34,896 bases of DNA, taken from contig JAJTHN010000042.1 of assembly GCA_021297895.1 (NCBI GenBank), forward strand, positions 1-34,896, in the 5' to 3' direction. The number at the start of each line of letters is the position of its first letter. Position 1 is the first letter of the stretch. The DNA is from Phycisphaeraceae bacterium. Its GTDB lineage: Bacteria > Planctomycetota > Phycisphaerae > Phycisphaerales > UBA1924. Shown piece by piece: positions 1 to 34,896 of the stretch. The notes beneath the pieces are model-generated. The model saw only the letters and a program-made list of their open reading frames with translations, was not told the DNA's origin and did no database searches. The position numbers were made by a program, and so were the translations under genes.

Positions 1-22
1 ACGCGCGGGGCGGGCGGGAGCA

Positions 23-78
23 CCCCCTCCGCCGCGAAGACGCGCCCCCCCACCACCTCCCCCGCTGAGCGGGGGAGG
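23..78. repeat. Hairpin-bearing dispersed repeat, copy 1
   Basis: A pyrimidine-rich block ends in a palindrome. The arm CCTCCCCCG (56-64) pairs with CGGGGGAGG (70-78) across a 5-base loop. The same block recurs at 133-191 with a different loop. Conserved arms with a changed loop resemble a REP-like element. I see no transposase nearby. Confidence 0.7.
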
Positions 79-88
79 ATCTGTCTTC

Positions 89-118
89 TTTGCTGCTTTG
101 AGAATTTGCTGCTTTGAG
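89..118. repeat. 14-bp direct repeat, two copies
   Basis: The 14-mer TTTGCTGCTTTGAG occurs at 89-102 and again at 105-118, separated by two bases. It lies between the two hairpin repeats. No function is apparent. Confidence 0.8.
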
Positions 119-132
119 CTTTCGCCCCGCCG

Positions 133-191
133 CCCCCTCCGCCGCGCGGACTCGCCCCCCCACCACCTCCCCCGGTAGGAACCGGGGGAGG
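133..191. repeat. Hairpin-bearing dispersed repeat, copy 2
   Basis: This is the second copy of the block at 23-78. Here the stem is 10 bp, CCTCCCCCGG (166-175) with CCGGGGGAGG (182-191), around a 6-base loop. The flanking C-rich stretch is nearly identical to copy 1. Confidence 0.7.
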
Positions 192-203
192 AGCTTTCTG
201 ACT

Positions 204-283
204 CTGCCACTGCGCCACTGTGCCACTGTGCCACTGCGCCACTCTGCCACCGCGCCACTCTGCCACCGCCCCACTCCGCCGCT
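204..283. repeat. Imperfect tandem repeat of 8-bp units, ten copies
   Basis: Ten consecutive 8-base units follow the consensus SYGCCACT, for example CTGCCACT, GCGCCACT and GTGCCACT, with drift in the last units. The period is not a multiple of three, so it would not give a simple protein repeat. It sits about 60 bases upstream of the ECF sigma factor start and may lie in its upstream region. Together with the other repeats, 1-344 holds no convincing gene. Confidence 0.75.
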
Positions 284-344
284 CGCGGCGGTGGTCGCGG
301 GTTGGGTGGGCGCATACTTGTGCTCGGGGGTGCGTCTATCGGGC

Positions 345-1442
345 ATGAGCACACGTGGCACTTCATCATGGAAGCTGGCCGATGCGTCGGCCGCCGCGGG
401 CGTGAGCGATCTGGCCGCGCTGGAGCGGTACGCGACCTCCGGCGATCCGCGGGCGTTTGAGATTCTGGCGGTGCGATACCGCGACATGGTGCTGGGCACC
501 TGTCTGCGGACGCTCTCGAGCATGGCCGATGCCGAGGATGCCACGCAGGAGACGTTCCTGAAGCTCGCGCGGCACGCGCGGGAGATCCGCAGCAACGCCG
601 CGGCGTGGCTGCACGCCACCGCGGTGCGCACGAGCCTCGATGCGCTGCGGCGGCGCACCAGCCAACGCCGGGCCGTCGAACGCTCCGCCGCCGATCGCGT
701 CGCGATGGAGCGCACCGCGGCGCGGGCCGAGTCGCCCGCGGATGAGCCGACCTGGCGGCAGATACAGCCGGTGGTCGATGCGGCGCTGGCGAGCCTGAGC
801 GATGCGGACCGATCGCTGATCGTCGAGCGATTCCTGGCCGGTCGCCCGCAGGCGGACATGGCCGCGGAAGCGGGCGTGTCGCAGGGGACGATGTCGCGAC
901 GCATCGATGCGGCGCTGGAGCGGCTCCGCGGGCGTCGCATCTTTCTGCACCTGCCGCCCGATGAGAGCAAGAACTTCCACGGCGGCACGCTCATGGCGCT
1001 CCGGCCGTTCAAGGGCCACCCCGCCGACACGGGCGTGAAGCACTCCAGCGCGGGTAACCACGAGCTGCTGGCCGGGAACTGGATCCCCATGCCGGAACTG
1101 GACCTGACCATCGACGGCGACGCGATCAACATGGGCCAGGGCGACTGGACCCGCGAGTCGTTGCGGATCATCTCGTGGGAGAAGACCGACGCATTCGCAC
1201 GCGTGGAGGTCATCTGCAAGGGCGCGGCCGACCGCACGATGATCGGCAAGCGCTTCAAGCTCCTGGCGCGTCTGGCCGATGATGGATCCATCACGCTGAC
1301 GCACCACACGCTGGCCAGCGGGAAGAACAGCCAGTGGCCCGAGGGCTTCGATGAGCCGTTCCTCAGCGCCGACCCCGAGGGGAGCGTCGCACCCCGGGCG
1401 GGCCTGCGGACGCTGCTGTTCCGCCCGGGAGCGCAGCCGTGA
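345..1442 (+). CDS. ECF-type RNA polymerase sigma factor with a ~165-residue C-terminal extension
   Basis: I chose the ATG at 345 because sequence upstream in the same frame translates the low-complexity repeats. The 365-residue protein has sigma region 2 at about 24-115, including the AEDATQETFLKLA segment, and region 4 at about 145-200 with a helix-turn-helix (QADMAAEAGVSQGTMSRRI). About 165 residues follow that are not part of a normal ECF sigma factor. They are rich in predicted beta structure, with a LLAGNWIP segment and alternating hydrophobics. This faintly resembles the planctomycete lipocalin-like TIGR03067 domain, but I cannot assign it. The C-terminal domain could sense a signal or replace an anti-sigma factor, which is inference. 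The stop overlaps the next gene's GTG start (GTGA), so the two are translationally coupled. The sigma call is firm; the C-terminal domain is unknown. Confidence 0.85.
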   Translation: MSTRGTSSWKLADASAAAGVSDLAALERYATSGDPRAFEILAVRYRDMVLGTCLRTLSSMADAEDATQETFLKLARHAREIRSNAAAWLHATAVRTSLDALRRRTSQRRAVERSAADRVAMERTAARAESPADEPTWRQIQPVVDAALASLSDADRSLIVERFLAGRPQADMAAEAGVSQGTMSRRIDAALERLRGRRIFLHLPPDESKNFHGGTLMALRPFKGHPADTGVKHSSAGNHELLAGNWIPMPELDLTIDGDAINMGQGDWTRESLRIISWEKTDAFARVEVICKGAADRTMIGKRFKLLARLADDGSITLTHHTLASGKNSQWPEGFDEPFLSADPEGSVAPRAGLRTLLFRPGAQP

Positions 1443-2215
1443 AGGCCCGCGCCTTCTCGCTTGTCGAACTGCTCGTGGTCATCGCGGTGATCGCGGTGCT
1501 GCTGGCGATCCTTGTGCCGGTGCTGGCCTCCGCCCGCGCCAGCGCACGGACCAGCACCTGCTCGAGCCGCACACGCCAGATCCTCGTGGCGATGAACACC
1601 TTCGCCAAGGACCACAAGGGCCAATTGCCCGCCAACCGCGCGCTGGTGAACGAGCGCGAGCACGTCACCTGGCGGTGGCGGTTCCTGAGCGAGGGGTATC
1701 TGGACTCGCCGTCGGCCTTCATCTGTCCCGCACATCCCGCGACGCCCTTCGGCGGCCCGCTGAGCGAGCAGGGCAATCCTGACCGCGGCACCACGTGCGT
1801 CGGCGACACGCCGTCGTCTTACGCCGTCAACGGGCACATCCTCTGGCGGAACACCACCGCCGCGTTCACCAGCGACCGCGCCGACATCGCCATCGAACGC
1901 CCGAGCCACACCGCACTGATCGTCGAATCCGCCGGCGGCGTGCCCGACATGCGCGTGATCGACGAGATCGTGGTCCTGGACTTCAACGGCGTCGGCTTCT
2001 ACGGCCACTGGCACGCGCGGCAGGGAACCTACGGCTTCTACGACGGGCACGTCGAGCGGATCGCGTTCCTGCGCACCGGCGACAAGGACTGCCGCTGGCA
2101 CAACGGCCGGGACTTCAGCGCCGACCCCATCGACGGTCAGGAGCCACAGGAACTCGGCCAGCACTCGCACCCGGACTGGTCGCTGCTGGTGCCCAAGGTT
2201 TATCTGGGAGGCTGA
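1439..2215 (+). CDS. Prepilin-like protein with N-terminal methylation motif and H-X9-DG signature
   Basis: The 258-residue protein begins with a type IV prepilin/pseudopilin leader: a short basic start, then AFSLVELLVVIAVIAVLLAI, with cleavage expected before the F and a Glu at +5. The middle resembles the DUF1559-like prepilin proteins that are hugely expanded in planctomycetes. Near residue 190 there is an exact H-X9-DG motif (His, nine residues, Asp-Gly) within HARQGTYGFYDGH. Translation begins at GTG 1439, overlapping the sigma factor stop by four bases. Such proteins are presumed to be membrane-anchored, surface-exposed products of a type II secretion-like or pilus-like system; the function of this paralog is unknown. 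Coupling to the sigma factor suggests co-regulation. Confidence 0.85.
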   Translation: MKARAFSLVELLVVIAVIAVLLAILVPVLASARASARTSTCSSRTRQILVAMNTFAKDHKGQLPANRALVNEREHVTWRWRFLSEGYLDSPSAFICPAHPATPFGGPLSEQGNPDRGTTCVGDTPSSYAVNGHILWRNTTAAFTSDRADIAIERPSHTALIVESAGGVPDMRVIDEIVVLDFNGVGFYGHWHARQGTYGFYDGHVERIAFLRTGDKDCRWHNGRDFSADPIDGQEPQELGQHSHPDWSLLVPKVYLGG

Positions 2216-2411
2216 GGACGGCCGCGGGGTGCCTCGGGGCGGACGGGTCTGCATGCGGGTGTGTCGATGGCGGTGAGGCGGCGTGCGCGTGCCGCATGGC
2301 CCGGTGTCCCGTGCGCGGGGTAGACTCTCCGCGGGTCGCGGCTTTGCGCAGACCCTGTCCCGCTTCCGCACCATCAGCCACCATCCGCCACCCTCCACCG
2401 GAGCCGAGCAC

Positions 2412-4028
2412 ATGGCCAAGAGCGCATCGAGCAAGCACCCCGCCCACTACACCCGCCTGTGCGACCTGCTGCGTGAGGCCGCATCGATCGGCGCGGTCGG
2501 CTCGCTGCTCGGCTGGGATCAGGAAACCTACATGCCCCACGCGGGCGCGGCGATGCCGGGCGGGCGCGCCGACCAGTCGTCGATCATTTCGGGCATCGTG
2601 CACGAGCGTCGCACGAGCAAGGAGATCGGCGACCTTATCGCCCGCTGCGAGGCTGACAAGAACCTGCTGGGCGACAGCCGCATCGCCGCGAACATCCGTG
2701 AGATGCGGCGCGACTACGACCTGGCGACGAAACTGCCGACGAGCCTTGTCAGCGAACTGGCCCGGACGGGCAGCCTGTCGCAGGACGCATGGAAGGACGC
2801 CCGCGCCAAGAACCGCTTCAAGGACTTCAAGCCGTGGCTCGAGAAGATGCTCGACCTGACGCGGCAGAAGGCCAAGTGCTACGGCGTGCCCAAGGGCGGC
2901 GAGGTGTACGACGCGCTGCTGGATGAGTACGAGCCGGGCATGACCGCGCGGGAGGTCGAAGGGATCTTCACGCCGCTGCGCGGGCGGCTGGCCGGGCTGG
3001 TGAGCGAGATCGTCGCGAGCAAGGCGAAGGTGAGCGACAAGTGCACCGAGATCGGCGCGAGCCAGGCGGACCAGCACGCGTTCGGGCACGACGTGATCAA
3101 GGCGCTGGGCTTTGACCTCAACGCCGGGCGGCTGGACACGACGGCCCACCCGTTCTGCTCGGGCATGGGCCCCGGCGACACAAGGCTGACGACGCGGTAC
3201 GGCAAGCCCAGCATTCTCGAAGCGCTCGGCAGCACGATGCACGAGGCCGGGCACGGGATGTACGAGCAGGGCCTGCCCAAGGGCACGCACTTCGGCCAGC
3301 CGCTGGCGGACGCGATCAGCCTGGGCATTCACGAGAGCCAGTCGCGGATGTGGGAGAACCTTGTCGGACGCTCGCGGGCGTTCTGGCAGTGGGCGCTGCC
3401 GGTGGCCAAGAAGCGTTTCGGCGCCAAGTTGGCGAAGGTGAATGTCGATCAGATGTACGCCGCGGCGAATGTGGTCCAGCCGTCGTTCATCCGGGTGGAG
3501 GCCGACGAGGCGACGTACAACCTGCACATCATGATCCGCTTTGCGATCGAGCGTGCGCTGATCAGTGAAGATCTGAGCGTGAGCGATCTGCCCGGAACGT
3601 GGAACGCGATGTACAAGGAGTATCTGGGCCTGAAGGTGCCCAGCGACACGCTCGGGTGTCTGCAGGATGTGCACTGGTCGTTCGGGCTCATCGGCTACTT
3701 CCCGACGTACACGCTGGGCAATCTGTACGCGGCACAGTTCTGGGTGCAGATCTCTCGCGACATTCCGGATCTGGACAAGCGCATGGCCAAGGGCGACTTC
3801 GCGCCGCTGCTGGCGTGGCTGCGGAAGAACATCCATCAGCACGGTCGTCGGTATCGCGCGGCGGAGTTGTGCCAGCGCGTGACCGGTCGGCCGCTCAGCG
3901 CCGATCCGCTCATGGCGTATCTCGAGGGCAAGTTGCGGCCGATCTACGGTCTGGACGGAGGCGCCAAGGCCGGAGCGAAGGCCGCATTCAAGCCCGCGCG
4001 GCGGGCGCACGCGATGGCGATGGCCTGA
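2412..4028 (+). CDS. Carboxypeptidase Taq-type metallopeptidase (family M32)
   Basis: This 538-residue protein matches the M32 family in length and motifs. The zinc site HEAGH is at residues 277-281 and is followed by the family-typical HESQSRMWEN segment. Also present are EADEATYNLHI and the C-terminal DTLGCLQDVHWSFG and GYFPTYTLGN blocks. M32 enzymes are cytoplasmic, metal-dependent carboxypeptidases that remove most C-terminal residues but not proline. The ATG at 2412 begins where family homology starts; a GGAG lies about 10 bases upstream. An in-frame upstream extension to 2283 is unlikely. The last 25 or so residues form an Ala/Lys/Arg-rich tail. The 196-base gap before it shows nothing I can name. 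Confidence 0.95.
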   Translation: MAKSASSKHPAHYTRLCDLLREAASIGAVGSLLGWDQETYMPHAGAAMPGGRADQSSIISGIVHERRTSKEIGDLIARCEADKNLLGDSRIAANIREMRRDYDLATKLPTSLVSELARTGSLSQDAWKDARAKNRFKDFKPWLEKMLDLTRQKAKCYGVPKGGEVYDALLDEYEPGMTAREVEGIFTPLRGRLAGLVSEIVASKAKVSDKCTEIGASQADQHAFGHDVIKALGFDLNAGRLDTTAHPFCSGMGPGDTRLTTRYGKPSILEALGSTMHEAGHGMYEQGLPKGTHFGQPLADAISLGIHESQSRMWENLVGRSRAFWQWALPVAKKRFGAKLAKVNVDQMYAAANVVQPSFIRVEADEATYNLHIMIRFAIERALISEDLSVSDLPGTWNAMYKEYLGLKVPSDTLGCLQDVHWSFGLIGYFPTYTLGNLYAAQFWVQISRDIPDLDKRMAKGDFAPLLAWLRKNIHQHGRRYRAAELCQRVTGRPLSADPLMAYLEGKLRPIYGLDGGAKAGAKAAFKPARRAHAMAMA

Positions 4029-4060
4029 GCCATCGGGCGCGAGGAGCAGCCGAGCAGCGC

Positions 4061-5113
4061 GTGAGCACCAGCCCCCCCACCATCGGCGTGAAGGGACCAT
4101 CGGCCGCGCCAGTGGCGGCGGCGCTGACGGTCGCGGGCGGTGTGTTCGCGCTGACGCCGTGGTGCAAAACGTGGCTGGCGCTGCTGCTGGGCATCGTGCT
4201 TGCGGTGGCCGGCCTGTCGGCGTTCACGGGGCTGGCCAAGAAGCACTCGCGGACGCTCATGCAGGTGGCGATCGTGCTGCTTGGGCTGAGCATCGATCTG
4301 GCGCAGGTTGCACGCGCGGGCGTGCCGGGGCTCGCGTTCGCGGCGGGGACGATCGTGCTGGTGTTCGCGGTCGGCGCGGCGGTGGCCCGGTGGCTGGCGC
4401 TCGAGCGCAACGTCGCGGCGCTGGTCGCATCGGGAACGGCGATCTGCGGCGGATCGGCGATCGCGGCGACGAGCACGGTCATCCGCGCGACCGCGGCGCA
4501 GACGAGCGTGGCGCTCGGTGTTGTGTTCGTGCTCAACGCGGTGGCGTTGTTCGTGTTCCCGCCGTTAGGCCAGTGGCTGCAACTGAGCCAGCAGCAGTTC
4601 GGCGCGTGGGCCGCGGTGGCCATTCATGACATGGCCAGCGTGACGGGCGCGGGCAAGGCGTTCGGCCCCGAAGCGCTGGAGCAGGCCACGGTGATCAAGC
4701 TCACGCGCGTGCTGTGGATCGTGCCGGTGGCGGTGGTCCTGGGGTGGTACGTGTCGCGCGGGGACGCGGGCCGGACCAGCGCGGGCGACGGGGCGACGGT
4801 CCGTTCGGCACGATGGACGTTCTGGCAGGTCGTGCCGTGGTTCATCGCGGCGTTTGTCGGCGCGGTGCTGCTGCGCGCGGGCGTGCTGGCGATGCTCGGG
4901 CCGGGCGATCCGGCGGCGATGTTCGAACGCTTCGCGGCGGGGGCGAAGTCGGTCGCTGGGGCGATGATGGCCCTGGCGCTGTTTCTGATCGGTTCGACGC
5001 TCTCGCGCAAGGCGATCGCGGAGGTCGGCTGGCGACCAATGGTTCACGGCGTGATTCTGTGGCTGACGCTGAGCGTCGTGTCGCTGCTGGTCATTCGCGC
5101 GACGATCGATTGA
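4061..5113 (+). CDS. UPF0324 (YeiH-type) multi-pass membrane protein, putative sulfur-anion exporter
   Basis: The 350-residue protein is almost entirely hydrophobic, with about ten transmembrane segments. It carries the UPF0324 hallmark near residue 125 (GTAICGGSAIAATS) and a second block, AVAIHDMASVTGAG. The start is GTG at 4061; reading further upstream in frame runs antisense-like through the peptidase gene. The family is usually annotated as a putative sulfate exporter, but its substrate is not well proven. The gene follows the M32 peptidase by 32 bases. It is convergent, with a 17-base gap, to the cysteine dioxygenase, which makes cysteine sulfinate and leads to sulfite and sulfate. A role in removing excess sulfur oxyanions is therefore plausible but inferred. 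Confidence 0.88.
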   Translation: MSTSPPTIGVKGPSAAPVAAALTVAGGVFALTPWCKTWLALLLGIVLAVAGLSAFTGLAKKHSRTLMQVAIVLLGLSIDLAQVARAGVPGLAFAAGTIVLVFAVGAAVARWLALERNVAALVASGTAICGGSAIAATSTVIRATAAQTSVALGVVFVLNAVALFVFPPLGQWLQLSQQQFGAWAAVAIHDMASVTGAGKAFGPEALEQATVIKLTRVLWIVPVAVVLGWYVSRGDAGRTSAGDGATVRSARWTFWQVVPWFIAAFVGAVLLRAGVLAMLGPGDPAAMFERFAAGAKSVAGAMMALALFLIGSTLSRKAIAEVGWRPMVHGVILWLTLSVVSLLVIRATID

Positions 5114-5130
5114 GCGCCGAGCCTGCTTGC

Positions 5131-5772
5131 TCAGGAGCCGGCGGGACGCATGTGGTCGTAGAACGCATCGCACTCGGGGCCGGATGATGCCGCGAAGGGG
5201 TAGGTGTTCATCTTCTTGATCCGCGGCGAGTAGATGTGCAGCGTGATCAGGTCCGTGCCCGGAGCCTGCATGTTCGCGACCTGGTGGATGTCGGCGTCGT
5301 CGGCGGCACAGACATAGCCCGGCTTCATCTCGATGACGTGATCCGGACAGACCAGGCCCGATGCGGTCTTGCGGAAGCGGATCTCTGTGCCCGTGCCCTC
5401 GATGATCTTGAACGCGCACGAGACGCCCTGATGGTCGTGGATCGGCGTGCAGTGGCCGCTGCGCCAGGTCAGTGCCAGGAGTTCAAACCAAGGTGACGAA
5501 GCGATGGTGTTTCGGCGATAGGCCTTGCTGCCGAAGATGCACGCACCAGCGATGTCCTCGCGCGTGACCTTCGCGGCGCGAAGCAGCCGGGAGAGCGTGG
5601 CCAGATCCGCCCGACGATCAAGACCCATGAGGTAGTCGATGAGATCGGCCAGCCGCGGGAAACGCGACCCCGGGCCGGTCGCCACGACGGAGCCGGCATG
5701 CATGCGGCGCGGGCCGGTGCGGGTAGCGGCGGACCGCTTGGGGGACTTTGTGCGGACGGCGTGTGGAGGCAT
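5131..5772 (-). CDS. Cysteine dioxygenase type I
   Basis: The 213-residue cupin protein oxidises L-cysteine to cysteine sulfinate with a mononuclear iron centre. The three iron-ligand histidines are H112 and H114 (in IHDHQGVSC) and H163 (IHQVANM). C119 sits five residues after H114, the spacing of Cys93 in mammalian CDO, and Y181 (LHIYSP) matches Tyr157. The pair that forms the Cys-Tyr cofactor therefore appears to be present. The first ~35 residues are basic and poorly conserved. The ATG at 5772 fits a predicted leaderless promoter at 5779-5806; Met24 (5703) is an alternative start. The neighbour is a convergent UPF0324 exporter-like gene. Confidence 0.92.
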   Translation of the reverse strand: MPPHAVRTKSPKRSAATRTGPRRMHAGSVVATGPGSRFPRLADLIDYLMGLDRRADLATLSRLLRAAKVTREDIAGACIFGSKAYRRNTIASSPWFELLALTWRSGHCTPIHDHQGVSCAFKIIEGTGTEIRFRKTASGLVCPDHVIEMKPGYVCAADDADIHQVANMQAPGTDLITLHIYSPRIKKMNTYPFAASSGPECDAFYDHMRPAGS

Positions 5773-5778
5773 GGGTCA

Positions 5779-5806
5779 AGTGTACTTCATCGCGGACATG
5801 CCGCAA
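5779..5806 (-). promoter_or_regulatory. Predicted leaderless promoter of the cysteine dioxygenase gene
   Basis: On the minus strand, TTGCGG (5801-5806), a 16-base spacer and TACACT (5779-5784) are followed by six bases and the ATG. The transcription start would fall on or next to the start codon. No Shine-Dalgarno sequence is visible. Confidence 0.5.
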
Positions 5807-6076
5807 GGCGGGAGATCGTGCGACGAGGGTGGATCAAGGGGAGATGCGGATAGGCGGGAGGGATGGGCCGGGTCGGGCGCGACGCGTGGCCCAGGAATCG
5901 GCGTGACCGGGACTCCTGCGGCGACCGATGGTGGAGGAGCGGAAAACGGCCGTCATCCCGTGGCCCGGGTCGACTTGCGGAACACCTGCCAGCGGAAGCG
6001 TGCGCACGGGCAACATCGCACCACGAACGCACACCTCGGCTCCCCGCGGCTGATCATCGCCGAGCGGTGAAGCGGG
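5807..6076. other. Non-coding gap with no recognisable feature
   Basis: This stretch lies between the cysteine dioxygenase promoter and the end of the PLP enzyme gene. I see only a weak inverted repeat, CTCGGC/GCCGAG, near 6035-6065 with a long loop and no T tract, which I would not call a terminator. Confidence 0.5.
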
Positions 6077-7363
6077 CTACGCGCCCGCGAACGCACGCTC
6101 CTCCGCCAGTTCGGCCTTGACCGCGCGGGCCAGATAGTCGAACTGGTCGAAGGTGTTGTACGGCGCGACGCTGATCCGCAGCAACCGCCCCGGGATATCG
6201 GGCGTGCGGAAGACCGGGATCTGGATGCGCCAGCGTGCCAGAAGTCGGTCCTGGAGCGCATCGGCGTACCGCGTCGGGCGCGCGGCGAGGCGGGCCTCGG
6301 CCTCGGGGCTGAGCGAAGGTAGAACCATGGTGGACATGCAGCCGAGCATGGCATTTGGTACAGGCGGGGCGATGCCCAGCACGGCGCAGATGTGGTCGCG
6401 TGCCCGCAGGCAAAGCGCGTTGTGCCGCTCTCGCATGTTCGCGAGCGTCGCGACACCGGCGATTTCCGGGAGCACCCGGAGGCACGAGGGTGTGGCCAGC
6501 GACGCGGTCAGGTCGCCGGTGCCCGTGAAGTCGAACTGCAGGCGGAACCTTGAGCGATCGGTGCGTGTGGCGTTGTAGCCGTGGCTGGTTGTCAGCGGGT
6601 CGATGAGATGTCGGCGATCCTCACGAACGTACAGGAACGCGCTGCCCTTCGGTGCGCTGAGCCACTTGTGGAAGTTGCCGGTGACATACGCGGGGCCGTC
6701 CGGCGGGAGGATGCCGCGGACATTCAGGTCGAGAAACGCCGGAGCGTGCGCACTGTCCAGCAGCGTGTCGATGCCCAAGGCCGCGAACTCGCGGATGATG
6801 CGCTCCACGGGCATGATGAACCCGGTCGGGCTGGTGATGTGCGAGAGCAGGAGCAGCTTGGTGCGTGGGGTGATGGCCCCGGTGAGCGTGCGGGTGATCA
6901 GATCGGCGGCCGCTGCCGCGTCTTGCGGAAGCGGGAAGGCCAGCGGGACGTAGACCAGACGAGCGCCGGTTCGCTCGGCGACGTATCGCGCGCTGTTCAC
7001 GCACGCGTTGTACTCATGCGTGCACGCGATGATCTCATCGCCCGGGGCAAAGCGGAGGCTCTTGATGACCGTCGCCACGCCGGTGCTGGCGTTGGGAACG
7101 AAGGCGAAGCCCTCGGGATCGCAGCCGACGAAACCGGAGAGCGCCTGCCGCGCTTCATCGAGCATCGGCTCGATGAGTTCGACGAAGAACCGCACGCTGT
7201 CCTGCTCGATGATCGAGGCGATGCGCAGCTGCTCGGCCTGCACGCGGCGCGACAGCGCGCCGAACGACCCGTGGTTCAGAAACGCCATCGCGGGGTCGAG
7301 CATGTACTCGCTGATGCAAGGTGCCGGGGGCGGAATCGGGATTGGCGGAGTGTTCGTCGTCAT
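6077..7363 (-). CDS. Class V PLP-dependent aminotransferase-like enzyme (isopenicillin-N epimerase-like)
   Basis: The 428-residue protein is a fold-type I PLP enzyme. FLNHGSFG at 28-35, typical of the isopenicillin N epimerase-like branch, opens the domain. D203 in LLDSAHAPA should bind the pyridine nitrogen, and K233 in TGNFHKWLSAPKG is the likely Schiff-base lysine. Members act as epimerases, desulfurases, lyases or aminotransferases, so the reaction here is not predictable. The N-terminus has a short proline-rich run. The gene lies 39 bases behind the ABC exporter gene on the same strand and is probably cotranscribed. With the divergent SET-NRPS pair, it could modify an amino acid for that pathway, which is inference. 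Confidence 0.88.
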   Translation of the reverse strand: MTTNTPPIPIPPPAPCISEYMLDPAMAFLNHGSFGALSRRVQAEQLRIASIIEQDSVRFFVELIEPMLDEARQALSGFVGCDPEGFAFVPNASTGVATVIKSLRFAPGDEIIACTHEYNACVNSARYVAERTGARLVYVPLAFPLPQDAAAAADLITRTLTGAITPRTKLLLLSHITSPTGFIMPVERIIREFAALGIDTLLDSAHAPAFLDLNVRGILPPDGPAYVTGNFHKWLSAPKGSAFLYVREDRRHLIDPLTTSHGYNATRTDRSRFRLQFDFTGTGDLTASLATPSCLRVLPEIAGVATLANMRERHNALCLRARDHICAVLGIAPPVPNAMLGCMSTMVLPSLSPEAEARLAARPTRYADALQDRLLARWRIQIPVFRTPDIPGRLLRISVAPYNTFDQFDYLARAVKAELAEERAFAGA

Positions 7364-7402
7364 GGTGTGTTCCGTGAATCAATCGGCCGATCAGCCCGGG
7401 CG

Positions 7403-9463
7403 TCACGTGCTTTCCGCTTCGTCGTCATCGTCGGCCGCGGCCGGCGCATGGTCGAAGTCTGGTGATGCGTGGAGCTGGGACTGGAGCATGTCCCAGTATC
7501 GCCCCTGCGCGGCGACGAGCTCCTCGTGCGTGCCGCGCTCGACGATTCGGCCCTTGTCCAGCACGAGGATCTGGTCCGCGTGGCGGATGGTGCTCAGGCG
7601 GTGGGCGATGACGAAGCAGGTGCGACCTCGCATCAGGTGCGTGAGCGCGGCCTGGATGAGCCTCTCGCTGTGCGTGTCGAGGCTGCTGGTGGCTTCATCG
7701 AGGATGAGGATGCGCGGGTCGGCCAGCAGCGCGCGGGCGATGGCGATGCGCTGCTTCTGCCCGCCGCTGAGGCGCACGCCGCGTTCACCGATGATGGTGT
7801 CGTACTGCTTCTCCAGATTCTCGATGAACTCATGGGCATTGGCGCTGGTCGCGGCGGCGCGGACGAAGTCGTCGGTGGCGTCGCGTCGCGCGTAGGCGAT
7901 GTTGTCGCGGATCGTGCCGTCGAACAGGAACACGTCCTGCTCGACGATGCCCAGCAGTGAGCGATACGCCTGCGGGCGGATGGTCCGCAGGTCCCGGCCG
8001 TCGAGCAGAATCGCGCCCTGCACCGGGTCATGGAACCTGGCGACGAGGTTGCACAGCGTGGACTTGCCCGAACCGCTCGCGCCAACGAGCGCAACGGTCG
8101 ATCCCGCACGCACGGTCAGATCGATGCCCTCGAGCACAGGCTGGCCCAGCGCGCCGGTCGAAAGCGGATACGCGAAGGAGACGTTGCTGAAGGTGATCTC
8201 GCCGCGGACGTGCGCCGGTGAGAGATCCGCGCCGCCCGCCGGTCCGCCGGCGGTGCTGCCCGCGGCCTCGATCGCCCCGCCGAGTTCGGCCGGCTCGGCG
8301 AAGACATCGAGGCACCGATCCCAGCATGCCAGACCGTGCTGCAGCGCGGCGGCCGTCGAGACGAGCACCTCCAGCGGGCCCAGGAGCAGCATGAGGTACG
8401 CGATGAACGCGGCGACATCGCCGATGCTCAGACGCCCATCGAGCACCTGCGTTCCGCCGTAGACCAGCGCCGCCGCGGATGCGAGCGGGATGAGAATGAC
8501 CCAGATGACCTCCAGCACTCGCGACCAGGCCCAGGTGAGCATCTCCTGTCGGACGATGACGTTGTTGTTGGTGATGTACCGGGCCGACTCGCCCGCGGCG
8601 CGGCCGAAGGCGCGGACGATGCGGATGCCGGCAAATGCCTCGACGGCGTGCCCGTCCATCATCGTGCGGTTCTTCATCGCGGCGCGGTGAACAGGGCGGA
8701 TCCTGCTGATCCACGTCCGGTGGCTGAGCCAGACCGCGGGGCCGAGGGCCAGGCCGCCGAGGAGCATGCGCCAGTCGATGATCGCCAGAGCGATGAGCCC
8801 GCCGATGAACGTGATGATCGCGCGGAGCGGGTTGTAGAACACGCTGAAGAGCATGTCGCCGGTGCCCGTGGCATCATCGCGGAGGATCGACGACACGCCG
8901 CCGCTCTTGAGCGACTGGATGCGGTGCAGCGGAAGGCGTGCCAGGTGATCGAACAGTCGTCGGCGGACCTGACGCGTAACGACCTTCTGCAAGCGCGTCA
9001 TGTGGTAGCGCCCGACGGTGCCGATACCCGCGGCGACCACCGCAAGCAGCACCATGCTCAGGCCCAGAGCCCAGAGTTGCCCCGACGGCGACGCGGGCAG
9101 CAGATCGGTCAGAACGCTCGGTGTCGCCGCCGCGCCGGGGGCAAGAACGAGGTCGAACGCCCACTTGGTGAAAAGGGGCATGGCCAAACCAGGCAGCGTC
9201 GCGGCGATGAGGCAGACCAGCGAGAGGGTCACGGCACGCTTGTGATTGCGAAGCAGGCCGAAGAAGGCCCGCAGAAGCGTGGGAACGGTCCGCTGAGGCT
9301 TCCACGTTCCGGGCGTGCCCTCGAAGGTGGCCCAGTCTCGACGGGTCCGGGAGACGTCCTTCTCGGACGCCGCAGTCTTTTTGTCCTTGGCCCGACGGGC
9401 CTCCTCGGCCCTGTTGTTGAGGAACTGGGTAAAGCGGGACTTGCTCGAATGTGGGTCGCTCAC
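7403..9463 (-). CDS. ABC exporter, fused transmembrane and ATPase half-transporter
   Basis: The 686-residue protein has a basic, charged N-terminal tail of ~70 residues, a six-helix type I exporter membrane domain (about 75-390) and a nucleotide-binding domain (about 430-665). Visible ATPase motifs are Walker A (VGASGSGKST, ~456), the signature LSGGQKQRIAIARA (~562), Walker B with its catalytic Glu (ILILDEATSSLD, ~587) and the H-loop (FVIAHRLST, ~618). It is expected to work as a homodimer exporting lipid, drug or peptide. Translation starts at GTG 9463, five bases after a predicted -10, suggesting a leaderless mRNA. It is divergent from the SET-NRPS genes across 63 bases, so it could export their product. 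MsbA-like lipid export is the alternative. Confidence 0.93.
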   Translation of the reverse strand: MSDPHSSKSRFTQFLNNRAEEARRAKDKKTAASEKDVSRTRRDWATFEGTPGTWKPQRTVPTLLRAFFGLLRNHKRAVTLSLVCLIAATLPGLAMPLFTKWAFDLVLAPGAAATPSVLTDLLPASPSGQLWALGLSMVLLAVVAAGIGTVGRYHMTRLQKVVTRQVRRRLFDHLARLPLHRIQSLKSGGVSSILRDDATGTGDMLFSVFYNPLRAIITFIGGLIALAIIDWRMLLGGLALGPAVWLSHRTWISRIRPVHRAAMKNRTMMDGHAVEAFAGIRIVRAFGRAAGESARYITNNNVIVRQEMLTWAWSRVLEVIWVILIPLASAAALVYGGTQVLDGRLSIGDVAAFIAYLMLLLGPLEVLVSTAAALQHGLACWDRCLDVFAEPAELGGAIEAAGSTAGGPAGGADLSPAHVRGEITFSNVSFAYPLSTGALGQPVLEGIDLTVRAGSTVALVGASGSGKSTLCNLVARFHDPVQGAILLDGRDLRTIRPQAYRSLLGIVEQDVFLFDGTIRDNIAYARRDATDDFVRAAATSANAHEFIENLEKQYDTIIGERGVRLSGGQKQRIAIARALLADPRILILDEATSSLDTHSERLIQAALTHLMRGRTCFVIAHRLSTIRHADQILVLDKGRIVERGTHEELVAAQGRYWDMLQSQLHASPDFDHAPAAADDDDEAEST

Positions 9464-9468
9464 GATTC

Positions 9469-9496
9469 AGCGTAGGATCGCTGGTTCGAGCCGCAA
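9469..9496 (-). promoter_or_regulatory. Predicted leaderless promoter of the ABC exporter gene
   Basis: On the minus strand, TTGCGG (9491-9496), 16 bases and TACGCT (9469-9474) are followed by five bases and the GTG start. It is almost the same as the promoter predicted for the cysteine dioxygenase gene. Confidence 0.5.
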
Positions 9497-9526
9497 TGAC
9501 CGCCGTGCTCGTGCGTTGGGCCTCGC

Positions 9527-10123
9527 ATGAGCACTCTGGTGAGCAGCACCGAACGGGGATTTTCCGGCGTGACGCACAGCAACGATCCGGCGGATCTTGG
9601 CCAGCCAAACCTCGGCCGCGAGCCGCACGCTCCGGGCGTTGAGGTACGCAAGGTCAATGGGTATCTTGGCCTCTTTACCACACGCGCCTTCGAGCAAGGC
9701 CAGACGCTGTTCGAACTCCGCGGCGTGATCACCGATCGGCCGACGATGTACTCCGTTCAGGTCGGCGAGAACGAGCACCTCTCTCCGCCTGCGGATGTGC
9801 GCGAGGTGTATCCCGAGGATGGATACCTGTGGCGGTTCCTGAACCACTCGTGCGGGCCGTCTACGCGGATCGACGCCAGACGGGTCATCGCGGCCCGGGC
9901 GATCGCAGCGGGAGAACAGTTAACCTTCAACTACGACACAACGGAGTGGGCCATGTCCACGCCCTTTGCGTGCGCCTGCGGCCACTGCGGCGGGCGAACG
10001 GTGGCGGGCTTCTCGACGCTGCGCTGCAAACTGCGCAAGGCGACGCTCGCGATAGCCGCGGAACACATCCGCACGATGGCTGCGCGGCAGAGTGCTTGCG
10101 ACGCATGCTGCGGCGGGCAATGA
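9527..10123 (+). CDS. SET-domain protein, putative lysine methyltransferase
   Basis: The 198-residue protein consists of one SET domain plus a Cys-rich tail. Visible elements are VNGYLGLFTTRAF (about 43-55), the SAM-site motif RFLNHSCGPST (103-113), LTFNYD with the catalytic-type Tyr136, and a post-SET-like zinc cluster (C149, C151, C154). SET enzymes transfer methyl groups from SAM to lysine side-chain amines. The gene sits 24 bases ahead of the Pls/PosA-type NRPS and is surely cotranscribed. The substrate could be a protein lysine or, more speculatively, an amine of the peptide made by the NRPS. No clear Shine-Dalgarno or promoter is visible for the start at 9527. Confidence 0.85.
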   Translation: MSTLVSSTERGFSGVTHSNDPADLGQPNLGREPHAPGVEVRKVNGYLGLFTTRAFEQGQTLFELRGVITDRPTMYSVQVGENEHLSPPADVREVYPEDGYLWRFLNHSCGPSTRIDARRVIAARAIAAGEQLTFNYDTTEWAMSTPFACACGHCGGRTVAGFSTLRCKLRKATLAIAAEHIRTMAARQSACDACCGGQ

Positions 10124-10147
10124 GGCTCCCGGGACGTACGCTGGACT

Positions 10148-13100
10148 ATGCGAGCCCCGACGCTGCTGCACGAGTTTCTTGACACGGCGCGCCGTCGGTG
10201 GCCCGATGCGCCGGCGATTGATGTGCCCGAGACGCCGGATCGATCGACGCGCAGAACGATGACCTACGCCGCGCTCTGGTCGCGTGCCGGAGCGATCGCA
10301 CGCCGCGTGGCGGGCGTGACCAGACCCGACACCGTGGTCGCGGTGATGCTGCCCCGAACGACGCCGGACCTCTTCGCGGCACAGATCGGCGTGAATCGTG
10401 CCCATGGTGCGTTTACGTGCCCGGACTCGAAGTTCCCGGACGCGCACCTGCGCACGGTGCTCGAGAACGCTGGCGTGCGGACGGTGATCGGGGATCGCGC
10501 ATCGCTGGACCGCATCGCGGCGCTCGGGCTTGAGATCGAGCTCGCGATCGATGTTGCGGACGTGCCGGCGACCGACGATCCGAGTCTGGCCGAGGAGCCG
10601 ATCGTCTCGGCCGGCGGCAAGTCGGCGTGCGAGCGTTGTCTGGCGTACATGATCTCCACATCCGGCACAACAGGCGCGCCCAAGGGCGTGATGATCGAGC
10701 ATCGCGGCATCGTGAATCTGATCGCCAGTGACCTTGATGAGTTCCGGCTCGGGCCGGGTGATCGCGTCGGGCAGGGCTCATCGGCCGCATATGACTCATC
10801 GATCGAGGAAACGTGGCTGGCGCTGGCCAGCGGGGCGACGGTCGTTGTGCTCGATGACGCGACGATGCGTCTCGGGCCGGACCTCACACCGGTGCTGCGC
10901 CGCGAGCGCATCACCGTCTTCTGCCCGCCGCCGACACTGCTGCGGACGACAGGCTGCGAAGACCCGCAGCGCGAGTTGCCCGACCTTCGGCTGCTGTATG
11001 TCGGTGGAGAGGCCCTTGCTCAGGACCTGGCCGATCGCTGGGCACGCGGCAAGCGGCTCGTCAACGGGTACGGACCGACGGAATGCAGCGTGACGGTTGT
11101 TCGCGGCGATGTGCGAGTGGGCGAAAGCGTGACCATCGGCACGCCGGTGCGCGGGCACACGGCTCACATTCTCGACGAGCGCCTTGCACCGGTTCCGGAT
11201 GGCCAAGCCGGCGAGTTGTGCATCGCAGGACCCGGTCTGGCCCGCGGCTATCGCGGCCGCGAGCAGCTCACGGCAGAGAAGTTCCCGACGCTTGCAGGTA
11301 TTGGGCGCGCGTACCGCACCGGGGATCTTGCAAGGCGCGAGCCCGATGGGCGGCTGCAGTATCTGGGCAGGATCGACGCGCAGGTGAAGATCCACGGGTA
11401 CCGCATCGAACTCGAAGCGATCGAGGCCCGGCTGGCGGAGCATCCCGGTGTTCACGAGGCCGCGTGCTGCGTGCAGGGAACCGTCGAATCGCCAGTGCTG
11501 TGCGCGTTCATCGTGCCGCGGAGGGATCAGCAGCGGCCGACGCACGACAGCCTGCGCGCGCACGTGCGCAGTTTACTGCCCGTCTATATGGTGCCGTCGC
11601 GCTGGTCCGACATCGACGCGTTGCCGCGGACAATCGGCGGGAAGGTCGATCGGCGACGACTGCCGACAATTCAGGCTCCCGTGGCGCTGGATGATGCGGG
11701 TCTTGGCTCATCGATCGAGTCGCCAGCGGAATCCGGCGGCTCCGGAGCCAGCGAGTTCTCGCACATCGAATCGATCATCAGACGTGCGTTCGCGTCGACG
11801 CTGCGGACGAGTATCTCGTCGATCGGTCTCGATGTTCCGTTCTCGGATCTGCCCGGCGGGGACTCCATCGGCGCGATCGCGCTGACGTGTGAACTGCGGC
11901 GGTTCCCCGAGACGGCTCGCCTGACGACGCGCGATGTCCTTGCGCTGCGCACCGTGCGGGCGCTCGCGGTCCGTGCCGCGGCGAGCGGCGAAGACCTTGA
12001 CGCGGAGCCTGTGCGTGTGGAAGACCTCCGCGCTGCGCAGCGTGCCCAGCGCGGAGATCCGATCGGCGTGGCCAGGCCGAAGATCATCACGGCGCTGCAG
12101 GGCGCATGGGTGCTGCTCTGGTTGGCGGTCTGGAGCATCGCGGCGTACGCGGTTGGATTTGAGGTGGTGCCGCGGCTGGCCGAGCACACGGGCTTGTTGG
12201 GCATGCTGTCGCTCGGGCCGTTGCTCGCGGTCGTGTCAATGGCCGCGTACTGCGTCCTGAGTATCGCGATGCTGGTGGCGGTCAAGCGGCTACTGATCGG
12301 GACCTATGCGCCGATCACCTACCGGCTTTGGAGCGGCACGCACCTGCGCCACTGGATCGTTGAGCAGTGCGCGCGAGCGGTGCCGTGGACGATGCTGAGC
12401 GGAACCGTTGCGCTGAACGCGGTGCTGCGATTGCTCGGGGCTCGTATCGGAAGTCGCGTGCATATCCATCGTGGTGTGAACGTTTCGCAGGGTGGTTGGG
12501 ACCTGCTGAGCGTCGGCGATGATGCGACGATCGCGTGCGATGCGTGGCTGGGGCTGGTGGAACTGGACAACTCGTGCGCCGTCGTTGCGCCGGTGAGTAT
12601 CGGCCGAGCGGCGCTGATCGATGTCCGCGCGGGTGTTGGCGGGGGTGCTCGCGTTGGCGATGGAGCGCACCTGCACCCGCTGGCGTGGCTGGCCGATGGC
12701 TCGGTGATTCCCGATGGGCAGGCGTGGAGCGGCGTACCGGCGCGGGATATTGGTGCCGCGGACTTGCCTGCGCCGGAGCAAGCCGGCTCGGCTGGATCTT
12801 TGTCGCCGACGCAGCACGCGAGCGCGATGCTCGGGATCGAAGCGATGATGCGTGCGGGCGATGCGCTCCTGCTCTTCGCGGCGGCGCTGGTCGGCCTCTT
12901 TCTGCTTGGTGTGAGCGAGCGGGAAGTGCTGGCGTGGCTGAGTGCGCCGTCGATGTCGGCCGCGGGGCTTGGATGGTCGCTGGTCGGTGTCGTGGCCACG
13001 ACACCGTTCTGGCTGGCTTGGCGCGCCGTGCTGATGCGGCTGATGGGGCGTGTGCGCGAGGGCGAGATCAGCAGGTGGAGCGTGGGGTACATCCGAGTGT

Positions 13101-14218
13101 GGCACAAGACGCGGATGCTCGAAGCCTGCGGGCGATGGCTGAGCGGCACGCTGTTCTGGCCGGTCTGGCTGCGGATGGCGGGCATGCGGATCGGGGCCAA
13201 GTGCGAGGTGAGCACGATCATCGATGTCGTGCCCGAGCTGGTCGAGATCGGCGGCGAGAGTTTCTTCGCCGACGGCATCTATCTCGGCGGGCCGAGGGTC
13301 GCGGGCGGACGTGTGAGGCTCGGCCGCACGACGCTCGGAGCGGGTACGTTCCTTGGCAATCACGCGGTTCTGCCGGCGGGAGCCTACTCACGCGGCATGT
13401 TTGTGGGCGTGAGCACCGTCGCCGCACCGGAAGCATGGCCCGTCGACACCGGCTGGTTCGGCATCCCCGCGCTGCGGCTGCACCGCCGCGAGGTTGTTGA
13501 GGCTGACCGTTCGGTGACATTCAACCCGGGACCGATCCGGTTTGCGACGCGCGTGTTCTGGGAGGTTCTGCGCTTCGGCATGGGTGTGCCCGCGGTGCTC
13601 TCGGCGTTCGGGTGGTTGTGGCTGCTGGAAGTGCTCGCGTTTGGTGCTGGGACCGCGGGGATGCTTGCTCGCATCATGATTGCGGTGCCGCTGGCGACGC
13701 TGATCGTGCCTGTCGCCGAGTGCGCGTTTGTGGTGGCTCTGAAGTGGATGTTGCTCGGACGCACAAAGGCTCGTCAGCATCCGCTGTGGTCGTGCTGGTG
13801 CAGCAGGTGGGACTTTTTGTATGTTGTGTGGCAGTTCTGTGCCGGGCCGCAGTTGACACTTCTGCAGGGCTCGTTGCTGCTCAACGCCTACCTGCGACTG
13901 ACGGGCGTGCGGATCGGGCGGCGGGTCGCACTGGGGCCGGGATTCGCTCAGGTCGTTGACCCGGACATGCTGACTTTCGAGGATGACACGACGATCGCGG
14001 CGCACTTTCAGGCGCACTCGTTCGAGGACCGTGTGCTCAAGCTCGCGCCGGTGGTCGTTCGGCGCGGCAGCACGATCGCCGAGCAGGCGGTGGTGTTTTA
14101 CGGCAGCGACATCGGCGAGGGCTCGCTGGTCTCGCCGAACTCGGTGGTCATGAAGAACGAGCGCATCGAGCCCGGAACGTGCGTTGCCGGAAGCCCGCTG
14201 AGGCCGCTGCGGGTCTGA
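10148..14218 (+). CDS. Pls/PosA-type single-module NRPS: adenylation, carrier and membrane-embedded tandem LbH terminal region
   Basis: The 1356-residue protein starts with an adenylation domain: A3 STSGTTGAPKG (about 170-180), A4 YDSSIEE (215-221), A5 NGYGPTE (306-312), A7/A8 YRTGDL and YLGRIDAQVKIHGYRIE, and A10 lysine K499. A carrier domain follows, with the phosphopantetheine serine S573 in GGDSIG. The rest has six membrane helices in three pairs (about 649-716, 903-963, 1135-1200). Each pair precedes a left-handed beta-helix acyltransferase-like block (about 751-868, 999-1111, 1240-1356). This is the layout of the TIGR02353 NRPS terminal domain of epsilon-poly-L-lysine synthetase-like enzymes, which make homo-poly(amino acid)s without a canonical condensation or thioesterase domain. 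My by-eye specificity code is D-S-E-C-L-V-G-V-T-K. The acidic third position suggests a basic amino acid, which is inference. Confidence 0.92.
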   Translation: MRAPTLLHEFLDTARRRWPDAPAIDVPETPDRSTRRTMTYAALWSRAGAIARRVAGVTRPDTVVAVMLPRTTPDLFAAQIGVNRAHGAFTCPDSKFPDAHLRTVLENAGVRTVIGDRASLDRIAALGLEIELAIDVADVPATDDPSLAEEPIVSAGGKSACERCLAYMISTSGTTGAPKGVMIEHRGIVNLIASDLDEFRLGPGDRVGQGSSAAYDSSIEETWLALASGATVVVLDDATMRLGPDLTPVLRRERITVFCPPPTLLRTTGCEDPQRELPDLRLLYVGGEALAQDLADRWARGKRLVNGYGPTECSVTVVRGDVRVGESVTIGTPVRGHTAHILDERLAPVPDGQAGELCIAGPGLARGYRGREQLTAEKFPTLAGIGRAYRTGDLARREPDGRLQYLGRIDAQVKIHGYRIELEAIEARLAEHPGVHEAACCVQGTVESPVLCAFIVPRRDQQRPTHDSLRAHVRSLLPVYMVPSRWSDIDALPRTIGGKVDRRRLPTIQAPVALDDAGLGSSIESPAESGGSGASEFSHIESIIRRAFASTLRTSISSIGLDVPFSDLPGGDSIGAIALTCELRRFPETARLTTRDVLALRTVRALAVRAAASGEDLDAEPVRVEDLRAAQRAQRGDPIGVARPKIITALQGAWVLLWLAVWSIAAYAVGFEVVPRLAEHTGLLGMLSLGPLLAVVSMAAYCVLSIAMLVAVKRLLIGTYAPITYRLWSGTHLRHWIVEQCARAVPWTMLSGTVALNAVLRLLGARIGSRVHIHRGVNVSQGGWDLLSVGDDATIACDAWLGLVELDNSCAVVAPVSIGRAALIDVRAGVGGGARVGDGAHLHPLAWLADGSVIPDGQAWSGVPARDIGAADLPAPEQAGSAGSLSPTQHASAMLGIEAMMRAGDALLLFAAALVGLFLLGVSEREVLAWLSAPSMSAAGLGWSLVGVVATTPFWLAWRAVLMRLMGRVREGEISRWSVGYIRVWHKTRMLEACGRWLSGTLFWPVWLRMAGMRIGAKCEVSTIIDVVPELVEIGGESFFADGIYLGGPRVAGGRVRLGRTTLGAGTFLGNHAVLPAGAYSRGMFVGVSTVAAPEAWPVDTGWFGIPALRLHRREVVEADRSVTFNPGPIRFATRVFWEVLRFGMGVPAVLSAFGWLWLLEVLAFGAGTAGMLARIMIAVPLATLIVPVAECAFVVALKWMLLGRTKARQHPLWSCWCSRWDFLYVVWQFCAGPQLTLLQGSLLLNAYLRLTGVRIGRRVALGPGFAQVVDPDMLTFEDDTTIAAHFQAHSFEDRVLKLAPVVVRRGSTIAEQAVVFYGSDIGEGSLVSPNSVVMKNERIEPGTCVAGSPLRPLRV

Positions 14219-14223
14219 GCCGA

Positions 14224-14757
14224 TCAGGCCCGGACAAACAGGGTCTCGCTCGCGTTGGCCTCAAGGTCGAGCAGCGCACGCTTGACATCGAGCCCTCCCG
14301 CATAGCCAGTGAGCGAGCCGCTGCTGCCCAGAACGCGGTGGCACGGGATCATGATCATGATGGGGTTGCGGTTCATCGCCAGGCCGACGGCCCGGGCCGC
14401 ATCCGGGCAGCCGAGGTCACGCGCGAGCCGGGCGTAGGTTGTCGTGCTTCCCCTTGGCACGTGGCGGAGTGCGTTCCAGCATCGTTGCTGGAACGGCGTG
14501 CCCTCGGGGGCGAGCGGGACGCGAAAGTCGCATGGACCGCTTGAGAAGTACGCCGCGAGTTCGGCCAGAGCGGTCGTCAGGACCGCGGCGTTGCGTTCAT
14601 CGTCCAGCGTGGCGACCGCTGGGTTGCTCGCGGTCACCGACCCATGGACATCGCGCGGGTGTTCGGCGAACTCAACCCGCGTGATCGCTCCGCCGCGGGC
14701 GGACAGCCGGAGCGTGCCGACGGGCGTCGGGAGCAGGCGGGTCATCGACGGGCTCAT
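14224..14757 (-). CDS. ogt: Methylated-DNA--[protein]-cysteine S-methyltransferase (O6-alkylguanine repair)
   Basis: The 177-residue protein removes alkyl groups from O6-alkylguanine in DNA onto its own cysteine. The acceptor C139 lies in the invariant IPCHRV motif (137-142), and the helix-turn-helix minor-groove segment TTTYARLARDLG and the following AVGLAMNRNP match the family. The N-terminal domain is short, as in Ogt rather than Ada. The ATG at 14757 overlaps the stop of the upstream hydrolase gene (ATGA), so the two are translationally coupled. No Ada-type regulator is nearby. Confidence 0.95.
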   Translation of the reverse strand: MSPSMTRLLPTPVGTLRLSARGGAITRVEFAEHPRDVHGSVTASNPAVATLDDERNAAVLTTALAELAAYFSSGPCDFRVPLAPEGTPFQQRCWNALRHVPRGSTTTYARLARDLGCPDAARAVGLAMNRNPIMIMIPCHRVLGSSGSLTGYAGGLDVKRALLDLEANASETLFVRA

Positions 14758-16280
14758 GGCGACTTCTCCGCGGCGGGCATCAAGCGCTGGACGAGCCAAT
14801 CGCGAACCTCGGCAAGCACCGCCTCGTCGACGGTGATCGGAATCTGCTCGTACTCGGTCATCGCGCCGGTCGCGCTCGGCTGAAGGAGATGATTGAGACC
14901 GGCATACACGCGAATGGTGACATCGCGCGTCGGAGCGCGAGAGAGGGCCGCCTCCATCGGCGGGCGCTCGGCATCGGCCACGACCTGCGCATCGCGCCCG
15001 CCGAAGATCGCCAGAACGGGAGCGGTCAGGCGTGCGAGATTCTCGGCGGGATCGACGGACATGAAGTACGTCATCCACGGAGAACGCAGCGTGAGCACGG
15101 TGCTTGCCGCCTCGCGCCCGACGGCCGCGTCTTCGCGGGGCAAGCCGGTCTGCGTCGACACGAGCGTCCGCGCCAGATCGATCAGCGTCGCCTCGTTGCG
15201 CTCGGCGAGGGTGGCGGCGAACAGGGCGTCGGCGGCGACGGCGATCGCTTCGGCCTCCGCGGCGCTCCGCCCCGACGAAAGCGCGAGCGCACGGTTCTGC
15301 GCCACGAGCGTCCCGCGACCGGTCAGTCCCGGCCCGGCGAGCATGACCACGCCCGCGATGCGCTCGCTCCCGGCACCAAGAGCCGCGGCGATGATCGCGC
15401 CCTCGCTGTGACCCACGACCGCGACGCGTGAGACATCGGCCCGCGTCAGGAGAAACTCGACGCTCGCCCGCGCGTCCTGCGTGAGGTCGGCGGTCGTCGC
15501 GGTCGCCATGGAGCCAACGGATGCTCCGACACCGCGATCATCGACGCGCAGCACGGCGACTCCCGCGCGGGTGAGGCGATCGGCCCAGATCAGAAAGGGG
15601 CGATGATTGAAGATCTCGCTGTTGCGGTCCTGCGGGCCGCTGCCGGAGATCAGCAGCACCGCGGGGTGCGGGCCAGGGCCTGGCGGAAGCGTGAGCGTTC
15701 CGGCCAGGCGAGCGGCGGGCGCGGTGATGGTCACTTCCTCAGCGCGATACGCGGTGATCGGCTCGGCGGGTTCTTGCGAACGCGGGACTCGCTTGGGCGA
15801 CTCATCGCCGCGGGCGAAGTTCAACTCGAAGGTCGCGCCGCCCTGCGAGAATGTGCCTCGGATCTGGTCGCGATCGCGAACGCCCTGATACGACGGCGCG
15901 CCGGGCACGCCGGCCATGCGCCAGGCGACACGATCGGGGCCCGCGACGACATCGCTGAGGGCAAAGTCCGCGACGCCCTGCTCGCGGATCCCGAGCGTTG
16001 CCGTCCAGGCCGGATTGCCCACCGTTGTGGGGGCGACGGGTGCAGCGGACGGGGCGAAGACCACGCGGAAGGTCAGCGTCTGGCCGCCGACGCGCATGAC
16101 TCCGGTCCATGGACCCGCAAAGTCGGCGGGGCTGGACGGTGCGGCGGACGCAGCCGGCGCGGCCGCGCGAGTGCTCGCGTCGTCCGCCGGTACCTGCTGG
16201 CCAGCGAGCACGGCGCCCGCGAAGAGACCGCACACGATGAGGCTTCTCATCATCACGCCAAGCCAACACTGTGCCGCCAT
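14754..16280 (-). CDS. Secreted alpha/beta hydrolase with N-terminal beta domain
   Basis: I chose ATG 16280 because it has a GGAG eight bases upstream and opens a signal peptide (a hydrophobic run ending AGAVLAG-QQ). ATG 16253 or 16250 would also give a good signal peptide. The mature 508-residue precursor has an Ala/Pro-rich linker, a ~110-residue beta-rich domain, and an alpha/beta hydrolase domain from about 190. The triad is readable: S292 in VVGHSEGA, D430 in FGGRDAQV and H464 in GLNHLLQ. An SGSGPQDRN segment probably forms the oxyanion region, as in the EstD-like esterases. The substrate is unknown. Coupling to the DNA-repair gene is probably not functional. Confidence 0.9.
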   Translation of the reverse strand: MAAQCWLGVMMRSLIVCGLFAGAVLAGQQVPADDASTRAAAPAASAAPSSPADFAGPWTGVMRVGGQTLTFRVVFAPSAAPVAPTTVGNPAWTATLGIREQGVADFALSDVVAGPDRVAWRMAGVPGAPSYQGVRDRDQIRGTFSQGGATFELNFARGDESPKRVPRSQEPAEPITAYRAEEVTITAPAARLAGTLTLPPGPGPHPAVLLISGSGPQDRNSEIFNHRPFLIWADRLTRAGVAVLRVDDRGVGASVGSMATATTADLTQDARASVEFLLTRADVSRVAVVGHSEGAIIAAALGAGSERIAGVVMLAGPGLTGRGTLVAQNRALALSSGRSAAEAEAIAVAADALFAATLAERNEATLIDLARTLVSTQTGLPREDAAVGREAASTVLTLRSPWMTYFMSVDPAENLARLTAPVLAIFGGRDAQVVADAERPPMEAALSRAPTRDVTIRVYAGLNHLLQPSATGAMTEYEQIPITVDEAVLAEVRDWLVQRLMPAAEKSP

Positions 16281-16421
16281 GGTCTGCTCCGTCTGGAGGT
16301 GCACCCGCACGGGAGCGAGTGTACCGACCAAGCGGCAGCACGGGGAGCGGCGTGACGCGGGACTTTGCATGTTCCGCGAACGAGGCCGACCAGCTCGGCA
16401 GCGCGAGCTTCGGGCGATCCA

Positions 16422-17420
16422 TCACGCGGGCTTGCGAGCCTTCATGTCCAGGCTTGTGACATAGTCCGCGACGGTGGTGCCTTGTGCGAGACGCTCGACG
16501 ATGGCCAGATACAGCGGATCCTGCCAGGTGCTCAGCGTCTGCACGTATTCGAACTTTGGCGTGAGTTCGACATCGATCAGTCCCGCGGCGAGCATGTGCC
16601 GGCGCACTTCCTCGACCAGTGATGCACCGGCGATGCAGCCGACAAGCGCCTCGACATCGGTACGAACACTCTCCGGCAGCGGCCGCAGCAGGGCAAGATC
16701 GGAGATCGCGACACGCCCGCCCGGGCGAAGCACGCGGGCGATCTCACGCCAGACGCGGGCCTTATCGGGCGATAGGTTCAGGACGCAGTTGGAGATGACC
16801 ACATCAACACTTGCGTCGGCGACGGGCAGGCTCTCGATCTCGCCGAGGCGGAACTCCACGTTGGTCAGGCCCGTGGTGCGCGTGTAGTGCTCGGCGTTTG
16901 CGCGGGCTTTGGAGAGCATCGCGGGCGTCATGTCCACACCGATGACACGTCCGGTGGGACCGACCTTGGGGCCTGCGATGAAGCAGTCGAACCCGCCACC
17001 GGCGCCGAGATCGAGAACAACCTCGCCGGCCTTGAGCGTGGCGATGGCCGTGGGGTTGCCGCAGGAGAGCCCCATGTTCGCCGAGTCGGGCACGCCGGCG
17101 AGTTCACCCGCGGAGTAACCGATGGCGTGCGCGAGCTGCTCGGGCGTAAAGGTTGAGGGGCCGCAGCACCCGCCACCGGCGCAGCAAGACCCGGCATCGG
17201 GCGCGTTGGCACCGGTCGATGACTGGCGCTCGGGCTTGGTCGCGTTCCATGTGCCAGCCTGAGCGATGCGCGCGTAGCCCTCGCGGACAACGTCGCGAAC
17301 ATCGGGAGATGTGACGGTGGCGACCGCCGTCGCGATGGTCGCGGGCGTGGCGTCGCTCTTCGCGGGAAGGCCCACGGCATGGCAGCCGCAGGTCGCGTCG
17401 CAGCAGTTGGAGTTGGTCAT
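16422..17420 (-). CDS. arsM: Arsenite S-adenosylmethionine methyltransferase
   Basis: The 332-residue protein methylates As(III) to mono-, di- and trimethyl species. The Rossmann SAM motif [13 protein letters not shown] begins at about 135. The three arsenic-binding cysteines are recognisable as C120 (MGLSCGNP), C212 (SNCVLNL) and C262 (LVGCIAGA). There are further Cys clusters at 6-13 (CCDATCGC) and 79-86 (CC...CC), which may buffer or deliver As(III). AGGAG stands five bases before the ATG. The gene is third in an arsR-arsC-arsM operon, 36 bases after arsC. No arsenite efflux gene is in the window, so methylation may be the main detoxification route here. Confidence 0.96.
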
Positions 17421-17456
17421 GGTGGACTCCTATTGGTTCCAGAGGCGCGCAACGAA

Positions 17457-17957
17457 TCAAAGCGAGATTTGAGCCGAAGGCGCGGCGGCCTGACCGAACG
17501 ACATCGCCGACCAGCCCGGCAGCGATGCCGGCATGCCTGCGACAAACGCGCGGATCTCATCACGCACGCGGCGATAGTGGACCAAGGCCTCTTCATCACT
17601 GGCGCAGCCCTTGGCCAGCCGGGGCGGATCATCGAAGCCCACGTGAACAACTCGCGCGCCCGGCATGACAGGGCAGGATTCGTTGGCCGAGTCGCAGACG
17701 GTCACGACGATGTCCATCGGCACGGGGAGTTGATCGGGACGCTTGGACGAGTGCGTGGAGATGTCGATCCCGACTTCCTTCATCGCGCGGATGGCCAGCG
17801 GGTTGAGACCGTGCGGGTTCGTGCCGGCGCTGAATGCATCGATGACATCGGACTTCAGGGCCTTGGCCCAGCCTTCAGCCATCTGGCTGCGGCATGAGTT
17901 TCCCGTGCAGAGGAACAGCACACGCGGACGATTGGAACTTGCGGGGGGCGTGGTCAC
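17457..17957 (-). CDS. arsC: Arsenate reductase, thioredoxin-coupled LMW-phosphatase type
   Basis: The 166-residue protein has the phosphatase-like P-loop C17-X5-R23 (CTGNSCR) near its N-terminus. A second pair, C88 and C95, has the 7-residue spacing of the redox cysteines in the Staphylococcus pI258 ArsC. The reaction is As(V) to As(III) with thioredoxin as electron donor. The start is GTG at 17957, overlapping the arsR stop (GTGA), so it is translationally coupled. Its product, As(III), is the substrate of ArsM downstream. Confidence 0.95.
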   Translation of the reverse strand: MTTPPASSNRPRVLFLCTGNSCRSQMAEGWAKALKSDVIDAFSAGTNPHGLNPLAIRAMKEVGIDISTHSSKRPDQLPVPMDIVVTVCDSANESCPVMPGARVVHVGFDDPPRLAKGCASDEEALVHYRRVRDEIRAFVAGMPASLPGWSAMSFGQAAAPSAQISL

Positions 17958-18556
17958 GTGATTGCTCCTTTGGCGGCGGCTTTGGAAGCGGCTTTGGCTG
18001 AGGCACTGGTGATGGGAACGGGTGTGTTGGAACGGACGTTCGCGAGTCCGGCGGCGCTGACCGGCGCTTCATCGCAGCATGCGGCCGCGCCGTCGTTGCC
18101 GCAACAGGTCGAGGCACGAAGGCCGCAGGCCTCGACGCATTGAGCGACCTGACGCAGCGTCTGGACGAACTCCGCGGAGCGGGCGGTGTACCAGACCTCT
18201 CGCCCTGCTCGCTTGGCCGAGAGAAGCGAGGCGTCCTGCAGGATCTTCAGATGGCGGGAAACGACGGAGAGGTCAACGGAGCAGCACTTGGCGATCTCGC
18301 TGACGGTACAGGCACGTCCGCACTTGATGATGCACCCCAGCAGCCGAATGCGGGTCTCATCGGCAAGAGCGCGGAAGAGCGAGGGATCCAGCGCACGATC
18401 GATGGGCAAACGGATGCGAGAGGCCTGCCGCGGCGAGAGGCGCGTCAGATCATCGCGGGCGACGGGCTCGTCCGCAGCGGCGACTGAAACGCCACGCCGA
18501 GCCGACGAACGCACGCGGGAACGAGCGTCGGAACGTGTGCGTACTTGCGTCATCAT
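17954..18556 (-). CDS. arsR: ArsR/SmtB-family arsenic-responsive repressor
   Basis: The 200-residue protein has a winged-helix domain at about 55-135 (FRALADETRIRLLG, then CTVSEIAKCCSVDLSVVSRHLKIL). Cysteine groups in and after the helix-turn-helix (CIIKCGRAC, KCC) and a Cys-rich stretch at about 143-165 are candidate As(III) ligands. The tail is Ala/Lys-rich. Two ATGs are in tandem (18556, 18553); the predicted -10 ends only 3 bases before the first and 6 before the second, so the mRNA is probably leaderless and Met2 may be the true start. A perfect 7-bp inverted repeat overlaps the -10 and the start codons, as expected for autorepression. Confidence 0.93.
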   Translation of the reverse strand: MMTQVRTRSDARSRVRSSARRGVSVAAADEPVARDDLTRLSPRQASRIRLPIDRALDPSLFRALADETRIRLLGCIIKCGRACTVSEIAKCCSVDLSVVSRHLKILQDASLLSAKRAGREVWYTARSAEFVQTLRQVAQCVEACGLRASTCCGNDGAAACCDEAPVSAAGLANVRSNTPVPITSASAKAASKAAAKGAIT

Positions 18557-18563
18557 GCAAGTA
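18542..18563. promoter_or_regulatory. Candidate ArsR operator
   Basis: TACTTGC (18542-18548) and GCAAGTA (18557-18563) form a perfect 7-bp inverted repeat with an 8-base spacer. It covers the last four bases of the -10, both tandem ATG codons and the predicted transcription start, so a bound repressor would block initiation. Confidence 0.55.
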
Positions 18564-18587
18564 TAGGCCGGATAGCCGGTGCGTCAA
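18560..18587 (-). promoter_or_regulatory. Promoter of the arsR-arsC-arsM operon
   Basis: On the minus strand, TTGACG (18582-18587), 16 bases and TATACT (18560-18565) match the sigma-70 consensus at five of six positions each. It is the best promoter match I found in the window. Confidence 0.75.
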
Positions 18588-18738
18588 TCCCCGCGACTCT
18601 GCGCGGTTCCGTGCATTTCCGCTCGAACCCACCGGCCCGCCCGCCCGGTCGTGGAGGCGTCGGGCGATCGGTTCTCTCCGCCGCGCGGCGTGTTTGTCGT
18701 GTACGCTCCGGGGTTGTCCTCCCGAGCCGGAACCGATC

Positions 18739-20388
18739 ATGAGCGAAACCGACCCCTCGACCCTGCTGCCCCGCCGAACGTTCGCGATCATCTCGCACCC
18801 GGACGCCGGCAAGACGACGCTGACGGAGAAGTTCCTTCTCTACGGCGGCGCGATCGGACTGGCCGGCTCGGTCACCGCGCGCAAGGACCAGCGTGCCACG
18901 GCGAGCGACTGGATGGAGCTGGAAAAGCAGCGCGGGATCTCGATCAGCTCCACGCTGCTGCAGTTCGACTATCAGGGCTATCGCGTGAATCTGCTCGATA
19001 CGCCGGGCCACAAGGACTTTTCGGAGGACACCTATCGCGTGCTGACGGCGGTGGATGCCGCGGTCATGGTGATCGATGCGGGCAAGGGTGTCGAGAGCCA
19101 GACGCGCAAGCTCTTTGAGGTGTGCCGCCGGCGGGGCGTGCCGATTTTCACGTTCATGAACAAGTGCGATCGTCCGACGCGATCGCCGCTGGACCTGATC
19201 GATGAACTCGAGAAGGTGCTTGGCATCGGCGCGTTTCCGGTGAACTGGCCCATCGGCTCAGGGCCGACGTTCCGCGGCGTGTTCGATCGCGTGGCGAATC
19301 AGGTCCACCTGTTCGAGAAGACGCCCGGCGGCGCGTTCGCCGCGCCGGTGGCCGTCGGCGGGATCGACGACCCGGCGCTGCTGAGCAAGCTCGACAGTGC
19401 GGCCCACCACGAGTCTCTGGACGAGGTCCGGATGCTCGACGGCACCGGGGGCGCGGGCGCGGCCTTCGACCAGGCCGCGGTGCTCGCCGGCAAGGTCACG
19501 CCGGTGTTCTTCGGCAGCGCGATGAACAACTTCGGCGTGCAACTGCTGCTCGACGGATTCCTCAAGCACTCCTCGCCCCCCACTCCGCGCATGAGCAAGT
19601 CCGGGCTCATCACGCCCGATGACAAGCGATTCTCCGGCTTTGTCTTCAAGATCCAGGCCAACATGGACCCGCGGCACCGAGACCGCATCGCGTTCCTGCG
19701 CGTGGTCAGTGGGACGTTCGACCGCGACATGTTCGTCGTTCACGCCCAGACCGGAAAACGCGTGCGCCTCGGCAACGCGACCAAGCTCTTCGGCAACCAG
19801 CGTGAGACCGTCGAACAGGCCGTCGCGGGCGATGTCGTCGGCCTGGTCGGCAACGACCTCTTCGGCATCGGCGACACGCTCACCGACGACCGCACGATCG
19901 TCTACGACGAGATTCCCGAGTTCTCGCCTGAGGTCTTCGCGTACCTGCACAACCCTCAGCCGGGCAACTACAAGCGGTTTAATCTCGGCCTCGAACAACT
20001 CCTCCGCGAGGGCGTCGCACGCAAGTTCGAGGCTGTCGGCGGGGCACAAAAGGTCGCGCTCCTGGCGGCGGTCGGCCAGCTGCAGTTCGAGGTTCTGGTC
20101 TACCGCCTGCAGAACGAGTACGGCGCCGAGAGCCGCCTGGAGCCCGCGTCGTGGACCATGGCCCGTTGGTGGCGATACAAGGGCCAGCCCGCGCCGACGC
20201 TCAGCGATATGGAGAACCTCACGCTGCCCGATGCACCGGAGGGGTCGCGCCTGGTGTTCGACGATCGCGGGCGGGCGCTGGTGCTGTTCGTCGACCAGTG
20301 GCCGCTGAGGTTCTTCAGCGATCGCAACCCGACGGTCGAGCTCTCGCCGATCCCGTTCGACAAGCCCGCCGCGGTCGCGGCGACGTGA
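18739..20388 (+). CDS. prfC: Peptide chain release factor 3
   Basis: The 549-residue GTPase recycles RF1/RF2 from the ribosome after termination. G-motifs are visible: G1 HPDAGKTT (20-27), G2 region KQRGISISST, G3 DTPGHKDF and G4 NKCD. The KQRGISI and GHKDFSEDTYR segments set RF3 apart from EF-G. Length is close to the usual 525-535 with a small C-terminal excess. ATG 18739 is the first start consistent with homology; the in-frame region upstream overlaps the arsR promoter and is not coding. It is divergent from arsR. Confidence 0.96.
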   Translation: MSETDPSTLLPRRTFAIISHPDAGKTTLTEKFLLYGGAIGLAGSVTARKDQRATASDWMELEKQRGISISSTLLQFDYQGYRVNLLDTPGHKDFSEDTYRVLTAVDAAVMVIDAGKGVESQTRKLFEVCRRRGVPIFTFMNKCDRPTRSPLDLIDELEKVLGIGAFPVNWPIGSGPTFRGVFDRVANQVHLFEKTPGGAFAAPVAVGGIDDPALLSKLDSAAHHESLDEVRMLDGTGGAGAAFDQAAVLAGKVTPVFFGSAMNNFGVQLLLDGFLKHSSPPTPRMSKSGLITPDDKRFSGFVFKIQANMDPRHRDRIAFLRVVSGTFDRDMFVVHAQTGKRVRLGNATKLFGNQRETVEQAVAGDVVGLVGNDLFGIGDTLTDDRTIVYDEIPEFSPEVFAYLHNPQPGNYKRFNLGLEQLLREGVARKFEAVGGAQKVALLAAVGQLQFEVLVYRLQNEYGAESRLEPASWTMARWWRYKGQPAPTLSDMENLTLPDAPEGSRLVFDDRGRALVLFVDQWPLRFFSDRNPTVELSPIPFDKPAAVAAT

Positions 20389-20408
20389 ACCCGCCGGGAG
20401 GAGGCCTC

Positions 20409-21178
20409 ATGCTTCTTGACGTGGCGATTCTGAGCGGGCTTTTCGTCCTGGTGATCGGCTCAACGCTGGCGGGGATCGTGCGCGGGCGTCGCCTGCCGCG
20501 CGAGCGTCGCCCGGAGAACGAACACCTTGGGACGATCCAGGGTGCGTTTCTGGGGCTGCTCGGGCTGCTGCTGGGCTTCGCATTCGCGGGGGCGATGTCG
20601 CGGTTCGTCGATCGGCAGGATCGTCTGGCCAGTGAGGCTAACGCGATCGAGACGGCCTTTGATCGCGGCGCGCTGATGGCCGATTCGAAGGAGTATCGCT
20701 CGCGGATCGCGTCGTACGCTCGCGAGCGCGTGACGCTATTTCACGCTCAGAGCGACGCCAAGTCCCGCGAGATCACCAACACGCTCAGCACGCACTACCG
20801 CGCGGCCCTCGGCCTGGCGATGTCCAGCGCGGTGCAGCCGCCGCGTTCTCATCGCTCTTCGTGCAGGGTGTCGAGACGATCGACAATGAACTCTCGGCAC
20901 GCAACGCCGTCGCACGCAGGCATCTGCCCGCGGAGTTCACACTGGTGATGATCGGGTGTTCGTGCGTGGCGATGTTCTCGATCGGATTCGGCGTTGGCGT
21001 GGCGGAGCGTCGCTCCGTAAGCACGGCTCTGGCGCTCGCCGGGCTGGTCTCGATGACGCTCTTCATGACGCTGGACTTCGATCGCCCGCAGGGCAGATTC
21101 ATCCGTCTGGACCCAACGCCGATCAAGGGCGTCGCCGAGCGGCTCGCCCGAGAGACCGCGGCCCAGAACTCCCCCTGA
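20409..21178 (+). pseudogene. DUF4239-like (bestrophin-like) membrane protein gene with a -1 frameshift
   Basis: A strong AGGAGG (20399-20404) precedes the ATG. The first frame encodes a membrane helix (LLDVAILSGLFVLVIGSTLAG), a second (TIQGAFLGLLGLLLGFAFAG) and a charged region up to about 20837, then turns into non-homologous sequence ending at 20948. The matching continuation is in the -1 frame from about 20837: FSSLFVQGVETIDNELSARN, two more membrane helices and a stop at 21176-21178. Joined, it gives about 256 residues with the usual DUF4239 layout of two N-terminal and two C-terminal helices. Restoring one base, for example a G at 20837, would repair it. It could be a real mutation or a sequencing error; the site is not a long homopolymer. 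Confidence 0.8.
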
Positions 21179-21253
21179 TGCAAATGTCCTCATCACGGGC
21201 CACGATCCACGACCGAGGGTGCCCCTGAGTCCTCGATCTTGAGTGGGACTCGC

Positions 21254-21282
21254 TTGCCACCTGTTCAAGCGCAGGCTAGAGT
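21254..21282 (+). promoter_or_regulatory. Promoter of the histidine operon
   Basis: TTGCCA (21254-21259), a 17-base spacer and TAGAGT (21277-21282) give five and four of six consensus matches. The -10 ends eight bases before the leader-peptide ATG, so transcription should start at or just before that codon. Confidence 0.7.
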
Positions 21283-21290
21283 CTTCAGAG

Positions 21291-21353
21291 ATGATTCTCG
21301 CCGTCCGCCATTCCCACCATCATCACCATCACGTCACCGACGTGGCTGGCTGA
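21291..21353 (+). CDS. hisL: His operon leader peptide (attenuator)
   Basis: This 20-codon ORF reads M-I-L-A-V-R-H-S, then six consecutive His codons (21315-21332), then V-T-D-V-A-G and TGA (21351-21353). Seven of 20 residues are histidine. It is followed by a perfect terminator hairpin at 21388-21413 and then hisG, the classical arrangement for ribosome-mediated attenuation: stalling on uncharged His-tRNA should favour read-through. No Shine-Dalgarno sequence is visible and the promoter is only eight bases away, so it is probably translated from a leaderless transcript. The peptide itself needs no function. Confidence 0.92.
   Translation: MILAVRHSHHHHHHVTDVAG
21330..21350 (+). promoter_or_regulatory. 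Pause hairpin and antiterminator strand of the his attenuator
   Basis: CACGTC (21330-21335) and GACGTG (21339-21344) form a 6-bp hairpin beginning at the last His codon. GGCTGGC (21344-21350) can pair over 7 bp, with one G-U, with GCCGGCC (21392-21398), which is the 5' arm of the terminator. That makes it a candidate antiterminator, covered when the ribosome reaches the leader stop codon. This was folded by eye only. Confidence 0.55.
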
Positions 21354-21387
21354 GGGTGCGCGGCGGAATGAACCGTTGAACACCGAT

Positions 21388-21423
21388 CGACGCCGGCCCT
21401 CGTGCCGGCGTCGTTTGCCTTTT
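21388..21423 (+). terminator. Intrinsic terminator of the his attenuator
   Basis: CGACGCCGGC (21388-21397) pairs perfectly with GCCGGCGTCG (21404-21413) around a 6-base loop. TTTGCCTTTT (21414-21423) follows. It lies between the leader peptide and hisG. Confidence 0.88.
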
Positions 21424-21466
21424 GGGCGACGCGCATCGGCACCCGGGCGGGCAAGGAGCCCCCACC

Positions 21467-22399
21467 GTGACGACGCTGAACGCCCGACCGACATCCAACT
21501 CCGCCACCGCCACGCTCGCCGCGGCCACGAAAGACACGGGGCTGCTGAAGCTCGCGCTGCCGAAGGGCCGCATGCAAGAAGGGGTCTTTGCGCTCTTGAG
21601 CGAAGCGGGAATCAAGGTGCGCCTCAGCGCCCGCGGCTATCGCCCGCAGGTGTCGCTGCCCGGCGTGGACGCGAAGATTCTCAAGCCGCAGAACGTCGTC
21701 GAGATGCTGCACGCGGGCTCGCGCGATGTGGGGTTTGCAGGGGCCGATTGGGTCCGGGAACTCAACGCCGATCTGGTTGAAGTGCTCGACACCGGGCTCG
21801 ATAGCGTGCGCATGGTCGCCGCGGCACCCGCGACGATTATGCGTGAGGGCAGGCCGGATGTGTCCGGTCGGGCGATGATCATCGCGTCGGAGTACGAGCG
21901 GCTGACCCGGGCATGGATCGCCGCGCGCAGCCTCAACGCGACGTTCGTTCGCTCCTATGGGGCGACGGAGGCGTTTCCGCCCGACGACGCCGACTGCATC
22001 GTGGACATCGCTGCGACCGGCGACACGCTGCGAGCGCAGAACCTCGATGTGTTCGATGAACTCATGACCTCGTCAACGCGCTTGTACGCCAACCGTGCCG
22101 CGATGAGCGATCCGGCGAGAGCGCGGGCGATCGAACGCTTCGCGATGCTGCTTCGATCGGTCCTTGAGGCCCGCGGACGCGTGATGATCGAGGTCAACGT
22201 TTCGCGCGAGGCTCTTGGCGCGGTGGTCGCCGTGCTCCCGTGCATGCGAGAACCCACGGTGTCGATGCTCCACGGCGAGGGGGGCTTCGCCGTCAAGGCC
22301 GCGGTGCGGAAAGACGCGTTGCCGACGCTGATCCCGGACATCAAGTCCCGCGGCGGGACGGACATCGTCGTGACCTCGCTCTCACAGATCATCCCATGA
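21467..22399 (+). CDS. hisG: ATP phosphoribosyltransferase, long form
   Basis: The 310-residue enzyme catalyses step 1 of histidine synthesis (ATP + PRPP to PR-ATP). LKLALPKGRM, the GADWV loop and the PRPP loop DIAATGDTLR are clear. The C-terminal ~75 residues (from about VMIEVNVSREALGAV) form the PII-like regulatory domain of long-form HisG, so feedback inhibition by histidine is expected and HisZ is not needed. GTG 21467 has AAGGAG at 21453-21458. An in-frame TTG at 21422 is less likely because it lies in the terminator tail. The stop overlaps the next ATG (ATGA). Confidence 0.96.
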   Translation: MTTLNARPTSNSATATLAAATKDTGLLKLALPKGRMQEGVFALLSEAGIKVRLSARGYRPQVSLPGVDAKILKPQNVVEMLHAGSRDVGFAGADWVRELNADLVEVLDTGLDSVRMVAAAPATIMREGRPDVSGRAMIIASEYERLTRAWIAARSLNATFVRSYGATEAFPPDDADCIVDIAATGDTLRAQNLDVFDELMTSSTRLYANRAAMSDPARARAIERFAMLLRSVLEARGRVMIEVNVSREALGAVVAVLPCMREPTVSMLHGEGGFAVKAAVRKDALPTLIPDIKSRGGTDIVVTSLSQIIP

Positions 22400-24177
22400 G
22401 CACCCTCGCCACCACCAACAGCAGTCCGGTCCGGCTCGCGGAACGAGCACTCGGGCGCTCGCCGTACGCACCACCGACACCGGAGTATCGAATAGATCTG
22501 CATCTGGATGCCAATGAGGGCTCGCCCGCGCCCGAGACGGTGATCGCGGCACTGAGCCAACTGACCGGCGAGGACCTTCGACGCTATCCCGATGCGCGTC
22601 CGCTCGAGCGGCAAATCGCGGCACTTCTGGGCGTCGATGCGGAGCGCGTGCTCGTGTGCGCGGGAGGCGATGATGCGATCGATCGCGCGTGCAGGGCTTG
22701 CCTCGAGCCCGGTCGCGAACTCATCCTGCCGACGCCGACGTTCGAGATGATCCGACGCTCGGCGGAACTCGCGGGCGCGAGCGTGCGGACGGTGCCCTGG
22801 GTCGCGGATGCGTATCCGACATCGGCGGTGCTTGCGGAGGTGACGGATCGCACGTCGATGATCGCGGTGGTCTCGCCCAACAACCCGACGGGTCTGGTCG
22901 CTGATGCCCACGCGCTGGAGGCTCTCTCGGCTGCGGCGCCGAGCGCACTGCTGCTGGTAGATCTGGCATACACCGAGTTCGCGTCGGACGATCTGACTCA
23001 AGCGGCGCTGCGGCTGCCGAATGCGCTGGTCGTCCGGACATTCTCGAAGTTCTGCGGGCTCGCGGGCCTGCGCGTGGGGTACTGCATCGGCGATGCGCGC
23101 GTGATCAGGGCGCTTCGGGCCGTGGGGTCGCCGTATCCCGTGTCGGCCGCATCCTTGCGCATCGCGTCGGCATCGCTGGAGCCCGCAGCCGCGAGGGAGC
23201 GCTCGGCTGTTCGCGCGGGTGTCATCGCCAATCGCCAGCGCATCGCCAGCGTGCTCAAGACACTCGGCGCGAGCACCGTGCCGTCGCAGGCCAACTTCGT
23301 GCTCGCGCGGCTCGGTGAGCCGGCGCGCGTCGCACGCGGTCTGGCGGCGCTGGGTATCGCGGTCCGACAGTTCCCCGGTACGCCAGAACTCCGCGATGCG
23401 CTGCGCATCACGATCCCGGCGTCGGCGGCCGATGCGGATCGCCTCGTTCGATCGCTCCGCAGTGTGATGAGGCCGGAGGCCCTTCTGCTGGACATGGACG
23501 GCGTGATCGCGAACGTCGCCGAGTCGTACCGGCGAGCCATCGTGCTCGCCGCGGGATCGTTCGGTGTTTCGGTGACGAGAGAGGATGTCGAGGCGGCCAA
23601 GGCACGCGGTGACGCGAACAACGACTGGATCGTCACTCAGCGGCTGCTTGCGGATGCAGGTGTGCGGGCGGATCTTGCGGCGGTTACAGAACGCTTCGAG
23701 GCGTTCTACACGGGAACAGCCGGCGATGGCGAGGGACCGCTTTTCGAGCGCGAGACGATGATTCCTTCTCGCCGCACGCTCGAAGACCTCGCGGCGTTGC
23801 TACCGATCGCGATCGTGACGGGCAGGCCGCGGCGGGACTGTGATCGCTTCCTTGATCGCTTCGGCATCCGCGGTCTGTTCGGCGCGATCGTCTGCATGGA
23901 GGATGCGCCGCGCAAGCCCGATCCTGCGCCGGTGGCGATGGCGATGGCTCGCTTGCGCGTGACCAGCGCGTGGATGGTCGGCGATACGTCCGACGATCTC
24001 GTCGCCGCACGCGGCGCGGGGGCGCTGCCGATCGGCGTGATCCCGCCCGGTACGGATGCATCGCGGCTTGAGCGGGTGCTCCGCATGAGCGGCGCCGCCG
24101 AAGTTCACGCGTCGCTCGAGAGCATCGCATCATCGCTGAAGCAACTTCTCGCACCAGCATCGGAGGCCTCTGAATGA
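22396..24177 (+). CDS. hisC: Histidinol-phosphate aminotransferase fused to a HAD-family phosphatase
   Basis: The 593-residue protein has two parts. Residues 1 to ~355 are a HisC-type PLP aminotransferase: SPNNPTG, DLAYTEF and the Schiff-base lysine K218 in TFSKFCGLAGLRVGY. From ~360 to 593 is a HAD subfamily IA hydrolase with D366-M-D368-G, TGRPRRD (motif II), RKPDP lysine (motif III) and GDTSDD starting at G529 (motif IV). HisC makes L-histidinol phosphate, and the next step is its dephosphorylation. No HisN, PHP-type HisJ or bifunctional HisB N-domain is present in the operon, so the HAD domain is a strong candidate for the missing histidinol-phosphatase. That is inference from context and fusion. 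The start overlaps the hisG stop and the stop overlaps the hisB start, both by ATGA. Confidence 0.93.
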   Translation: MSTLATTNSSPVRLAERALGRSPYAPPTPEYRIDLHLDANEGSPAPETVIAALSQLTGEDLRRYPDARPLERQIAALLGVDAERVLVCAGGDDAIDRACRACLEPGRELILPTPTFEMIRRSAELAGASVRTVPWVADAYPTSAVLAEVTDRTSMIAVVSPNNPTGLVADAHALEALSAAAPSALLLVDLAYTEFASDDLTQAALRLPNALVVRTFSKFCGLAGLRVGYCIGDARVIRALRAVGSPYPVSAASLRIASASLEPAAARERSAVRAGVIANRQRIASVLKTLGASTVPSQANFVLARLGEPARVARGLAALGIAVRQFPGTPELRDALRITIPASAADADRLVRSLRSVMRPEALLLDMDGVIANVAESYRRAIVLAAGSFGVSVTREDVEAAKARGDANNDWIVTQRLLADAGVRADLAAVTERFEAFYTGTAGDGEGPLFERETMIPSRRTLEDLAALLPIAIVTGRPRRDCDRFLDRFGIRGLFGAIVCMEDAPRKPDPAPVAMAMARLRVTSAWMVGDTSDDLVAARGAGALPIGVIPPGTDASRLERVLRMSGAAEVHASLESIASSLKQLLAPASEASE

Positions 24178-24761
24178 CCCCACGCACCGCAATCCGCGAA
24201 CGCCGCACCGGGGAGACGAAGATCAACGTCCGGCTTGATCTCGATGGCACGGGGCAGAGCAGCATTCGCACCGGCATCGGTTTTCTGGATCACCTTCTGA
24301 CCGCGCTCGCTCGGCACGCCCGGATCGACATCGAGCTCTCGTGCGACGGCGATCTGCACATCGACGACCATCACACCGCCGAAGACTGCGCCATCGTGCT
24401 GGGAAGCGCGATCGATGCGGCACTGGGTGAACGCGTCGGTTTCGGCCGCTTCGGGAGCGCGTATGCACCGCTGGATGAGTCGCTCGCTCGCGCCGTCATC
24501 GACTTCTCGGGCAGGCCGCACGCCGAGGTGAGCCTCGGCCTGACGCGCGAGGCCATCGGCGGGCTCGCGTGCGAGAACATTCCGCACGTGCTGCGTTCGC
24601 TCGCGATATCGATGCGCGCGACGTTGCATGTTGACGTCATCCGCGGCGAGAACGACCACCACAAAGCCGAGGCCGCGTTCAAGGCGCTCGCTCTGGCGAT
24701 GCGGATGGCCATCGCCCGCACGGCGAGCAGCGACGTTCCCAGCACGAAGGGGTCGCTATGA
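24174..24761 (+). CDS. hisB: Imidazoleglycerol-phosphate dehydratase
   Basis: The 195-residue monofunctional enzyme catalyses step 6 of the pathway. The two metal-binding repeats are clear: DHHTAEDCAI (about 63-72) and ENDHHKAEAAFKA (about 160-172), with FLDHLL near residue 37. There is no N-terminal phosphatase domain as in enteric HisB. Both ends overlap neighbours by ATGA, so it is tightly coupled to hisC-HAD and hisHF. Confidence 0.97.
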   Translation: MTPRTAIRERRTGETKINVRLDLDGTGQSSIRTGIGFLDHLLTALARHARIDIELSCDGDLHIDDHHTAEDCAIVLGSAIDAALGERVGFGRFGSAYAPLDESLARAVIDFSGRPHAEVSLGLTREAIGGLACENIPHVLRSLAISMRATLHVDVIRGENDHHKAEAAFKALALAMRMAIARTASSDVPSTKGSL

Positions 24762-26290
24762 CGCGTACACCCAGCACCTCCAAGGGGCTCCCGCCATCAG
24801 CGGCCGCGATGGACGATGCCGCGATCATCGCTCCCGATTCCGGAAAAGTCGCTGACGTGACCATTCTCTCGACCGGGAGCGCCAATCTCGCATCGGTCGT
24901 CGCGGCATTCGAGCGGCTCGGAAGCCGGGCGACGATCACGACGGATCCGCTGATCGCCGAGCGGGCGGAGCTGCTTGTTCTGCCCGGGGTCGGCTCGCTC
25001 GGGAGCGCGATGGCCTCGCTGGGCCAGCGCGGGCTGATCGACATGATCCGGCGTCGCTGCGCAGCGCATCGCCCGCTGCTGGCGATCTGCCTGGGGCTTC
25101 AACTGCTCGCTGAGGCCAGCGATGAATCGCCGGGGGTCGCGGGGCTTGGCGTGATCGAGGGACGCGCCGAGCGCTTCGCGTCGAGCGTGCGCGTGCCGCA
25201 GATGGGCTGGAACCGCATTGTTCCCGGGAGCGGATGCGTCATGCTCTCTGAAGGAGATGCGTACTTCGCGAACTCGTACGCGCTCCGGCGCGCCCCGCTT
25301 GGCTGGGCATCAGCGACATCAACGCACGACGGTGCATTCATCGCCGCGATCGAGCGCGGGCCGATACTCGCGTGCCAGTTCCATCCGGAACTCTCCGGCG
25401 CGTTCGGGCTCTCCTTGCTGCGGCGCTGGCTGGATGCTGCGGGCTCGCGGGGCGTGGGCACTTCAACCTCCACACCGACGTCGGGGGGCGCACTTTCCCG
25501 CTCATCGGGGCTCACTCGCCGCGTGATTCCATGCCTGGATGTCCGCGCGGGTCGGGTCGTCAAAGGGGTTCGATTCGCGAACCTCGTGGACTCCGGTGAC
25601 CCGGCGGAACTCGCCGCCCGCTACGAGTTGCAGGGCGCGGACGAACTGACGCTGCTCGACGTCTCGGCGACACCCGAGGACCGCGGAGCGAGCACCGCGA
25701 CGGTCCGAGCGGTTCGGCGGGCGATCTCGATTCCACTCACCGTCGGCGGCGGCGTGCGGACGATCGACGATGTCTCTCGCCTGCTGGACGCCGGGGCCGA
25801 CAAGGTTGCGATGAACACGGCGGCAGTGGCGAAGCCGGATCTCCTGTCTGCCGCCGCGGCACGGTTCGGCACCCAGTGCATCGTGATCGCGATCGACGCC
25901 GCGCGTCGGAGCGCCGGACCCGACTCGGCGGCACCATCGTGGCGTGTGGTCGTCCGGAGCGGGACGGAGCATCTGGACCTCGATGGGGTGGAGTGGGCCG
26001 CGCGAGCCGCCGCGTGCGGCGCCGGCGAGGTGCTGCTGACCAGTCACGATCGCGACGGCACACGCAGCGGCTACGACACCGAACTGCTCGCCTGCGTGGC
26101 CCGCGCGGTGGGCGTGCCCGTGATCGCCTCCGGCGGCGCCGCGGGCCCTGAGCACTTCATCGAGGCGCTGCGCACCGGGGCCGATGCGGTCCTGGCCGCG
26201 GGGATCTTCCATACGGGTCTCTTGTCAATCGCCGACGCGAAACGCACGCTCGCAGACGCGGGGATCGCGATGCGTCTGCCGGTGCGATAG
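24758..26290 (+). CDS. hisHF: Imidazole glycerol phosphate synthase, HisH-HisF fusion
   Basis: The 510-residue protein joins the glutaminase and cyclase of step 5, normally two subunits in bacteria and fused in fungi (HIS7) and plants. The HisH part (about 32-230) has the nucleophile C111 in AICLGLQ and the pair H209/E211 in CQFHPE. A Ser/Thr-rich linker of ~20 residues follows. The HisF part (about 255-510) has D261 in RVIPCLDV and D380 in IAIDA, the two catalytic aspartates, plus LTVGGGVRT and DRDGTRSGYD. The first ~30 residues are not conserved; a start near the internal Met18 or later is possible, although the ATGA overlap with hisB supports 24758. Confidence 0.95.
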   Translation: MTRTPSTSKGLPPSAAAMDDAAIIAPDSGKVADVTILSTGSANLASVVAAFERLGSRATITTDPLIAERAELLVLPGVGSLGSAMASLGQRGLIDMIRRRCAAHRPLLAICLGLQLLAEASDESPGVAGLGVIEGRAERFASSVRVPQMGWNRIVPGSGCVMLSEGDAYFANSYALRRAPLGWASATSTHDGAFIAAIERGPILACQFHPELSGAFGLSLLRRWLDAAGSRGVGTSTSTPTSGGALSRSSGLTRRVIPCLDVRAGRVVKGVRFANLVDSGDPAELAARYELQGADELTLLDVSATPEDRGASTATVRAVRRAISIPLTVGGGVRTIDDVSRLLDAGADKVAMNTAAVAKPDLLSAAAARFGTQCIVIAIDAARRSAGPDSAAPSWRVVVRSGTEHLDLDGVEWAARAAACGAGEVLLTSHDRDGTRSGYDTELLACVARAVGVPVIASGGAAGPEHFIEALRTGADAVLAAGIFHTGLLSIADAKRTLADAGIAMRLPVR

Positions 26291-26338
26291 CCGCCAACCC
26301 ACGTCACACCCACCCACTCCTTCACCACATAGCCGACC

Positions 26339-29056
26339 ATGATCATTCCTTCAATCGACCTTCGCAACAACTCGACGGTTCAGCTCATCGGCGGCCGCGA
26401 ACAGGCGCTCGACGCCGGGGACCCGCGTCCGATCGCTCGGCGCTTTGCACTGGCGGGGGAGGTCGCGGTCATCGATCTCGATGCCGCGATCGGCACCGGG
26501 TCGAACGCGCCGCTCATCCGCGATCTGCTCCCGCTGGCCCGCTGCCGCGTCGGCGGCGGCATCCGCTCGGTGAGCAGCGCGCTGGGCTGGCTCGATGCCG
26601 GTGCGGCGAAGGTCATCCTCGGCACCGCCGCAACTCCAGAATTGCTCCGCGAACTGCCCGCCCAACGCGTTATCGCGGCCCTCGACGCGGATCACGGCAG
26701 CGTCGTTGTCGAGGGTTGGCGCAAGTCCACCGGCGAGACCATTCTCGACCGCATGAAGCGCCTGCAGGGCTTGGTCGGCGGCTTCCTCATCACCTTCGTC
26801 GAGCGCGAGGGGCGGCTGGGCGGAACCAACATGGAACTCGTCCCCGAACTCGTTCGCATCGCGACGGAGGCCGGCGCGCGCGTCACGATCGCCGGCGGTG
26901 TGACGACTGCGCAGGACATCGCGCAGCTCGATGCGCTCGGCGCCGACGCGCAGGTCGGCATGGCCCTCTACACCGGACGGATCACGCTCGCTCAGGCGAT
27001 CGCAGCGCCGCTGCGTTCCGATCGCGCCGACGGGCTCTGGCCGACCGTCGTGACAGATGAGACCGGCGTCGCGCTGGGGCTTGCGTACTCCAGTGCGGAG
27101 AGTCTGGAGCACGCCGTGAATACCGGCCGCGGCACATACCACTCCCGCACGCGGGGGCTTTGGGTCAAAGGCGAAACGTCGGGCAACACGCAGCAACTTG
27201 TCGGCATCGATCTGGACTGCGATCGCGACACGCTGCGGTTCCGCGTGCGTCAATCCACCGACACGCCCGACGGCCGCGCGAGCTTCTGCCACACCGGCGA
27301 CTACACATGCTTCGGCCAGGCAACGGGCCTTGCGGCGCTGGCCGCGAGACTTCCAACGAGCATCATTCAAGGCCCGGCCGCGAACGGGGCACCCGCGGCG
27401 GACTCCGGGTCCTACTCGGCACGGCTGCTGAGAGACCCCGCGCTGCTTCGGGCCAAACTGATCGAGGAAGCCGGTGAACTCGCGGACGCAGTGACATCCG
27501 ACGCCGCGGCGGTGACCCACGAGGCGGCGGACGTGATGTACTTCGCGATGGTCGCGATGCGTCGAGCCGGTGTGACGCTGGCGGATGTCAGCCGCGAACT
27601 GGATCGGCGTGCACTGCGGGTCTCGCGACGACCGGGCGACGCCAAGCCGGGTGCGATGGCCGACACTGCCGCGTTGGCGACGCGAAGCGATGCGAGCATG
27701 CGCGACACCCCCGGCGCGAGCACCCCGACCGGCGCGGATGCGACCAGCGGCGGCACGGGCCTCCTGCCGATGCGCACGCCCGAGCAGATTCGCACGCTCC
27801 GCCGCCGCGCAACGCCGATCGAACCCGAGGCTCTCGGCGTTGCACGTTCGATTCTCGCGGACGTTGACACCCGCGGCGAGATCGCGGTCCTTGAGCACGC
27901 GATGCGTCTCGGCGACCTGACGCCCGCCGCGCCGCGGCTATACACCCCCGACGACCTCAGCACAGCGCTGCGCTCGATCCCGACTGCCGACCGCGAACTG
28001 CTCGAACGCACGGCCGGACGCGTACGGGCGTTTGCACTCGCACAGCGCGGGAGCGTCACTGATCTGACCTTTTCGGTTCCGGGCGGCGCGGCGGGGCACA
28101 CATGCGTTCCGGTAGAGACCGCGGGCTGCTACGCGCCGGGCGGGCGATTCCCGCTTCCGTCGTCGGTGCTGATGACGGCGATCACCGCGCGTGCCGCGGG
28201 CGTGAGGAACATCGTCGTCGCTTCGCCCCGTCCGGCTCCGATCACGCTCGCGGCCGCGGCGGTTGCTGGAGCGGACATGCTGCTGCCGATGGGCGGGGCA
28301 CAGGCGATCGCCGCGATGTCGCGCGGGCTCGCGGGCGTGCCGCGGTGCGACATGATCGTCGGACCGGGCAACCGCTACGTGACCGCGGCGAAGTTCCTCG
28401 TCAGCGACACGACCGGCATCGACATGCTCGCCGGACCATCGGAACTGCTCATCATCGCCGATCAGGACGCCGACCCGGCACTGATCGCCGCGGACCTGCT
28501 CGCGCAGGCTGAGCATGACGATGACGCGATCCCGATGCTCATCGCCGTAACTTCAAGACCGGACGGACCCGATCTTCTGCCCCGGGTGGCGAGCGCTCTG
28601 GCCGCACAACTCGCCGACCTGCCGCCGACGAGCCCGGCTCGAAGGTCGCTTGCGAACGGCTTCATGACGCGGGTGGCATCGAGCGAGGAGGCGATCGCGC
28701 TGGCGGACATGATCGCGCCGGAGCATCTTGAGATCATGACCGCCGATGCGGCAGATATCGCCCAGCGGCTCCGCAACGCCGGCGCGTTGTTCATCGGTCC
28801 GGACGCGGCGGAGGTACTGGGCGACTTCGGCATCGGGCCGAATCACGTGCTGCCCACCGGAGGAACCGGACGGTTCCGCGCGGGGCTGTCGGTCTTCACG
28901 TTTCTCAGGCAGCGAACGTGGCTCCGTGTTGCATCGGGGCGTGATGGGGCGACATCCGACGCGGCGAACTTCGCGCGCCTGGAGTCGCTCCCCGCCCACG
29001 CCGCGGCAGCCGCGCTCAGGGCGGGCGCGACACGGGCCGACGATCGGCATTTGTAG
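26339..29056 (+). CDS. Tetra-domain histidine enzyme HisA-HisI-HisE-HisD
   Basis: The 905-residue protein carries four enzymes. HisA (1 to ~228) is an isomerase barrel with D7 in IPSIDLRN; EREG, with a Glu, replaces the usual second catalytic Asp. HisI (~230-335) has the metal motif D293-C-D295-R-D297 and C317/C324 in FCHTGDYTCFG. HisE (~352-440) is an all-helical pyrophosphohydrolase (KLIEEAGELADAV, HEAADVMYF). A disordered linker (~440-470) leads to HisD (~474-905), which has zinc ligands Q723, H726, D829 and H887 and catalytic E795-H796. Together they cover steps 2-4 and the last two oxidations. The HisI-HisE-HisD part resembles fungal HIS4. The start is 48 bases after hisHF, the only real gap inside the operon. 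Confidence 0.94.
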   Translation: MIIPSIDLRNNSTVQLIGGREQALDAGDPRPIARRFALAGEVAVIDLDAAIGTGSNAPLIRDLLPLARCRVGGGIRSVSSALGWLDAGAAKVILGTAATPELLRELPAQRVIAALDADHGSVVVEGWRKSTGETILDRMKRLQGLVGGFLITFVEREGRLGGTNMELVPELVRIATEAGARVTIAGGVTTAQDIAQLDALGADAQVGMALYTGRITLAQAIAAPLRSDRADGLWPTVVTDETGVALGLAYSSAESLEHAVNTGRGTYHSRTRGLWVKGETSGNTQQLVGIDLDCDRDTLRFRVRQSTDTPDGRASFCHTGDYTCFGQATGLAALAARLPTSIIQGPAANGAPAADSGSYSARLLRDPALLRAKLIEEAGELADAVTSDAAAVTHEAADVMYFAMVAMRRAGVTLADVSRELDRRALRVSRRPGDAKPGAMADTAALATRSDASMRDTPGASTPTGADATSGGTGLLPMRTPEQIRTLRRRATPIEPEALGVARSILADVDTRGEIAVLEHAMRLGDLTPAAPRLYTPDDLSTALRSIPTADRELLERTAGRVRAFALAQRGSVTDLTFSVPGGAAGHTCVPVETAGCYAPGGRFPLPSSVLMTAITARAAGVRNIVVASPRPAPITLAAAAVAGADMLLPMGGAQAIAAMSRGLAGVPRCDMIVGPGNRYVTAAKFLVSDTTGIDMLAGPSELLIIADQDADPALIAADLLAQAEHDDDAIPMLIAVTSRPDGPDLLPRVASALAAQLADLPPTSPARRSLANGFMTRVASSEEAIALADMIAPEHLEIMTADAADIAQRLRNAGALFIGPDAAEVLGDFGIGPNHVLPTGGTGRFRAGLSVFTFLRQRTWLRVASGRDGATSDAANFARLESLPAHAAAAALRAGATRADDRHL

Positions 29057-29071
29057 CGCAACGTCTAGCAT
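29044..29071 (+). promoter_or_regulatory. Possible leaderless promoter of the ECF sigma gene
   Basis: TCGGCA (29044-29049), 16 bases and TAGCAT (29066-29071) are followed by eight bases and ATG 29080. It lies across the 3' end of the his operon. The -35 is weak, so the gene may also be read from the his transcript. Confidence 0.3.
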
Positions 29072-29079
29072 TGCGAGCA

Positions 29080-29724
29080 ATGAGGTCCGATTGCTCACCG
29101 CCATCCCGCGACGGAGCGTTTTCGCCTCCGCCGATCACCCAATTGCTCCGGGACGCCGCGAAAGGCGGGGAGCCTGCGCGCCAAGTGCTGCCGATGGTCT
29201 ATGACGAACTGCGGCGGCTTGCCGCGGCAAGATTGCGCGACGAGTCCCCGAGGCACACGCTCAGCGCGACGGCCCTCGTTCACGAGGCTTATGTGCGGCT
29301 GCTCGGCGCGGATGGTGACGAGCTGAACTGGGACAGCCGCGGGCACTTCTTTGCCGCGGCGGCGCAGTCGATGAGACGGATCCTGATCGATCACGCCCGC
29401 GCCCGAGATGCGACCAAGCGTCGACCGGCGGAAGGCGGTGCCCGACGTGCACTCTCGCTTTCAAAGATGACGGCCGATGCGGTCACGCTCTCGCTGGAAG
29501 AGGACCCGGCGGCTTTGCTCGACCTCGACGCGGCCCTTGACGCGCTTCACAGCCAGGATCCGACCAAGGCTCAATTGGTCGCACTCCGATTCTTTGCCGG
29601 TCTCTCGCTCGATCAGGCCGCCCGGGCGATGGGCGTTTCGCCAGCGACGGCGGATCGGCATTGGGCCTATGCACGCGCGTGGCTTTTCGACCGGCTTGCC
29701 GACGATCACAAAGACTCGGGATGA
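29080..29724 (+). CDS. ECF sigma factor, planctomycete kinase-associated type
   Basis: The 214-residue protein has the features of the TIGR02999-like ECF group abundant in planctomycetes and acidobacteria: [45 protein letters not shown], a basic [11 protein letters not shown] linker, and region 4 with [28 protein letters not shown] chose ATG 29080 over TTG 29071, three codons earlier. It is directly followed by a Ser/Thr kinase gene. In this group sigma activity is thought to depend on a linked kinase rather than an anti-sigma factor; phosphorylation of this sigma by the neighbour is inference. Confidence 0.9.
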
Positions 29725-29825
29725 GCGTGAGGCCGCGTGTGCTCGGTTTACGCATTGTCTTGTGCCGCCCGTCCGCGTCCGCGGGCTCAAGGCTCGGCGC
29801 TGAGCGAAGGCAGGAGAACTTGCGA

Positions 29826-32800
29826 ATGTCTGGAACACAGTCCGTCCCGAACCCGAGCGAGGACCCATCGCCCGACGTGGCGGAGACGATCTTCCACGCC
29901 GCAAGGGCGGTGCCGCCCGAGCAGCGCGATGCGCTCATCGCGGACCGCTGCGTCGGGAATCCCGCATTGCAGGAGCGCGTCTTTCGTCTGCTCCGCGCCT
30001 CGGATCAAGCGGGTGACTTTCTTGCCCCGCACGCCGGGCCCACTCTGGACCCGGCTTTGGTTACCACCGGCACCGACCGCGAACGTTCCGGCCTCGTGGG
30101 CACTCGAGTTGGGCGCTATCGGCTGCTTCAACTCATCGGCGAGGGCGGCTTCGGCACGGTGTATCTGGCCGAGCAGACCGAGCCGGTGCGCCGCAAGGTC
30201 GCGCTGAAGATCATCAAGCCGGGCATGGACACCGGTCAGGTGGTCGCCCGCTTCGAGGCGGAGCGCCAGGCCCTGGCGCTCATGGATCACCCGCACATCG
30301 CAAGGGTGTTCGATGGCGGGACGACGGGGGCCGGCGATGGGGCCGCACGCGACTTCGGACGGCCGTACTTCGTGATGGAGTATGTCGTCGGCGATCCCAT
30401 CACCGCGTTTGCCGATACGAACACGCTGAGCCTGCGCGAGCGGCTGGAGCTCTTCGAACAGGTCTGCTCTGCGGTACAGCATGCGCACACCAAGGGGATC
30501 ATCCATCGTGACCTCAAGCCGGCAAATGTGCTGGTCAGCATGGTCGACGGCAAGCCATTCGCGAAGGTCATCGACTTCGGCATCGCCAAGGCGACCGCCC
30601 AGCCGCTGACCGACCGAACGCTCTTCACCGAGCATCGCGTGCTCATGGGCACGCCGGAGTACATGAGCCCGGAGCAGGCCGAGGGCTCTCCGGACATCGA
30701 CACGCGAACGGATGTGTACGCGTTGGGCGTGCTGCTGTATGAACTGCTCACCGGAAGCACGCCGATCGAGAGCAAGAGGCTCCGGAGCGCGGCGTTCGAT
30801 GAGATGCGTCGGATGATCCGCGAAGATGACCCGCCAGCCCCCAGCGCGCGGCTCTCCCGCACGCAGGAACGGCTCGGCACCGCCGCCACGGCCCGGAGCG
30901 CGACTCCCGCGCGGCTCAGTGCGCTTGTTCGCGGCGAACTGGACTGGATCGTGCTCAAGGCGCTGGAGAAGGACCGCAGCCGTCGCTACGACGGCGCGGG
31001 CAGCTTCGGCGAGGATGTCCGCCGCCATCTCACCGGCGAGCCGGTCCGCGCGGCCCCGCCGAGTGTCCGTTACCGCGTGACCAAGTTCATCCGACGCAAC
31101 AAGACCGTGGCCCTGCTGGCGGCCGTGGTGCTCGCAGGATCGATCGGGACCGGCGCGTTCGCGATCGTCGCGGCTCAGAACGCGCGGCGAGCCAATCAGA
31201 ACGCCATCGAGGCGTTCGCGGCACTGGAGAAGGCCGATTGGGCCGCGTACACGGCCAACATCGCCCTGGCGCAGGCCGCGTTCGGCTCGTCGGACTCTGC
31301 TGAGGCCCGTCGGATCCTCGACCGTACACCGGAGCGGATCCGCGGCTGGGAGTATCGGCTGCTGGAAACCATGTCGCGCGGCATCACGTTCATCAGCCCG
31401 CGCGGCGTCTGGCTCGAAGCCGCCTTTGCGGACACCGAGCCGCTCATCGTCTCCGGCGATCCGGGCCAGCGCACGCTCGGGCTCTGGGATGCGCGGACGG
31501 GTGAACGCCTGCCCTTTGCACCGGAACTCCCCGATGATCCGACTCACGCCGCGTTCGCACCGGGCGCGAGGTATGTTCTGGCCTTCGTTACAGGCTCCCA
31601 GGCCTCGGTAGAGGCCATCTATGTCATCGACCGATCGACCGGCCAGGTGCGACCGACGCCGGAGCGCATCGGCGGCGGAATCGCCAGAGCCTGGTTCCCT
31701 CCGGAAAGCGGGCTGGTGCCGCTGCGCGGGCCGTGGATTACTGATGTCGTCTGGGATACGGCCGCGGCCCGCACTCGCCCGCTGGCGATCACGCGCGGTG
31801 GCGAACCGGGCGGCGGGACTGACTCCACGCCGCGCTACGCGCCGATGAGCAGCGCTGGCGGACGAGTGGTTGCGTACCGCGATGCCGACACATTGGACGT
31901 CATCGACGCCGCGACGGGCCACATCACGCGGACTCTGAAGATTGACCGGCGGGATCTGCGGGACATGGCGATCAGCCCCGACGGCACGAAGCTCGCCATC
32001 CACGGGGAGTCACGAACGTTCGTGTACGACTTGATCGGCGGGGGTGAGGCTTCAACGCCGGGTCTTCCGTCGCTGACGCGCGTGCTGGAGTTCTCTCGCG
32101 ATGGTGCCTTCATCCTGTCCGCCGAGACGCCGACGGGCCAGACCTCGGTGTGGGAGGTCGCCACCGGGGCGGAGCGGCCGGACCTGGTCGGGCTCATCGC
32201 GCCGGCACGTGCCGGGACGTTCAGCGCCGACGGGCGACTGGCGGCCGTCTCGATTCTCCACGACGATTCCCGGGACTTCTCGCTCGGAATCATCGATCTG
32301 AACTTCATCCCGGGGGACACGAACATCTGGATGACCGAGGCGGCACTGGTCGCCGAGAGCATTCTGGAGCGCTCGCCGGGAGCATCCGGGCTCACGCTGG
32401 ACACGCCCGATGGAACGCGACGCATCGTGGCCGACAACGCCGGCTCCGTGGGTGTCGTTCGGTTCCTGGATCTGACGCGCCGCGTGTCCGATTCGCCCGT
32501 GGCGGCCGCGGGAGACACCGACGCGGTGCGCGAGGTCGCGGCCTTTCGTCTTGACAAGCCGATCGAGCGTTTCCAGATGACCGGCGATGGCGCGACGCTC
32601 ATCGTTCGACTCGCCGATGGCCAGGCCCGTGTGTGGGACATCCGCGATTCGGACGCTCGCCGCGCGGACCTCCGCGCGTTGCACGAGCAGCATCGCGCCG
32701 CCGGGCCGTATGTGGACGCCCTGCTGAACGATGAGCGCTTCATCGGTGACCCGCCACCGAGCCCGTTCGGCAACTCGCCCGAGTCGGTGTTGCAGGACAT

Positions 32801-33080
32801 GCTCACCGACACCATCCGCGCCGACACTTCACGATCGGCGCTCCAGCGGCTCGCGGCACTGTCGATACTTGCCGACCGACTCAGCCAGGACGCGGCTGCG
32901 GCGGATCGTGCGCTGCGGACGATCAAGTCCGAGCTCGGTCCGCTCGCAACCGATCGTTCAACGCTCCTTGCGGCGGCACGCCGGCTGGAGGCCCCGCCGC
33001 GGATCAGATCGCGCGTCGAGCGCCTCATCACCCGTCTGCCCACGCCGGAGCAAGCGCCGGCAACAGCCCCGGGCCAGTGA
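29826..33080 (+). CDS. Membrane Ser/Thr protein kinase with a large C-terminal repeat domain
   Basis: The start at 29826 has AGGAGA eight bases upstream; ATG 29721, which overlaps the sigma stop, is an alternative adding 35 poorly conserved residues. The 1084-residue protein opens with the helical [16 protein letters not shown] and [10 protein letters not shown] segment usual in this kinase group. The Hanks-type kinase domain (about 97-395) has GEGGFGTVY (105-113), K128, HRDLKPAN with D229, and the DFG Asp D250. A single membrane helix lies at about 425-452. The remaining ~630 residues, predicted outside the membrane, contain weak WD40/beta-propeller-like repeats (for example [24 protein letters not shown]) and a helical end. 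It probably senses a signal and acts with the adjacent ECF sigma factor. Confidence 0.93.
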
Positions 33081-33131
33081 CCGGCCGACGCCCCAAGAGT
33101 CCGCTGGAGGCCGCGGCCGCCCCGACCGGCC

Positions 33132-33167
33132 AAAAACAAACATGGCCCCGGTGCTTGCCGGGGCCAT
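33132..33167 (-). terminator. Intrinsic terminator of the minus-strand hydrolase gene
   Basis: ATGGCCCCGG (33142-33151) pairs perfectly with CCGGGGCCAT (33158-33167) around a 6-base loop. The A-rich 33132-33140 makes a T tract on the minus strand. It lies 153 bases after the final stop of the hydrolase gene and faces the convergent kinase gene. The rest of 33081-33320 shows nothing else. Confidence 0.85.
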
Positions 33168-33320
33168 CAGGCCTGCTCGATCGGGGCAATACTCGACCAC
33201 TGGCACCGCTCATGAAGGTCGCTCGGCTGCGGCTGCTCGTGCAAGTCACGCCTCAAGACGCGGCCCGATCGCACGCTCGATCGCCACCCGAGCTCGGACC
33301 AGCAGTCAACCCGGGGAGGG

Positions 33321-33500
33321 TCAGCGCCTGCCCATGCTCATGTCCACGACTTCGCCTCGTCGCAGCCAGTATTCGACGGCCCGTGCGTCCTCCGGCATGA
33401 TCGCGCCGTCGCGATCAATGTCCGTCGGGTTCAGCGTGATGGCGTACGGGTTTTCAATGTCGAAGCGGCAATCGCCGTTGACATCGGGGCCCGCCGGCGA
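33321..33500 (-). pseudogene. Dockerin-like tail cut off by an in-frame stop
   Basis: Directly after the TAA at 33501-33503, the same frame continues for 59 codons to a TGA at 33321-33323. It encodes two calcium-loop-like repeats, DVNGDCRFDIEN and DIDRDGAIMPEDA, then VEYWLRRGEV. This is the dockerin-type or EF-hand-like C-terminal module found on many planctomycete secreted proteins. It has no start of its own, so it is best read as the severed end of the hydrolase gene. Confidence 0.8.
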
Positions 33501-34529
33501 TTACGGGCACCCCGGTGCGTAGGGCACGTACTGGCCGGTGGCCAAGTACGCGTGCCACTGCATGGCGAATCCGGAGCTCGGAAGCCACAGGCGGGTGGTA
33601 TGGATTGATGGATCCAAAGCGACGAAGGGCGCAATGCTGAAGCTGTTCGCGGTGATCCACGGCACGCTTGCGTTGAAGGTCACACTTAGGCTGCCGGCCC
33701 AGCCGTCGTTTGCCGAGAGCGCGATCGGTCGCTCGCCGGGATTCGGCGGCACGCGCAACGCGACCACGGCGCTGAGCCAGTCGATCATGATCGGTACACC
33801 GTGCGGCTGATTCCCCTCCCACTGCGTATGCCCGGTGTTCGGTCGAATGAGGTACGAGACCAGTCCCCCCGCGGCACGCCTGGATGTGACGAACGTGACG
33901 ATGCTCTGGGAGTACAGCGTGCCATCCGCCAGCGACCCCATGTTGACATTGTCGTTGCGGCCGACGAGATGGAGCGCCGGCACCCCCAGCCCGGTCGTGA
34001 CCAGCGCCTGCTGCGGCGCACGCTCCCCCGTGGAATCATGAATCGGCAGAACCGCGATCGTCCTCTCAGGAGCAAGGTCCGCGAAAGCCACCGCTTGCCA
34101 TCCGGCTTGCCAGAGGCCCGTGAAGATCATGTTCACGCTGGCAAGTTCGGCTCGCGAGGAAACCCCGGCAAAGTGAGGCATCGCCTCGTTGAGCAAGCGG
34201 TTGAGCGCCGGCTGGGTCTTTGCCAGGTTGAGCGTGGCGTCACGGCTGCGCAAGTCAAAGCGCAGGAGCGCAAAGCGCGACTGTGCAGCCCACTCCCGGA
34301 AACGAGCGTCGTCGTAGATCTGCCGACCAGACTCGTAGTCGCTGATGGCCAGAACGCCGCGAAGAGCGCCCGCGGCGGGAAGAGCCGGAATCCAGAGTGA
34401 AAACGTAGAGGGCCGAAGCTCCGGCGTGCTCCCGATCGAGTGCGTGTATTCCTGCTGGCCCAGGCAAGGGCACGCGGCGCCGCACAGCAGAGCACCGACG
34501 ACCGGCAGGATGATCGGGCGTGCAGGCAC
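33501..34529 (-). CDS. Secreted alpha/beta hydrolase-like protein, probably inactive and truncated
   Basis: GTG 34529 opens a signal peptide (PARPIILPVVGALLCGAACPCLG-QQ) and lies six bases after a predicted -10. The 342-residue product looks like an alpha/beta hydrolase: VLAISDYESG, RFALLRFDLR, then FTGLWQAGWQAV at the nucleophile elbow, LHLVGRNDNV, and H234 in NTGHTQWEG. The nucleophile position is W140 (TGG), one base from TCG Ser. A ~100-residue beta-rich region follows (SLSVTFNASVPW). The frame is stopped at 33501-33503 just before a dockerin-like module. Loss of both the serine and the tail suggests decay. A non-catalytic role is possible. Confidence 0.75.
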   Translation of the reverse strand: MPARPIILPVVGALLCGAACPCLGQQEYTHSIGSTPELRPSTFSLWIPALPAAGALRGVLAISDYESGRQIYDDARFREWAAQSRFALLRFDLRSRDATLNLAKTQPALNRLLNEAMPHFAGVSSRAELASVNMIFTGLWQAGWQAVAFADLAPERTIAVLPIHDSTGERAPQQALVTTGLGVPALHLVGRNDNVNMGSLADGTLYSQSIVTFVTSRRAAGGLVSYLIRPNTGHTQWEGNQPHGVPIMIDWLSAVVALRVPPNPGERPIALSANDGWAGSLSVTFNASVPWITANSFSIAPFVALDPSIHTTRLWLPSSGFAMQWHAYLATGQYVPYAPGCP

Positions 34530-34535
34530 CCGCGA

Positions 34536-34563
34536 AACATACCCGCACGGGCCCAAAAAACAA
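34536..34563 (-). promoter_or_regulatory. Predicted leaderless promoter of the hydrolase-like gene
   Basis: On the minus strand, TTGTTT (34558-34563), 16 bases and TATGTT (34536-34541) are followed by six bases and GTG 34529. The -35 overlaps the T tract of the terminator just upstream. Confidence 0.45.
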
Positions 34564-34590
34564 GCCCTCCGATGCACGCATCGAAGGGCT
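34555..34590 (-). terminator. Intrinsic terminator with no obvious gene upstream
   Basis: AGCCCT-c-CGATG (34563-34574) pairs with CATCG-a-AGGGCT (34579-34590) with one mismatch and a 4-base loop. Six A residues at 34555-34560 give a T tract on the minus strand. No minus-strand gene is visible between 34591 and 34808, so it may end an unannotated small RNA or insulate the hydrolase promoter. Confidence 0.7.
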
Positions 34591-34808
34591 CTACCCTCAG
34601 GTCTCAGGCAAATCGGGGTGACAGTACACCAATAGAACTTTTCTTGGAGGGCGTTAGGGCCTGGGAGCCTCAGATATGCCGTTCGCTGAACGCCGAGCGA
34701 TTCGGAGCACTGATACGGATCGCCGTCGAATCTCGTGCGCGTACGGCGCATGATCGGGTTGCGCCGGGGTGAATCGGTGTCATAGTTGTCTCGGTACGGA
34801 GGCCGAGC

Positions 34809-34896
34809 ATGGACATCCGCGAGCGTTCACCCGGAGATCTTGAACATCTTCGACGCCTGGCGCGTCGCGAGAGAAACGCCGAGCAGAAGGACCGCC
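34809..34896 (+). CDS. Start of a possible IS630-like transposase, cut by the window edge
   Basis: GGAGG (34798-34802) stands six bases before ATG 34809. The 29 codons visible encode a charged helical N-terminus (DIRERSPGDLEHLRRLARR, then ERNAEQKDR) that resembles the first residues of IS630-family transposases, where a helix-turn-helix follows. The window ends before any diagnostic domain, and I cannot confirm terminal inverted repeats. A different DNA-binding protein remains possible. Confidence 0.35.
   Translation, partial: MDIRERSPGDLEHLRRLARRERNAEQKDR

Follow-up and report, generated by a model that had tools for sequence, protein, structure and literature searches.

The region directly upstream of hisG in the window (the whole 34,896-nt stretch of DNA analyzed here) very probably harbors an attenuator that controls transcription of the his operon through a translating ribosome and senses the supply of His-tRNA. 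The parts of this element, their conservation and their link to hisG have been established by computation. On balance, it also appears likely that the element represents a distinct family of his attenuators, unmatched to the enteric one and equipped with a leaderless sensor ORF, that is found throughout Planctomycetota, in phyla labelled Myxococcota and Acidobacteriota, in single Gemmatimonadota and Armatimonadota, and in a few Pseudomonadota.

Architecture of the his leader region

A first-pass annotation of this DNA had described a promoter, a His-rich leader, a hairpin, an antiterminator option and a terminator ahead of hisG, and all of these were recovered where it had placed them. The features are as follows.

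21254–21282, + strand: sigma-70-like promoter TTGCCA-N17-TAGAGT, the −10 box ending 8 nt before the leader ATG
21291–21353, + strand: leader ORF MILAVRHSHHHHHHVTDVAG*, predicted to be leaderless, no Shine-Dalgarno sequence; ATG at 21291, stop codon UGA at 21351–21353
21315–21332, + strand: six successive His codons (CAC CAT CAT CAC CAT CAC), the putative stall site and segment 1
21330–21344, + strand: inner 6-bp hairpin of the 1:2 (anti-antiterminator) structure, CACGUC-ACC-GACGUG, starting from the last His codon
21342–21358, + strand: segment 2 (GUGGCUGGCUGAGGGUG), with the leader stop codon inside it
21388–21398, + strand: segment 3 (CGACGCCGGCC), the 5′ arm of the terminator and the partner of segment 2 in the putative antiterminator
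21388–21423, + strand: terminator hairpin with a 10-bp stem (21388–21413) and loop CCTCGT, followed by the U-rich tail TTTGCCTTTT
21297–21423, + strand: match to covariance model R1 (33 chosen rows, of which the window is one, and 126 positions), 93.1 bits
21467–22399, + strand: hisG, the first gene of the operon, with a GTG start and AAGGAG at 21453–21458
22396–29056, + strand: remainder of the his operon (hisC-HAD fusion, hisB, hisHF fusion, hisA-hisIE-hisD fusion)

The leader of 20 codons with seven His, six of them in a row, can be read directly from the sequence, the 6-bp hairpin does start at the last His codon, and the 10-bp terminator before hisG was the single match in a terminator scan of 21150–21480 (shuffle mean 0.1). 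A promoter scan of the same interval also gave a single match (shuffle mean 0.0). GGCUGGC at 21344–21350 is complementary to GCCGGCC at 21392–21398, which provides the antiterminator option; the UGA falls within segment 2, here as well as in those VAG-type relatives that were inspected, and the Shine-Dalgarno sequence of hisG lies outside the terminator, ~40 nt 3′ of its stem. Folding of 21283–21470, which the annotation had put forward as a check, yielded a structure that is stable, but only mildly more so than its shuffles (z = −1.81; 8 of 200 equally stable), and runs of five CAY codons occur at eight sites genome-wide (nine overlapping matches; four for the reversed control pattern). Neither the whole fold nor the His run is decisive alone, and the weight of the case therefore falls on conservation.

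Behind the element come ORFs for HisG, HisC fused to a HAD domain, HisB, HisH fused to HisF, and HisA fused to HisIE and HisD, so that the known steps of the his pathway, counting the HAD domain as a possible phosphatase, follow it. Three of these genes are fusions: HisA-HisIE-HisD (26339–29056, 905 amino acids), HisH-HisF (24758–26290, 510 amino acids) and HisC-HAD hydrolase (22396–24177, 593 amino acids), in the last of which the HAD hydrolase domain is perhaps a candidate for the missing phosphatase. On the other side of the promoter, the preceding gene (20151–21178) consists of two overlapping ORFs, perhaps owing to a frameshift or sequencing error; one (20151–20948) is weakly Bestrophin-like, below the Pfam cut-off, and the other (20861–21178) is without a match.

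We infer a transcription start, leaderless initiation, ribosome stalling, termination and a response to histidine as follows. RNA polymerase would start on the leader AUG or a few bases ahead of it, so that a ribosome would begin translation on a leaderless ORF. If charged His-tRNA is short, this ribosome would stall on the His run (segment 1) and leave segment 2 free to pair with segment 3 before segment 4 has been made; the 2:3 pairing would block the terminator, and the his operon would be transcribed. If His-tRNA is plentiful, the ribosome would reach the UGA in segment 2 and mask that segment, the 3:4 terminator would form and transcription would stop. Without translation, 1:2 would form, and the terminator would form too.

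Conservation of the leader and of the alternative pairings

HisG matches were obtained in 106 of 200 genomes, including the window's own, and 70 upstream regions were taken, comprising 66 of 68 from families f1 and f2 (G071 and G112 being left out) and 4 of 38 from f5 and f6. A His-rich leader, defined as a short ORF with at least four His in nine residues, lies 5′ of hisG in 60 of these 70 loci, the window included, all of them in f1 and f2. The same rule was satisfied by 4 of 1,400 dinucleotide shuffles, by the antisense strand of 1 of the 70 loci, and by none of 27 and none of 70 control stretches; after His, the largest residue excess in upstream ORFs was that of Ser (10 versus 3.0). The His leader before hisG is not a chance pattern. 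The leader peptides vary (for example, MTPVPQHSHHHHHAFRVAG, MKNALHHHHHHNTGNAG and MATNLFQHHHHHAHPHRRTRS), and conservation thus extends beyond recent shared ancestry alone. None of the four f5/f6 loci taken has a leader or an R1 match better than E = 0.1.

The His filter failed for six f1/f2 loci. Four of these (L012, L015, L019 and L037) possess a readable leader in which His residues are fewer or spaced; the first three match R1 at E = 1.5e-10 or better, and L037 does so weakly (E = 0.005). In L012, L015, L019 and an additional locus, L138, His residues are spaced by Gln and others (HQLQHCMKP, HQLHHCMKQH), with the RNA core kept. Of the other two, L064 retains the terminator part only and L066 nothing clear. 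Their HisG proteins are among the three lowest-scoring in f1/f2, the third being that of L065, which has a leader. In L064 and L066, a strongly diverged HisG (PNGPRQ in L064, PKGRMQ in relatives) coincides with loss of the His leader. More broadly, a HisG match at E = 0.001 was lacking in 94 of 200 genomes (in 80 of 165 if only those of good quality are counted), and no f1 genome among the 19 searched reached the cut-off for leuA; these relatives may often be amino acid auxotrophs or have replaced the enzymes.

Removal of identical leader regions left 96 distinct leader loci, and in 83 of these a terminator, that is, a GC-rich hairpin with a U-rich tail, lies between leader and hisG (194 of 4,800 shuffles); 13 have none under the rule applied. 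Among the 83, 1 of 4,150 shuffles was as stable as the locus's own hairpin. U tails are often interrupted, and that of the window is imperfect. The common core runs from the His codons (segment 1) through GUGGCCGG-GUGAUGGUG round the leader stop codon (segment 2) and ACCAUCGACGCCGGCC (segment 3) to GGCCGGCGUCG followed by U (segment 4). The first-pass annotation had held that its proposal would fall if relatives lacked the His run and the hairpin; with leaders in 60 of 70 loci and terminators in 83 of 96, they do not.

Pair counts were made on 97 aligned matches, in an alignment fitted to 3:4 only. The terminator pairs covary strongly: 98% of 3:4 cells are paired and 51 are doubly changed, a number reached by 0 of 500 shuffles and falling to at most 6 when the arms are slid. 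The 1:2 pairs, derived from folds of the same sequences that were used in the test, covary moderately: 68% are paired and the covariation score is 0.173 (0 of 500 shuffles; 0.02–0.12 when slid). Their 57 doubly changed cells exceed all 500 shuffles but not two of the slid versions (84 at +3 and 60 at −3), and the number of 1:2 pairs with a double change is not above shuffles (232 of 500). The weak point is 2:3, for which 68% of cells are paired (26–51% when slid) and covariation is not clearly above shuffles, either on the 97 matches (54 of 500 by score, 45 of 500 by paired cells) or on the 33-row alignment (145 of 500 and 80 of 500). The covariation that the first-pass annotation had proposed to look for in relatives is strong for 3:4 and moderate for 1:2, but not clearly detectable for 2:3. 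In one locus (L099), segments 2, 3 and 4 have changed jointly (GGUCGG, CCGACC, GGUCGG), as mutually exclusive helices would need. In L010 and L014, one His codon of the run is CGU (Arg) and segment 2 carries UGACGG instead of UGAUGG; 1:2 pairing seems to have been kept there at the cost of a His codon.

Duplex and ribosome-placement energies were calculated for the 83 loci with a terminator. The 2:3 duplexes average −23.1 kcal/mol, compared with −17.1 kcal/mol for shuffled sequences; 46 of 83 loci have at most 5 of 100 shuffles as good, and the own partner takes a median rank of 17 among 82 foreign partners. With a ribosome on the His run and segment 4 unmade, segment 3 is held by upstream sequence with a mean probability of 0.77 (0.47 in shuffles), which exceeds 0.4 in 82 of 83 loci versus 63% of shuffles, and in 50 of 83 loci at most 1 of 30 shuffles is as stable. 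In this state, the window folds at −29.8 kcal/mol (shuffle mean −21.4 kcal/mol; 0 of 30 as stable), and 3 of 30 shuffles do as well as its segment 3 in upstream pairing probability. All 83 loci form the terminator when the ribosome sits at the stop codon and also when no ribosome is present, the hairpins having been picked for stability. For the full-length RNA carrying a stalled ribosome, the terminator is absent from the minimum-energy fold in 27 of 83 loci and still present in 56, including the window, so that the switch must rest on the order of folding. Energies and complementarity in these models support a putative antiterminator. As for the window itself, the 7-bp option noted in the first pass (GGCUGGC/GCCGGCC) is there and the energy tests favor 2:3, but its duplex is weak when considered alone (26 of 100 shuffles as good) and covariation does not stand clearly above shuffles.

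Three other explanations were weighed against attenuation by a translating ribosome. The His run could be a by-product of a CACCAUCAUCAC stretch kept for pairing with segment 2, the terminator being controlled by a protein or ligand and the leader remaining untranslated. There is indeed pairing, with some covariation, between segments 1 and 2, and the change of CAU to CGU (His to Arg) in L010 and L014, alongside UGACGG for UGAUGG, speaks for it too; yet the CAY codons share the frame of a start codon whose distance from the promoter is nearly fixed (80 of 90 leaders), the stop codon lies inside segment 2, the RNA core of L012, L015 and L019 persists together with an ORF that has fewer His codons, and no Rfam family reaches its gathering threshold in the window. 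This explanation is accordingly rated as very improbable. Translational attenuation, in which the leader would act not on RNA polymerase but on how accessible the ribosome-binding site of hisG is, is scarcely more probable: it would fit the imperfect U tail and the hairpins that may form round the hisG start in L003, L004 and L005, but the hisG Shine-Dalgarno sequence is ~40 nt downstream of the terminator stem, and the hairpin with a U-rich tail is far more frequent than in shuffles (83 of 96 loci). Hairpins enclosing the Shine-Dalgarno sequence and start codon are, moreover, confined to such cases and not general (mean z = −0.28 over 92 loci, with start codons guessed by script), and a second layer of control at the hisG start was likewise rejected.

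The least probable of the three, and very improbable, is that the terminator is constitutive and the ORF a decoy left from a horizontally transferred operon and unused in this genome. Some HisG proteins labelled Myxococcota or Deltaproteobacteria are nearly as close to that of the window as many from Phycisphaerales, and the HisG tree mixes phyla, as such a transfer might predict; against it, parts and pairing are intact both in the window and in relatives with HisG of ~50–73% identity and quite different leader peptides, which suggests continued selection. Ribosome-mediated attenuation of transcription is thus the preferred reading.

Distribution of the element across phyla

The four best named relatives of the window's HisG are 69–73% identical to it, and each of the top five carries the label Phycisphaerales, Phycisphaerae or Planctomycetota, in agreement with the planctomycete-like origin proposed in the first pass. 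In the HisG tree, the smallest starred clade containing the window consists of Planctomycetota-labelled rows only. From these sequences, we infer a source in Planctomycetota, probably in Phycisphaerales.

The rows of R1 include the window, L091, L131, L145 (labelled Myxococcota), L150 and L151 (Acidobacteriota), and scores obtained for model rows, or for the two seed genomes (G480 and G483), follow from the way the model was built. The window's own genome contains one strong match (93.1 bits), the next best scoring 27.4 bits. A search of 294 genomes of the phylum gave matches at E = 0.01 or better in 66, and many of these matches are weak or restricted to the terminator; in the 19 best apart from the own genome (E = 3.5e-5 or better), hisG follows R1 in 16, and 15 of these have a His-rich ORF. 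Eleven of these 16 genomes are labelled as the same phylum and not as the same class, order or family. Matches also occur in 9 of 188 genomes from the phylum of L131 (its record being titled Myxococcota), 7 of them before hisG, and in 9 of 199 from that of L151 (Vicinamibacterales), 8 of them before hisG, the seed genome being counted in each case; together, R1 precedes hisG in 15 of 18 matching genomes, or in 13 of 16 without the two seed genomes. Most of the 188 and 199 genomes searched in these two phyla have no R1 match.

Among the best 80 of 421 named hisG loci, which overlap with the unnamed ones, the ORF rule detected a leader in 47 and R1 in four more. A leader is present in 20 of the 22 of these loci labelled Phycisphaerae; by the ORF rule, it is lacking in 5 of 5 loci with the label Alphaproteobacteria and in 15 of 20 with the label Myxococcota. 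Such labels may be wrong for metagenome-assembled genomes. On a HisG tree of 81 rows, which mixes phyla, the presence of the leader needs at least 17 changes. The backbone is poorly supported, with 33 of 78 inner branches open, and the tree was therefore rejected as an arbiter between gain and loss or transfer; descent is not settled by it.

Matches of R1 without hisG comprise the 27.4-bit match in the own genome, L178, L180, L184, L205, L206 and L214. By eye, the first six look like chance matches or like terminators that follow genes of another kind, and they were discarded as his elements. The window's own genome carries the terminator core ACGCCGRC..GYCGGCGT at four sites, and stems of this kind seem to end other genes also; the likeness of segments 3 and 4 across phyla may consequently reflect, in part, convergence on a favored terminator. 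An unusual arrangement was seen in genome G742 (contig C1:3595-3973; L211 and L216), where two His leaders, MVIATVSRHHHHHHPILGPGTGARAV and VPFHAHHHHHVHFPPG, and two R1 matches are arranged in tandem before one hisG.

A predicted leaderless sensor ORF and its relation to known attenuators

The position of the promoter was assessed for 90 of the 96 leaders, namely those of 14–30 amino acids that begin with ATG or GTG and have 120 nt or more of sequence in front of them. When the best promoter-like pair is picked from these 120 nt, its end lies 5–10 nt from the start codon in 80 of 90 leaders and 2–12 nt from it in 81 of 90, compared with 202 of 1,800 plain shuffles; TTGAC occurs at −45 to −30 in 75 of 90 leaders and at −120 to −105 in none. 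Shine-Dalgarno-like words before the leaders are at background (7 of 90; 7.2% in shuffles). Transcription usually starts 6–8 nt behind the −10 box, which would place the start of the transcript ~0–4 nt from the leader AUG. Because the −10 box lies 5–10 nt before the start codon and Shine-Dalgarno sequences are not enriched, the sensor ORF is predicted to be leaderless. The first-pass annotation overlooked this apparently leaderless start, as well as the spread beyond one phylum and the separateness from the enteric His_leader.

Leaders for other amino acids were also considered. Trp leaders were rejected as a habit of these families: an ORF with WW or three W was seen in 4 of 30 loci before the best trpE-like matches, at inconsistent places. 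Contig ends had shortened some loci of this set, so that its 600-nt stretches did not in every case lie directly upstream. Leu-rich ORFs (...APLLGLLLLSAHCG, MDRNAYQNDGLLLSLVLLLSASGG and ...PLAGLLLLGAHAG), followed by a hairpin and a T run, lie 5′ of leuA in three of the four loci with full-scoring leuA (L247, L248 and L249, from families f5 and f6). By eye, a promoter-like pair ends just before the ATG in L247 and L248, and all three are probable leaderless leucine attenuators.

If a distinct family of this kind does extend through these phyla, amino-acid sensing by a stalled ribosome is widely spread, having been repeatedly transferred or being very old, and is no gamma-proteobacterial speciality; in these phyla, it would work by initiation without a Shine-Dalgarno sequence. 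The element would give the bacteria that carry it a built-in reporter of His-tRNA charging, make transcription-translation coupling in planctomycetes testable and provide a natural collection of ORFs that are probably leaderless and whose role is known.

Rfam 15 has no family that matches the window at gathering threshold, the T-box riboswitch (RF00230) included. RF00514 (His_leader; gathering cut-off 49 bits) finds nothing in 21200–21500 even at E up to 10, and 18 loci searched at E up to 5 likewise lack a match, whereas the E. coli his leader, as positive control, scores 131.6 bits. Conversely, R1 gives the E. coli leader only 14.4 bits. RF00506 (Thr_leader) scores 31.8 bits on the window, below its gathering cut-off of 55; the His run reads as Thr codons in another frame. 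The enteric attenuator (RF00514; E. coli hisL) has in common with the present element a His-rich ORF and a terminator before hisG and the same inferred logic of exclusive hairpins. However, E. coli hisL is preceded by AGAG, whereas the window's leader lies at the predicted transcript start and has no Shine-Dalgarno sequence; E. coli hisL has a longer 5′ UTR. The element thus appears to work like the enteric attenuator while standing outside its family. His leader peptides have reportedly been described for Actinobacteria too, according to a proceedings title.

The first-pass view that his attenuation is known mainly from enterics and their relatives is a little narrow: his attenuators are published for Proteobacteria and Firmicutes, along with hisS/hisZ leaders of bacilli (PMC9413887, PMC2965389, PMC4833913), candidates being listed for the Bacillus cereus group, Peptostreptococcaceae and Erysipelotrichales (PMC9413887). 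Leaders of Firmicutes and Proteobacteria are reported to have no similarity to each other (PMC2965389). As described there, those of Firmicutes likewise combine a His leader peptide with attenuator and terminator hairpins before his genes; they belong to another phylum than the window's, and the comparison is by description, unaligned to the present family. T-box riboswitch and HisR control (PMC9413887) concern the same genes and signal, and the T-box has no match in the window. Among the matches listed by a full-text literature search, the passages returned contained no his attenuator from Planctomycetota, Acidobacteriota or Myxococcota; an earlier mention in Lopatovskaya 2010 or Vitreschak 2004 is possible.

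The sensor ORF has its closest counterparts elsewhere. By its title, a paper of Morbach from 2000, referenced in PMC4046766, is said to concern a C. glutamicum ilvBNC leader without a ribosome-binding site. The S. meliloti trpL is a leaderless leader peptide (PMC7298713), and, as predicted here, a sensor ORF at the 5′ end of the transcript controls a terminator. The leaders trpL and ilvBNC sense Trp or branched-chain amino acids and belong to other phyla, and they are likened to the present element by description, not by sequence. The principle of the his attenuator described here is old; its phylum, its sequence family and the start of its sensor ORF are apparently new.
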